Source of the DNA: Megascapheus bottae
Taxonomy: Eukaryota; Chordata; Mammalia; Rodentia; Geomyidae
Assembly (NCBI GenBank): GCA_024803745.1
Contig: JANJXV010000037.1
Location: 2,603,001 to 2,667,000, forward strand
Length of the DNA stretch: 64,000 nt
Direction of reading: 5' to 3'
Position 1 is the first letter of the stretch. Each line of letters starts with the position of its first letter. Positions 1 through 64,000 of this stretch are shown here, piece after piece. Under the pieces are notes generated by a model that saw only the letters and a list, made by a program, of their open reading frames with translations, ran no database searches and was not told the DNA's origin. The position numbers and the translations under genes were made by a program.

Positions 1-190
1 TGCAAAACTTCCACTGCTAAAAAGTACCTCTGATAATCCAACTGGATCTTAATATAAATGAGGAATCATTCAGCACTAATTTCACTGGAATAATGAGACT
101 AGATCAAAAATCCAGGCCTTCTTCTCATTCTCCATCTGTTTATAGTCTCTTATTCCTAAGTTTTAGTTTGAACAAGGAAAGAAGAGGAAA
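1..190. other. unassigned noncoding sequence
   Basis: I see no open frame, RNA gene or recognisable repeat here. Confidence 0.4.
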
Positions 191-421
191 GCCAAGGGTC
201 AGTGGCTCATGCCTGTAATCCAGCTACTTAGGAGGTTGAGATATCTGAGGATAGCAGTTTGAAGCCAGTCCAGGCAAGGAAGTCTCTGAGACTCTTATCT
301 CTAATTAACCATTAAAAAATCTGAAGTGGATCTGTGCCTCAAGAGGTAGAGTGCTAGCTTTGAGCAACATAGCTTAGGGGTATCACCCAGGTCCTGAGTT
401 CAAGCTCCAGAATCAGCAAAG
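191..421 (+). repeat. B1-Geo-like dimeric SINE
   Basis: The left half has the 7SL/B1-type opening (gtggctcatgcctgtaatcc) and the 'aggaggttgag' block. The right half carries the tRNA-like 'ctcaagaggtagagtgctag' A-box segment and the 'gagttcaagctcc' B-box segment. It is followed by a GGA-rich tail. Divergence suggests a fairly old copy. Confidence 0.8.
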
Positions 422-422
422 G

Positions 423-471
423 AAGAGAAGGAGGAGGAGCAGGAGGAGGAGGAGGAGGAGGAGGAGGGGAG
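423..471 (+). repeat. (GGA)n microsatellite
   Basis: A purine-rich GGA/GGAG tract directly follows the 3' end of the SINE at 191-421. It probably expanded from the SINE A-rich tail. Confidence 0.85.
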
Positions 472-542
472 GAAAAGGCTGAAATACAAATTTAAGTTTT
501 GGTGTCTTAAGAGGACAAGGGATTACTCCTAAAGGAAAAAAA

Positions 543-767
543 ATAGCTTTGTGTTGGTGGCTCACATCTGTAATCCTGTCTACTCAGGAATCTGAGATCT
601 GAGGATCACAGTTCAAAGCCAGCCTGGGTACAAAAGTCTGTGAAACTCTTATCTCCAATTAACCACCAGACAAACCAGAAATGAGGCAGTGGCTCAAAGT
701 GGTAGGATGAAGAGCTCAGGAATAGTGCCAAGATCCAGAGTTCAAGTTCTGCAACTGACAAAAAAAT
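543..767 (+). repeat. B1-Geo-like dimeric SINE
   Basis: It shows the B1-like 'ggtggctcacatctgtaatcc' opening, the 'caattaaccaccag' linker typical of this family in the window, a Geo-like right half with 'gagttcaagttctg', and a short A tail. Confidence 0.8.
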
Positions 768-1194
768 AGACTCACAGAAACCAATACAGAGGAAAATAAT
801 ATCAACAGCTAGAATAGATAAAAGAGGCAAATTATAGTCAAAAACTTTGGTGGGTAAAATGAACCTAAATTAGATATTTAAAGAATTACATACGTTAGTT
901 TACCTGTATAGCACAGTCACTTTTTAGGATGCCTTTGATACAGTGATGATGAGTGTATTGTACATGATTCCCATCTTTCAAGGTCTGTGTATTCCAGGGT
1001 AGGGTGGCAGTTTGTCGGGGCGGGGGGGGGGAAGAGTATGCATTCAGTTAAACAAATACTCACTCATTCAATGCTCTTCCTGAGCTACCACTTATTTGCA
1101 AAGTGAAGCTAACTCAGCCTGAAGCATTTGCTCTGCAGTAACAGATGCTGGCTTCAGCTTCTATAAAGTTCAGAGTCAAGAAAGAAAGCATGGG
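768..1194. other. unassigned noncoding sequence
   Basis: No gene is visible. A G-rich run lies at about 1017-1031. Confidence 0.4.
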
Positions 1195-1372
1195 TCATGA
1201 GTATCACCTAGGGGTAATGCATGAAGCCCTGGGCTCAATTCCTCAGTACCACATACACAGAAAAAGCTGGAAGTGGTGCTGTGGCTCAAGTGGTAGAGCA
1301 TTAAGCTTGAGAAAGGTCAAGGACAGTGCCCTGAGTTCAAGCCTCAGGACTGGCAAAACCAACCAAATAAAC
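1195..1372 (+). repeat. IDL-Geo SINE, 5' part eroded
   Basis: The left ID-like monomer is degraded at its start ('cctaggggtaatgcatgaagccctgggctcaattcc'). It joins 'cctcagtaccacatacacagaaaaagc' and a good Geo monomer ending 'caggactggcaaaa'. The 93-aa open frame across it is only SINE translation. Confidence 0.75.
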
Positions 1373-3299
1373 CAAGAGAAAGCAGCTACTCAGGGCAGCC
1401 TGTGGAGGAGAGAAGTGTGGGAGTGAGTTCTTATGACAACTACTTCGAACAGAATCTGCCAGGGAGTTAAATTGGGTGAAGGATGGCCTTTTCTTTTCAC
1501 TAATAGCAAATCCCAAGCATTCCACCAGAAGGCCCTTAGAACATGCGTATCTTCCTCCATCTAGCAGCCGTCTACTCATTCACACTTGCTTGTCTCTTTC
1601 TTTCCAGCTCCATCATGATTTCCTCTGGAAATTTAGGGGTCCCCACTCTTTAGGACAAACCATGAACTTTCTTCTTTCCAGCAAGGATCTCACTATTACA
1701 ACCTTTTCTTTTTCTTTTCTTTTTTTTGGGGGGGGGGCGGGGAGCAGTAGCATTATTCTGTTAATATCTTTTCCAAAAAGTTTTCTCAGGGACACCATTG
1801 ATTTTATTTTGCTTTTGCTGATTCTCATCTTAAATCCAGCACTAGCTCAGCTGCTGAATGTTGATGCTCAATAAGTAACTGCTGCAAGTGATTTCCTGGT
1901 GGCTTTTCCTTCCCATAACGTCTCTCATCCCTTCAAGGTGGGGGACTTGGTTTCAGATTGTTCTCTTCCCTTCAAGGTGATCTCTGTCTTCCATCCTCTC
2001 TCAAAGCTCAACCCCCATAGTCAGTGCCTTGTTTAGTCCCTTTCTATTTTGGGAGGAGGTGTCTCCAATGTCAAGCTGTACAGTCGCCTGTTGTCAAACA
2101 AGGCACTTCCTTCCTCAAACTTGAACACTGGGTCCCCAGTACTCCATGCAAAACTGTAACAAGGGCACCCCTCTTGGGTTATCAGACCCCCTCATCCCCT
2201 TGCCAATATCACAAGCCCACTACTTGTTGTCGGGTCCCTCTGCCACTGGGCAGAGCTTGTGACTGTCACTCCCAGGAATGTTCCAGTGCCACCATCTCCA
2301 GCCTCTCCCCATTCTCATCCTCCTTCATGCCAGCTGTTTAGGGCGGTTTCTGCACCACAGATCTGTTTCCTCCTAACAGAAGACCTTCCATGAACTCTCT
2401 CCTATCCACTTTGTTCATGTGGCATTCACAAGCCACATCTGGCTCACAGAGGCCTTTGGTGTACTTGGTAAAGTTAAATAATAACCATTAGTGTCTAACA
2501 TTTAGCAGCTAGAGATTTTTCATATAAAATTTCAAATTTCTACCTTCGCTTAAAAGAAAATCAGTGACTCAGCCACACTTAAAATGTAAAAATAATGAGT
2601 TTGAAGTAAGTGGAAGCATTCCACGGCACCTGGCCTCAAATTTGCCACAATCTTCATTATCCCCGTAAATCCTCAAGCTTCCAGGCTAAGCACCCAGCCA
2701 CATGCTGTGACTCACCTCTGTGGCCCACTTGAGACCACCCTGACTTCTGAAGCCCCCAGAGCTGCTGCTCCTATCTGGCTTATAAAAATCCCCACTACCT
2801 GATTTCATCAAGTGAAGAAGAAATGAACAGAGAAGGAGAATTAGTCCCTCATATCTGGGTCATGCCTGACAGTCCACACACCTCCATTTTTTTTGTGTGC
2901 ATAAACTGAAATTGTGGTTATTTCAAAATTCTTCTTTATGTTTTCCTAGAGTTCCAGATTTTCTACAATGAACACATTCTCTTTTGTAAACTTGCAGTTT
3001 AAATGGTATATGCCTAGAGAATTTTAGCTAGGTCATTAACAAAGAAGGTAGTTCACCTTAATATTATTTTGCTCCTATTACTGGTTCCATAATTTTTACA
3101 ATTGTCTTCTTGAACAATAACATATACGTAGGTAAAATATTTCATGCAGTTTTACTCTTATGTTATTTTCTGCTTAAATTATTTCAATCTGATGTCACTC
3201 AATATGTCCTTGAAAGAACGCATTTTAAGTTTATAGGTGTATATTTTGATTACATAGAAAATATACTAAGACCAGTTTATTTTGTAATACACAATGATT
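1373..3299. other. unassigned noncoding sequence
   Basis: There is no convincing gene. It contains a T/G-rich run at about 1706-1745. Open frames of 132 and 105 codons (1476-1874 and 2024-2341, plus strand) have no recognisable domain and no splice context I can defend. A promoter-like cluster at 2704-2800 is treated under findings. Confidence 0.4.
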
Positions 3300-3500
3300 T
3301 TTTTTTGCCAGTCATGGGGCTTGAACTCAGGGCCTGAGCACTGTCCTTGGGCTTTCTCAAGGGTAGAGCTCTATCACTTGAGCCTCAGCACCACTTCCAG
3401 CTTTTCTCAATGTATGTGGTAGCGAAGAATCAAACTCCAGTCTTGGTGCATGCTAGGCTCTACCACTAGGCCAAACTCCCAGCCCCATACACACAATGAG
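3287..3500 (-). repeat. IDL-Geo SINE with short TSD
   Basis: The antisense copy reads poly-T, 'gccagtcatggggcttgaactcagggcc', the Geo A-box complement and then the ID-like half ending 'ctaggccaaactcccagcc'. The short direct repeat acacaatga flanks it on both sides and suggests a target-site duplication. Confidence 0.85.
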
Positions 3501-3567
3501 TATTTTTAAAACAAAAGAATCATGCACTTTAAAAATAAATCATTCATTTATAAAACCATAATTTTTT

Positions 3568-3885
3568 AATTTTTTTATTAAAACTTTTTATTAACACCGA
3601 GTTTTTACATCATATTTCAAATGTCATGTTCTATAAGTATTCAAGGAAAAAATGTCTAGATGCGATCACTGGGTCATAAATTTAAGAACCTAATTAAAAT
3701 TAATATGAGTCTTTGTATATCATTGATACATATCAATCTATATATCAATATATATATCTATAGAATATATATCCTATCATAGACCTCTATGTCTATATAG
3801 ATATATTTACATTTCCAAATTCATGTCAATGACCGGAGTACCTGAAGATTGAGTCATTGCTCTTGTATAAGATTATGCAGTTTTA
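3568..3885 (-). mobile_element. L1 3'UTR fragment
   Basis: The stretch 'attaacaccgag..tttacatcatatttcaaatgtcatgtt' recurs near 24595 and 26010, where it continues into L1 ORF2 coding sequence. This copy is therefore an L1 3'UTR fragment in minus orientation. It is diverged and AT-rich in the middle. Confidence 0.65.
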
Positions 3886-3897
3886 TAAGTGCATTTT

Positions 3898-3942
3898 TTG
3901 TGGTATTGGGGTTTGAGCTCAAGGCCTCATGCTTTCTTTTTT
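3898..3942 (-). repeat. SINE 3' scrap (Geo-like)
   Basis: The fragment 'ggtattggggtttgagctcaaggcctcatgctt' resembles the antisense 3' end of the Geo monomer. It is cut off by the poly-T of the next L1 fragment. Confidence 0.4.
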
Positions 3943-4522
3943 TTTCTATTTTTTTTATTGTAATGTATAGACGGGTTACACTTACATTCGCCAGATGTTA
4001 GGTGCATAACTTCTCACATATTGATATCCCTTCTCATGGTTTTGTCCTCATTTCCTTCCCCCACTCCCTTCCAATCATCTTGTTTGTCCCCTTCCATTTC
4101 CTATTTCAAATAAATGGATAAACATATGTACAGTATACCAGGTAACAAGGTCAGATACACTAACAATATGAGATCAACCAAAGGGCAACACAAGAGAAGA
4201 GAAATAACATAGTACTTTAAGAACAACAATCACACAAGATAAAGCTCTTGTTTCCATATCCTGGAGATTCTTTCATTTAGCCTCATCCTATATATGACCT
4301 ATGCACCTAGGGTTTGAGCTATTGGGATCTTCTGCTAGAAAAGTGCTAGATGTGTACTGATTGTTACAAATGAGGGAAATCACCTGAACATATATGTTCC
4401 TTTGGGTCTGGTTTACTTCACTTAATATGATTTTTTCTAAGTGTTTCAATTTCCTTACAAATGGGGCAATGTCATTCTTTCTGACAGCAGCATAGAATTC
4501 CATTGTGTATGGAATACACAAT
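3943..4522 (-). mobile_element. L1 3' end with ORF2 C-terminal remnant
   Basis: It begins with poly-T and the complement of an 'attacaataaaaa' end, and matches the short L1 tails found at 35.2, 37.3, 41.9 and 43.0 kb. The minus frame at 4288-4521 translates to a lysine-rich stretch typical of the ORF2 C-terminus (YTMEFYAAV). It is 5'-truncated and non-functional. Confidence 0.75.
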
Positions 4523-4644
4523 ACATGTTTAATACGTGCACTTTATTTTATGTGTTTATTACATTTATTTGAATATGCTAAAACAGAGGGATTACAGTTA
4601 TAAAAGTCAGATGAGGAGTGCATTTTCTTATGGACACATTTTCT

Positions 4645-4770
4645 TGTGGACACATTTTCTTGTGTTAATCCCCCCCCCCCCCCCCGTGCTCTCATCCAGG
4701 ATTTCCTACCCATACCACCCATAAGATGTATAGTTTATTTCCAACACAGTGTCCAGGGAGTACCACTGCT
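4645..4770 (-). mobile_element. L1 3'UTR-like fragment with C-run
   Basis: A run of about 16 C at 4671-4686 is followed by 'atttccaacacagtgtccaggg'. The latter recurs at about 45750 and is probably part of an L1 3'UTR. Confidence 0.4.
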
Positions 4771-4887
4771 GTATTTGTTTTCTCTTTGGAGGGACAATAA
4801 GTGCGTTTTAGTGCTTAATGGATGTTCATAAAACAAACACGCTTTTGCAAACAGTAGTCAGGTGGAGAGAACACTGGTAGGGGATGA

Positions 4888-4995
4888 TCTCAAGAGGTGA
4901 GCTGAATTGCAGATGAGGAAACTGAGGCTGATGGAGGGAAAAATCAAATGCCTTGCTCTGGGTGTGTTAGCTAGTATACTGCTGAGTGGAAACAT
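4888..4995 (-). repeat. MIR fragment
   Basis: 'cagatgaggaaactgaggctgatgg' matches the conserved antisense core of the mammalian-wide MIR SINE. Only the core survives. Confidence 0.65.
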
Positions 4996-6895
4996 ATACA
5001 CAGTCTCCCAGCATCATGATTAAATGCCAAACAGGGCCATGCAAGCAGAAAGACAATGTCAGGAAGTGAAGAATTGAAAAACAGATGCACAATGAATTTA
5101 GGCACTGTGAATGTTAAAAAAAATTCACTCATCTCCTGACTTGTCTATCTTCACTCCCTGTTGCCAGTTTGATTATTCACTGGGTTGTCTCCTGAAGTCG
5201 ACAGAGAAATAGTTTCCTTAATGGCTCATTTTGGAAATAGGAGGTAAGGAGGCATTATGTTAGAGAAAATACACTCTGGCCTCCTCTCCTCTGCCCTGAG
5301 AATGGACACAGTGGCCACAAAACCAGAACCAGGAAATTGTCTGTTCATGTGATGGCTAAAGCCAGAGATAGGACCCATCAGAATTCCCCAGCACCTCGCC
5401 AGTACTTCTCCACTCCAGTCCTGGTGAGCACTGGGAAAGGTCCTCAGATTATCTCCTTCCTTCTCCCTGTCATGGATATCGAACCTGGATCTCAGGAGAG
5501 GGAGATGTTTGCCCAGTAATGCAGCCAGCCTGCGACGGAGCCATGATCAGATGTGGATTAGCCTTGATTGACAGGATTCTTTGCTAATGACTCTACAAAT
5601 GTTTGCCTGTCAGGTTCTTAGCTAATCCTGGTTATATCTCAACTGCCTTTCGGGTTCTCTCCCACATTCCAATTCCTCCTCTTTCTGTGAATCTGGAGCT
5701 GGAGACATGTTAGTTTCCTGCTGGGAATCTTGCTGTTTCCTTTGGACAGGAAAGGACACTTTCTTCCCATATCCACACCTTCTCACTCTCCCAGGATACA
5801 CTGTGGGTGTGGGACCCTCCTATGAACTTCTACTTACTGGCAACCTCTCCAATTTTTTTTCTGTTCCCTCAGTCCTTGGTGGTAACTATTTTGGCAATTA
5901 CTCATTTCATCATTTTGTTTTTGATCTTATAATTACTTTGCAATCCATCCCCTGAATTAAATATTTTTATTTGAAGTACTTGGTGTATTTTCTTTCCTTT
6001 AAACTTAATCTCAAGTGATACATTAAAATGTTACCTTCTTCTTGCATCTTTTTACAAACACCTGCAGAACTATAAAATAAAAGCTAGCTGGGCAATGGGA
6101 AGAGATATTCATACTCATCATTTCAACAGTTAGGATCCATTTGGGTTCTGGAACTCAGTATTGGTCAGTGTTAACAGAAGGGTATTTAAAGTCTCATGGG
6201 GTCATAGATCATAAATAAAAAGTATATCATGGTAATTGTGATAAGGAATTTAATTACAAGGACCCTGGGAGGACTTCAGCAAAGCCCTTAGATCTAAGGT
6301 GAGGAAGAAATTACAATCTCACTGAAAGCTGAGAGACAAGTCAGAGTTCATTTGCTAAACATGTTTATGGGAACTGGAGGTTACTGGAAGAGATATTATG
6401 GGTAGAGATGATAAGAGAACATGTCAAAGCCTGTGACTATTTATGACTTCACTTATCAAATTTATAAGTTGAAGCTCTAACCTCTAGCATCTCAAAATGT
6501 GACCTTCTTTTGATATAAGGTTGTTGTAGATACAGGTAGCTAATGTGAAATTATAATAGATCTGAGAAGGCCTTTAAGCTAACATGACTTATGTCCTCAG
6601 AAACAGGAAAATCTGGGAGATAGATTTTTTTTCACACTAGGAGAACCAATGTGAAAATGACAGCAGAGGTAAAAAAATTCTCCTATAAGTCAAGGGACAG
6701 CAAAACTTGCCAGCACACCAAAGAAAGTCAAAAACTTCACAGCACCTCATTGCCTTTATGGCCTTTAGAAGAATCTAACCCTTATGAGATCTTGATCTCA
6801 GGTTCCCAGTTCTAGACCATAAGACATTATTTAAATTACTCAGCACTTCATTATAACAGCAGTTAATCCAAGCCCAAAAAATTAAAACAGGACCT
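4996..6895. other. unassigned noncoding sequence
   Basis: It holds no recognisable gene. Open frames at 5337-5519 and 5707-5955 have no motif or repeat match I know. Confidence 0.4.
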
Positions 6896-7138
6896 GATAG
6901 GGAAGTCTTTTTTTTTCTTTAATGTTTTCTTTTTTGGCCAGTCCTGGGGCCTGAACTCAGGGCCTGAGCACTGTCCTTGGGCTTTCCTCAAGGCTAAAGC
7001 TCTACCACTTGAGCCCCAGCACCGCTTCCAGCTTTTTCTATGTATGTGGTACTGAGGAATCAAATCTGGGTCATGGTGCATGCTAGGCAAGCACTGTACC
7101 ACTTGGCCAAACTCCCAGTCCTAGATAGGGAAGTCTTT
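6896..7138 (-). repeat. IDL-Geo SINE with 15-bp TSD
   Basis: An antisense IDL-Geo copy (about 6911-7123) is bounded by the perfect direct repeat gatagggaagtcttt at 6896-6910 and 7124-7138. This shows it is a genuine retrotransposition. The 79-aa minus open frame is SINE translation. Confidence 0.93.
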
Positions 7139-7157
7139 CAAAACTTGTTGCAATAAC

Positions 7158-7402
7158 ATATACTCAACAGGCTTGTTAAATACCAGGCTCTAAACAACTT
7201 ATAGGTGTTTACCCATTTAACTTGTGTGACAGCTCTAAGAAAGGACTACCAGTGGTTACTATCTCCACTTTACAAATAAGGGGAATGAGTACAGAGAGTT
7301 TAGGTGACTTGGTCAAGCTTCCTCATCTGATAAGTTGTTAGATGATGTTTTGAACCTAGACTGAGGACTAACAGTCTATTACATAATACCACCTTTTAGT
7401 TT
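7158..7402 (-). repeat. MIR SINE
   Basis: The order 'catttaac..gacagctctaag..actatctccactttacaaataagg..gagtttaggtgacttggtcaagc' follows the antisense MIR consensus over about 240 bp. This is a nearly full-length old copy. Confidence 0.8.
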
Positions 7403-7449
7403 TCTATCCTGACAGCAATGCCTAACTGCAGATTTTTTCTTTTAAAGGA

Positions 7450-7684
7450 AAAACAGGAAGCTCATGCCTGTCATCCTGGCTACTTTAATAGGTTGAGATC
7501 TGAGGATCATGGTTCAAAGCCAGCCTGGGTAGGAAAGTCCATGAGACTTATCTCCAATTAACCACCAGAAAACTGGAAGTGATGCTGTGGCTCAAGGGGT
7601 AGGGCGGTAGCCTTGAACTGGAAAGCTCAAGGACAGCGCTCAGGCCCAGAGTTCAAGTCCCACAACTACCAAAAAAAAAAAAAA
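7450..7684 (+). repeat. B1-Geo-like dimeric SINE
   Basis: A B1-like opening, the 'tctccaattaaccaccagaaaactgg' linker, the Geo-like right half with 'gagttcaagtccc', and an A tail of about 15. Confidence 0.85.
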
Positions 7685-7826
7685 GAAATAAAAACAGATC
7701 CCTTCCTATTAAAGTATAATTTAGGTGTAGTTCTACCGATACTGATGGATGTTCACATGTTACCATTATTAGGCCTAACCATCATTACTGGAGAATAGTA
7801 TAGGAGTATCGTATAGGAGATGGGCC

Positions 7827-7842
7827 TGGGGGGGGGGGGGGT
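7827..7842 (+). repeat. G homopolymer run
   Basis: Poly-G of about 14-15 within 'gggcctgggggg'. A potential G-quadruplex former, otherwise unremarkable. Confidence 0.7.
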
Positions 7843-7889
7843 AGCAATATAAAGAAGTAGGTGAAGAGATGTTTTCTTTTATTGTTGTT

Positions 7890-8120
7890 GTTATTGTTGG
7901 TTGCTGGGCTTGAAGGAATCTGGGCATTGTCCCTGAACTTTGGTGCTTGAGGCTAGTGCTCTACCATTTTGATCTACAGCTTTACTTCTGGTTTTCTGGT
8001 GATTCATTGAAAGCATATATCACAAAGACTTTTCCGCCAGGGATGGATTCGAACCTTGTTCCTAAGATCTCAGCTTCTTGAGGAGCTTGGACTACAGGTG
8101 TGAGCCACTGGTGCTTGGCA
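7890..8120 (-). repeat. B1-Geo-like dimeric SINE
   Basis: The antisense copy ends in the B1 signature 'ggactacaggtgtgagccactggtgc'. The Geo half is diverged. Confidence 0.75.
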
Positions 8121-8672
8121 AGAAGCTATTTAATTAAGTGAAATGCTATCAACAATGCTACCGCTGTTTTCTTGTAAGCTACTTTGGGCCAGGATTCACT
8201 CGGTTAGGCTTAGCACAATGTGCTATTGCAAAGGAACCTGGTGAATTACATAGTTTTGCTGCTACATTGTGAAATGGAGATCAGAGTGAAAGATTTTCTG
8301 ACAAAAGCAGGGGTGAGACTTTAGCAAGTTTTCATGTATGTCTACAGAGGTGAATCTTCCCATAGTCACGTGCCATTTGTGGAGCCTTCTGAGGCTCTAG
8401 TGCCACAAAAGCTGATCACGTTCATTTCTGAGGCTTTATCCAGCTTTCCGTTTCTTGTTCAGAGGTTTCTCATCTAAGTAGCTTTTCTTGAGCACCCTAG
8501 ATAGGAAGGGTTGTTTCCCCATACCTATTTCTTGGCACTCAATCGCTTACTTTGCTTTATTTTCTTAGAAGCATTTTATCTTTCTAAAACTTTTAATCTG
8601 TTTGTTTACCACTCTAACTGCTCTGAAATACATGGCCCATACAAAGCAAGAACGTCTTTAGTTACGTATGCC
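8121..8672. other. unassigned noncoding sequence
   Basis: No gene or repeat recognised. Confidence 0.4.
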
Positions 8673-8886
8673 AAGATTGTTGGGGCTTAAGTTCAAAGCT
8701 TGGGCACTGGTCCCTTATTGCTCAAGGATAGGATTCTCCCATTTTAGACACTTTCCACTTGGAGGTGGTTATTAGGGATAAGAGTCTCACAGACTTTCCT
8801 GCCTGGGCTGGCTTTGAACCATGATCCTCAAAAGCTCAACCTCCTGTGTGGCTGGGATTACAGACATGAGCCACCAGTGCACAGTA
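8673..8886 (-). repeat. B1-Geo-like dimeric SINE
   Basis: An antisense copy with 'agtctcacagactttcctgcctgggctggctttgaacc' and 'ctgggattacagacatgagccacc' at its B1 end. Confidence 0.8.
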
Positions 8887-9267
8887 GCAACTTGTTAAAA
8901 TTGATTGTTGCTTATTCGTATTGTCTACAATGGCATATAATGAGTACTCAGTAAACATTTGTAAAATAAATCAATGAAGCAGCTATGGTTTGCCACTGGC
9001 AAACTTAAATGTGCACAATTGAATTCAGCCACAGTTTATAAGAAAGAAAATTAAGACCTAAGTAAGTAAGGATATTGATTTTAAGGTTACAAAGCAGTTT
9101 GGAGACTGGAGTCAGATGGTACCCAAGCTCTCTGTTTCCCTGTTCAAATCTTCTCCATTTTGTTAGTTTACATCCCACCTATCTAATCCCAGCTTGGAAA
9201 AGATAAAGAACAAGGATTTCAGAAACCCTCATACTGTATTTACTGCTTGTTATTTCTTTATACTTTT
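8887..9267. other. unassigned noncoding sequence
   Basis: No gene seen. Parts at 9040-9140 weakly resemble a MIR core but are too diverged to call. Confidence 0.35.
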
Positions 9268-9672
9268 GTGTATGAGTGGGTGATTTGGGGTCTTTTTTGC
9301 TCAAAGCTGGAACTCTATCACTTGAGCCACACCTCTACGTCTGGCTTTCTGCTACTTAATTAGAGATAAATCTCACAGACTTTTCTGCCTGGGTTGATTT
9401 TGAATTGCAACCCTCATCTCTCAGGATGTTTTTTTTTTTTTTTTTTTTTGCCAGTTTTGGGAATTGTACTCAGGGCCTAAGCACTGTCCTTGGGCTTTCC
9501 TCAAGGGTAGCACTCTACCACTTGAGCCACAGAACCACTTCTGGCTTTTATCTATGTATGTGGTACCAAGGAATCGAACCTGGGTCTTTGTGCATGCTGG
9601 GCAAGCACTATACCATCAGGCCAGACTCCTGGCCCTCAGCTGTCAGTTTTTTGAGCCACTAATATCCAGCCC
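9268..9672 (-). repeat. B1-Geo-like SINE interrupted by IDL-Geo
   Basis: The Geo half and middle are at 9268-9426. The B1 5' end ('tttgagccactaatatccagcc') resumes after 9638. The interruption is the younger IDL-Geo at 9427-9638, so the host SINE was already present when that one inserted. Confidence 0.7.
9427..9638 (-). repeat. IDL-Geo SINE nested in a B1-Geo SINE
   Basis: A poly-T of about 20, then 'gccagttttgggaattgtactcagggcc', the complete Geo monomer complement and the ID-like half ending 'aggccagactcctggccc'. The long A tail and full length indicate a comparatively recent insertion. Confidence 0.85.
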
Positions 9673-9848
9673 ATCAACTGGATTTAAATTTGAATTCTAC
9701 CACTTGGACAAGTTGCTTTACTCTTCTGAATCTGGATCTCCTATCAAATAAAGATACTGGTAGCAGATTTGTAAGCCTTAAATGAGAGATGGAATTATGC
9801 TGTGTAAAGAGCCTGGCACAAACTAAATTCTCCACAATTAAACATTGC
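9673..9848 (+). repeat. MIR SINE
   Basis: 'tttgaattctaccacttggacaagttgctttactc', 'aaataaagatactgg', 'ccttaaatgaga' and 'gtaaagagcctggcaca' follow the sense MIR consensus in order. Confidence 0.75.
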
Positions 9849-10003
9849 TTTTCTTTTAGTAGGCCCACCAATGGACTTCAGATCTTTCCTGACTTCTGGT
9901 AGGCTTAAATAATATCTCATTTGAATTTCCACTTAAAGATGAAATCAGAGTATTACAGGATATGCCAGCATATGATGGGAAGGTTTTATCTTTTATGAGA
10001 AAC

Positions 10004-10046
10004 AGAGAGAGACAGACAAAGACAGAGAGAAAGACAGAAAGAGAGA
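10004..10046 (+). repeat. GA/CAGA-rich low-complexity tract
   Basis: A degenerate repeat of agagacagacaaag-type units. It generates the serine/leucine-rich antisense open frames there, which are not genes. Confidence 0.7.
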
Positions 10047-10804
10047 TGTAAGTAGAAGAAACCACTCCCCTTCCATCATTCCTATCTTCTTATCTGTACA
10101 GTCCATGATTGAAGTAATAATCTCTATGATGTGTGTGTCTGATGGCCTATGACTCATACCCACCAAAATAGAACGATGATAAGATGGCTGCTGTTTGATG
10201 TAAGTAAGAAGTGGCAGAAAGGCCATCTGAGGTTTGCCTCTGCCTCCTCCCTCTCTCCTGTGAACAATATTGGGACTGCTTTGAAATGCCTTTCTTCTCA
10301 AATAACTATTTTCCACATACATACTCTATGCCAGGCCCAGTGGGAGCTTGTGTGTCTAAGGGTAAACTCACCCTCTGAGTCTGGGTGGATGGGTTATCTG
10401 GGCTTCTCTGTTTGGCACATCTAGATTTCCCTGAGCCAACTGCTCTCTGAAATGCTGTGTTAGATCCAAAATCAAATAGTCGGAGGGATTGTTTCCTTCG
10501 GAGTCTGTAAAGGGTAGTTGGTTCCACATTACTGTCCATGTTCCCGGTGATTTTGTGGTAATCTTTGGTGAGTTTGCATCACAGCTGTATTACCCCGATC
10601 TCTGCCACCATCTTCCTGTGGTGGTGTCACCGCGTTTAAACGTTTCCTATTTGCCAAGGTTCTAATCACGTTGGATATAAATGACTCCTTCACTTCATCT
10701 TTTGCCAAGTTCCTGTTTCCAAAGAAGATTATATTCAAAAGCACCAGGGGTTAGAACTTCAGCATTCAACAGAAACACTATTCTGCTCAGAATATATAAA
10801 GACA
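10047..10804. other. unassigned noncoding sequence
   Basis: Minus-strand frames 10306-10539 and 10529-10744 are open but have no recognisable domain. A short inverted repeat (ccacc..ggtgg) lies near 10605-10627. I cannot assign a gene. Confidence 0.35.
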
Positions 10805-11020
10805 TCTTTGGCTGAGTGATGGTGGCGGTATGCCTGCATCCTACTCAGGAGTTTAGCAGAAAAAGATAAGTTTGAAGTAAGAAGCCTGGGCAGAAAAGTC
10901 TGGGAGATCTCATTTTTTAAATAATTAGCAAAATACAGGGCTAGTGGGTGTTTCAAGTGGTAGAGCATTACACAAATTAGCATATGTCTCTCAGTTCATA
11001 ACCCTAGTCTCAAAAAAAGA
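10805..11020 (+). repeat. degenerate B1-Geo-like SINE
   Basis: 'gatggtggcggtatgcctgcatcctactcaggag' resembles the B1 start, and 'gtttcaagtggtagagcattac' resembles the Geo A-box region. It is old and diverged. Confidence 0.5.
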
Positions 11021-12404
11021 ACCTTGAACAGCCCCTACAGAATGCTTAGAACATGGTATTTTGGGCTTAGCTCCCCATAACGTTGGATACACAGTTCTTG
11101 AATGCTGCACGCCTGAGTATAGGTCAAGATTCCACTGTGTCTCGCAACCATCTCCCATTATGGGATCATGTTAAGCTTGATGTCCATTGAGAACCCTATA
11201 CTTTTTTTTCACATTAGTTGACAAGCCAGTTCATCTAGCCAGTGTTTGAACAGCTGATGTGATGATACCAATACCCAGATTCCTAAAGAGATGATTAATC
11301 TTTGATGGCTCAAGTTGTTATCATAAAAAGGATGGAGTCATTAAAAACTTCAGGGCAATAAATAATTTCATTAGCTACCATTTCTTTATGGTCCAGGATC
11401 CATTTGAAGAGTAATTATGTCCAGTGACCTGTCTATTAGAAATAAGCATGAGTAAGCATCTTGCCTGTAGCTCTTTGTGAAAATCTGTCCCCATTGCTGG
11501 CATTGCTGGTAAGGTCTCTGCAGGCTCACACGCTAAACATCCTTAGAAAGGCCTGTAGCTCAGATGAGGTTAAAAAGCACCTGCCTGGCCACAAAGACAT
11601 CAAGACAATATTATCACAATTAGAACTAAAAATTTGTTTTAAAGGGTTAGGGTAAAAGTGGAATGAGTAGAGCCATCTAAGTACAAGGCTTGGATCCTGT
11701 CTCCAGCTAAAACTCTAATATTTAAGTTTATTGTGAAGGTTCCACATTAACTTTTATTGTAAAATGTTATATTCAGGTAATACTTAGCCACAACTTAAAT
11801 TTGGCAGTTGATTGCAAACTCAACTCACTCTAGTTGTGGCCTTTTGGTGAGTATCTTAGAAAAACAGGAGAGTCAGTCTCAAAGTGAAGAGTTCTTCTGG
11901 ATCTCATGATTTTAAGGAACAAGCTGATAACAAAATTCTGTGAGTTTGTGATAAGAATTAGAGTTCTAAATAGAGGGCAGAGGACATTCCTTCTGGTAAT
12001 ATCTACCATTTTCTGACTCTGTGGTATTGAGTAAGTCTTTTCCTGCCTTAGGACATTTTCTGTTGTGGGGACTGAATAATGCCGATTGATGAAGTTAGAC
12101 ATAAATATTATTTCAGCTCACAAATCTGGAGGCACTGAGTACAAGGTCAGGGGATACTTTAGAGAACCAGATGTTGCAGGGTACTGCATAGCAAGAGGGT
12201 GCCTTCAAATGATGAGTCAAACTGGCATTTACAACAGACTGACTTTTTAACAAATAAACCATTGACCCATCAATGTATTAAAACATGAGTGGATTGATTC
12301 ATTTATGAGGGCAGAACACTTGGATGAATCACCTGATCTCACTTCTTAATCATTTAATTACTTGTCAGTACTGGTGGGGGAACCTAGATTCTCACACTTC
12401 TAGG
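11021..12404. other. unassigned noncoding sequence
   Basis: No gene or identifiable repeat. Open frames at 11461-11655 (+) and 11830-12102 (-) have no motif support. Confidence 0.4.
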
Positions 12405-12640
12405 CAGGCATATTTGAGCCACTTGAGCCATAAAAGCCACAACTCCAGCCTTCTTTTTGAATAGGGTCTTAGGTTTATGTCTAAGACTGGGCTGGACCTT
12501 GATCCTCCTATTTCGAGTCCTACATGGCTGGGATTACCACACCTAGCTACTAGTTGAGATAAGATCTTGCTAACTTTTGTGTGGGCTAGCCCCAAATTAT
12601 GATCCTCTTGCTGACATTGCATATGCTGGGATTGCATATG
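12405..12640 (-). repeat. old 7SL/tRNA-type SINE, unassigned
   Basis: It contains 'gagccacttgagcc', 'ggctggaccttgatcctcc' and 'catggctgggattaccac'. The order matches an antisense B1-containing SINE, but divergence prevents family assignment. Confidence 0.45.
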
Positions 12641-12727
12641 TTAGCCTTCTCCAGCCCACTGAGCCCATTTCTTAATAGCTCACCATAGGGATGACATCCC
12701 AATATTAATTTGGGGAGAGACATACAG

Positions 12728-12734
12728 ACCATAG
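12728..12734 (+). repeat. provirus target-site duplication, left copy
   Basis: The heptamer accatag abuts the TG-starting LTR edge at 12735 and is repeated at 18184-18190. Class II retroviruses usually duplicate 6 bp, so one of the seven bases may match by chance. Confidence 0.85.
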
Positions 12735-12919
12735 TGTTGCTCCTCTCGGGGCAGCAACACAGGAACGGGGAGGGACACACAGGGCCAGCCTGTAGTCCCC
12801 CGGGGGCCGAGCGAGATGGTAAGTGTCGAAGACCCAGCCCTCCCCCAATCACCGGGGAAGAAAAAACCACGCTGAGTCAGAAGTAGTGTTAACCATGAAA
12901 GCGCATCAGATCTCTCTGC

Positions 12920-12970
12920 TCATCTTTGCTTCTCTCTCTGATGCTCTCTGATGCTCTCTCTGATGCTCTC
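12920..12970 (+). repeat. CTCTGATG tandem units inside the LTR
   Basis: Imperfect tandem units of 'ctctgatg' with CT spacers. The second LTR copy holds the same array at about 17818-17868. The array lies in the R/U5 part of the element-strand transcript. Confidence 0.8.
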
Positions 12971-12974
12971 CTCA

Positions 12975-12980
12975 TTTATT
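12975..12980 (-). terminator. LTR polyadenylation signal AATAAA
   Basis: The plus strand reads tttatt, i.e. AATAAA in element orientation, about 15 bp downstream of the TATA box. The same hexamer in the 5' LTR is at 17873-17878. Confidence 0.75.
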
Positions 12981-12995
12981 GCGTCAGACAATTAG

Positions 12996-13002
12996 TTATA
13001 TA
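12996..13002 (-). promoter_or_regulatory. LTR TATA box
   Basis: TATATAA in element orientation inside 'cagtatataactaatt'. The 5' LTR copy at 17894-17900 would drive the provirus. An inverted CCAAT motif lies upstream at 13040-13044 (17938-17942 in the 5' LTR). Confidence 0.75.
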
Positions 13003-13286
13003 CTGTTAGGGTAGGAGAAGGTGGGCACTGGGAATCTAGCCAATAGGAAGAGGGCCCCTGTGCTACCACTAAGGGTCTGGGTGGGCTTTCAGGTACTGGG
13101 CAGGACAGGTGCAGGAAAGCGCGCGAGACTTGAGCTGCTGCGAGACCCGCAAAACTGCGGGGGGTTCAATCGAGTCACGTACACAGCCTTAAGAGAGGTA
13201 TGCAAAAGACCAAATGCCTGGACAAAGCCCTTTAATTGCAGCTGAGCCAGAATCAGGCCTCAGAGATGGAGGCTAGACCCCAACAA

Positions 13287-13299
13287 TTCCCCCTTTTTT
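13287..13299 (-). other. polypurine tract (PPT)
   Basis: In element orientation AAAAAAGGGGGAA ends one base from the TG start of the 3' LTR. This is the expected site for plus-strand DNA priming during reverse transcription. Confidence 0.85.
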
Positions 13300-13480
13300 G
13301 TTTATTAGAACAGGGGGGGACAAGCACGCAAAACCCCTGTCTTAGGTCGTCCCCTTCAGGGGATCTTACCCGTCATTGAGTGCTCTGCGGCCTTCTGTCC
13401 CACAGTACAGATCACCCCCGGGCCTGTCTTAGGTTGTCCCCGCTCCAGAGATCTTACCCGTCATTGGCTCTCGGGGAGAC
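13300..13480 (-). other. provirus 3' noncoding segment
   Basis: Between the env remnant and the PPT lies a short noncoding stretch with two copies of a 'cttaggt(c/t)gtcccc..atcttacccgtcattg' unit (about 13341-13379 and 13429-13465), an internal imperfect direct repeat of the element. Confidence 0.65.
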
Positions 13481-13800
13481 ATCTAAGGGGAGTCAAGGGA
13501 TCCTTCCTCGTCATTGGGCTCTCCTCGGTCATAGGAGTTATTGGCATTGGTAGCAAGCCTCTGGTAATGCACCTGTACGTTCATCAATTGAGTGGATTCG
13601 TTCATCAACTGAATGGATTCTATCCTGCTTTGAATGAATTGTAACCTTATTGATAACACAGGGCCCAAAAGTTAAGAGTAAGAAGAAGAGGAGTATAGGG
13701 CCAAGGAAGGACATAGGGTAGCCATCTGTGCAGTCCGGTCCAGAGGATGTTGATGATGGGTATCTTGACTCCAAGAAGAAACAGGATCAGCACTGTAAGG
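13480..13800 (-). pseudogene. env transmembrane-tail remnant, frame-broken
   Basis: Just downstream of the pol stop, minus-strand frames at 13538-13774 and 13483-13668 together resemble the C-terminal end of a retroviral TM envelope protein. There is a hydrophobic membrane span at about 13649-13717 ending in a GPC motif, then a short polar tail. The membrane span, the segment before it and the tail lie in different frames, so at least two frame breaks are present. A 21-bp tandem duplication lies in the tail (13579-13620). The whole surface subunit, the fusion peptide and most of TM are absent. The style of the span suggests a type-D/gamma-like envelope, but this rests on about 20 residues. 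No envelope protein can be made from it. Confidence 0.55.
13579..13620 (+). repeat. 21-bp tandem duplication in env remnant
   Basis: Two adjacent 21-bp units, each starting gttcatcaa and ending ggattc, differ at two positions. They lie in the cytoplasmic-tail part of the env remnant. Confidence 0.85.
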
Positions 13801-13804
13801 TCCA

Positions 13805-16800
13805 TTATTTATTCTGAAAAAGAAGGGAGAGAGAGATATCCTCAGGAGGCAGAGAGCCTTCTGGGTCTTCATCAATATTATTGGGGTCCCTCCATATTTG
13901 GGGACAATATTTAAGATCCCTTGTAGGGACCCAAATTGGCTTTGTTTCATCAGTGGGGAAAACACAACCAAATCCTCTTCCAGCTGTAATGAGGGGATCA
14001 GGGCCCCTCCACTCCCCATTAAGGGGGTCCTTCCACCGGACATAGACAGTTTGATAGGGAATAGAGGTTGTCCAATGTTTCTGGAAGGGTGAGAGATGTT
14101 CCCCTTTGGCAAAATTTAAAATATTGAGAGTAAACAAAGCCATCTTTAGCTGATCATGGGGGGGGAGTGTATTCCCCCTTTTTTGTTTTATTAATTGAGA
14201 TTTAAGGACATGGTTATATCTTTCTACTATTGCTTGTCCTCTGGGATTATGAGGGATGCCAGTAGTACGGGTAATTTGCCATTGTTTAAAGAAGTCATCA
14301 AGAGACTTGCTTACAAAACATGGACCGTTATCGGTTTTTATTTGGTCTGGCAATCCGAGAGTAGCAAAACATTGAAGAAAATGACTGATAGCATGTTTAG
14401 CTCTCTCCCCGGAATGGGCTGTAGCCCAACAGGCATGGGAAAAGGTGTCTATTGTTAAAAAAATGTATTTAAGTTTTCCAAAAAAGGGAAAATGTGTAAC
14501 ATCCGTTTGCCACAGATTGTTAGGCCTAAGGCCTCGAGGGTTAACACCGCCCATTTGGAGCGGTGGAACCTGTAAGAAAGGGTGACATGACTTGCAGGTT
14601 CTAATAATCTTTTTTAGGTCTCTAATAGCAACTTGGGGAAATCGGTGGTGCAGTCCCCTCCAGTTGGCATGCGTGAGCCGATGGAAAGAGATAGCCTCCT
14701 GTAAAGTGTAACATTCAGGATTAGAGGCTAACTGGTCAGCGAGGGCATTGCCTTTGGTCACAATACTTGGAAGGCTTTGATGTCCCCTCAGATGTTGAAT
14801 AAACATAGGAGCAATCCTTTGTTTGAGCAAATTTCTAGCTTGAATCATCAAAGGAGTGATGGGGTTGCTATCAAGTTTAATATGAGCTTCTATGAGGTTA
14901 GGTAACAAATTGACCACATACAGGCTATCTGAGAATAGGTTAAGAGGACCAGTAACCTCAGATAAAGCTAAGACCACCGCATAAAGTTCCTTAAACTGCG
15001 CTGAGCCCTGTATTTCATGAGACAGGGTAACTGCAGGAGAAGAATTGCCTTTACCTGGGGGGAAAATAACAACAGAAGCCCCCTTCTTGCCTCCATCCGT
15101 GAATACGGTGGGGAAGGAGGGATCAGCTTCACTTAGAAAAAGTTTTGGAGGTCGCCACTCCAGCTGACTAAAGGAGTGCATCCATTTATGGGGACCATAA
15201 TGACAATCCACTTTACCTGGAAAGCCTTCCATGGCTATTGCTAGTCTAGCATTATTTCTTTGTAGCCAAGAGAAATCATTAATCCTAAAAGGGACAATAA
15301 GAGAGTGAGGTTCACTCCCAAAAAGACGAGTGGATAAGTCTCGTCCTTTGACAATGCAATCTGCCATCTGGTCAGTCATGGAGTAAACTCCAGGTGTTCC
15401 TCCGACTGACAGGTGAATCCAGTGAAGAGGTTCCCCTTCCTGGCCTAAAAGGGCAGTGAAGAGGGTTTTTCCTGATAGGATATAGAGTGTTAGGGGCATA
15501 GCAGGATCATACCTCTTTAAGGCTGCTTCATTGATAGCTAATTGAATTTTATTTAGAGCCTCTTTATGATCAGTTGACAATGTTACTATGGAGGTCAGAT
15601 CAAGACCCTTTAAGAGATCAAAAAGAGGTGTGAGGGTTGCAGTGGTTATAGAGATCCATGGTCTCATCCAATTAATTTCACCAAGAAGTTTTTGAAGTTG
15701 GGGCAGGGTATAAGTATCTTGGATAGATAATTGGGGTTTTAAAGGAGACACAACATCCAGTGTTAGGACAGATCCCAGGATTTTAAAGGGGGGTATCTTT
15801 TGGATTTTTTCTGGGGCAATTTGGAAGCCATTATCTTTTAACAGTTGGAGACATTTATTAAAAAGACAATCTAAATGCTGAGTGTCTGGGCTTCCTATAA
15901 TGATATCATCCATACATATATAGAAAAGTGAGCCTGTCTCCTCGTTAGGAGGGGATAAGACTCTAGACATATAGTCCTGACATATAGGAGGACTATTGGC
16001 CATACCTTGAGGTAGAACTGTCCATTCAAAACGCAAATCAGGGCCCTTATAATTTAATGAAGGAAGGGAGAAGGCAAACTTCTCAGTATCTTCCGGGTGG
16101 AGAGGAATAGAAAAAAAACAGTCTTTGATGTCTATGACTATGAGATATTGGTCATTAGGAATGGCAGGTATCCAGGGCATCCCCCTTTGGGGGGTCCCAA
16201 AAAGTTCCATCTTCTCATTTATTTTTCTCAAATCTTGGAGTAGTCTCCACTTGCCATTAGGCTTTTTAATCACAAATACTGGGGAGTTCCAAGGGCTCAA
16301 AGACTTCCTTTTTATGCTTTTCTCAACTCTATCAACAAAAGTAGACAGGTCCTCTCTTGGTCTTTGGTTAATTTCTGCTATAGGAGACTCAGAGGGACCC
16401 TCCTTCAGTTTTCTCCAGGCCGCTAGGCCCAAAGCTCTAATCTGATCCTGATAGGGAGGGGGGATGGTGGCCTGCTGGATCCCCGTTGAGTACTGATCGG
16501 AGGTCCCTGCAAGCATCCCCAAAGTAATGGGGATTACAGGTTGCACGTGTTGGTTCCTCTCCACCTGTTGGCGGCATTCTTCTTTATACAGGGCACACCA
16601 CTTAATGAAAAGCGGGCCTGGAAGAACTGCTTTGGCCAGAGCCATCCAAACGGCTGCAGTACATGGTTGATGAGCAAGGCCTTGGAGGATGGTTTCCGTC
16701 CAAGGAGCATTAGGGCCAACTTCTAAGACAGCTTTTTTGAGTTCCTTAAGGTCGCCAGGCTCCCAGGGATACCCGGTTGCAGGGCGGTTACCACCCGGGT

Positions 16801-17521
16801 CAATATTAACCAGGAATAGCTGGCCGGACTCCGGGCCAGGTTCAAATGGTGCCTCACTAGTGACACTGTCTGTTGGGGTCACGCTCTCCGGCCTTTCTGA
16901 CACACTTCCGTTCAAAGGCTGCAATATCTTGTGGGCCTCAGAAGCACCATGCCTGTCTGGTAAATGGAGCCCTGGCAGGCCCAGACCCTCCTGTGAGACT
17001 ACTGAGGGTGGATGGAGCCCTGGCGCTGTGGGGGTTGAGAAACTACCTGGGCAGCACAGGCCCGGACGCTCCTGTGAGACCACTGAGGCCTCATGGCCTG
17101 GGTTTGATGGGGGAGGGGTAAAGGGTGGCTCCTTCTCATCTCCCTGAGGGGAACTTGGCCTTTCAGTAGATGAGAGATTAGCATCTCCGCAGGGAGTAAG
17201 GGAGGCATCTGGCCTCTCTTTGTTAACTGTGTCCCCAGGGGACCCAGCCCTCTCCTTGGAAAGTTGAGGAGAAAAACTAGACTTTAAGACTGAATAAACT
17301 CCTCCTGAAGGAGGATTTATCTGGGCTTTTCCGATTAGATGCTCAATTTTGTCCCAAGTATTCCAGTCTACCAAGTTGCTAGTTGGCAGCCACAGGGCGA
17401 TTTTAACTAAAGTATCCCAAACTTTACATGTCTGTGCAACTAAAATCTCTAACCCTCGACTTTTAAGGAAGAGCTTAAGAGAGTCGAGGGAAGGGTCATT
17501 CTTAGAAAGGTTCTTTCCCAT
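13805..17521 (-). CDS. gag-pol fusion polyprotein of the provirus
   Basis: 1238 codons without a stop. I start at the ATG at 17521 and not the upstream in-frame GTG. It gives MGKNLS, a myristoylation-type N-terminus, and lies just after the leader splice donor. Residue order: matrix about 1-75; Pro/Ser/Gly-rich linker about 80-245; capsid N-terminal domain about 246-385; a major-homology-like stretch at 384-399 (INQRPREDLSTFVDRV). The frame then passes directly into reverse transcriptase near residue 404. RT keeps VIDIKD (Asp464) and LPQGMANSP, but the active-site box is CMDD (Cys536, Asp538, Asp539), where Tyr is usual. RNase H keeps Asp809, Glu845, Asp865 and Asp929. Integrase keeps His947, His951, Cys976 and Cys979 and the DD35E triad Asp1007, Asp1064, Glu1100. 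Capsid C-terminal domain, nucleocapsid Cys-His boxes, dUTPase/protease and the first part of RT are missing. In family terms this is an assembly/integration polyprotein without its own protease. The fusion resembles mouse IAP type I-delta-1. Confidence 0.9.
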   Translation of the reverse strand: MGKNLSKNDPSLDSLKLFLKSRGLEILVAQTCKVWDTLVKIALWLPTSNLVDWNTWDKIEHLIGKAQINPPSGGVYSVLKSSFSPQLSKERAGSPGDTVNKERPDASLTPCGDANLSSTERPSSPQGDEKEPPFTPPPSNPGHEASVVSQERPGLCCPGSFSTPTAPGLHPPSVVSQEGLGLPGLHLPDRHGASEAHKILQPLNGSVSERPESVTPTDSVTSEAPFEPGPESGQLFLVNIDPGGNRPATGYPWEPGDLKELKKAVLEVGPNAPWTETILQGLAHQPCTAAVWMALAKAVLPGPLFIKWCALYKEECRQQVERNQHVQPVIPITLGMLAGTSDQYSTGIQQATIPPPYQDQIRALGLAAWRKLKEGPSESPIAEINQRPREDLSTFVDRVEKSIKRKSLSPWNSPVFVIKKPNGKWRLLQDLRKINEKMELFGTPQRGMPWIPAIPNDQYLIVIDIKDCFFSIPLHPEDTEKFAFSLPSLNYKGPDLRFEWTVLPQGMANSPPICQDYMSRVLSPPNEETGSLFYICMDDIIIGSPDTQHLDCLFNKCLQLLKDNGFQIAPEKIQKIPPFKILGSVLTLDVVSPLKPQLSIQDTYTLPQLQKLLGEINWMRPWISITTATLTPLFDLLKGLDLTSIVTLSTDHKEALNKIQLAINEAALKRYDPAMPLTLYILSGKTLFTALLGQEGEPLHWIHLSVGGTPGVYSMTDQMADCIVKGRDLSTRLFGSEPHSLIVPFRINDFSWLQRNNARLAIAMEGFPGKVDCHYGPHKWMHSFSQLEWRPPKLFLSEADPSFPTVFTDGGKKGASVVIFPPGKGNSSPAVTLSHEIQGSAQFKELYAVVLALSEVTGPLNLFSDSLYVVNLLPNLIEAHIKLDSNPITPLMIQARNLLKQRIAPMFIQHLRGHQSLPSIVTKGNALADQLASNPECYTLQEAISFHRLTHANWRGLHHRFPQVAIRDLKKIIRTCKSCHPFLQVPPLQMGGVNPRGLRPNNLWQTDVTHFPFFGKLKYIFLTIDTFSHACWATAHSGERAKHAISHFLQCFATLGLPDQIKTDNGPCFVSKSLDDFFKQWQITRTTGIPHNPRGQAIVERYNHVLKSQLIKQKRGNTLPPHDQLKMALFTLNILNFAKGEHLSPFQKHWTTSIPYQTVYVRWKDPLNGEWRGPDPLITAGRGFGCVFPTDETKPIWVPTRDLKYCPQIWRDPNNIDEDPEGSLPPEDISLSLLFQNK
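15905..15916 (-). other. RT catalytic box, Tyr replaced by Cys
   Basis: The four codons read Cys-Met-Asp-Asp. Both catalytic aspartates are present. The Cys codon TGT is at 15914-15916. Confidence 0.9.
16297..16327 (-). other. gag-pol deletion junction
   Basis: Within this interval the protein changes from capsid major-homology sequence (TFVDRVEKSI) to RT finger sequence (SPWNSPVFVIKK) with the frame maintained. All coding between these points in related retroviruses (late gag, pro, start of pol) is absent. The exact breakpoint cannot be fixed without an intact relative. Confidence 0.8.
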
Positions 17522-17534
17522 ATTTGATGGGAGT

Positions 17535-17542
17535 ACACTTAC
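17535..17542 (-). promoter_or_regulatory. leader splice donor
   Basis: In element orientation CGG|GTAAGTGT, a near-consensus 5' splice site 14 bases upstream of the gag ATG. In an intact relative it would generate spliced env mRNA. Here little env remains. Confidence 0.65.
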
Positions 17543-17612
17543 CCGCAGTCCGATTAGCTCGTCGGCGGTGAGTTTCTCGAGCACGTGGAGCCCTCACACG
17601 GGCGGCAAAGTT

Positions 17613-17630
17613 TCCTCACACGGGGCACCA
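17613..17630 (-). other. primer binding site, tRNA-Met type
   Basis: The plus strand reads tcctcacacggggcacca, two bases inside the 5' LTR edge. This is the form of the 3' end of an elongator tRNA-Met including CCA, so minus-strand DNA synthesis is inferred to be primed by tRNA-Met. Identification is from remembered tRNA sequence. Confidence 0.75.
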
Positions 17631-17632
17631 GC

Positions 17633-18183
17633 TGTTGCTCCTCTAGGGGCAGCAACACAGGAACGGGGAGGGACACACAGGGCCAGCCTGTAGTCCCCCG
17701 GGGGCCGAGCGAGATGGTAAGTGTCGAAGACCCAGCCCTCCCCCAATCACCGGGGAAGAAAAAACCACGCTGAGTCAGAAGTAGTGTTAACCATGAAAGC
17801 GCATCAGATCTCTCTGCTCATCTTTGCTTCTCTCTCTGATGCTCTCTGATGCTCTCTCTGATGCTCTCCTCATTTATTGCGTCAGACAATTAGTTATATA
17901 CTGTTAGGGTAGGAGAAGGTGGGCACTGGGAATCTAGCCAATAGGAAGAGGGCCCCTGTGCTACCACTAAGGGTCTGGGTGGGCTTTCAGGTACTGGGCA
18001 GGACAGGTGCAGGAAAGCGCGCGAGACTTGAGCTGCTGCGAGACCCGCAAAACTGCGGGGGGTTCAATCGAGTCACGTACACAGCCTTAAGAGAGGTATG
18101 CAAAAGACCAAATGCCTGGACAAAGCCCTTTAATTGCAGCTGAGCCAGAATCAGGCCTCAGAGATGGAGGCTAGACCCCAACA
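17633..18183 (-). repeat. 5' LTR of the provirus
   Basis: 551 bp and aligned by eye with the 3' LTR with one substitution (17645 a against 12747 c). It carries the active-position TATA (17894-17900), polyA signal (17873-17878) and inverted CCAAT (17938-17942). Confidence 0.95.
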
Positions 18184-18190
18184 ACCATAG
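18184..18190 (+). repeat. provirus target-site duplication, right copy
   Basis: The heptamer accatag directly follows the LTR end aaca and matches 12728-12734. Confidence 0.85.
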
Positions 18191-18794
18191 TACTCCCAAT
18201 CAGACACAGACAGGCTTGCTTAGCTTCACTAGCTAGTGTGGAATGGCTCTTTATGCTTTTGATCCTTTTTCTGCCTAAAGACAACAAGAATACCCAAGGA
18301 TCATAAATCATACTGACAACCGGGTGTCAGTCGAAAGCAATCATATTTTAACAAAGGGATTTACTTAAGAGCAAAGTTTGCAATGTGGCAAGATGACAGA
18401 AAGGCGTCCCTACAAGGAAAAACACAGCACTCTAATATTAAACAAGCAATGTGAAACTGTGGTTTCATTTCAAAATATCCTATTTAGAAACTTGAGCTTA
18501 TGTATGTAATTTGGGAAAGTGTGGATCAGGTCCTGTTATTTCTTTCTTTCTTTATTGGCAAGGAGGCTTGCTCAAGGGGTTCCTGCAAAATCAACTACAC
18601 TGGAGGATCAGTGAAAGTACAGTTGAAGGGAGCTCACCTGTGTGTGAAATCGCTTTCAGAATTACTGGAGGGAGGTCAGGAAATGTGAAGTGACTTGATT
18701 CCACAAGTTGGATTTCAGGCCTTAAGCTTGGAGAATAAACTAAGAGTAGGAACAGAGGACTAGTTCTGCCAGCACATTTATCACAACCTTTGGT
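18191..18794. other. unassigned noncoding sequence
   Basis: Right flank of the provirus. No gene or repeat recognised. Open frames of about 60 codons near 18500-18690 have no support. Confidence 0.4.
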
Positions 18795-18886
18795 TTTTGG
18801 TGTGTGTGTGTGTGGATTGAACCCAGTACCTCACACTTGCTAGGCAGCTCACATACCCCTATACTCCTTGAGCCATACCCCTAGTC
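18795..18886 (-). repeat. ID/B4-like SINE fragment with (TG)n
   Basis: (TG)8 at 18798-18813, then 'attgaacccagtacctcacacttgctaggcag' and 'ttgagccatacccctagtc', an antisense tRNA-derived SINE fragment. Confidence 0.5.
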
Positions 18887-18913
18887 TTTTTATTTGCTGT
18901 TTTCTTCTCCTTT

Positions 18914-19140
18914 TTTGTGGTCCTGTGGTTTGAACTCTGTCCTGGGCACTGTCCCTGAGCTCTTCAGCTCAAGGCTAGTGCTCTACCACTTGAGCCACAG
19001 CACCACTTCCAGTTTTCTGACTGTTAATTGGAGATAAGAGTCTCACAGACTTTTAGTTCCCAGGGCTGGCTTTACTGTGTTCCTCAAATCTCAGCCTCCT
19101 GAGTAGTTAGGATTACAGGTGTGAGCCACTGGTACCCAGC
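18914..19140 (-). repeat. B1-Geo-like dimeric SINE
   Basis: A full antisense copy: Geo half with 'ctctaccacttgagccacagcaccacttcc', linker 'gttaattggagataagagtctcacagac', and B1 end 'cctcctgagtagttaggattacaggtgtgagcc'. Confidence 0.85.
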
Positions 19141-19613
19141 TGTTCTCTGTTTTATTCTTGAGGTAAGGTCTCAAACTCTGGATTCTCCTGTCTTTACCTC
19201 AAGATGTATGGCAGCAGTTTTATAATGAAAAGAAATAAAAATCAGCTTAATGGTGAAGTACTAGATATGTGGAATAATAGAGTATTGATGAAGGACATTG
19301 TTTGTTGCAGCTATTGAAAACAACCATGTAGAACACATCAATTAACATGGATAGATACTCAGAATATAACATTGAATGAAAATTACAAGAGATTTTATAT
19401 ACTATAAGTCATTGTATAAATATGTGATATCTCTGAATGTGAAATAAGTTCTACTATTTCCTTTTTCCTCTTTTGTACTTTCTAATTTTCACAATCAACA
19501 TATATGACATTTTTTCCAGGATGCAATGAAGAAATTGTCCTTTGGAAAATATTATTAATTTCATGCCCAGAACAAATTAATAAAGATTAGAGGTGTGGTA
19601 GAGTGACTGCCAA
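19141..19613. other. unassigned noncoding sequence
   Basis: AT-rich, no gene recognised. Confidence 0.4.
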
Positions 19614-19661
<48 letters not shown>

Positions 19662-19664
19662 ACA
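19614..19664 (+). repeat. (CA)n microsatellite
   Basis: About 25 CA units, interrupted near the end by 'taca'. Confidence 0.95.
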
Positions 19665-19682
19665 GATTGACACACACTTACA

Positions 19683-19786
19683 AAGCCAGGCTTGAAACAT
19701 GGCTCAAGCGGTAGAGCAGCAGCTATAAGAAAACCAAGCAAACATGAAAGTATGAATTCAAACTCCATTACCCCAACAAAAATGAT
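19683..19786 (+). repeat. Geo-monomer SINE fragment
   Basis: 'catggctcaagcggtagagcagcagct' and 'gtatgaattcaaactcc' are the A- and B-box parts of the Geo-like right monomer. The left half was probably replaced by the adjacent CA repeat. Confidence 0.55.
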
Positions 19787-20552
19787 TTATCTCTATCTTT
19801 ATTTCTCCTTCCATCTCTATCTCTCCTCTACCTTTCTCTACCACAGCGTTATATTCTCTTCCCGTAGGTCAGTGAACCATTACAAACTCTGACAAGACTA
19901 GAGATCTCTGCTCTATCCCATAGTTCTAACTAGGATTCTAAAACATGACCTTCCCATGATTTCCCTAAGGTCTTTTTGAGTTGGCATCATTTATATTGAT
20001 GTCATCACCAAAGATGACTGATCCTGGTCTTGGAAGTTTATTACTCATTACATTGTTCTTTTCATCCCTGAAACTTTACACTGGGGGCCCCTGCTGTGTG
20101 TCTATGTAAAGGGAGTCCCATGGTCAAAAAAGATTCCAGAAACTATCCATTTTTCAGCCCTATCTTGAAGAAACTAGATACGAATTTGTGAAAACTCGCC
20201 ACAACAGAGCTCTGCTTATTTTTGTTGAGCAGAGTGCTTCTCGTGCTGACTCAGATCTTACTATGCAACATGAATTCCCACACATCCAAATTAGTATCAC
20301 CGAAGGAACTTGGGGACATGCTAACTTATCGATTTCTCTCTATATCACCAGTTGTGTATTTGCCATCTCCAACAATGCCTTTTCCTCACTGCAGCCAAAC
20401 TATTTTCTCCACACAGATCCATGCTGGCTTAATGAAATCAATCCAGATGAGCCATGAGCAGGCACAAGAGTTATGATATTTCATAAACCTGAAATGATTG
20501 GTTAATCTTTTAGAAGCACTAGTCAGATGTTTAATGGCTTCCAAAAATATGC
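19787..20552. other. unassigned noncoding sequence
   Basis: No gene recognised. Overlapping 84-89 codon plus-strand frames at 20188-20476 lack any motif. Confidence 0.4.
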
Positions 20553-20740
20553 AGAAGCTGAGATCTGAGGTCTGAGGTTTCAAGGTAGCCCAGGTAGGAA
20601 ACTGTTTGAGTCTCTTGTCTCTACTTACCTACCAAAAAGCCAGAACTGGATGTATGAATCAAGTGGGAGAGTATCAACCTTGGAAAATCTAAGGGACAGC
20701 ACCTAGGCCCAGATTTTAAGCACGAAGTACCCAAACATTA
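20553..20740 (+). repeat. B1-Geo-like SINE, 5'-truncated
   Basis: Starts inside the B1 part at 'gagatctgaggtctgagg' and runs through 'tctctacttacctaccaaaaagccagaactgg' to the Geo half. Confidence 0.7.
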
Positions 20741-21143
20741 AAGATTCTATCCTTTCTGATTCTTCAGTCTAATTTCCTTTCATGTCATTTCTTGCTTGCA
20801 TCTGTTCAGTCACAGTGCCCGTTGAATACTTCAAGGCCACCAAGGTCATTTTTGCTGCAGGGTCTCCTACTTGCCCAACCTTTCCTGGGTTGTTCTGAGT
20901 CTAGGTCCTGCTATGGGTCACCCCCTCTCCTCAGCCAGGCCTCTCACATCTCAGCTGCTAGGAGATATTATTCTGGACCCCTGGGCTCAAGTGCAAATCT
21001 TCTAATGAACTTACTTTGTCCTTTGAACGGTAGCTTCATTAGGTTAGGTATTCCTTGGATTACTTATTTTTGCTCCACCGGAATGGAAGAATAGCAAGAG
21101 AGAAAGAAATTTGCCTTGAAGCATGCCTGGAACAGAGTAGGAA
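20741..21143. other. unassigned noncoding sequence
   Basis: The 100-codon plus frame at 20792-21094 has no recognisable domain. Confidence 0.4.
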
Positions 21144-21144
21144 T

Positions 21145-21184
<40 letters not shown>
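21144..21184 (+). repeat. (ATAG)n microsatellite
   Basis: About nine perfect tetranucleotide units. Confidence 0.95.
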
Positions 21185-21357
21185 TGAATTAAATGTTTAG
21201 TAGGATTCAAATTCTGATTATCCCATAGCCTAGTGAAACATTATTATTTCCATAAGGACAATTCTCTGAATAATTTCTATAATTATCTCAATAACCAGAC
21301 AGAAAATTAAGGAAGAAACAATATTCCACATTTCATTCCATAGCTCATAGGAACTTA

Positions 21358-21390
21358 TTTTATTTATTTATTTATTTATTTATTTATTAT
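21358..21390 (+). repeat. (TTTA)n microsatellite
   Basis: About seven TTTA units forming the antisense tail of the adjoining SINE. Confidence 0.9.
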
Positions 21391-21578
21391 TTATGTCCGT
21401 TCTGGAGCTTGAACTCAGGGCCTAAGCACTGTCCTTTGGCCTCCTGAAGGTTAGCACTCTATCACTTGAGCCACAGCACCACTTTTGGCTCTTTCTGTGT
21501 ATGTGGTACTGAGGAATCAAACTCGGGGCTTTGTGTATGCTGGGCAAGCACTCTACCACTAGACCACACTCTCAGCCA
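21391..21578 (-). repeat. IDL-Geo SINE
   Basis: An antisense full copy from 'ctggagcttgaactcagggcc' to 'ccactagaccacactctcagcc'. Confidence 0.88.
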
Positions 21579-21616
21579 TGACCTTATTTATGAAAGGTGC
21601 TATAGGCATGGCATTC

Positions 21617-21635
21617 TCTCTCTGTCTCTCTCTCT
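21617..21635 (+). repeat. (TC)n tract
   Basis: A short CT/TGTC tract. Confidence 0.7.
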
Positions 21636-21639
21636 CAAA

Positions 21640-21895
21640 ATTACTTGAATTCAGGACCTAGTGCTTGCTAGACAGGTACATTAGCACTTGGGCTGAGCCT
21701 CTGGCCCTTTTTTGCTTACGATCCTCCACCTATTTTGTACCACATAGGTGGCATGAACCATTACACCAGCTTGTTTGTTGATTATTGCTTAGGTGGTTGC
21801 TAACTATGTTTTCCCCCAGGCTGGCCTTGTGCTCTCATCTTTCCGATCTCCACTCCCAGGCAGCTGGGATTATAGATGTGAACTCGTGTGTCTAC
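21640..21895 (-). repeat. old ID/B1-type composite SINE
   Basis: An ID-like antisense start ('gacctagtgcttgctagacaggtacattagcacttgggctgagcc') and a B1-like end ('ggctggccttgtgctctcatc..gcagctgggattatag'). It resembles a B4-style composite. Family uncertain. Confidence 0.5.
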
Positions 21896-22025
21896 CCCCT
21901 CTAGTTCTGATGAACACAACTTGCCACTTAAAATAAACAGCAGTCTTCAACATAGCGCAGTTTGGTGAAAAAGAAAGCTTTATTGAGCTTTTCTATTTTA
22001 CTGTTGTAACTATGTAAATATCCTC

Positions 22026-22030
<5 letters not shown>

Positions 22031-22071
<41 letters not shown>
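22031..22071 (+). repeat. (TG)n microsatellite
   Basis: About 20 TG units. Confidence 0.95.
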
Positions 22072-22074
<3 letters not shown>

Positions 22075-22077
22075 GGA

Positions 22078-22240
22078 TTATCCTCAGAACTTTGTGCTCT
22101 TGCTTAAGGTCTTTTGATCAAGGCTGGAACTCTGCCACTTGAGCCACACCTCCACATTTGAGTTTTTGCTGGTAAATTGAGGGTGAGGGTAAGAGCATTA
22201 TTGACTTTCCTGCCTTTGGCTGGCTTTAAACTGAAATGAT
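22078..22240 (-). repeat. B1-Geo-like SINE, partial
   Basis: 'aactctgccacttgagccacacctcc', 'gctggtaaattgaggg' and 'gactttcctgcc..ggctggcttt' are the Geo and middle parts. The B1 5' end is lost. Confidence 0.65.
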
Positions 22241-22254
22241 TACTTCTCAACCTC

Positions 22255-22402
22255 TTCAGTTTTCTCCCTCCCTTCCTGTGCAAATGAATGCCCCTGTATT
22301 TTGGATTTCCAAGACTGCAGAGCTGTAAAAAATAAGTACCCACTCTTTGTAAATTGCTCGGTTTGTGATATTCTGTTATAGCAGCTGAAATAGACTGCAT
22401 GT
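22255..22402 (+). mobile_element. MLT1-type LTR 3' end
   Basis: 'gactgcagagctgtaaaaaataag' followed by 'ggtttgtgatattctgttatagcagc' is the conserved 3' end of mammalian ERVL-MaLR (MLT1-like) LTRs. Confidence 0.65.
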
Positions 22403-22494
22403 CACTTTGCTTCTTTCAAACCACTATCACTTAGCTTTTACCCAGCTGCACAATGGTAGCTACTATTCTTTTACTTCATTTAACTTTGTTTTCT

Positions 22495-22707
22495 TTGTGG
22501 GTCATGGGGCTTGAACTCTGGGCCTGGGTGCTGTTCCTGAGCTCTTCAACTCAGGGCTACCACCCTACCGCTTGAGCCACAGCCCCAATTCCCATTTTTT
22601 AGTGATTAATTGCAGGTAAGAGTCTCACATTCTCCAGGCTGGCTTTGAACCACTATCTCAGGCTCTTGAATAACTAGGATTACAGGCGTGAGCCACTTCA
22701 CCTGGCT
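22495..22707 (-). repeat. B1-Geo-like dimeric SINE
   Basis: A full antisense copy ending 'aggattacaggcgtgagccacttcacctggc'. Confidence 0.85.
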
Positions 22708-23892
22708 TCATTTAACTTTTTGTATCACTAAATTCATTGTCCAACATGCAGTAAAACTCAAGTAAATGCTACCTAGTATAATTTTCAATTCAGATGTCTT
22801 CTTTCACTGAAGCTTTAAGACACCTATTATTAATCAATGCATATTTTCTGAAGGCCTTTTCTATACCTGGCTCTCTATTGGACTTTGTAAGGGAGTAAGG
22901 GAGATACATACATGACAGATACACATAGGATATATATTAGGATGTAAAGATATAGAAATATAGATATAAGCAATGCTGTGTAGTTAATATACATATATGT
23001 ATATATACATATACACATGGGATGCTTATATACCTCAGAGACAAGGTATAATAAGAAAATTTGAAAAGTGGTAGTCTTTGGGGATTGAAAATGAACTTAA
23101 AATGAGAGGTACTTGGATAAGTTGTGATTTGAAGAAAAGGGAAAGGTTTTCCAAGGATAAGGAGCAGGGGAGAAAGGTTGAGAAGAGCAGGTGTAAGGAG
23201 GGATGCACCAGATGTGGTGACAGTGACTGTGTGGGGATGGAGACATTGAGTCTACCATCCTTTGATCAGCTTTGGCTTTCAAGATAGCTGTACCCATCAG
23301 AATGGAGAATCCAAAGGAGGTGAAGTTGGAAGGGGAAGCTGACCTTTGTGGTCAGGGTCTGGGTTGCTAGGAGATATTGAAAAGGATGAAAGAGTATATG
23401 TTTGGTTTTAGTGGAGATGTTTTTGCAAAGGTTGGAAGTGGGATAGGAAAAGGTGGACCGGTTCACTCACTATTGAGCCAGTCTCATCCACATGCATTAA
23501 CAATAGGCATTCCTCTAGATGCCTCTGTCACCTGTTACCTCCTCTCATCTCTGTGGTGGTGGCTTTGAAGCTTACATAAGGGTAAGTTGTATGCCCAGTC
23601 CCTATGAATACAGCTTGGATTTAGACTCAGTAAGTCAAGCACTTAGAGCCCACTCCCTAAACCTATATTCTGCCCCATTGTCTAAAGACAGGAGAGTTAC
23701 CATGGGCACACAATGAAACTGGGGCCAGTGAAGTCATAGAATGAATCATAGACTTGGAAGGCAGTTGGGATGTGCAGTTAGAGAGACAAGAGAGGGCAAG
23801 ACCATTCTGGGTGAGTCGAGGATTCAAGGAAAATGGGCATTTATATAAAGCACTATGGTAAAATACACTAGGAGAGAAATGAGAAACAGGAG
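22708..23892. other. unassigned noncoding sequence
   Basis: Contains an AT-rich stretch near 22985-23020. Short open frames on both strands at 23078-23720 have no domain signature. Confidence 0.4.
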
Positions 23893-23968
23893 GTCTGGCT
23901 AGACATTTATAGCTCCCGACTGTAATCCTAGCTACTCACAGGAGGCTGAAAGGCCTAGCCCAGGTGGG
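23893..23968 (+). repeat. B1-like SINE fragment
   Basis: 'catttatagctcccgactgtaatcctagctactcacaggaggctg' is a diverged B1 5' half. No right half is recognisable. Confidence 0.55.
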
Positions 23969-24206
23969 AGAAAGAGGAATGGACCTTCACAGGGCAGGAT
24001 CAGGTAAAGGACTTCGATAAGCATGGCAGAGCTCTGTCATCTTCAGCAGGTAGAGAACTCTGTTTCACATCTCCCTCTATTGCAGAGGGCTGGTTTAGCA
24101 CTGTGCTGTGCACCTGCTGAGGATAAAGCAATGCTGTGGTGCTCTGGTTCTCTGGGAAAGTGGTAGATTCTTTGGGTGCTGAAAATCAGACTAGACACAG
24201 GTTCAT

Positions 24207-24398
24207 TCTTTTTTGCCAGTCCTGGGGCTTGAACTCAGGGCCTGAGCACTGTCCTTTGGCTTTCTCAAGATTAGAGCTATACCAATTAAGCGACAGCACC
24301 ACTTCTGTTTTCTTCTATGTATGTGGTATCAAGAAATTTAACCTGAATCTTCTTGCATGCTAAGCAATTGCTCTACCACTAGGCCAAACTCCCAGTCT
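24207..24398 (-). repeat. IDL-Geo SINE
   Basis: An antisense full copy from 'ttttttgccagtcctggggcttgaactcagggcc' to 'aggccaaactcccagtc'. Confidence 0.9.
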
Positions 24399-24539
24399 GA
24401 ACAGGGGTTCAGCATCTGTCAGAACAGCTGTGGTAGAATGATGTATAATTTCTAATGCAGGCTGTCACAACTTCCTTAACACATATAGTAAATCCAGGGA
24501 AATGCAACTATCTGTTTTTTTGAAAACTTATTTTCAATA

Positions 24540-26010
24540 GTTTATTTTTTGAAAGATTTCAAAGATTTTATTAACACTGATTTTTTATTAAAGAATTTAT
24601 TAACATCGATTTTACATCATATTTCAAATGACGTGTTTAACAAACTAGTATTCAAGAAGGGAATCTATATACAATCACTGGCACTTAGATTTTAGAACAT
24701 AATCAAAATTAGGCTGAGGGATTGTATGTCCTAGATACATAATAATCTATGTAATAAAACCTTATGTCTACAGAGTCATACGTTTTTATGTCTATGTAGT
24801 TGTGTTTATATTTCCAGGACCATGTCCATAGCATTGGGTATACAACTTTTGAGTCCTCGCTCTTGTACTGTTTGGATCTAATAACCACATATTAAGGATA
24901 CTATGAGCCTTTTGTTCCTTTTATATATATATATTTTTTTCTGTATCCATTCATCTGCAGTAGGGCATCTAGATTGTTTCCATTGTCTGGCTAGTGTGAA
25001 TAATGCAGAGATAAAACATAGCTGAGTAGGTGTCCTTATCATATCTTGGGTTATGAGGTTCAGGGTAGATGCCCAGAAGTTGTATGACAGGATTGTAGGG
25101 AAGGTCAATTTTCAGTTCTTTAAGAAACCTCCACACTAAGGCCGGGAGTTTGGCCTAGTGGTAGAGTGCTTGCCTAGCATGCACGAAGACCCAGGTTCGA
25201 TTCCTCGGTACCACATACATAGAAAAAAGCCAGAAGTGGTGCTGTGGCTCAAGTGGTAGAGCCCTAGCCTTGAGAAAATCCAGGGACAGTGCTCAGGCCC
25301 TGAGCCCAAGCCAGGACTGGCAAAAAAAAGAAAAAAAAGAAAAAAAGAAAAGAAACCTCCACACTGCTTTCCAGAGTGACAGAACTAGTTTACATTCCCA
25401 CCAACAGTGTAGGAGGGTTCCTCTTTCTCCACAACCCTGCCAGCATCTGTCATTGAGTTCAGAATCTTGGCCATTCTTGTTGGGGTAAGGTGGTATCTTA
25501 GGGTTGTTTTTATTTGCATTTCCTTTATGACCATGGATGATGAGCATTTTCTCATGTTTCTTTTTTTGCCATTTTAACCTCTTCTTTTGATAATTCTCTC
25601 TTTAGTTCCCTTGCCCATTTAGTGAATGGTTTGTTGAGTTTGGGGTGGGGGGGCGATTAGTTTCTTGAGTTCCCTATAGATACTGGATATTAAGCATTTG
25701 TCTGATGTATTATTGGTAAATATCTTTTCCCAGTTGGTTGGCTGTCTCTCTACTTTTGCGACTATGTTTTTATCTGCACAGAAACTTTTTATTTTTAGGT
25801 AATCCCATTTATTGAGTCTCTCTCCAATCTGTTGTGACCATGGGATTCTGTTCAGGAATCTTTTGCCTGTGCCTATGAGTTTCAGTGTCTCTCCTACTCT
25901 ATCATGTAGCAGTTTCATGGTTTCCAGTCTGATATTGAGGTCTTTGATCCACTTTGAGTTAGTGCTTGTGCATGGTGAAAGGCTAGGGTTAATTTTTAGT
26001 TTTCTGCACA
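24540..26010 (-). mobile_element. L1 fragment (3'UTR and ORF2 C-terminus), SINE-interrupted
   Basis: The 3'UTR lies at about 24540-24900. ORF2 C-terminal coding follows, interrupted at 25138-25349 by an IDL-Geo SINE and resuming to about 26010. Minus frames 24878-25108, 25293-25547 and 25619-26017 translate to ORF2-like sequence (e.g. LFTLARQWKQSRCPTADEW) but in separate frames, so it is inactive. It parallels the neighbouring copy at 26011-27690 base for base over most of its length. Confidence 0.88.
25122..25365 (+). repeat. IDL-Geo SINE inside L1, 16-bp TSD
   Basis: A full IDL-Geo with A/G-rich tail (25138-25349), bounded by the perfect repeat aagaaacctccacact at 25122-25137 and 25350-25365. 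It inserted opposite to the L1 direction and after the L1. Confidence 0.95.
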
Positions 26011-27690
26011 TTAACACTGATTTTTACATCATATTTCAAATATCATGTTTAACAAACAAGTATTCAAGAAGAGAATCTCTGTATGCAATCACTGACACAT
26101 AGATTTTAGAACACAAACATGTCATAGACATGTATCAATCTAAATAACATGTCTATAGAGTATATATTCCATCATAGATTTTTATGTCCATGTAGTTATG
26201 TCCATAACAAGACCATATCCATAACATTGGGTACTCAAATATTGAGTCATTGCTCTTGTACTGTTTGGATCTAATATGCACATATCAAGGAGACCATGCG
26301 CCTTTTGTTCCTATTGTCCTGACATGTCATTTAACATGATTCGCTCTAATTTCATCCACTTCCCTGTGAATGTCAATATTTTATCTTGTCTGTTGGCTAT
26401 CTAGAATTCCATTGTATATATGTACCACATTTTTTGTATCCATTCATCTACAGTAGGGCATCTGTATTGTTTCCATTGCCTGGCTAGTGTGAATAGTGCA
26501 GAGATGAACATAGCTGAGCAGGTGTCCTTATCATATCTTGGGTTATGAGGTTCAGGATAGATGCCCAGGAGTGGTATGGCAGGATCATAGGGAAGGTCTA
26601 TTTTCAGTTCTTTAAGAAGCCTCCACACTGCCTTCCAGAGTGGCAGTACTAGTTTACATTCCCACCAACAGTGCAGTAGGGTTCCTCTTTCTCCATAACC
26701 CTGCCAGCATTGGTCATTGTCTGAGTTCAGAATCTTGACCATTCTTGTTGGGGTAAGGTGGTATCTTAGGGTTGTTTTTATTTGCATTTCCTTAATGACC
26801 ATGGATGATGAGCATTTTCTCATGTTTCTTTTTTGCCATTTTAACCTCTTCTTTTGATAATTCTCTCTTTAGTTCCCTTGCCCATTTAGTGATTGGTTTG
26901 TTGGGTCTGAGGAGGATTAGTTTCTTGAGTTCCTTGTAGATATTGGATATTAAGCATTTGTCTGATGTGTTATTGGTAAATATCTTTTCCCAGTTGGTTA
27001 GCTGTCTTTCTACTTTAGTAGCTATGCCTTTGTGCAGACACTTTTTTATTTTTGGCAGTCCCATTTGTCGAGTCTCGCTCCAATCTGTTGTGACCCTGGG
27101 ACTCTGTTCATGAAGGTTTTGCCTATGCCTATGATTTCCAATGTCTCTCCTACTCTATCTTGTAGCAGTTACAGGGTTTCAGGTCTGATATTGAGGTCTT
27201 TGATCCATTTTGAGTTAATGCTGGTGCATGGCGACAGGCTGGGATCAATTTTTAGTTTTCTGCATGTGGCTGCTCATTTTTGCCAGCACCAATAATTGAA
27301 GAGGCTGTGCTTTTTCCACTGTATATCTCTGGCTCCTTTGTCGAATATAAGTTGACCATAGGTGTATGGTTTTATTTCTGGGTCTTCTATTCTGTTCCAT
27401 TGATCTTCTGGTCCATTTTTGTGCCAATACCATGCTGTTTTTGTTATTATGGCTTTATAGTAGAGTTTGAAGTCTGGTATTGTAATACCACCTGCATTGC
27501 TCTTTTTGCCTAGAATTGCTTTGGCTATTCTAGGTCTTTTGTTGTTTCATATGAACCTTTAGATTACACCTTCTATTTCAGTAAAGAAAGTCTTTGGGAT
27601 TTTTTTGATAGGGATTACATTGAAATTGCATATCAATTTTGGTAGTGTGGCCATTTTCACTATGTTGGTTCTCCCACAATTTTATATCTT
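26011..27690 (-). mobile_element. L1 fragment (3'UTR and ORF2), 5'-truncated
   Basis: The 3'UTR is at about 26011-26400. ORF2 C-terminal coding then extends to about 27690. Minus frames at 26401-26823 (140 codons, ending in the WYIYTMEF motif region) and 26792-27064 overlap in different frames, so at least one frameshift is present. ORF2 normally exceeds 1200 codons. Only its end is left. Confidence 0.9.
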
Positions 27691-27981
27691 GAATAAAGGG
27701 GAAGGAAAGATTTAAACCATGTCCACTGGTGGGTGATTTGAAGACAAGTGTGTTTTGTATAAGCAATAAAATATGGGCATTAGGTGGATATAAAATTATG
27801 TCTTGCTATGGGAAGGGCAATCCACTTTATACTTGACTAGTTTTCTCTTTGTCTTTTTGTCTCCCCTATGGCCTCATTTTTCATGGATGAATTACTTTAG
27901 TATCTCATTCCATCTTGAAAGCAAATCTACCAAGTAAATGTAGGTGAGGAAAACTGAAGAGCATATGATTTCCTCAAGGAC

Positions 27982-28092
27982 CCCTGTGGTTTGCATTCTG
28001 GTTCTATTCTCTTGGACAAGTCATCTAACCTCCTCCAAACTTGATTTCTGTTCAGTGATTATCTCAGACTTATTAGTTTATTGTGCTGTTGG
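27982..28092 (+). repeat. MIR fragment
   Basis: 'ggttctattctcttggacaagtcatctaacctcctcc' matches the sense MIR core. Confidence 0.6.
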
Positions 28093-28318
28093 ATCTGGCA
28101 TGGGTCTTAATTTAGTATATACTAATGACACTAACTAGTATTATATTCATTTTATTCTTATAATTAATTGTGAATCACTTTGTATTGACTATGTTAACAT
28201 TAATAATTAATTAAGAATTAGTTTATACTGATGTAATTCAGTCTATGATGGTTTAACTTGGCATTTATCTAATGCAACTACCTATTCTTATCTTTTTATT
28301 CTATTTTCCCCCAAAGAC
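28093..28318. other. AT-rich noncoding sequence
   Basis: AT-rich with 'taattaattaag' motifs. No gene seen. Confidence 0.4.
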
Positions 28319-28568
28319 ATCTATTTATTCTTTTTATTTGTCTGTTTGTTTATCAGTCATGGGGCTTCAACTAGGCCTGGGTGCTGTCCCTGAGTGCTTC
28401 AGCTCAAAAGTAGTGCTCTCCCACTTGAGTCACAGTGCCCCATTTCCAGATTTCTGGTGGTTACCTGGAGATAAGCGTCTCACTGACTATTGTTCCTGGG
28501 CTGGCTTTGATCTGTGATCCTCAGATCACAGGCATGAGTCATTAGCACCTGGCTATCTATTTATTCTT
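28319..28568 (-). repeat. B1-Geo-like SINE with 14-bp TSD
   Basis: An antisense copy (28333-28554) bounded by atctatttattctt at 28319-28332 and 28555-28568. The duplication shows that the B1-Geo dimer moves as one unit. Confidence 0.92.
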
Positions 28569-28911
28569 AATGCAAATAATTCTTTCTCGTGTCAGTGGGT
28601 TGGCAGATGTAGTAAAATTTCCTTTAGGCTGAAATCATTTAGACTAGTGGTTAGAGAACAGAGATTGAGTCACTAAGTATGCTTCCAACATGAATCACCT
28701 TGTAACAAGCACTTTGCTTTAATAAAAGTTGGAACTTGGACAGAAGAGAATGACATGTGGACATGGTGGGGGCTGGGATGGAGTGGAATTAGAGTGGGAC
28801 TTCTGCTTTCTGTGAGGGCATAACTGCAAACACAGCTGGCATTTCATACATCAAGCCTGCCAGTTTATCATTCATTACCAGATTGCTAGCTGCTTTATTA
28901 ACATTTGTTTT
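28569..28911. other. unassigned noncoding sequence
   Basis: No gene or repeat recognised. Confidence 0.4.
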
Positions 28912-29126
28912 CTTCTGAGTTTGAACTCAAGGCTTCATACTTGCTTGGCTTGCTTTCTTGGCTGGTGCTCTACCACTTAAGCCACACTTTCTTTTCTATC
29001 TTTTTGCTGGTTAGCTGGAGATAAGGGTTTCATGGGCTTTTATGGCAGGACTGGTTTCAAACCTCAGTCTTCAGATAGCAGCCTCCTGAGTAGCTGGGAT
29101 TATTGGTGTGACTACCACAATCGACT
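28912..29126 (-). repeat. B1-containing dimeric SINE, diverged
   Basis: 'gtgctctaccacttaagccacac', 'gctggttagctggagataagggtttcatggg' and 'cctcctgagtagctgggattattggtgtg' give the antisense dimer layout. Confidence 0.7.
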
Positions 29127-31244
29127 GTTGGAAATATAAGCCACCTTCTATGCACTGTGATCAGTTCCCTCTGTGGGCCTCATTCTAGCCACCACTAAGT
29201 AACAAATCTGTGGTTTGCTGTTTCTACTGTTCATTTTTGCTTTGGCAATCAAACCCTCAGTATTGGAGGCAGTTTTGAGGTGTGTTCTTTTGTGAAGAGA
29301 GAAGTCATGATACAGTCCTGACATTCATCATTTCCTGGATCCTGACACATTATCCAGTAATTCCTGACTGGCTCCCTCCCAGGACACCTCATTTGGGCCA
29401 GTGGGTTTCCGTCCTACCATGCTTCAAAGATGAAGAATGTAGTGCCGGTGATGGGTTAGATTCAGCATTTTCAAGAGACCCAAATAGTCCAAAGGCCACT
29501 TGCTTCTCCCAGACTCCAGGTAACAGCCAAGGAGTCAGAGTGTCAATCTTGCCTTCAAACAGACCCACCGTTAAGGAGTCATTCGTCATATTTATAGCTT
29601 GTTGTTATGGTTACCAAACGGATGGACATACATGAAATTTACTTTTCCTCTCATTCTCAGTCATGTTTTTAATAGTGAGGTGGGGCCATTGTGAGATTAA
29701 TTTAGAGCTGTGAGTCATGCAGTACAGGACACCACTTGTCAGCATATTATTAGTAATATCACTGAAGTGTCTAAGGCCCTGTGGATACTGGAGTCTTAGC
29801 TCAACCACTCTCTTTCTCTATATGGCCTCCAGGCTCTCATAGGTGTCCTGTGGAATCCACATAATGGTGGGTATCTCTCATGAAGTCAGTCCCAGACTTC
29901 TCAATGTCTGGCCAGTTTGCAGGCCTATATTGACTGAACCTGTTGGAAGAGTTTCAGAAAGTTATAGGTGAAAAGAGTAATAAATTGAGAAGAAGGAAAG
30001 ATCAATTACTAACTACACTGTACCTTTGAGTACTTGATTTTTACCCCTTGCAGGAGAACACAGTGATCAGTACAGTTAAGGAACATAATATTAATCCAGC
30101 TTTCTAGAACCAATTAATTATGAGTAGGTGTCTATGTGGTGTATTTGAAAATTGCAAAGCTGAATTTGGGCTTTGGGGAAGAGAACCATGTGGGAGTGGA
30201 GCAGTTGAGAAGAATGCTTGGTTTGATTAGTAATGCCTTCCAGGAGCTCATGGGGGAGGCGACAAGAGTATCAGGGTGGTGGGAAAAAAACTATTATTCT
30301 GGCATTCTATCTATAAATCTACACCAAACATTTCATGGTTATAAATTGAAGAAAATAAACATGCTCAAGTCTGTCACCCGTTAAATTTTGTCAGTGGGAC
30401 TTAATCAATAGGGAACCTAATTTTCAAATATAATTACTTTCCTGGCAAACTGACAAGTCTCTGGGACAGCACATTCATTCTGTCTGACCAACAATAAGAA
30501 CTATAGGATCACAAAGCCATTTTCAAAGAGATGTCCCCTGCAGCCCTCGAGAGGAATTAATGTAGGATGAGTGAATAATGTGTGCAGTTTTAGAGAAAGT
30601 ATATTCCATGTAATTCCTATTTTCATACAATAAATGACATAGCAAAGAATCTCCCGCTTCCCCTCCCCCAGCCTCTTCCAGATCTTTGCTCATATTTGGT
30701 ACATGTTTTTACAAGGACGAAGAAATATTGCCAGCTATAAAATGTAGGCCGCTCTTCTGAGAAGAGCAAGTGTGGGGAAGGGAGGTGGCTTGCCAGAAAG
30801 AAATGTGGGAGTTGTCTGTGGGACAGAAGCTCCAGTAAACACAACAGAATTTTGGGGCTGCTAATGAGCTGACCTAATCCCAATGAACTTTTTAGGAGTA
30901 CAGTGAGCGTAAACGCCATCCATACTCTGTCTTATTGGTTCTACGCTTGGAGAATGTATTCAGGTCTGAGCATTGCTTCTCAGAGTAATGTTTGGAACTG
31001 TCTGTAATTATCTGAGGTCAGAAGGTACAGGAGAAGAGGAGAACTGGGGACACAAAGGTGTTGTCAGGATTCTATCTGCATCTTGGAGCTTGGAGCTCAG
31101 CTCCTTTCTGCTGATGGGATTCCTTTGCAGTGACATAGTTGGGTTTTCTGGTAAAACAAACTCTTCTTAAGCTTGAGGTTTGATTAAAGCAACAGCTGGT
31201 AGCAATGGAAGGAAGCTGAAGGTAGGGGAAGAAATTGGGCTGCA

Positions 31245-31247
<3 letters not shown>
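29127..31247. other. unassigned noncoding sequence
   Basis: About 2.1 kb without a recognised gene. The longest frames (29282-29635 plus, 117 codons; 30623-30919 minus, 98 codons) have no domain motif or convincing splice signals. Confidence 0.4.

Positions 31248-31295
<48 letters not shown>
31248..31295 (+). repeat. (GT)n microsatellite
   Basis: About 24 GT units at the 3' tail side of the next SINE. Confidence 0.95.
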
Positions 31296-31296
<1 letters not shown>

Positions 31297-31309
31297 CTGT
31301 GTCTGTTTC

Positions 31310-31482
31310 AGAGCCTCAGTGTTTTTGCTCAAAGCTTGCACTCTACCACTGAGCTCCACTTATGGGTTTTTGGTTGTTAATTGGGGATAAGAGTTTCATG
31401 GACTTTCCTGCCTGGCTGGCTTTCAATCACGAGTCTCAGATCTCGGCCTCCTGAGTAGATGGGATTATAGATGTCAAGTGAG
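31310..31482 (-). repeat. B1-Geo-like SINE, partial
   Basis: 'tttgctcaaagcttgcactctaccactgagc', 'gttgttaattggggataagagtttcatggac' and 'cctcctgagtagatgggattatagatg'. Confidence 0.75.
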
Positions 31483-32581
31483 GGATGCATGTTTTCATTG
31501 AGGCCTATACCAAGCCTTGAGGAACCCTGGAACTTGATTAGATCACCTGGTTGTCCTGAACTGGGGTGGAAAGCTGAATCTTTGTATGCTGCAATGGAGC
31601 CAACTGTGTGGGCTGGCTGCATGAAGGCATGCTTATCCAGGGGCAAAGTGGCTTCTTTTGTGTAGTTAATGGATGTATCTGTGAACTCTCAGAAACAGAG
31701 GAAATGTCTAGACGCCCTTTTGGTCTGGAGTTACATCTGGTGGCCTATCACAGCACCAACTTATCCACAAAGGATCAGATTGGATAGCCAATGACTCTAG
31801 ATTCATGTTTAACTCTGGGTCTTCCTTTAAAAAAAAATCTAGCTTGAGTTTACACGGCCAGAATAACTACACTCTGTTTAGACTGGCTTTATCATAAACT
31901 TTGCCCTGAAATAAGGAATTATGATGGATTAACTTTGAATCTTCTTTCTCATTTTCGCAATGAAGCTGATTATCAGGAGAAGGGGAGGCCCAGGGCAGGG
32001 GTGAGGGGAGGTGATGCAGCTTTTGTCTGCCTCACCTGTCCTGAGTGAGGAAAGTCTTTGTGGACAGCATGAGAGGGCTAAAAGAAAGCCAGTTCCAGTA
32101 CACAATAGAGAATTCTCTCTTGATATTTAAAATACCTTCTCTGGGGAAGAAGTCCTATAGCCAAAAGCTTCCAACAAAGGTTCTATGTTACTTTCTTTCC
32201 AGTACTCTGTCAGATAGCATTTCCAGAGTGAAGAGCCTTAAAGTGATGTCAATCATTGAGCTCCATTATTAGAGATACTGATTCAATAGGTCAGACGTGG
32301 AGCCAAGGGCTTGGTGTGTGCTCAAAGCTCTCTACTTGATTTTCACATGCTACCATGTTTGGAAATATGACCACTGAAGCAGAGAACTTTATCTTAGTTG
32401 CTTGGATTGAATTGTGGTGTGTTTGGAGTTCTAGGGGTGAGTGTGGGAGGTAAGTTGAATGGTTGTGCTAGCCTGTCCAGTTTCTCCGCTCATTATCCCT
32501 GGCCCATTCTGTGGAATGAAATTAAAGATCCACTTGGCTTGTTTTCTATTAAGATCTTCCTACCATAAACTCCCGGCCCTA
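31483..32581. other. unassigned noncoding sequence
   Basis: No gene recognised. Small frames only. Confidence 0.4.
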
Positions 32582-32784
32582 CACCGGGAGTTTAGCCTAG
32601 TGGTATAGTGCTTGCCTAGCATGCATGAAGACCCGGGTTTAATTCCTTGATACCACATACATAGAAAAGAGCCAGAAATGGTGCTATGGCTCAAGGGTAG
32701 AGCTCTAGTCTTGAGAAAGCCTAAGAGCTCAAGGAAAGTGCCCAAAGCCCGAGTTCAAGGCCCAGGACTGGCAAAAGAAATTCA
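32582..32784 (+). repeat. IDL-Geo SINE
   Basis: The ID-like half 'gggagtttagcctagtggtatagtgcttgcctagcatgcatgaagacccggg' and the full Geo half ending 'ccaggactggcaaaa'. Confidence 0.9.
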
Positions 32785-33093
32785 CTGACGCCACAATGAA
32801 ACTCTAAGTTTGTTCACTGTTCTTTACTCTTTCAGACACTAAGTGCAATTTCTAATTGGGACTTACTTGGTGGAAAGAAGAGATTTACTTAACCTGTCTT
32901 TTATTTATAAATATTTCTTCAAGCCAGCATGAAGGAATAACTGGTTGTAGTCCCGTGAGATAAGATGAGAAGTTGAGTCACATTTGGAATCTCTGTAGTC
33001 AGGATAAATCTTCTCTAAGTCAGCAAAAACCATCATTTGGGATCAACTCAATATATTCTTCTTTCCTTTCTTATTTAAAAAAATGTTTTATAT
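32785..33093. other. unassigned noncoding sequence
   Basis: No gene seen. Confidence 0.4.
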
Positions 33094-33325
33094 ATACCAG
33101 TGGCTCACACCTGTAATCCTAACTACTCAGGAGGCTCAGATCTGAGGATCCCTGAACAAAGCTAGCCTGGGCAAAAAAGTTCATTAACTTCTAATCTCTA
33201 ATTAATCACCCCCCCAATCATAAAAACTATAAACAGAGCTGTGGCTCAAGTGGTAGGGCTCCAGCCTTGAGTAAGAAAGCTTAGGGGAAGCTCCCAGGCT
33301 TAGAGTTAAAACTTCAGTTTGGGGG
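33094..33325 (+). repeat. B1-Geo-like dimeric SINE
   Basis: 'ccagtggctcacacctgtaatcctaactactcaggaggc' plus a Geo half 'gtggctcaagtggtagggctccagccttgag'. Confidence 0.85.
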
Positions 33326-33380
33326 GGGAGAGGGGGGAGGAAGAGAGAGAGAGGAAGGGAGAGAGAAGGAGAGAGATAAT
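33318..33380 (+). repeat. G/GA-rich low-complexity tract
   Basis: A G run followed by (GA)n-like repeats continuing the SINE tail. Confidence 0.85.
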
Positions 33381-34611
33381 AACATCAAAGAAATAAAAAC
33401 AAACATTTAAAGATATTATCTCTTTTCCAAGACTTGGGCCTATAATCAACATGCAGAGATTTTATTCTGTTCTGATCCTTTGGTTTATTTTCTCCACCTT
33501 AGCATTGTTTTTACCTCTTCTGTTGTGTAGTCTCTTAGGACTGTACCCTGTTGTTTTAGTGTGTTGTGGTTGGCTTTGTCTGACTCTAATTTGGGAAATT
33601 GGGTGATTTCCGTGTTGTTGTCACTGCCACATTCCTGATCCTCACCTGCATGAGCTTTACCCCTAAAATTGCCAACTTCCCAAAGAAGGAAGTTCCTTTC
33701 CCTGACTGCAAGCTTTCTCTCAGTGATCTATCCTTCTGGGTGTGACCTGGTGATCCTACTGTCTGGCTCAGCCACCTCCCTGCTTCTCATTACAGCTGGA
33801 GAAGTTCTGGTCCTGTTAACTAAGTAACAGCTTTACCACAAAGAGTGGATGCTCAAGACCTGTAACAGTGGATGTGGAGAAATGGTTAAAAGGGAAGAAG
33901 CCAAAATTTGCCTTTGGGTGGGTTCACCTAGTCCCATTTCTCTCTATATTCACTTCATTTCCTAGAAACAATCACTTAGCTGAATCTTTCATCATTTACT
34001 TCAGTATTTCAGAATAAGCTAGTTATACTATCATTGCTTGTATAAATGGTCTACCTGTAAACGGGCTGCTCTGTCCTCTACAGTCCAAAATCATGGAGAC
34101 TGACTCCTTGGCTAGCTGTTCAGAATTTTCCCCATTCTTCCAAGATTTTCTCGGCACCATATGTCTAGGACAACCTCCTCTTTTCTTCCTTTTGTCCTTG
34201 TTGACTTACAACTGAAAACTACCCTGGCTGTCTATTTATTTTGTAGGTTCCAGGAAGGAAAAGGCACAAATCATATTCATAACCAGCCACACATAACTGA
34301 CTGTTGATCACTTTTTTGAAAAGGCAAAGAGTGAGTGAATGAATGAGTCATGACAGGCAAAATATTCTGTGTCCAAAATTAAAAAGGTACAAAGTGTTTC
34401 AGAGTGAAACACTCTATTCTATTGGGCCACTGGCCAATTGGTTCTCTACAACCACTGTCAACAGTTTCTTGGCAGTTTCCAATGATAGACTATGCAAATT
34501 TATGTGCATATTATTTTGTCCTTTTATACAGGGAGCTCTGCACACTGGCTTTTCTTCACTTAGCCACATATCTTACAGATTTCTTATCATTTCTTTTAAA
34601 ATTTATATTTC
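33381..34611. other. unassigned noncoding sequence
   Basis: About 1.2 kb without a recognisable gene or repeat. Confidence 0.4.
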
Positions 34612-34782
34612 TTAGGGTATTGAAGATCAGACCCAGGACCTTGAGCATGCTAAGCCAAGGGCTTTATCACTGAGCTATGTTATCATCCTTTAATCTTTGA
34701 GGAAGTGCTTCAGTAGATAGCTCAGAATGTCCTTGAACTTACAATCCTCCTGCCTGTATCTACCAAGTGCTAACATCATGTA
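34612..34782 (-). repeat. old ID-type SINE, diverged
   Basis: 'agacccaggaccttgagcatgctaagccaagggctttatcactgagc' resembles an antisense ID/B4 monomer, with a B1-like remnant ('gtccttgaacttacaatcctcctgcctg') after it. Confidence 0.5.
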
Positions 34783-34853
34783 AATACCTTTTTTCAGTTA
34801 GTGACTGCACAATTCCTAGTTTATTTAAGTTTATATTTCAAAAATAATTTGTG

Positions 34854-35034
34854 GGGCCAGGAGTGTGGCCTAGTGCTGAATTGCTTGCCTAGAATGCACA
34901 AAACCCTGGGTTGGATTCCTTTGGTACCACATACATAGAAAAAGCCAGAAGTGGTGTTGTGGCTCAATGGAGGAGTGCTAGCCTTGAGAAAGGCCAAGGG
35001 CAGTATCCACTCCCTGAGTTCAAGCCCCAGGACT
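34854..35034 (+). repeat. IDL-Geo SINE
   Basis: 'ccaggagtgtggcctagtgctgaattgcttgcctagaatgc' through 'gagttcaagccccaggact'. The A tail has been replaced by an AT repeat. Confidence 0.88.
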
Positions 35035-35060
35035 ATATATATATATATATAGTATATATA
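35033..35060 (+). repeat. (TA)n microsatellite
   Basis: About 12 TA units at the SINE tail. Confidence 0.85.
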
Positions 35061-35168
35061 TTTGCTACCATGACTAGTAGTAAAAGTTGTGTCTCTGTAA
35101 TTGATCTTTAGGATGAACTTCCTGAAGTGCAATTGTTCAATAGAGTTCATATTTCAAGTTTCACTTAG

Positions 35169-35339
35169 TTAGATGATGAGGAATTTCTTTTTTTAAATAA
35201 TTTTTATTGTGATTAATAGAAGGGTTACATTATATTCACCAGATAGAAGGTGCATAACTTCACAAACATTGATACCCTTTCTCATGACATTGTCCCCATT
35301 TCCCTCCCCCCACCCCCACTTAGATGATGAGGAATTTCT
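35169..35339 (-). mobile_element. 131-bp L1 3'-end insertion with 20-bp TSD
   Basis: The insert (35189-35319) reads poly-T/A-rich end, 'attgtgattaatagaagggttacattatattcacc' and on to a C-rich edge. It is flanked by a perfect 20-bp direct repeat (35169-35188 and 35320-35339) containing tagatgatgagg. It is an extremely 5'-truncated L1. Confidence 0.88.
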
Positions 35340-35623
35340 ATACAAAGAAATGATGCAATTTACCTTGCTTTTCTTGGAGAAATTTTAATGTTCATTGCTT
35401 TATCAGTTTTGTTGATCATCTTTTCATAAAGTTTGAAGTTCAGAATTTCCATTCATGTGAATATTCTTGTTTGTTTTTATAATGGGTGTCGGTATTACCT
35501 TATCATATTTTTTCAGTAGTTCTTTCTATTTTAAGGCAATATTATATGATTTCTTATACCCGTTGCATTTCCTTTCATGTCATTTGTCTTTCAATTTGTT
35601 GTTCATTTTACTATGCGGTTTAA

Positions 35624-35731
35624 TTGTTGAACTCAGGGTCTAAGCACTGTCCTTGAACTTTCTCAAGGCTAGAGCTCTACCACTTGAACCACAGCACCAC
35701 TTCTGGCTTTTTCTAGGGTTGTGGTACCAAT
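35624..35731 (-). repeat. IDL-Geo SINE fragment (Geo half)
   Basis: 'tgaactcagggtctaagcactgtccttgaactttctcaaggc' to 'ctggctttttctagggttgtggtacca'. The ID-like half is absent. Confidence 0.75.
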
Positions 35732-35849
35732 ATAAATTTTATATAATCAACTGTCTCAAACATCATGACACAAATTATAACCAGCTCTTGAAACCCACTA
35801 AGTTGGCCTCTAACTCCACACTGGTTGGGCAAGCCCAAAGTCCAGCGAG

Positions 35850-35905
35850 TTTCCCTACTAAGAAAGAAAAACAAGAAAAACAAAAAGAAAAAGAAAAAGG
35901 AGACA
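35850..35905 (+). repeat. A/G-rich low-complexity tract
   Basis: 'aagaaagaaaaacaagaaaaac..aaagg' purine run. Confidence 0.7.
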
Positions 35906-36165
35906 CAGAGACATTGAGATGACATAAAGATGACACCAGAGATTGGTCTGACATGTCTGCAAGTGGAAAAGCACCAAAAGTCCCAGGCAAGCTGAGAAGG
36001 CAGAGAACCTACAGGGGTTTCTGCAATCACAGCCTCCAAAAGAAACCAACTGTGCTGATGTGTCTGTTTTGGACTTCAGCCTCCTTGTATTGTAAGGGAA
36101 TAAATTTATGTGAAGCCACTTAATTTGTCATACACTGTTATGACAGTCCTAGGACATTTGTAAAC
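35895..36165 (+). mobile_element. MLT1-type LTR
   Basis: 'agagacattgagatgac', 'gacttcagcctccttgtattgtaaggg', the polyA-like 'aataaatttatgtg', 'aagccacttaatttgtc' and the 'cagtcctagga' end follow the MLT1 (ERVL-MaLR) LTR in order. An ancient solo-LTR-like remnant. Confidence 0.75.
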
Positions 36166-36678
36166 GCTCATCCTCAGTATAGAAGGCGATCCCTGGCACA
36201 GCAGATGAGGATATTAAGAAGTGATGACTGACTCCATGGATATTAAGAAGATCACCACTCCACAAATATTTCTAACCTAAATCTTTGAACTACTCTTGGG
36301 TGCATATCTTGTAGAACCTGTGATAAATCAGATATGTTTATTATAATACGTTCATAGTCTAGATTTCCTAGACGGCAAAGGGCAACATGATGAGTTCTAG
36401 GGATTGCTCTCTGTCTAGGAGAAGAATGAGAAAGGAAACCGAAGAGTGGTTGGGATAAAGAGAAGAAACTATGGAAGGATCTTATCGTCCAGGCCCCAGG
36501 AAGACAGTACCAGAAGAGGGGTTGGTGAATAATGAAACTGCAGAATGATTGACAGAGATTAGGACACTGAAAGCTGTAGTTTCCGAATTAGACAATTGAG
36601 ACAGAAGATAATTCGCAAGAATGTGAAGAACAACACTAACCACATAATACGTGTTTGGGGAAAGAAGGTTGTTGGTTC
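36166..36678. other. unassigned noncoding sequence
   Basis: No gene seen. Confidence 0.4.
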
Positions 36679-36872
36679 TAGATAGAGATTTAACTTCAGA
36701 CGTTATGCTTGCTAGGCAAGTGCTCTAGTTCTTGAACCATGCCTCCAGACCTTTTGTTTGTTTGCTTGTCTTCTTGAAAGAGTCTCCTGATAACTTCAAC
36801 ATGGATGGATCTGCTCTATCTCTTTCTCTAGAATAATTGGGACACAGACATATGCTATGACACCAGACCCAT
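36679..36872 (-). repeat. old ID-type SINE, diverged
   Basis: 'atttaacttcagacgttatgcttgctaggcaagtgctctag..gaaccatgcctccagacc' resembles an antisense ID-like composite SINE. Confidence 0.5.
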
Positions 36873-37250
36873 TTACTATGACATTTACAATGTCATTTGG
36901 CAGAATCTCAGAACTGACTAAGTTCTTCACAAGTCACTATTCCATCCTTCCAGACGCCTTGTAGTGAGCCAGGAGAAGAGGCATAAGTGGGGAAATCAGA
37001 AAGGGACACTCTCTGATCTACTGTAGCCAAAACAGCAGGATTAGCCAACAAAATTATAGAATAGCTATCATAGTTCACCTAAAATGAATTTTATGTAGAA
37101 AAGCACAAGTGTGACCTTTGGAAGGTCCCTAGTTTCCAGGGAGCAGCAAAGGCAGTACCTTGAAATAAGAACAAATAATCTATTTTAATATGTATCATCT
37201 GGCACTACAAGTCCACCATTTTTGCTCCAAAAGCTGAGAAAATTGGGTCT
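36873..37250. other. unassigned noncoding sequence
   Basis: No gene seen. Confidence 0.4.
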
Positions 37251-37427
37251 AGAAAATTGAGTTGTCAAAGATGGGTGGGGGGTGTGGGGGGGGAGGGAAA
37301 CGGGTACCAAGACATGTGAAAGGGTATCAATGTATGTGAATTAATGCACCTTCTATCTGGCAAATATCATGTAACCCTTTTACTAATTACAATAAAAAAA
37401 AGAAAAAAAAAGAAAATTGAGTTGTCA
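37251..37427 (+). mobile_element. 143-bp L1 3'-end insertion with 17-bp TSD
   Basis: The insert (37268-37410) ends 'gtaacccttttactaattacaataaaaaaaag' and is flanked by agaaaattgagttgtca at 37251-37267 and 37411-37427. Its sequence matches the tails at 35.2, 41.9 and 43.0 kb. Confidence 0.92.
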
Positions 37428-37493
37428 GATAATCCAAGATTCTCTTCCAAATCTGGATTCTAGTTCAGTGTTCTTTTCTAAATTGTGCTGTCA

Positions 37494-37540
37494 TAACACA
37501 CACACACACACACACTCACACACACTCACACACACTCAGA
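37494..37540 (+). repeat. (CA)n microsatellite
   Basis: Interrupted CA/CACT repeats. Confidence 0.9.
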
Positions 37541-37740
37541 CATGCATATACTATCTATAATTATATATGTATATATGATATGTTATTGCCATTATTAAAA
37601 ACTAAATCTTTACATTTAATCTTTTACATTTGTGTGGCACACATATTAAACAGCACCTGCATCATTTCAAGCTACCATTTCTCTTTTAAAAACAAGTGAG
37701 TTAATCATCATTCATTCCATAATTTAGAGAAAAATATGCT

Positions 37741-37906
37741 ACTCGGATTTGCATTCAGGACCTTGCCCCTGTTAGGCAACCACTAACTCAAATCATACCC
37801 CAACGCTTGTCACTTTTTAGCTATTTCTTAGAGAGGCTTGCACTTTTTGCCTGAGGTTGGCCTTGGGCCATGATTCTCATCTCCTCAATAGCTGAGACTC
37901 CGGTGT
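37741..37906 (-). repeat. old composite SINE
   Basis: 'tgcattcaggaccttgcccctgttaggcaaccactaac' and 'ggttggccttgggccatgattctcatctcctcaatagctgagac' give an antisense ID-then-B1 layout. Confidence 0.5.
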
Positions 37907-37939
37907 ATATCATCATTTTCAGCTTTTTTCTTTTTAATA

Positions 37940-38136
37940 TTTTTTTGGCCAGTCCTGGGCCTTGAACTCAGTCCTGAGCACTGTCCTTGGGGCTTTCTCA
38001 AGGCTAGAGCTCTACCACTTGAGCCACAGCACCATTTCTGGCTTTTTTTTTCTATGTATGTGGTACAGATTAATTGAGCCCTGGGTCTTCATGCATGCTA
38101 GGCAAACACTCTATCATTAGGCCAGACTCCCAGCCT
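37940..38136 (-). repeat. IDL-Geo SINE
   Basis: An antisense full copy from 'ggccagtcctgggccttgaactcag' to 'aggccagactcccagcc'. Confidence 0.9.
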
Positions 38137-38992
38137 CATTTTAATACTTTTTTGCGGTGGAATCTTGGATCCATGCTCGTCTGGAGATGGCAGATAGGGG
38201 TTACCATGCTTGGCTGTGATGATAGTTTTGTCAAACCTTTAGAAACTACTTCCCAGATTCTGTTCCTTTTGTTAGGAGAATCAGTGTCACAGACTCTCTA
38301 GGAGGGCCTGAATGGATTTTCACATTAAGGAAGCTATATTTTATCCCCCAAATCTCAACTCTAGGGACTTTAGGGCTCAACTGCCAAGAAGTCAGCTGGG
38401 TGTCTCTTCTGCCTGGCGCACAGAGGATTCCTTATGCTCAGCAAAAAACTCGGCACTTGCTGGGACTTGGCAGCCTTTCCCTGAGTTGGGGCCAGTCAGA
38501 AAAATCCATGTTGCTGTGGACAGACTGTCCTCTCTTCCCACCATAATACTTCCCGAGACTGTGCCAACAGAGAGCAGGTTATATGACTCCAGTCATGTTA
38601 CTGTTGGTTCTTTCTCAACAGCCATTGATTCTACATCACCCCAGCCTAGGGAAGACCAACAGAAGATCAGAAAGGTGAAGAAAGAATTCTCCAACACCAG
38701 GAGCACTCAAAGTTAGGACATCATGCTTACTGGAACTACAGAAAACAGCCACTGTTTGCAAAGGACGTCACATGCTGTAAATAATGTGTACAGAACAAAC
38801 TGTAAAACAACATAAACATAACATGCTATAAATAACATACACAGGACATGAAGCAACAGTCCTGCTAAGCTGATGGTTGATGACTGGCATTTTGCTTAGT
38901 GTGGACAAGGAGAAATCAAGGGAGTTTGGAGACTCAATGAGCTCACTCATGGGTAAATTTGATCTGCTCTGATCAGATCACTTGAGAAATAA

Positions 38993-38994
<2 letters not shown>
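38137..38994. other. unassigned noncoding sequence
   Basis: A 134-codon plus frame at 38312-38716 begins at ATG but shows no domain, signal peptide or repeat identity that I recognise. I do not call it a gene. Two short repeated 'aaataatgtgtacag / aaataacatacacag' units lie at about 38778-38850. Confidence 0.35.
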
Positions 38995-39069
<75 letters not shown>

Positions 39070-39080
39070 CCCCCCCCTCT
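38995..39080 (+). repeat. (CT)n microsatellite with C-run
   Basis: About 35 uninterrupted CT units followed by a run of about 10 C and a short CT tail. Long polypyrimidine tracts of this kind can form triplex (H-DNA). Confidence 0.95.
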
Positions 39081-41191
39081 CTGTAAAGTGAGACTTACGG
39101 AGAATGGTATGCAATGAGGATTAAAGAAGATAGATAATAGGAAACATAGACTGGAGCCCAGTCCCAGGATTAACACTTTAATTTCCCAGTGCCATAATAC
39201 CATTCTCTTTTCTTGTTTCAGGAAAGGACTGGAGCAGAGAACCCGAGTGGAGCAGAAGAGTCTGAACCACACAGGGCTTCACTTTATCTTTTCAAATCAA
39301 GAACTTCAGTTATGAAACAAAATTAACTAAGTTTCTGCAATCATTTTGGGAGATGAGGGGTGGGAAACTCAAAGAAAAATAGAATACTTAAAAAAAATCA
39401 AAGATATGTGTGCTTATCTGATTGGTTGAGTGCAACTTTCATACCTTGTCCAAACACAGACTTTCATCTCCATTGGGAAAGGGCTTTAAATTCCTCTGTA
39501 GTGTGACACATGGTATCATGTATTATACACATTTCCTGTTTGTAGAGGCCAAGGCTTTAGGTTTTTGACTTTGCCCAGAGTAGACAGGACTTAGCACATG
39601 GCAGATACCCAATAAGTATTTGTGCGATTATTTGGTGGTGCTGGCTTTATTCCTGACACGTGGGAAGTGTCTTTAAAAAACAGACAAAAACATTTTGCAT
39701 AAATGAATAGTACATGAACACATCTTTGAACAAACACATAAATGAGAAGAGGCAGCATTAAAAAATCAAGCTAGAGGCCCATATAAAGAAGTTTGAGCTC
39801 AACAAGGCAAAATGACCATCTTATTTATACAGTTTACTGATTCCTAGAAATCACAGTGCCTTTTAGAGTTCCTAGAATTGTACTGCTCTTTATAGAACAT
39901 GATTACATATTTCTGTTAAATTTAGCATAAAAACATTCAAGCTGTATTGAATCAAATAGCAAATTGTATTCTTGTTTAGTCCAGAATTTGAGAAGCAAAT
40001 AGTATAAAATAGTTCATGTTTATAGCTCAGAAAGTTTGTTTATTAAATATGAGTGCTTCCCAAAATACTACAAATAGAATGGTAGGCATACTACAGATAA
40101 AATATTGATCATTTTAGAACTCTTCGGATAAATGTTTAATTTGTACATTTCAGCGGGTACTGGGACATGTGTGACTGGCATACAAGTTCCATGACATTAC
40201 AAGTCCCATTGCTTTGGGCTAAGCAAAAGTAGATCTACGTGAGTCAGATGGAAGTTGATTTGAAAAACAACACAAAGTAAATAATGGGGTAGACTGTAAG
40301 CAGCAAGGGCTAAAAAGTGAAAAAATGGTCTTGGGATAACAAAGGCTTAGGGTACCCACTACCTTGGTTTTGAGGAGAAATCACTAATCATTTCTTAGTT
40401 TATCTATGGTGGCACAATATCACTTACTTTGCTTTGCTTTGTATGGTAGGGTGTTACCCTAGCATCCAGAGGAGGATATTTGTTTAGAAAAGAAAAAATA
40501 ATCAAAAAAGAGTTCAAAAGCTACTGAATGACATGAATTTGTATTTCTTTTTATTTCCCCCACCCCGCTGTGGTTTAGGTGGTTTGAGGATCAATGTATT
40601 TGGTCCCTGTGGGGCTTGGTCACAAAATCTACCTTCATTGAGAGAGTACAGTCAGTCGCATAGCTCTTTGCAATGTCTCAGGAGACAGAACAAACTTTCC
40701 ACTCTGCCATCAAAGTAGAAAGCACAGAGTATTAGTTCACTCGAGATGCTCTCATAAGTCCCTTTCGACTTCACATAACAGCACTGACAACTATGGACTC
40801 ATAAAGAAAATGAAGGCTTCTCTGATGACTAAAATGTAGTTCTTATTGCATTGTAGTGATTGAAAAAAGCTGGTTCTCATGCTTGAAGGGGGGAGAGGCC
40901 CCATGTGTTTCTCAGTCCACTGAAAGTAAAAATAGGTACATGGTAACCACAACAAGACAACATTTCTCTGACTCCACCCTTCTTTCTGTGGTTCTGCTAA
41001 TTCCTCTCAGTTGTCTCCAGGTTGATTCGAGAGCTAACAGGAAATATATCACCTTTAATACAAAGACCAGATGTAGAGAGGTGATCAGCTGTGGTCTAAC
41101 ATTTTTCTGGCTGGATTAATGTCTGCTTCTTAATCTTTGCTGGTTCTGGAAGGCCTGAGTCAGAAGAAACTCTGCTAGGGTTATCACAGAC
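39081..41191. other. unassigned noncoding sequence
   Basis: About 2.1 kb without a recognised gene. The 87-codon frame at 40856-41119 has no motif. Confidence 0.4.
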
Positions 41192-41660
41192 ATTTACTAA
41201 TTATTACCAATGAGGGAAACCATGCAGTCTGTTTCTTTGGGTCTGGTTTACTTCACTTAATATGTTTTTTTCCAAGTCTTTCCATATCCTTACAAATGGG
41301 GCAATGCCATTCTTTCTGATGGCAGCATAGAATTCCATATGTGCATCACATTTTCTTAATCCATTCTTCTACTGTGGGACATCTGAGTTGGTTCCATATC
41401 TTAGCTATGGTAAATAGTGCTACAGTGAACATGGTTGGGCTAGTAGCTTTAGTATGGCTTTGTTTGTGGTCTAAAAGATGAATGCCCAGATGTAGGGTTG
41501 TTGAATCATAGTCTTTTGAGGAACCTCCATATTGCTTTCCAGAGTGGTTGAACAAGTTCCTACCAACAGTGTAGTAGTCCCTTTTGACCACATCCCTACC
41601 AGCATCTGAAAGCACATACCAAAGCAGAAACTGAAGGGTTTGGAATGTCTGAAACAAATC
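41192..41660 (-). mobile_element. old L1 3' fragment (ORF2 C-terminus)
   Basis: The minus frame 41346-41657 has the ORF2-type C-terminal pattern (IWNQLRCPTVEEWIKKM). Adjoining sequence 'gggtctggtttacttcacttaatatg' recurs at about 4400. It is more diverged than the copies at 24.5-27.7 kb. Confidence 0.8.
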
Positions 41661-41854
41661 TTAACCTTACCATTCATTAGTTCTTTAGCCTCTGAGGGCC
41701 TCAAGTTTCCACAGAGATGATTGCAGTGTTCCAAGTACACAATTCAGCACTTTATCTGGATTAAAATGCAGTTGTTTCTCTTATTAAAGTATTATTCTGA
41801 ATCATTTTCTACATTCTTCTCTGGTCAACTTCTCAGGCAACTTCTTCGAGGTGT

Positions 41855-41970
41855 ACATAAACTTCTTTTTTTGATATTTTTTATTGTAATTAATAAAAGG
41901 GCTACATGATATTTGCCAGATAGAAGGTGCATTAATCCACATACATTGATACCCTTTCACATAAACTTCT
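41855..41970 (-). mobile_element. 92-bp L1 3'-end insertion with 12-bp TSD
   Basis: The insert 41867-41958 is flanked by acataaacttct at 41855-41866 and 41959-41970. It contains only the last ~90 bp of the L1 tail family. Confidence 0.9.
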
Positions 41971-42440
41971 GATGGATGCAATATCACCTCTAGCTGGGGC
42001 TCAGAATAAGATTGATTCAAATTCCAACTGAGTCTAACATTTCAAGGTAAATTTGATCGAGTTTGTCGTATACATTGGCTAATTTATTTATGCTGTTATG
42101 CAAACAATGCATCATCATTATATAATATTTGATAGTAATAAAATATTTTTAATGAAAATCACATCCCCACCTCTCTGTTGCCTTTAGCAGTTTCTTACAT
42201 ATTCTTCCAGAAATTTTCCACACATTTGCTCTGATACAGACAAATTAGAATGGGCATGAATTTCCCTGTGATATTAACCTAATATGTATCTTACCCCTCA
42301 AATATGAAGGTTGATAGTAAATGAAATTTCTTATGCTACCAAGATTCACCTTTTGTCACTCACCTGCTATTTTCTACATGATGCTGATGGACATTATCAA
42401 CCCCCAGAGGCTGGATATTGAACTTGAGCCCAGCTCTTTT
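41971..42440. other. unassigned noncoding sequence
   Basis: No gene recognised. Confidence 0.4.
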
Positions 42441-42508
42441 TTCCTCCTCTTTCTCATCTCCTTCTCCTTCTCTTCCTCCTCCTTCTTCCTCTTCCTCTTC
42501 ATCTTTTA
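42441..42508 (+). repeat. polypyrimidine (CTT/CTC)n tract
   Basis: Imperfect CCT/CTT repeats. It explains the Ser/Phe-rich open frame there. Confidence 0.85.
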
Positions 42509-42828
42509 ATAAACATATGGACTAGGGTTTGTATTGCACAGATATATTGCAGCCAGCACTCCCATGTTTTTTCTGTTAAAAACTCTGAACACCACTGCTT
42601 AATCGCTACTTCTCAGGTTGGAATGTTCCCTCTCTTTAATATAACTTGCATTTTCATGTGGTCTGGGAACACTAAGAGGGATCTGTTGTATTCTTAGAAA
42701 GGGCTGCATAGGATTTGTCATCTTCATATTCGTGAACATTTGATTTGAGCTATAATAATAAAAATATTGACATGAATTCATTTACCTGCTGCCTTTGTTA
42801 GGGAAAATGTTCAAGGAGAAAGGAGGAT
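42509..42828. other. unassigned noncoding sequence
   Basis: No gene recognised. Confidence 0.4.
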
Positions 42829-43183
42829 AAATGCAGAAGGGATATAGAAACAAAAGCCATATAATGAGTAATGGTTGTCCTTAATGTACCATGTTATCTC
42901 TCATCTCTTTTCGGGTCCCTTGGTTATCTCATATTGTTACTGTTTTTCACCTTGTTATCTGATATATTGTATAGATGTGTATTTGGTTATTTGAAATTGG
43001 ATAGGGAGGAGGGGTAAACAACATGAGGGATGGTGGTGGGGGAGGGAAATGGGGATCAAGACATGAGAAAGGATATCAAAGTTTGTGAAGTAATGCACCT
43101 TCTATCTGGTGAATATAATGTAACCCTTCTATTAATTGCAATAAAAATATATGGAAAAAAGATATGAAAAAATGCAGAAGGGA
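42829..43183 (+). mobile_element. ~327-bp L1 3'UTR insertion with 14-bp TSD
   Basis: The insert 42843-43169 ends 'gtaacccttctattaattgcaataaaaatat' and is flanked by aaatgcagaaggga at 42829-42842 and 43170-43183. Its 5' part is the reverse complement of the L1 3'UTR at about 4100-4230. Confidence 0.9.
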
Positions 43184-43509
43184 AAAAATATCCACAGCTC
43201 TTGCTGTCCAGTAACCTAGCGACTAATGTGGAAGAAAGATAATTGAAGATTTAAAATAGTATGCTAAATATGGGTGTAAAATATGCACATGATATAATAA
43301 AATACAATGCGGAGCTGATTACAAACCACGATGCAGTTTGATTAAGAGATCTGAGGGCATTCTGGAGTGTTTTAGGTAAGAAATGAAGATATGTGCAAAA
43401 ATGTTAAGACAGGTCTTAATCAGGTTCTGCAATACTATACAGAATGTTCAGGTATTCCAGTTTGATAGATGAGCTGGAATTGTAACTCTTTGTTGTTCAG
43501 ATGTGGACC
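43184..43509. other. unassigned noncoding sequence
   Basis: No gene recognised. Confidence 0.4.
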
Positions 43510-43640
43510 ACTGGGCCACTGATATACCTATCCTCTTAAAGATGAGTTTCATTGTCTCTAAAAAGGAGATGAAATAACACTCATGGTGTTATTGTGAGAA
43601 TAAAATAAAACATATTCTGCTGCTAGGCTAATGATTATGA
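43510..43640 (+). repeat. MIR fragment
   Basis: 'gatgagtttcattgtctctaaaaaggagatgaaataacactcatgg' resembles the sense MIR 3' half. Confidence 0.5.
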
Positions 43641-44419
43641 TATGTTTACTCTAACATAATGATTTGCCTTCACTTGTACTATTCTTCTTGTTTCACATAC
43701 TGGTCTGTCTACAGAGTTTCCAAACATCTGGAAAAATCCATAGAGAATGTCCAAACATTTGATCCTCTTTATGTTTTCAGAAATATAACTGAAAGGCTTA
43801 ATTCTGCCATCAGAGAAGATTTTGGAGTAGAGGTCACATATGCGTTTGGATGCATATGGAACTTACAAGAATGTTCCAGAGAGGATGGCCATGTGGGACA
43901 CTGGGTGAATGCCAGTCCTTTGGGATATTTATCTGGACACCACCCTGTAATTTGGAAATGAAATGGAAGCCAAGGTGGGAAAGGAAAGGGTTGCTTTGGG
44001 CTCTCAGCATCCCTGACCACTTCAAATCTCTTCCCAGCCTGCAAGTGTACCCTGGCAACAATGAGGCAGGCACACGCCCCACCTTCTTGGACTATCTTCT
44101 CCATCTCTAGAGAAACACAAACAAAATGGAAGGAAGGAAAAGACACAATGGGCAAAATGTTAGGGAACATTTGCTGTTTAGAGTTCCTGGCAGCCAGCAA
44201 GCTTTCTGTTTGGGGTATAATTATTTGGACATTTAAATATCAGATGATCACAAGATGAAAACTTTGGAGAATTCACACACAATACTAGTCAATCTACCCA
44301 TTTTACTGAGATTGAAAAAAGTCAAAAGAAAGAAGTGGAAAGTAAGAAAGACGATGGAAACTGTAGCAAATGCCCATGGGATTGCTGGAAAGAAGACCAA
44401 AAGGCTAAATAAGGACAGA
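43641..44419. other. unassigned noncoding sequence
   Basis: Both strands have frames of 80-143 codons at 43659-44258, none with a recognised domain. Overlap on both strands points to a stop-poor stretch, not a gene. Confidence 0.35.
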
Positions 44420-44650
44420 AGGCCAATTACAGCTCATACCTATAATCCTAGCTAGTCAGGAGGCTGAAATCTGAGGATCATGGTTCAAAGCCAGCCTGAT
44501 CAGGAAAATCTGCGAGACTACTATTTCCAACTAAGCAGTCCCTCCCCCCCCCCACAAAATCAAAAATCAATCAAGAGGTAAAGTACTAGCCTTGAGACAA
44601 AAAAGCTCTAGGACAGTGCCCAGACCCTGAGTTCAAGTCCCCAAAATGTC
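44420..44650 (+). repeat. B1-Geo-like dimeric SINE
   Basis: 'ttacagctcatacctataatcctagctagtcaggaggctg' and a Geo half 'aagtactagccttgagac..ctgagttcaagtcccc'. Confidence 0.8.
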
Positions 44651-45420
44651 ATGTATACATGCACTCCCATGTGCCAACACATATGAAGCTACTAATTTCA
44701 CGTTAACTTCCAAAACTCCTTAGTGATAAAAACAGACTGGCTCTCTATTAGGTTAATAGAGGCAAACAGTCACTAGGAGACAGATAAACAGATGTTGAGA
44801 TATAGAATTGGATTTACTATAAGGAATTACCTCACATGATGATGAAGATAAAATGTTTAACATGTTATACAAAGGCTGATGAAGCAATGGCACTGAGTTT
44901 CATCTGGATCTGAAGGCCTGACAATAGGAACATTTGGGCCAGGGGAAGATGGATGCCCAGCTCAAGCAGTCCAGTAGAGGGAATTCAAGCTCTACTTTTG
45001 TGTCCTATTAGAGCCCTTGGTGATTAAAGGGCAGCATGCTTTACCCAGTGCACTGATGCTAATTATTATAATCTCATCCCAAACACCCACACAGGCATAC
45101 CTGACAGCAGTGCTTAGCCAGTTACTAGGGCATCACAGCTATCTTTAGAAGGTAGATTAATATTAAACAGAGCGATTTTTAAAAGCTTGAGATAGAACCA
45201 TTGATGTGTGAAGAGAAATGAGAGAGCTGAGAATCCTTTAAGAGCCTTCTAGCATCAAGCTTCTAAATCGTATTGAAGCAACCACTGCGAGGAATTTGCA
45301 ATTCTCATGACTTGGTGATTCACTTAGACTCCTATGTGTTCTGGGGTAGCCCTCACTGACAAGATTGGAAGTCACCAAAAAAGGGCATTCAGAGTTCAAA
45401 TGCCAATATCACTATTTGTT
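44651..45420. other. unassigned noncoding sequence
   Basis: No gene recognised. Confidence 0.4.
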
Positions 45421-45590
45421 GTCTATGTTCTCAAAACATATTATATTAGATTATATATGATTATAATACAAGTAATCATTATTAATTGCAATATATAATC
45501 AACTATAGTATATTATTCACAACGTATAATTGATATATTATGTATTAGTGTTATATAACATATAAGTCATATGTATTATATATATATGAG
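45421..45590 (+). repeat. AT-rich low-complexity region
   Basis: Dense TATA/ATAT motifs over 170 bp with no coding potential. Confidence 0.8.
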
Positions 45591-45850
45591 TGTTGAACTC
45601 TTTTGTTTTACTTTTATTATTTTAAAGATGGTGTACACTTACACGAGTCAGGTAATGAGTACATTATCTTTTGGACAGTGTCACCCACTCCTTCATTCTC
45701 TCCCAGTTTGTCCCCTTCCCTCTCCTTTCCTCCTCCGCTAGTTGTACTGCTCATTTCCAACACAGTGTCTAGTGAGTGTCACGACTGACTTGGTTCATGC
45801 TTTGTCCCATTGTTTCTGTGCTTCCCTTTCTCATCCCCAAATCAGGTAGA
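45591..45850 (-). mobile_element. L1 3'UTR-like fragment
   Basis: 'agatggtgtacacttacacgagtcagg' and 'catttccaacacagtgtctagtgag' match the layout of the fragment at 4645-4770. Assigned to an L1 3'UTR by that context only. Confidence 0.4.
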
Positions 45851-45965
45851 CATACAAAACAAAGGCTACAGACATCGAATACAGTGACATCAGGAAATAA
45901 ACCAATGAAAAATGGAAAGAAAAAAAAACCCAAGAGCTGTTTGCTCTTTAGAAAAAATGTTGGAT

Positions 45966-46127
45966 GGGCTGGGAATTTGACCTAGTGGTAGAGTGCTTGC
46001 CTAGCATGCACGAAGACCCAGGTTCGATTCCTCAGTACCACACATGTAGAAAAAAGCTGGAAGTGGTGCTGTGGCTCAAGTGGTAGAGTTCTAGCCTTGA
46101 GAAAGCCTAAGGACAGTGCCCAAAACC
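45966..46127 (+). repeat. IDL-Geo SINE, 3'-truncated
   Basis: A well-conserved ID-like half ('ctagcatgcacgaagacccaggttcgattcctc') and a Geo half broken at 'gacagtgcccaaaacc'. Confidence 0.88.
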
Positions 46128-46429
46128 GTTATATAGATTGAATAGATAACAATGTATGTGATACCACCTTGCTAACTTGCTATGATTAGTAATGAGAATG
46201 GAAAATAGCAGTGAAATACAAAATGGAGCAGATAAGATTCCTGTGTGCCCAATCTATTCTTTTCTAAGCAATGATTTTCTTATTACTGCAAACTCAAAAT
46301 CTCAGATGGTTGATGTTTTTTATATGTATGCAAACCAGAGGTAATCTCCGGGATTCCTAGGTAAGAAATTCTGATGGGGAAGGAGCCAGGTCTATATGGA
46401 GAAAGCTACTTTTCAATGAGCCTTAGAAT
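46128..46429. other. unassigned noncoding sequence
   Basis: No gene seen. Confidence 0.4.
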
Positions 46430-46780
46430 GCAGAGGGTTTGTTGTGTGCTACAGCTGGGATCTTGAATGCTTCCCCACAAGGCGATGTGTTGAGAGCTGG
46501 GTCCTCTGTTGATGAAGGTATAGGAGGAGGTGAAACTTGACATAGAGCCTAATGCCTGGCTGTGAAAGTTAGGTCACTGAGACCTTCCCTTTGAGGGGAT
46601 ACTGGGACACTGACCCCTTCCAGTCTCACTTTTGACTTCATAGCCACTATTAGGTAAGAGACTTGGTTCCATTCTAATGCCCTGCCATGATGATTGTCTT
46701 CCACAGCCCCAGAAAAGTGAAGCCAACCCACCACGGATTGGTATCTCTGAAACCATTCACCAAAATCAATTATGTGTATG
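46430..46780 (+). mobile_element. old mammalian interspersed repeat, LTR-like
   Basis: 'gaaagttaggtcactgagaccttccctttgaggggatactggg', 'ccatgatgattgtcttccacag' and 'tctgaaaccattcaccaaaat' form a pattern I associate with a dispersed mammalian repeat, probably MaLR-like. Family not certain. Confidence 0.4.

Positions 46781-46783
<3 letters not shown>

Positions 46784-46820
<37 letters not shown>
46784..46820 (+). repeat. (TG)n microsatellite
   Basis: About 18 TG units. Confidence 0.95.
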
Positions 46821-46821
<1 letters not shown>

Positions 46822-47038
46822 TACTGTGGCTTGAATTTAAGGCCTCATACTCTCCCTTAGCTTGCTTGCTCATGACTGGTACTCTACTGCTTGAACCATG
46901 TCTCTAGTCAGCATTTTTCTGATCAAGTGGAAATGGATTTTCATGAACTTTTTTGCCTGCCTGGCTTCAAACAGCAATCCTCTGATCTTAATTGACTGAG
47001 TAGTTAAGACTAAAGTTGCAAGCCACTGGTGTCCTGAT
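46820..47038 (-). repeat. B1-containing dimeric SINE
   Basis: 'gtggcttgaatttaaggcctc', 'ctactgcttgaaccatgtctc' and 'gactgagtagttaagactaaagttgcaagccactgg'. Diverged. Confidence 0.65.
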
Positions 47039-47151
47039 ACATTTTCCTATTTTAGGGGGCTGGATTTTCTCAAGTATTTTGATTGAGTGTTGGAAAGATA
47101 GCACACTACAGCAGAAACTCCTTTAACATTTGTATAAAGTGCTTATAGTTA

Positions 47152-47305
47152 AGGTGGAATTTAGATGTTGTGCTCTATCACTAGTTATGAGATCTTGGTC
47201 AAGTTACTTCAATACATTACAATTAGCTATTCCTTTCTACAAATTATAAAACATTTAGAACATTACACAGAACATAGCAATAATCAATAAGTAAAAATGG
47301 TTATT
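47152..47305 (+). repeat. MIR SINE fragment
   Basis: 'tgctctatcactagttatgagatcttggtcaagttacttc' and 'gaacattacacagaacatagcaataatcaataag' follow the sense MIR order. Confidence 0.65.
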
Positions 47306-47804
47306 ACTTTTAATAACCATTATTAATGGCTTTTGTTTTTTAGAAGTTCATGCTTAGAAAATGGGGTATGTCCAGGATATACGGTAAAGTATGTACTATG
47401 GCTGAAAATCAGATTTTCTTCATTGCAAGTAAGTTCTATTTACTACAACCCCCTTTCTTCTATTATTAATTCATGTTCATGTATTCAGTGAATAAAGGTC
47501 ATTAATCTACCAATCAGATTCCCTCAACTCCAACAACCATCACCTGAATTCTATCTAGAATCCCACATCCTCTCCAGGGTAGAGATTCATCTTAAGTCCT
47601 ATTTCTATGAAGACTTTCAATATGTTAATCAATAAACAGTTCTGACTAGTGTTTGGGGAAGTGCTAGTATTGAAGGTTGAACTAGATCAACTTTGGGGCT
47701 GTAGAAGTTTGGCCCTCACTGCCACAGGTGAGGGAAATTGTCAAATATGTAGGATTTGTAAAAGCTCTTACCAGGCAGTTATTTCTTAATAAAAATTTGA
47801 ATGA
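47306..47804. other. unassigned noncoding sequence
   Basis: No gene seen. Confidence 0.4.
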
Positions 47805-48036
47805 AGCCAGGTGCCAGTGGCTGATGGCCTTAATCCTAGCTACTCAAGAGACTGAGATCTGAGAATTATAGTTCAAAGACAGCCAAGGCAGGAAAGTCTT
47901 GAGATGATATTTCCAATTAACCATTAATAGAAGAACAAGGAACTATATAGGTCAGGTGGTAGAGCACTAGCTTTGAGCAAAAGAGCTCAAACCCAGGGTC
48001 TTGAGGTAAAGCCCTGAGAACCGGCAAAACAAACAA
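47805..48036 (+). repeat. B1-Geo-like dimeric SINE
   Basis: 'gccaggtgccagtggctgatggccttaatcctagctactc' and a Geo half ending 'gaaccggcaaaacaaac'. Confidence 0.85.
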
Positions 48037-49698
48037 ATAAATGGGAAATGACTGTGAGAATTAGTTCTCACTGACAGGAAGAAAGAACCTGTTCAAAGGC
48101 TCAATGGTAAAAATGTTTCTGTGTGCAGGAGAAAATCTAGAGATGGAGGTGGAGGGAGATGAATTTGAAAAGGCTGTCTGTCTTCCCTATTAGACTATTG
48201 GAATCTAAGGACAAAAATCCCAGCCAGCATGTCTTCCTTTTTCTGTAGCCATTCCTGGGTGAAAGAATTGAAAGAAAAGGTGCATATGTCATGAGAACAG
48301 TCTGAAATACATACTTTCAATTGTGCCAAAGAAACACATTGAAGACAGCTGAGTAGAAACAACACATTGGATGTGGTTTGGGGGAAGAAATGGCCCTGTG
48401 ACCTGAGTAAAGGGCAAGTGAGAAGAATGGAATACAAAACAATGCTACTCATTAGGAGATTGTTAACCTCACTGGACACAAAAAGACAAGGCTGGGCAAA
48501 CAGTGCTCATAAAAGTAAAAGCCCTCAGGGAGGAGTTTCTGGGCACTAGGGGAAATGAAGTTTGGGAATAGAAAGCAGACTGCATCTGGGATTACTGAAA
48601 TTTCTGCCACTGAACTTCAATGAATAGAACCATTCATTCTCCCTTGATCTTCTCAAAAGAAGAATGCCTGTGGATCATCTAGGGAAAATGTGACTTCACA
48701 TAACAAGGCCAATGACAGAACACCTGTGTGATGGTGGTTTCATACAATCATAATGAAGCTGAGAAATCCTCACTGCCTCAAAGCACCAGATCTCCCCAAA
48801 TGTCCTAGTATATAGCACATGGCTCCTGTGCTTGTCCTGATACGGGTGTAAGGAGCCTACTTCATGCAGTTCTATGAAAGTGGGGCACACATAACACACC
48901 CAGCACATAATACTTTGTGATTGTAGTAACAGACGGGAACGTTAGTGATTCTTGTATCTGTCAACTTACACATTTTATTGTTCTTTATTGTCTATTTGAT
49001 TTATAAAAAACAACCTAAACTGGAAAGCAGCCTCAGGCTGGTCCTTCAGAAGGCATTCTGAAGCACTGTGTTCCCCGAGATGGCTCCCTGTGTGTCACTG
49101 GTCCTGAGAGATTTCGGATGGCATGAGATGTGGTTAGCTGGTGCCATTACTTTGGGCCTGAGGTGAGGGGGCAATGGGAGTGTGGAGGAAGAGGCTGTTC
49201 ACTCATGGCAAACAGGAAGGGAAGACAAGGGGGTGGAGAGATGCATGAATCTCTCCAATGTATATCCCCCATAACCTGACCAACTTCTTCCTCACACTTT
49301 TTATCACCTCCCAATCCATCCCATCATGGATCCATGAAGGGTTCATCCACTAATCAGGTCTGATCTGAGCCCTCCATAGCCAATCCTACCAGCTGGAAAC
49401 TAAGTTCTAACGCATGAACCAGCGGAAACATTTCTTATTCAGATCACCATATTCTGTACCTGTTTTAAGTGTCATTACAAAAAGAGTAAGGAAAGGAAAC
49501 TAAGATCAAGTTAGTATTGAATTTATGTATTTAGGGTGCTCTAAGTGGCATTTGTCAAGCATGCAGAAATGTGCAGTAATGCCCTAGACATTCCCATCCA
49601 CACACCCCTCAACACTGACACCCTCAGAGCAGCTTCAGTCCTGCAAGTGCCACCACAGGCAAGGCTCTCCTCAGGCATATCATTTTATTTTAAATTTA
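48037..49698. other. unassigned noncoding sequence
   Basis: About 1.7 kb without a recognised gene. Short frames such as 48195-48479 (-) lack support. Confidence 0.4.
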
Positions 49699-49909
49699 GG
49701 TACACAGATTTTTTTGTCAGTCCTGGGGCTTGAACTCAGGGCCTGAGCATTGTTCTTGAGCTTTCTCAAGGCTAGAGCTCTACCAATTGAGTCACAGCAC
49801 CATTTCTGACTTTTTTCTATGTATGTGGTACTGAGGAATCGAACCCCGGGTCTTCATGTATGCTAGGTAAGCACTCTATCACTAGGCCAAACTCCCATCC
49901 CGGTACACA
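49699..49909 (-). repeat. IDL-Geo SINE with 8-bp TSD
   Basis: An antisense full copy with direct repeat ggtacaca at 49699-49706 and 49902-49909. Confidence 0.88.
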
Positions 49910-50197
49910 ACTTTTTTCACATGCTTTAACTATATATACTATGTGTAGGTGTGCAGCTAAATGCCATAGAGAATCTTCTTTGCCATGTAGCCTAGGTGGG
50001 TAATAGGATTTATGGGTATAAACATTATCACTATTTCTATGCTGTTCTTAATAGGGGATCATGATAGCTCAATAGCTAGGTGCATGACATTATAAAATGC
50101 AGCTTATCAAAATGAACCCCAAGAAATGTAAACAAGAGGTTGTTATAATGTACTGTTTGCAGTTATTTCTTGTTTTCTTTCTTTTTTTCCCGTTGGT

Positions 50198-50495
50198 TTA
50201 TGCCTTATTGCCACTGCTTTTGATTTCTACACCCTTTGTCTGGCATATGAGTTTCTCTGATTTATAGATGGTAAGGGGAATATCAGAAATGGTGGGACAA
50301 AGGGTGCAACAGTGATACTTATAGTTACTATGCTGGAAATAAACTTCACAACTTGGTGGGGAAAGGAGTGAGGGAAAGTAGGAGGAAAATGAAGAAGAAG
50401 GTAACACCATTCACAAAAAAATGTACTCATCACCTTACTTATATAACTGTAACTCCTCTGAACAACATCTTCACAATTAAAAAAAGACATTTTCA
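50198..50495 (+). mobile_element. L1 3'UTR-like repeat, copy 1
   Basis: Shares with 59832-60112 the order 'gatttct(a/g)taccctttg', 'gtgggacaaagggtg', 'acttgg(t/a)gggga', 'aatgt(a/t)ctcat(c/t)acct' and an 'acaat(t/a)aaa' end. Probably an L1 3' end of a different subfamily. Confidence 0.5.
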
Positions 50496-50559
50496 CTCTA
50501 GGATAGTCACATGATGAAATTACTTAAAAGTGCATCTATTCTTTCTCTCTCTCTGTTTT

Positions 50560-50785
50560 TATGGTAGTAGTGGGGCTTGAACTGAAGACCCAATGTGCTG
50601 AGCTTTTTCCACTCTACTTGTCACTCTACTATTTGAACTACAATCCACGTCTATGTTCTTGATGATTCATTTTGAGATAAAAGTGTCTCTTCGAGTCTGC
50701 TCAGGTTGGCTTTGAACCAGGATTTTTAGATCTCGGCCTCCTAAATAGCTAAGACTATAGGCATGAGCCACTGGTGTGTGGGTAT
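50560..50785 (-). repeat. B1-Geo-like dimeric SINE
   Basis: An antisense copy ending 'ctcctaaatagctaagactataggcatgagccactgg'. Confidence 0.8.
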
Positions 50786-51792
50786 AACACAGCATCTTTT
50801 GGAACATTTCTTATTAAAGGACACATGAACCTATGTAAATCCCTCCTGGCTCTCTCATTCTAACCTACCTACCGCTCCTTTTGCTGTACTGTCCTTCCAT
50901 ACATGCTAATAATAACCAGTGCCTAGATTCCCGCCACAACCTCCTGTGTTAACCACATCTGTTTCATTCTCCAAGCTGTGAGCAGTAACTACTGTTCAAA
51001 TAAAAAATGCCATCACTTTACCTCTTCTCTTAAAGCACTTTGATGGCTTCATATTATTCTTGAGATCAATTAAATTAATACATGACCTGTAATCTCCAAG
51101 TGCATAGCCACAATCTCTCAGAGGAGAGCTTTCTTCTTCCCTTGGCTCCCTCACACTGGCTCCGGGACCAGGATGTTGATAAAAGGGCCTATTGCACTTA
51201 GTTTTCAGGTCTGCCAGGTTTCTGCATGCTCTTTTCTCAGATATATTGAGTACATTGAGCTTTCAGAGCTCTTAACTGTGCTTTTTCACTTTTCTATCAA
51301 AACAAATCACTGAAAGTTTGGCTATGTCAATAACCCAAAATAAGGACTCGTATCAACACCATATGCCTGTTCCAAACCACTTAGCAAATTAAAATTCATC
51401 TTTATATGAATAACTATTTGATTCCTATTGTCTCTCCCATTGGAATAAGGCTTCATTTGGCTTATGGTAACAGAGCTGTATTATTTATTGTGTAATATAA
51501 TACCAGGTTCCTATCAATCCAGCATAGAGTAATACTGTAAAAGACTTTAAATTCACCAGGCATCAGGAAATATAACAACTTTAAGCACAGGAAGAAGTGG
51601 CACATTTATCTGAGCAGAAGTTGTTGTTTAAACATAGAAGTACAGGGTTTTAGTTTTTGAAATGTGTGAAACAGAACTGCTCAGCAAATTGCATATAATG
51701 AGCAAAGAATGGACAGTGGAAATTGAAGCTATGAAATGCAATTATACTATTTACAAAACAAATACACCAAAAGCATCCATACACATGCAAAC

Positions 51793-51796
<4 letters not shown>
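50786..51796. other. unassigned noncoding sequence
   Basis: No gene recognised. Confidence 0.4.

Positions 51797-51825
<29 letters not shown>
51797..51825 (+). repeat. (TG)n microsatellite
   Basis: About 14 TG units. Confidence 0.9.
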
Positions 51826-51828
<3 letters not shown>

Positions 51829-52213
51829 ACTATTCTAGAATTTTTTGTATCTTAGCAATTTGAATTTTTTAATATGAAGGTTGACCATAACAAATAGGTA
51901 TAATGTCCATTTTTTATTTCATTCATACTAAGGAATGTATGTGTGTGTGTGCATGTGCATGTGCTTAGTATATGCTATATTCTTGATGCAGGTTAGATAA
52001 TCTCTATATATGCAATTTTCTCTAGCTTTCTGTTTCACTAATGTGTTTCACTAACTTGTATTTGGTTTCTTTACAATTTTATTTTAAATGCAGTGACACA
52101 TATATATACGTATATTATGCCCATGCATATATGTACATATCCACATCTATATGAAAATGCTACTGCATCTACACACATACACTTACAGACTTTTCCATGT
52201 TACACAGTTGCAT
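51826..52213. other. AT-rich noncoding sequence
   Basis: TATA/TG-rich with no coding signal. Confidence 0.4.
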
Positions 52214-52457
52214 CTTATTTGGGTGCAGTGGCTCACACCTGTAACCCCAGCTAATCAGGAGGCTGAGATCTGAGGATCACAATTCAAAGCCAGCCAGGGC
52301 ATCAAAGTTCATGAGACTGGTATTGCCAATTAACTACCAGAAAACTGGAAATGGCACTGTGGCTCAAGCGGTAGAGCAGTAGCTTTGAACTGAATCATTC
52401 AGGGACAGAACCCAGGCCCAGAGTTCAAGCCCCATGACCAACAAAACAAAACAAAGA
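52214..52457 (+). repeat. B1-Geo-like dimeric SINE, well preserved
   Basis: The clearest copy of the family: 'gtgcagtggctcacacctgtaaccccagctaatcaggaggctg', linker 'ttaactaccagaaaactgg', Geo half 'gtggctcaagcggtagagcagtagc', end 'gagttcaagccccatgacc' and an (AAAAC)n tail. Confidence 0.92.
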
Positions 52458-53226
52458 AGCAAACGAAAAAAAATCCAGAAACGTGCGGACGCTGGATGGT
52501 TAAAGGTGTGGTTTGAGGAAGTAGAGGATGGAGGCTCATCTGATCCCCAGAATTAGAGGTAGGAGTTTGGGAAGGACCAGCCACAAAACATCCTATGTTC
52601 CTCATCGCATCACTGTCTTCAGCTCTTGTTAATCTTGAACTATGCATGTGCAAAATGATATCTAAATGAACAAAATGGACATCGAAGCTGCTGCCCAGTA
52701 TTGGATAATCACAGAAATTAACATCTGAGGGTATATAAGTTTATCATCTAGTAAAATGCCACCTGAACATGCCCCACACATTACAGAATCCAGAGTGACT
52801 GTAGAGGAACAAGGTGAGTTTCACCACATCCAAATTTTCTTGGTACTATACCTACAAAGAAACAGGAAACAGTGGTCTACGCTTGAAAGAGTAAACATTT
52901 GGAAAGATTTGCCTCTGCCACAAACAAAATGTAATTGATTGACAAAAAGCTCTCTAAAGTCAATGTTATAGCCATGAATGTGAAGAAAATAACTTTTGTA
53001 ACAAATAAAACTTTTCACTAGAGAAAAAATCCATGAAAAATTTAAAGTCTAGAGCAGGAAAAATATAATGTTTTAAATTTAGAAATTACTGAATGCACTT
53101 AATAGCAGATAAAAAATGCAAAAAGAGCTGGTGACCTTGAGGATAAAGCAACAGAAATAATCTAATTTGAAGAAAAGACAGAAAGAGATGTTAAAAATTG
53201 AATACAATCATTTGTAATGTTTTACA
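52458..53226. other. unassigned noncoding sequence
   Basis: No gene recognised. Confidence 0.4.
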
Positions 53227-53272
53227 AAGATGAAATATATATATATATAATATATATGTGTGTGTGTGTGGG
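53227..53272 (+). repeat. (TA)n(TG)n compound microsatellite
   Basis: A TA run followed by TG units. Confidence 0.85.
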
Positions 53273-53580
53273 TGGAATCCCAAAAAGAAAAATGAGTGAA
53301 CTCTCCAAAGAAATGTTTTTTTTTCCTTCTGGTTTTATGCAACCAAAATACCATAAACAAAATTATAGTTGAATGTAATTGAAATTACAATACAAGCAAA
53401 AATGAAATGAAAAATAATAGAGTGTTCTGGACACTTCTTTTTGGCTAAATGACTTCTCACACCCAGTCTGTCAGGGGCTATGGAATCTGATTTGTCTATA
53501 TTCGCAGTTTTATGTCACATGTCTCCTGTGGCATTATAGGAAACATTTCTATGTCACTGGCTTTCACTTACTCATTAAGA
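53273..53580. other. unassigned noncoding sequence
   Basis: No gene recognised. Confidence 0.4.
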
Positions 53581-53584
53581 CTGT

Positions 53585-53680
53585 CTCTGTGGTAGCACAT
53601 AAATACAATCCCAGCCACTAAGGAGAATCAAATTTCAAGTACAATTCCTAATAGACTATGATCCTGTCTCAAAGAACAAG
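53585..53680 (+). repeat. B1-like SINE fragment
   Basis: 'gtggtagcacataaatacaatcccagccactaaggag' is a diverged B1 start. It ends at 'gatcctgtctcaaag'. Confidence 0.5.
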
Positions 53681-53856
53681 CCAGACACAGTGGCATATGC
53701 TTAGAGTCCCAGCTAAATAGGCAGACAGGAAGATCAGTCTTAACCCTATCCCAGCCAAAACTGTAAGACCTTCTCTGAAAAATAACTAAAGCACAAATGT
53801 GGGTCTTGCCTAGCAAGAATAAGGTTCTGAATTCAAACCTACACTACTGCCCCAAA
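53681..53856 (+). repeat. B1-dID-like SINE
   Basis: B1 start 'ccagacacagtggcatatgcttagagtcccagc' joined to an ID-like end 'gtgggtcttgcctagcaagaataaggttctgaattc'. The right half is ID-type and not Geo-type, so it belongs to an older rodent dimer class. Confidence 0.65.
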
Positions 53857-53935
53857 AGCCTGTATATAATTTTTCCAGTTATCCTGGCAATCAAGTGTTA
53901 TCACTTGGATCCAATTAATTAATTTATTAATTATT

Positions 53936-54120
53936 GCTAATCCTGGGGCTTGAACTCAGGGCTTGGGCACTGTCCTTGGGCTTTCGCAAGGATAGCACTC
54001 TATCACTTGAGCCACAGCAGGACTTCTGGCTTTTTTGTGTATATGGTGCTGAGGAATCGAACCCAGGGCTTCATGCACTCTAGGCAAGCTCTCTACCACT
54101 AGGCCACGCTCCTGGCCCCA
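53936..54120 (-). repeat. IDL-Geo SINE
   Basis: An antisense full copy from 'taatcctggggcttgaactcagggc' to 'taggccacgctcctggccc'. Confidence 0.9.
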
Positions 54121-54818
54121 ATTTATTTTTAAACACAATAAATATGTAAGCTGAAGTTACAGCCATCAAAGTGGCTGAAACCTAAAACCTCGTGAATCAT
54201 CATAAAATCCAAAATGCAAACTCATAACATTATCTGAGGCTGTCCAAGAACATGTAGGTGTGAGATTCTCTATTCAAGCACGGGTGTGCTTCTAGCTGGT
54301 TGCTAAGGGAGTTGACCTATTCTAGGCTCTGCTGCCAAAGTGTCTATATCCTGTGCCTTATCGCTTACTGGACTTTCCCCACCCCCACCCGCTGGTCTCC
54401 TTTCTTGGCTACTGTGGGTTGGGTCAGGAAGGGAGGGTGTACTTGAGCCAAGGGTATGCATCAGGCTGGCTCATTAGTGGCCAGAATCTTCTGGATTTCC
54501 ACCCTTTCCTTTCTCTCCCTGAATCTGGAGGGACATTTCTGATGGACAACAAAGATGACCGCAGGAAAACGATACCCAGTGGGGCTGGAGAACTGTTGCC
54601 CATGAGAAAAGCAATTCCAAGGCCATGAACACCATCAGCCGCTACAGCCATTGTGTAGTTGCGCATAGCAACACTCCAGCTTGCATTGGTGTGTGCAACA
54701 ATAACAACAAAAAAAAGCAGAACTAACTGCTTTAAGAGAGGAAGAGCCATGATTTCACTGCAATCAAGCATTTCTTCCTTTTGTTTTATCTACTCAACCC
54801 GCCCCCCTCCTTCCTTTG
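54121..54818. other. unassigned noncoding sequence
   Basis: A 115-codon minus frame (54424-54771) is discussed and rejected as a gene. Confidence 0.4.
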
Positions 54819-54915
54819 GATGCCAGTTACTGGGGTTTAAACTCAGGGCCTAAAGCAGTCCCATGGTTTTTTCACTCAAAACTAGTGATATACCATTTGA
54901 TCCACAATTTCCCTT
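54819..54915 (-). repeat. Geo-type SINE fragment
   Basis: 'tgccagttactggggtttaaactcagggcc' and 'tgatataccatttgatccac' are a diverged antisense Geo monomer. Confidence 0.6.
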
Positions 54916-55419
54916 CCATTGGCATCAAGGCCTACTTTCTCATTGTTGTGTCCTCTGCTGTGTTGGCTTCATTCCAAGAAGTGATTAGGATTAACAAGGA
55001 ATGCAGACACATCTTTCCATTAATCCCTGCAAGTCCATTAGCTCAAACCAACTCAACAAGCCATCCATGTTGTAATTTTGAGACCCAGAGGCGAATGCTC
55101 CGATTCAGTGCTCCATCCTCACAGTGATGAGTTGTATTGTTACACTTTCTAAAAGCACATGAACTGAAAAAGAGAGAGTCTCCTAAGTACAAGGAGGGGG
55201 ACAAAAGGAGACATTTGACAGCAACAGCATCTGTCACTAAGAATGTACCTCCCACCCTCAGGATCTCTGCAATTTGGTTATAGTAATCCTTTTCTGTCCA
55301 CCTTTCAAGCTTGCTATGAGAATTAGATGAGGCAGTGGATGTAAATTATTTCCACGTGATAACATGCCTGTAACTTAACACATTCATGTATATAGAGTTC
55401 CTTTCCTATTTTTTGTTTT
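54916..55419. other. unassigned noncoding sequence
   Basis: No gene recognised. Confidence 0.4.
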
Positions 55420-55633
55420 GTTTTGATTGGTCCTGGGGTTTGAACTCAGAGTCTGGGTGGTGTCCCTGAGCTTTTGTGCTCATGGCTAGCACTCTGCCAT
55501 TGGAGCCATGGCTCCAGGTCTGGTTTTTGCTGGTTAATTGAAAGTAAGAGTTTTGTAGACTTCCTTACATGGGCGGGCTTTGGCTCATGATCCTCAGATC
55601 TCAGCCTTCTAAGTAACTAGGCTTACCTGGCCC
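55420..55633 (-). repeat. B1-Geo-like SINE, B1 5' end lost
   Basis: 'ggtcctggggtttgaactcagagtctgg' through 'gatcctcagatctcagccttctaagtaactaggctta'. Confidence 0.8.
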
Positions 55634-57045
55634 CCTCTCCTGTTTTGAAGAACATAAAACATAATCAAGTTGCATGAACCATCCCTCCGCCACTAGTGGC
55701 ACCTTCAAAGTCTCTGAGGAGACTTTTCTAGGACTGCATTCAAGTATATCCCTTTCATATAATGTCAGGCAGACTGTGTAATTCACAAGATGCAAACATT
55801 CCTCATCTTAATGATCACTATTAATCCTTTATGGAGTCACTAATTTTAGTGATACTAAAATTAAGCCTGGCTAGTCTCTATTTTTTTTGTTTTCACTTGG
55901 TTCATAAGACTTCTGAGGCATGCACAGATTTCGTTTTGACTGGATTCAACAGTGGAAAAGAATAGATAAAGGTCAAAATGTCAACAGCATGCTGGGCATT
56001 TCTTTGATTTGGAAATATACATGATTCAAACAATCAAAGAACACTGAATTATTTGTGATCTCCCAGAGAGTACACAGTTTGAAGTAAGAATTGTCAGGGG
56101 GTAAATTGTTTAGATAAGCAACCGCCTTCAGAATGAGGGTCAGTATTAAGAAGAGACGCAGTCTGGAGCTCAGACAAATCTCTCACATGGCAATAATAAC
56201 AGAAAAAAAGAGGCCTACATGTTGGGTTTCTTTGGTGTGAGGTTATTTCCAAACCTGGGTATTCCAGAAGGAAATTGAAGGCACAAATGCTGAGTTTCTG
56301 CTAGGACTTTTGAGTTGTTAGTTTAAAAAAAAAACAAACTGGAAGTAGATTAACTGAATTTTATAACTGTTGAATATCTATCTATAATTCCAAGGAAACT
56401 CAGTTTATACATTTGGCAGTCTTTTCAGTACTGCTCATTCCAGGGCTATGGAACTGTTTAGTAAATCATGCTTCAATGGCGATAGCTTGGGAAGGATGAT
56501 TTACCATGCTTCTGTGTACTTCTGTAGCACAATTGCCTTTATGCAAACAATGGAAGGGATCCTGGTTCACATGGAAAGCACAGAAAGGCATCCTATTCCC
56601 TGAACTAAACCCATACTTGTCCAAAGGCACAGCTGGCCCTGATGGAGCCCTATGGCTCCATAGAGTGAAAACCAGATATCTGTGACTCCTAGTTTGTTTG
56701 AATTTGCTGAAGTAGAAAAGGCAAAAGAACCCTATCTATTGCAGTATTTTGGGACTCTTAACAGTAAAAGTTCTTGAGGAAGTATCTAAAGAAGAATGAA
56801 CTGAAGAGACTTTTTACCACTTGTCTCTGTGGTCCTAAACCCAAGAAGTTCTGACTTGGTATGTCTGAATTTCTTTATCTGGCAAATGCTGCTACATATT
56901 GCCTTCATGAGCTGTTTCCTTGGCTAGCTTATCGAGGTTGGCAGATTATTATCTTTCCTTTCCTTCTTGAGTTTCTTGGGTTCCTGAATATGTAATCGGG
57001 AATAGCTTTTGATGACATATCTACTTCCTCCTTAGGGCTCAGCCA
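55634..57045. other. unassigned noncoding sequence
   Basis: About 1.4 kb without a recognised gene or repeat. Confidence 0.4.
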
Positions 57046-57134
57046 TCTCTCTCTCCCTCTCCCTCTCCCTCTCCCTCTCCCTCCCTCTCTCTCTCTCTCT
57101 CTCTGTATCTCTATCTCTATCTCTATCTCTCTCT
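57046..57134 (+). repeat. compound pyrimidine microsatellite
   Basis: (CCCTCT)n, then (CT)n, then (CTATCT)n in series. Confidence 0.92.
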
Positions 57135-58075
57135 TATAGTTATTTATGGACATATTTTATTTCCTAACATATAAGGCTCTAAAATGCTGAGACACTGAGA
57201 CATCCAGAGGCCACCCAAAAGAACCTTTGGATTAAATGCTAGTTACAGACATACTGTACTTAGTTACGAAGAAAAAAAACTCAATAGCTTTCAGGAAGTG
57301 GGAGATATTTCTCCTAGACTCAACTTCCGCCTAAATATAGTAACCCTTGCACAAAGACAGTTGAGTTGAGATCTCTAAAGATATGTTGATGTAATCTCTA
57401 GATTCCTGTGTGACTAGTATGAGCTGGAAGCAGGGGAGGGTTTTTTTTTTTGTATACTACAGTACCCTCCAAGTCCTATTATCTGGCACTTGGTTATTTC
57501 ATCATTAACCTTTCCCTTTTGGCTCCTATTAGGCCTTAGACTTAGCATTATCATTAAGCCCTTTTGATTTCAACATAGACTCTGACTATTTACAGGTGTT
57601 CCATAAATATTTGTTGAAATGGTAAAATGAAAAGCTCAACTCTTCCAGGAGCTGGATGCTTATGTTTATTTCTTTATTTAAGTGGTCAATTATGAGGTTA
57701 TAAGAACAAAAGAATCTTAGAGTCCGGATTATGGCTTTCCCCAGTCAAGAATTAAGAGCTATTTCCTCATTTTTAGAAGCTTTATCTAAATCTCTTTACT
57801 CACTAGTTGCCAAGTAGCTAAGTAGTCCTCCTCAGGTGGGAGAAAGTGATACTGATCCTGGGGAATCCAGGGTTCAGGGATGGGTGTCGTTAACCAGGCT
57901 TAGATCCTTTGTGCAGTGGTCTGCTGTTCATCAAGGCTTTCAGAGTTGGCTTCCTTTCCAGGGATTCCTTTCAGGAATTCCTTCTCCCCCACCACAACTT
58001 TTTATCTGGTTTTGTTTGTTGTTGGTTTGGTTTTCATTGTGGCTTGAATCTGGGATGTGGGTGCTTTTGTGTAGT
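57135..58075. other. unassigned noncoding sequence
   Basis: No gene recognised. T-run at 57439-57450. Confidence 0.4.
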
Positions 58076-58124
<49 letters not shown>

Positions 58125-58152
58125 GCCACCCCTCTCTCTTTCTCTCTCTCAT
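58076..58152 (+). repeat. (CT)n microsatellite
   Basis: About 21 CT units, then an interrupted CT tail. It inflates long open frames on both strands (57836-58415). Confidence 0.95.
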
Positions 58153-58389
58153 TTTTTATAATTTTTAACCACCAGCTCATTGTCATTTTTTTGGTAGAAG
58201 ACATAAATATAATAGTGCTTTCTTTGGTGACTTCTGAAACACAATTTTATTTCAGCCTCCGGGAATGCAGTCCTGCATTCTGCTCCTTGTGTATAAGGCA
58301 TGTTCAAGAAAATATGTGGAGGCATGTGAAGTGCTTAAACTTTTTATTCGCTTTGTGGGTCTTTTTTTCTGGTTACCTGCTGTTTTTTT

Positions 58390-58620
58390 TTAAATTTATC
58401 ATTATCTTGAAGTAGTTGTACAAAGGGTTTCAATTCAACAAGTCAAATAATGTCTACAACACATTTTGATCGATGTCATCTTCCCTAATCCCATTCATCC
58501 CGGCAACTTACATGGTTCCTTTTTCCCATGTGTACATTCAATATTTGCCTACCCTTGCTCTCGCCATCCATTTACCCCTTCCCCTTAGCCTCCCCTCTCA
58601 CTTGCCTCCATCAACACATG
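58390..58620 (-). mobile_element. L1 3'UTR-like fragment
   Basis: 'gtacaaagggtttcaattcaac' and the C/T-rich 'ccccttccccttagcctccc' resemble an antisense L1 3'UTR. Confidence 0.4.
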
Positions 58621-58860
58621 GACTTAGAAAAAATTACATTAGGTGAAGTAACTCCAGCTCAGAGAGACAAATGAATGCATGTTTTCTCTTACTTGTGGAT
58701 GTCAAGTCTAAATTATAAATATATATAAAATCATACGCAGGGTCGTATGGATATACACACAAATTGACTAAAGTATGGTTTTCTCAGGGGAGGATTACAA
58801 TAGTATAAGGAACACTTGAACAAAATGGTTACCTGCTCTTCATGATAAATATTATGATAA
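58621..58860 (+). mobile_element. old L1 3' fragment
   Basis: 'attaggtgaagtaactccagctcagagagacaaatg' and 'tttctcttacttgtggatgtcaagtc' follow the end of L1 ORF2/3'UTR. Opposite in orientation to the fragment before it. Confidence 0.45.
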
Positions 58861-59831
58861 ATGTTATTGCTTTCTCTACAGGTCTGTGTTGATAGTATTC
58901 TTTTTTTTTAGTTAGCACTTAGAATCTTTGATAGTATTATTTTTTTTAAGTATCTTTAGTACTGCCTCAAACCTAAGGAATGAAAAATGTGGGAATAATA
59001 GTCTTGATGGAATGAGGCCATGGAAGAAGTGGGTATGACATTAGATTTCCCCGCCACATGACATTTGACTTGCTTGGGATGCTTTGAACTTGAAAGTCTG
59101 AGCCCTCCTCCCAGGGGGACTCACCTCTGGCCACCTCTGGTTTCTTTCTTTAGCCTGGTTGCTTGCGCTGTATTCATAGTCATAAATGTAGCTGTGTAGT
59201 CTAGCTAGACTTGGAAGGGGGAGAAAATTTGTGGAACCCAGGGAATAGCAAAAACACAAAGATGATGGGATGTTGTGGGCAATGGGTGGACAGGTTTCCT
59301 CTGAACAACTGGAGGGGTCGTCTGGTGGCTGACATACACACAAGGCACAAGCATGAAACTTGTTCACAGTCACCAACCACCACCTTGCCAGGCTTGATGC
59401 TCCTGGATCCAAAATCAATCTCTGGTTTCTATCACTTCCAGGCCTCTTTCTACCTTCCCGCAGACCCTGTGGTCTTGTCACAAAAGCCCTCTGAAGCAAA
59501 AGGGGGAGCCGTTTGTGTTTCTTGCAACATTTGCAAGGACAGGATTCTGGGACATCTATATCCATCAGCACAAGGTTCTCATTATCCAGTGTCTACCTCC
59601 GGGGAAGACCGGCTTCCAGTGTGAAGTCATAAATAGCCTGGACAGATTCTGTGAAATCAGGAACTCTTTTAGGAAAAGTCCTTCCCTCTTGTGCTCAGGG
59701 CACCAGATTTTTTCTACTGTCTTTGGAACTTGGTCTGCAAATAGTTCATAGAAGCTACTGCCAGAGGCTTGCCATTTGCAATAGTGGTACAGAACACAAT
59801 ACGGTTGAGCATGGCTGCCTATTGATTTCTT
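58861..59831. other. unassigned noncoding sequence
   Basis: Both strands are stop-poor at 59041-59624. No domain is recognised (see findings). Confidence 0.35.
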
Positions 59832-60112
59832 GATTTCTGTACCCTTTGTTTATATACAAGCTTACCTGCTTTAAAGAAGGGAAGAGGAGGCACAGAAACA
59901 GTGGGACAAAGGGTGAACTAATTCAGCCTAAATATTCACTAGACACTACGTTGGAAATTAACCATATAACTTGGAGGGGAGAGGGTGAGGAAGGGAAGAG
60001 CTGGGAGAAAATGAGGGCTGACATTGTTCAGAAAGAAATGTTCTCATTACCTACCATGGAACTTTAACTCCTCTGTACATCACCTTTACAATAAAATTCA
60101 AATGAAAAAGGA
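59832..60112 (+). mobile_element. L1 3'UTR-like repeat, copy 2
   Basis: Second copy of the repeat at 50198-50495, better preserved, ending 'catcacctttacaataaaattc'. Confidence 0.5.
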
Positions 60113-60669
60113 TTTCTAAACAAATAATAATAATTACTAAGGGAAAATAGCAATTTCCTAAGGGAAACCATCTCCTACTAATGACTTAAATGTATCCAGG
60201 ACCCAGGACATAGTGCAATAAGTATGAAAACAACTTCAGCATTAGCATTTATAGAGCCACCAAGTCATGGAGTCAAGACTTACATAAAACCCATGACTCT
60301 TATACAATACTATCTTACACAAGATGAAAACAAACTCTCCACCTAGTGGTAGGAACTGTGAAATGCAGACATCCATTTCTTTAACCTCCCACTTATTTGC
60401 TGCCAATATTTGGTGCAGAACTAATCTTGGTCCCCACATAGCCATCCATGTATTGATAAGTGTGTTGGTCTCTTTCTATGGGTGAATCATGCTGCTTGGA
60501 GCCTCGGTGCTCACAGTTTGGTGTTGACACACTTAGATAAACAGACCCTCTGGAGGTCAGGGTTCTCAGTACAAAAGTCAAACACTGGCATCATTGCGCC
60601 TCATACAATTTTTTTTTAAACTTCATTGGTTTCTAAAAATGTGTAAACAAGTTTGGGAAACTTAAGAAG
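60113..60669. other. unassigned noncoding sequence
   Basis: No gene recognised. Confidence 0.4.

Positions 60670-60721
<52 letters not shown>
60670..60721 (+). repeat. (CA)n microsatellite
   Basis: About 26 perfect CA units. Confidence 0.97.
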
Positions 60722-60722
<1 letters not shown>

Positions 60723-61048
60723 GATGGGAGTCTCCAGAATAATCATGAGACCTGACAACAAGATCATGTATGCATTGCATAATAATATTTTTCACACTTG
60801 GGGCTATAAGCTTCCATCATATTTACCCTCCCTGTCACTACCTTATGTCTTTCACCCTAGGGGCGGGTTCTGTCACCCTAGTATTTACTTTTCTGCTTTC
60901 ATTTCTTTAAAAAGAAATCTGGCTGCCACATGTGAGGGAAAACATGATATTTGCTTCGCTGAATCTGTTTATTTCATATTAAATGAAGAACTTCAGTTCC
61001 ACTCATTTTCTTGTAAAAGACATAATTTTGTTCTTCTTTATGGCTGAA

Positions 61049-61049
<1 letters not shown>

Positions 61050-61095
<46 letters not shown>
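61050..61095 (+). repeat. (GT)n microsatellite
   Basis: About 22 GT units. Complementary to the CA tract 330 bp upstream. Confidence 0.97.
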
Positions 61096-61273
61096 TTGTG
61101 TGTATGTGTATGTGTAACTTTACTAACTTCATTTTCTTCATTATCATCCATGGTAGGATATATAGACTATTTCCATGACTTGACTATTTTAAGTAGTATT
61201 CTTAACTCAGTATTAGTATTTTCTATTAGTTAAATACTTGCAATTGATTTCAATGATAGAGAAACAGTCAACA

Positions 61274-61464
61274 GGGCCTGGGAGTTTGGCCTAGGGGTAG
61301 AGTGCTTGCCTAGCATGCACAAACCCGAGTTCGATTCCTCAGTACCACATACATAGAAAAAGTCAGAAGTGGTGCTGTGGCTCAAGTGGTAGAGCTCTAT
61401 CCTTGAAAAAGCCAAAGGACAGTGCTCAGGCCCTTAGCTCAAAGCCCAAGACTGGCAAAAAAAA
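61274..61464 (+). repeat. IDL-Geo SINE
   Basis: 'ctgggagtttggcctaggggtagagtgcttgcctagcatgc' to 'caagactggcaaaa'. A short repeat gtcaaca flanks it. Confidence 0.9.
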
Positions 61465-62273
61465 TGTCAACAAATGCAATGGGGAAAGTAAAAAATATAA
61501 ATCAGCCAGCAATGGTCTAAATTCTTGGACTTCAACAAATTGATTGGGTCTGTGAAGTCTCTCTGTCTACCTGTACCAGCTCTCCTCTTCGCTCAGTAAT
61601 TTGTGTCTGTGCTCTTTCCTGAGTTGCCAAGGCATTTGATGGTTTATTTTTAAGGAATAGCATCTCCAAATCTCTCTAATACTTTTTTGCTGGGAGGGGG
61701 AGCGGGGGGGGTTGTAGCTGTACAGTTATCAAGGGGGTAGATAGTACACATCTTGACAACCCTTAGATTAAAGGCCATTTGTTTCTCTGGGTTCTTGCCT
61801 TTATCAAATTATGATCGCTTTGCTCAGTCTTCCATGTGATTCATTTCCTTCTCTGCTATGCTATTTGGGTAAGATGTTGGCTATTTCTTTCTTGTTTGAT
61901 TACCAAGTCCACTTCCTCAGTCCACGGGCCTCTGCTTCCTGAGGGACATACCTGTCTCACCATGGAGTGAGAAGTAGGGCCACTGTAAAAGGTCTGGGAT
62001 TCAGAGGATTCACACACAAGGTTATTCTTATGAGGGTATGTGGGGTCAGAGATTCATCCTTGGATAAAGTAGCATCAAAGCTCAGATCTCTGAATAAAGA
62101 ACCATTTTCAAAGGAGAGGGAAACATGCCCCCAAATCAGATCCAATTCAAGACAACGATGAAGAGTACAGAAAGACACTGTGCAGTGTCTAAGCTCTGTT
62201 GAGCTCAGGTCCTGTTCAGGCTTATGAGCAAGGAATGGATGCTCAAGAAGACGTTGTCTAGGACTATTCCAAC
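61465..62273. other. unassigned noncoding sequence
   Basis: No gene seen. A G-rich run lies at 61695-61712. Confidence 0.4.
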
Positions 62274-62470
62274 AAGAAATGCATTTTTGCCAGCTCTGGA
62301 GCTTGTACCCTCGGGCTTTCTCAAGGTTAGAGCCCTACCACTTGAGCCACAGCACCACTTCTGGCTTTTTCTATGTGTGTGGTACCAAGGAATCAAACCC
62401 TGGTCTTCATGCATGCTAGGCAAGCACTTTACCACTAGGCCAAATTCCCAGTCCCAAGAAATGCATTTTT
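62274..62470 (-). repeat. IDL-Geo SINE with 15-bp TSD
   Basis: Antisense copy (62289-62455) flanked by aagaaatgcattttt at 62274-62288 and 62456-62470. A short deletion removes part of the Geo 3' end. Confidence 0.94.
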
Positions 62471-62539
62471 AGGAAAGCTAGGAAGCTGGAACTTGTGAGA
62501 TCAAGGGGAAGGAGACAAGATAAATGGAGAGGAAGGTAG

Positions 62540-62740
62540 GAGACTGTAGTCATTATATTCAAGGTATACATGTGAAAATGGAGCTAAATAATTTGTGGGG
62601 AAGGGGTGGGATTGGGTGAGATGGAGAAGAGACATGGAAAGGACAAGGACCAAGACATATGATACTCATCCACAGACAGGTTGAATTGTATTCTCTCTGG
62701 GTAACTACTTGAAGATACTAATAAAATAAAAAGAAAGGGA
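62540..62740 (+). mobile_element. L1 3' end-like fragment
   Basis: 'tttgtggggaaggggtgggattggg', 'gaccaagacatatgatactc' and the end 'actaataaaataaaaag' resemble L1 3' tails elsewhere in the window. Weak. Confidence 0.35.
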
Positions 62741-62768
62741 AAAAATGAGAAAAATGAAATATAAAGAA

Positions 62769-62957
62769 AAGGTTTGGCCTAGTTGTAGAGTGTTTGCCTA
62801 GCATGCACGAAGACCAGAGTTCAATTCCTCAGTACCACATACATAGAAAAAGCCAGAAGTGGTGTTGTGGCTCAGGTGGTAGGGCTCTAGCCTTGAGAAA
62901 ACCCAAGGACAGTGCTCAGGCCCTGAGTTCAAACCCCTCATGACTGGCAAAAAAAAG
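62769..62957 (+). repeat. IDL-Geo SINE
   Basis: 'ggtttggcctagttgtagagtgtttgcctagcatgcacgaagacc' to 'catgactggcaaaa' with an A-rich tail. Confidence 0.9.
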
Positions 62958-64000
62958 GCTAAAAAAAGAACAAAAGAAAGGAAAAGAGAAGAGAAAATAA
63001 ATCAAGGGTGAAAGAAAAATCAAAAGAAAAAAAATCAGTTGTTAGAGATGAGGCTGAGAGGTAGAGTACTGGGTTCTCTGGGTAAATCTTGACTCTTAGG
63101 ACTCTTCTGCCCCTGAGCTCAGCTGTGACACCCTTGTCCTGTTGTGGCTGTTCTTGTTTTGTCCCATGCCTCCTCTCACCTCAGTCCTCTTTCCCCATAG
63201 TTCTGTTCTTTCCTCAGTTCTCCCACCCCTCTTTCTGTGTAACCCCAGCATCTTTTCCTGGAGCTGCTGTGGACTCACTGTTGCCTGGAGATTCACAGTA
63301 ACAAGGTCACAAACGCCCCTGCTCCCTTCCCCCCACCCCCGAGGGGGCACTTCTTCTATCAAAAAGTTAGCTTTCAAGCCCACTTGGATGCAATGAATGT
63401 GAAGCAAAATGTCAACAAACATGTCCCTGGAGTCTTGGCACCGGAAAGTCTCTCACTTGTTCCTTTTGCTCAATTCCCAGCTGGTTAGTGGCCTGAACTT
63501 CTGCCTACCCTTCGTTCCGGAGGCAGCTCCTGGCCTTGCCTTAGGATGGACTAAGGACAGCTAGGAAAGAGATCGGAGACAGGGAACGATGCTTTGGGGT
63601 TAGACCCAGGCACAGCCCTCACCTTACAAGCACTTGTGGCCAGTTTGCTGGCCAGTCCTGGACTCCCACTTGTTTAGTCGCAATCCTGGGATGAGCGGAC
63701 TTGGTAAACAGTCCTTCACTTTGGGTACTGTTTTCTTTTCTGTCAAGTGGCAATGACAATCCCGGTTATTTCTCTCCATCCCAGGGTTACTTTGAAGAGG
63801 AGAACATGACTCCATAGTCCACTCAGTCGTTCACAAAACATGGATTGATTACTCAGCCATCTGCCAGCCATTGGAGATGAAAGCCTTCGTTAAACTGTAA
63901 CAGGCTATACAAATAGGGCATTTGTCAGGCAGAAAAGTCACCATCAGCTGGGTGGCCAGACACTGAATGCTTGTTCTGTGTCCCTCACCTGTGTGGCTTC
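62958..64000. other. unassigned noncoding sequence
   Basis: A-rich start, then about 1 kb without a recognised gene. Overlapping frames on both strands at 63089-63422 lack domain support. Confidence 0.4.

What the first reader, a model, noticed from the sequence alone, without database searches (positions are those of the whole stretch)
16297..16327. In-frame gag-pol deletion creates a single 1238-codon fusion
Seen directly: capsid sequence up to the major-homology stretch runs without a stop into RT. Nucleocapsid, protease and early RT are missing, and no frameshift site is needed. Known: mouse IAP I-delta-1 elements carry an in-frame gag-pol deletion of about 1.9 kb and still spread. Inference: an independent, convergent fusion in a different rodent lineage and a different class II family. 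Such a fusion could spread by using proteins of intact relatives.
Basis: partly seen in the sequence, partly recalled or inferred. Interest (0 to 1): 0.8.

Follow-up and report, generated by a model that had tools for sequence, protein, structure and literature searches.

The report
Convergent gag-pol fusion retrovirus subfamily
A retrovirus-like element in a probably rodent genome lost a 1.1 kb stretch that fused two of its genes into one, and this crippled version has spread far more than its complete-layout relatives, much as a well-known mouse element did independently.

Summary
The window holds a young class II endogenous retrovirus (12735-18184, minus strand; LTRs differ at 1 of 552 sites; 6-bp duplication) with one 1238-codon frame joining capsid to RT at 16303/16302. 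In the host genome the junction lies at 274 places (42-nt pattern, up to 3 mismatches; control 0). A 1001-nt probe from the removed segment matches along its length at 98% or more in only 4 places and at 88% or more in 8 (40 of 118 candidates scored). Three of the 4 were read: each has 1126 nt more, with zinc knuckle, protease and RT start, and gag, pro and pol in three frames; gag has one stop in two of them. Fused copies have more similar LTRs (median 0.19%, n=19) than these three (0.92-2.58%). Variants shared between fused copies include no nonsense change (0 of 132; 5.1 expected). On the pol side they are enriched for silent changes, on the gag side not. Pol phylogeny rejects IAP membership. 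Best reading: a single-origin, non-autonomous 'spreader' subfamily, convergent with mouse IAP 1-delta-1, mobilised in trans.

The parts
17633..18184 (-). 5' LTR (552 bp, TG...CA ends)
   Evidence: 99.8% identical to the other LTR over 552 bp
12735..13286 (-). 3' LTR (552 bp), 1 difference from the 5' LTR
12729..12734 (.). target-site duplication CCATAG, left copy
18185..18190 (.). target-site duplication CCATAG, right copy
17613..17630 (-). primer-binding site, 18 nt, read as complementary to tRNA-Met (by recall); the exact 18 nt is in 19 of 20 fused copies and in 3 of 3 full-layout copies looked at
16303..17521 (-). gag part of the fusion frame: N-terminal MG, matrix-like start, p24 N-terminal domain and capsid up to just past the major homology region
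16302..16303 (-). deletion junction; 1126 nt present in full-layout relatives are absent here
13805..16302 (-). pol part of the fusion frame: RT from SPWN on (RT N-terminus missing), thumb, RNase H, integrase
15905..15916 (-). RT motif reading CMDD; a change seen in no other copy examined (YMDD in 32 of 38 other fused copies and 3 of 3 full-layout copies)
13287..13804 (-). 518 bp between the stop and the 3' LTR, ending in a polypurine run; too short for an env gene

Best explanation
This is one young copy of a non-autonomous class II ERV subfamily. The subfamily descends from one element in which a 1126-nt deletion joined capsid directly to RT in one frame (shown by the same junction in the copies found). 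It lacks nucleocapsid, protease and the RT N-terminus, so its RNA must be packaged, matured and copied by proteins of full-layout relatives with the same primer site, related LTRs and the same pol (inferred from the missing parts, the shared pol pool and recombination). The fused MA-CA-RT-RNase H-IN protein was probably translated and useful in the copies that spread (inferred from the absence of shared nonsense changes and the pol-side bias to silent changes). It most likely favours the RNA it was translated from, as reported for the mouse IAP 1-delta-1 fusion. It arose independently of that element.
For: Junction at 274 places, control 0; the best matching piece of each of 38 loci is 95.4-98.0% identical to the window (a few are broken or shorter). 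The probe of the removed segment matches along its length at 98% or more in 4 places and at 88% or more in 8. Gag, pro and pol lie in three different frames in 3 of 3 full-layout stretches read; pro and pol open in all 3, gag open over the stretch in 1 of 3. LTR divergence of fused copies: median 0.19%, range 0-1.51%, n=19 of 20; full-layout: 0.94, 0.92 and 2.58%. An open fusion frame of 1237 aa or more from MGKN is seen in 10 of 20 copies. Shared variants: 0 of 132 nonsense, 5.1 expected, P=0.006. Pol side: shared 41 silent:37 replacement against singletons 15:53, p=1.7e-4; 28:28 for those where the three full-layout copies are uniform, p=0.001. No fixed pol-side difference between 39 fused and 3 full-layout copies over the stretch compared; all four allele combinations at 3528 of 6555 site pairs. 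Cis action of the IAP 1-delta-1 fusion protein: passages of PMC6466679 and PMC7411935.
Against: The gag side shows no difference between shared and singleton variants (20:34 against 28:40, p=0.71), and its singletons are not clearly neutral. Nonsense changes are also fewer than expected among singletons (2 of 136, 5.2 expected, P=0.10). Recombination with full-layout copies could import selected pol variants, so the pol signal need not come from selection on the fusion; only three full-layout copies served as comparison. Singletons on the pol side exceed the neutral expectation (ratio 1.42), so the neutral model is rough. Only 14 of 33 copies are free of both stops and frame-changing gaps over 905 codons, though 15 of the 38 carry a +1/-1 gap pair that cancels out; 10 of 20 whole copies fall below 1237 aa or lack the MGKN start. 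Gag is interrupted in 2 of 3 full-layout stretches, so a working helper was not shown. No expression, protein or mobility data exist here. The confidence was lowered from a first 0.72 because of the gag stops.
Confidence: 0.69

Rival explanations
1. The fused subfamily spreads in trans only because of its RNA (shorter genome, promoter, packaging signals). The fusion protein does nothing, and its frame stays open because recombination keeps refreshing pol from full-layout copies.
For: Pol of fused and full-layout copies is not separable (no fixed differences; pol tree interleaved but weakly supported) and recombination is pervasive. The gag side shows no excess constraint among shared variants.
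Against: No shared nonsense variant on either side (0 of 132). The pol-side bias remains among variants at which the three full-layout copies are uniform (p=0.001).
Confidence: 0.23
2. A private deletion or assembly artefact of one copy.
For: None after the genome search; before it, only one copy was visible in the window.
Against: 274 junction places on many contigs, and different target sites in the 19 copies with both LTRs.
Confidence: 0.005
3. It is a branch of IAP that carries the 1-delta-1 deletion.
For: Similar organisation; IAP sequences are among the RT hits.
Against: AU test rejects a clade with the IAP rows (p 5e-69). The primer site is read as Met, not Phe. The junction oligo of IAP 1-delta-1 (PMC4091709) translates to AYSAEPDKRY, and EPDKRY/EPDNRY lies downstream of KDCFF in IAP pol, whereas here RT resumes at SPWN.
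Confidence: 0.02
4. The fused element is autonomous, the fusion protein doing all steps.
For: RT, RNase H and integrase regions are kept and unremarkable in conservation; copies are young and numerous; gag is interrupted in 2 of 3 full-layout stretches read.
Against: No nucleocapsid, no protease, no RT N-terminus; full-layout relatives with the same PBS and LTRs 91-93% identical to the window's persist.
Confidence: 0.04

Closest known systems
Mouse IAP 1-delta-1 (I-delta-1) subfamily
   Same: Class II ERV; internal deletion fuses gag and pol in one frame; no env; non-autonomous; young copies; a fusion protein reported to help its own RNA (PMC6466679, PMC7411935: passages seen).
   Different: Different pol lineage, different primer tRNA, N-terminal MG on gag (IAP gag not compared), deletion of 1126 nt against a reported 1.9 kb (PMC6466679, PMC7060167) or 1.2 kb (PMC4091709). 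Here RT resumes at SPWN and keeps the KDCFF block, while IAP 1-delta-1 resumes downstream of it. Full-layout copies here are much rarer (4 close ones against 274) than in mouse (about 200 fused and over 700 full-length sites; passage of PMC4091709).
Bovine ERVK[2-1-LTR] D-type elements
   Same: Defective ERVK copies outnumber competent ones and dominate new insertions, supposedly by trans-complementation, with recombination between the two types (PMC10924933: passages, one from the abstract).
   Different: Intact gag, pro, pol and env ORFs are absent from all D-type members; the passages seen describe no gag-pol fusion frame.
Deer mouse mysTR-related non-autonomous ERVKs
   Same: Env-less class II ERVs in a rodent with abundant non-autonomous derivatives (PMC10089650: passages).
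   Different: Those derivatives lack obvious coding capacity; no fusion is described in the passages seen. Sequence relation was not tested.
ETn/MusD
   Same: Non-autonomous partner of a coding class II family that causes most of its new insertions (PMC6466679: passages).
   Different: ETn has its coding region replaced, not fused (recalled); different primer tRNA (Lys; PMC7472051, passage).

Membership tests
Class II (ERVK-like) endogenous retrovirus | betaretrovirus-like Gag p24, RT, RNase H and integrase domains | tested here: met
   (RNase H below its cutoff); best solved capsid match HERV-K, best solved RT match entry 7sr6, which I recall as HERV-K RT
Class II (ERVK-like) endogenous retrovirus | paired LTRs, TG...CA ends, 6-bp target-site duplication, PBS after the 5' LTR | tested here: met
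IAP | pol groups with IAP pol | tested here: not met
   AU p 5e-69; the 31-row tree also keeps it outside the IAP clade
IAP | primer-binding site for tRNA-Phe (PMC7472051, passage seen) | tested here: not met
   PBS TGGTGCCCCGTGTGAGGA; identified as tRNA-Met, not Phe, by recall
IAP 1-delta-1 | same deletion breakpoints | tested here: not met
   pol side SPWN here against EPDKRY in the published junction oligo; gag-side breakpoint of IAP not compared
non-autonomous gag-pol fusion ERV (kind) | in-frame gag-pol fusion shared by many copies | tested here: met
non-autonomous gag-pol fusion ERV (kind) | full-layout relatives in the same genome that could supply proteins | tested here: inconclusive
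   full-layout relatives are present; pro and pol frames are open in 3 of 3 stretches, gag in 1 of 3; no copy was checked over all genes
non-autonomous gag-pol fusion ERV (kind) | mobility depends on proteins in trans and is helped by the fusion protein in cis | not testable with these tools
   only inferred from sequence
mysTR-related ERVK | high pro-pol identity to mysTR | not tested
   no mysTR sequence was fetched or compared

The most novel reading that the evidence does not exclude
Gag-pol fusion by internal deletion is a repeatable evolutionary route by which class II ERVs become 'spreaders'. Here the fusion protein keeps the RT catalytic core, RNase H and integrase and has been under selection as a protein. 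It would act in cis as a targeting and packaging adaptor, or as a supplementary enzyme inside particles built by very few full-layout copies, which it has nearly replaced.
Probability: 0.4. Interest if true: 0.78.

Novelty: new variant of a known kind. Interest (0 to 1): 0.64.

Why it matters
IAP 1-delta-1 is, to my knowledge, the one well-known case of a deleted ERV whose fused gag-pol protein helps it spread. A second, independent case in another family, with a different breakpoint, far rarer full-layout relatives and a measurable selection signal, turns an oddity into a comparative system. It lets one ask which parts of the fusion protein are kept, whether such fusions regularly overtake and extinguish their helpers, and whether the parasite-of-parasite idea proposed for cattle ERVs is general.

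Tried and rejected
A dip in diversity at the junction (bin 1197-1347) looked like a sweep. With the 42-nt search pattern left out it vanished (pol side 0-100 nt 0.88, 0.89 and 0.67%), so it came from choosing copies with an exact junction.

Decay of pol after the fusion: the window breaks 2 of 56 conserved RT columns and 2 of 49 RNase H-integrase columns, unremarkable among divergent relatives (a first run was weakened by insect outliers, four of which were dropped). The CMDD motif first looked like a possible family trait (Y in 151 of 151 relatives with xMDD). No other copy examined has it (of 38 fused, 32 YMDD, 4 other changes, 2 gap or missing).

Searches of phages and viral contigs gave no relative. 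The protein search across the junction (401 hits, best 120 listed) showed, by its table, no rodent protein with both gag and RT domains; bird gene models with both are listed, may be predicted splice products, and were not examined. Searches for print on such fusions: listings of 20 of 32, 12 of 22, 15 of 98 and 12 of 118 papers; I saw in them no second independent in-frame gag-pol fusion ERV. Host identity: only the SINE look, read by recall as IDL-Geo of Geomyoidea; paper search did not settle it. Ranks 4 to 7 of the protein search (L068-L071) are more distant families (about 65-77% over the longer pieces); rank 8, L072, is an older full-layout member (88% over the removed segment).

The AU comparison was named after a first tree had been seen, so its p value is descriptive. 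Long branches are present in both trees.

Full report
What is there. The window carries a 5450-bp endogenous retrovirus on the minus strand (12735-18184). Its two 552-bp LTRs differ at one site and it is flanked by CCATAG on both sides, so it inserted recently. Behind the 5' LTR, after two bases, lies an 18-nt primer-binding site. I read it as that of tRNA-Met by recall; a 17-nt part of it occurs once in PMC1084362, a paper on HIV primer sites for tRNA-Met, Pro and Ile, of which I saw passages but none that shows the string with its label. An ATG at 17521 opens a frame of 1238 codons that ends at 13805. It carries a p24 capsid domain and then RT, thumb, RNase H and integrase domains; the RNase H hit is below its Pfam cutoff. 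No zinc knuckle or protease motif is present, and the 518 bp after the stop leave no room for env.

The junction. Capsid relatives run on past the VEKS[IM].[RK]K stretch into the rest of capsid and one or two zinc knuckles (in 4 of 5 gag relatives checked). RT relatives have an N-terminal stretch before SPWN (some rows start later). In the window the two are joined directly. Three full-layout copies from the same genome show both sides collinear with the window (gag pieces 84-94%, pol side 97.3-97.7% identical) and 1126 nt in between that the window lacks. In these copies gag, pro and pol lie in three different frames. Pro and pol are open over the stretch read in 3 of 3; gag is open over the stretch in one and has one stop in each of the other two. 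Because 1126 leaves a remainder of 1 on division by 3, the deletion puts pol into the gag frame. The breakpoints share at most a base or two, so the mechanism of the deletion (template switch or end joining) is open.

Not private. The 42-nt junction pattern, allowing three mismatches, occurs at 274 places (170 and 104 on the two strands) in the 2.84-Gb genome, while the control pattern occurs nowhere (the 100 places listed match exactly, the other 174 were not listed). A 221-bp query gave 392 first-look candidates, of which the best 40 were scored, each shown as 100%. The best matching piece of each of 38 loci is 95.4-98.0% identical to the window; 33 of 38 cover more than 95% of a 905-codon stretch. 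Places are not all separate insertions for certain: some loci are identical or nearly so and could be duplicated DNA or doubled contigs. Of 20 copies fetched whole, 19 have both LTRs at different target sites, with median divergence 0.19% and range 0-1.51% (one of the 19, L044, shows no matching duplication), and the exact PBS is in 19 of 20. An open fusion frame of 1237 aa or more starting at MGKN is seen in 10 of 20, with three kinds of C-terminal end; one more of 1266 aa lacks that start string.

The full-layout relatives. A protein bait for the missing gag part found, among 150 scored of 3649 candidates, three clear best hits. A 1001-nt probe inside the removed segment then matched along its length at 98% or more in 4 places (one is the probe's own locus) and at 88% or more in 8, one of them over 991 nt (118 candidates, 40 scored, so lower bounds; short fragments at 88% or more not counted). 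One of the 88% places (L072) was read and has the same layout. The fourth 98% place was not read; its gag part appears as two separate pieces. LTRs of the three close ones differ by 0.94, 0.92 and 2.58% (for the first no matching target duplication was seen), more than in 18 of the 19 fused copies; their LTR stretches are 91-93% identical to the window's. So one deleted form outnumbers its close full-layout relatives by about 274 to 4, or 274 to 8 with the 88% ones, counted with different probes.

How it works. Shown: the same join in many copies, hence a single origin; low LTR divergence; missing nucleocapsid, protease and RT start. Inferred: mobilisation in trans. Two findings fit. Pol of fused and full-layout copies behaves as one pool, with no fixed difference on the pol side and 2 on the gag side between 39 fused and 3 full-layout copies and full-layout copies interleaved in the pol tree, which is weakly supported. 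And 3528 of 6555 pairs of informative sites show all four allele combinations, which points to recombination and hence to packaging of RNAs together; recurrent mutation may add some. Inferred with less certainty: the fusion protein matters. Among 33 copies (216 codons near gaps masked), variants shared by several copies include 0 nonsense of 132 (5.1 expected, P=0.006), singletons 2 of 136 (5.2 expected, P=0.10). On the pol side shared variants are 41 silent to 37 replacement against 15 to 53 for singletons (p=1.7e-4); on the gag side 20 to 34 against 28 to 40 (p=0.71). Unmasked counts gave the same picture. Over the 905 codons 5 of 33 copies have a stop and 14 of 33 have neither a stop nor a frame-changing gap; 15 of the 38 carry a +1/-1 gap pair at neighbouring codons that cancels out. 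Duplicated loci among the 33 would move recent neutral changes into the shared class and so weaken, not make, the contrast. Against selection on the fusion, selected variants could have entered by recombination from full-layout copies; the subset uniform in the three full-layout copies (28 to 28, p=0.001) argues against that only as far as three copies can. Papers report that the IAP 1-delta-1 fusion protein helps its own RNA in cis while needing gag and pol from complete IAPs (PMC6466679, PMC7411935; passages seen; the primary paper was not held). By analogy I take cis help as the likeliest role.

Relation to known elements. RNase H-integrase sequences put the window with a single database protein (P0136, 68% identical) on a deep class II branch. 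Holding it with the IAP rows is rejected (p-AU 5e-69, 21 rows; the 31-row tree also keeps it outside the IAP clade, and long branches are present in both). IAP primes with tRNA-Phe (PMC7472051, passage). The published IAP 1-delta-1 junction oligo (PMC4091709) translates to AYSAEPDKRY; EPDKRY or EPDNRY lies beyond the KDCFF block in IAP pol, while here RT resumes at SPWN, before it. The gag-side breakpoint of IAP was not compared. So this works like IAP 1-delta-1 but is not a member of it: an independent case of the same kind. Defective class II elements overtaking competent ones are known in cattle (PMC10924933, passages) and non-autonomous ERVKs abound in deer mice (PMC10089650, passages), but those passages describe no fusion frame.

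Limits. Copy numbers are pattern and probe counts. Rates for ages are not known for this host; with commonly used mammalian rates (recalled) 0.19% means a few hundred thousand years. The host being a rodent rests on recalled SINE structure. No full-layout copy was checked over all its genes. Nothing was expressed or measured.

Noticed in passing
window 15905-15916: The RT catalytic motif reads CMDD in this copy and in no other copy examined (YMDD in 32 of 38 other fused copies, 3 of 3 full-layout copies).
   Followed up: yes
window 17541-17542 (minus strand): A splice-donor-like GGGTAAGT lies in the short leader between the PBS and the gag ATG, although there is no room for env.
   Followed up: no
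G000:C308:855887 and 860744: Two fused junctions lie about 4.86 kb apart on the same strand, close to the element length minus one LTR, as a tandem pair sharing an LTR would.
   Followed up: no
L039: A fused copy measured at 4916 bp, with LTRs without a mismatch (one gap column), keeps a 1072-aa frame from MGKN to the usual end, a further in-frame internal shortening.
   Followed up: no
P0002, P0003, P0009, P0010, P0011, P0013: Gag relatives with named hosts are listed for musk deer, stoat, woodrat and kangaroo rat, so this gag type is spread over distant mammals.
   Followed up: no
window 25120-25300, 45950-46130, 53950-54130: Two-part SINEs with an ID-like left half and a second unit (GCTGTGGCTCAAGTG), by recall like IDL-Geo of Geomyoidea, a hint at the host.
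   Followed up: partly
L059-L061: Among three full-layout copies gag differs by 4-10% while pol differs by about 2%, which suggests exchange of gag between lineages or fast gag change.
   Followed up: partly
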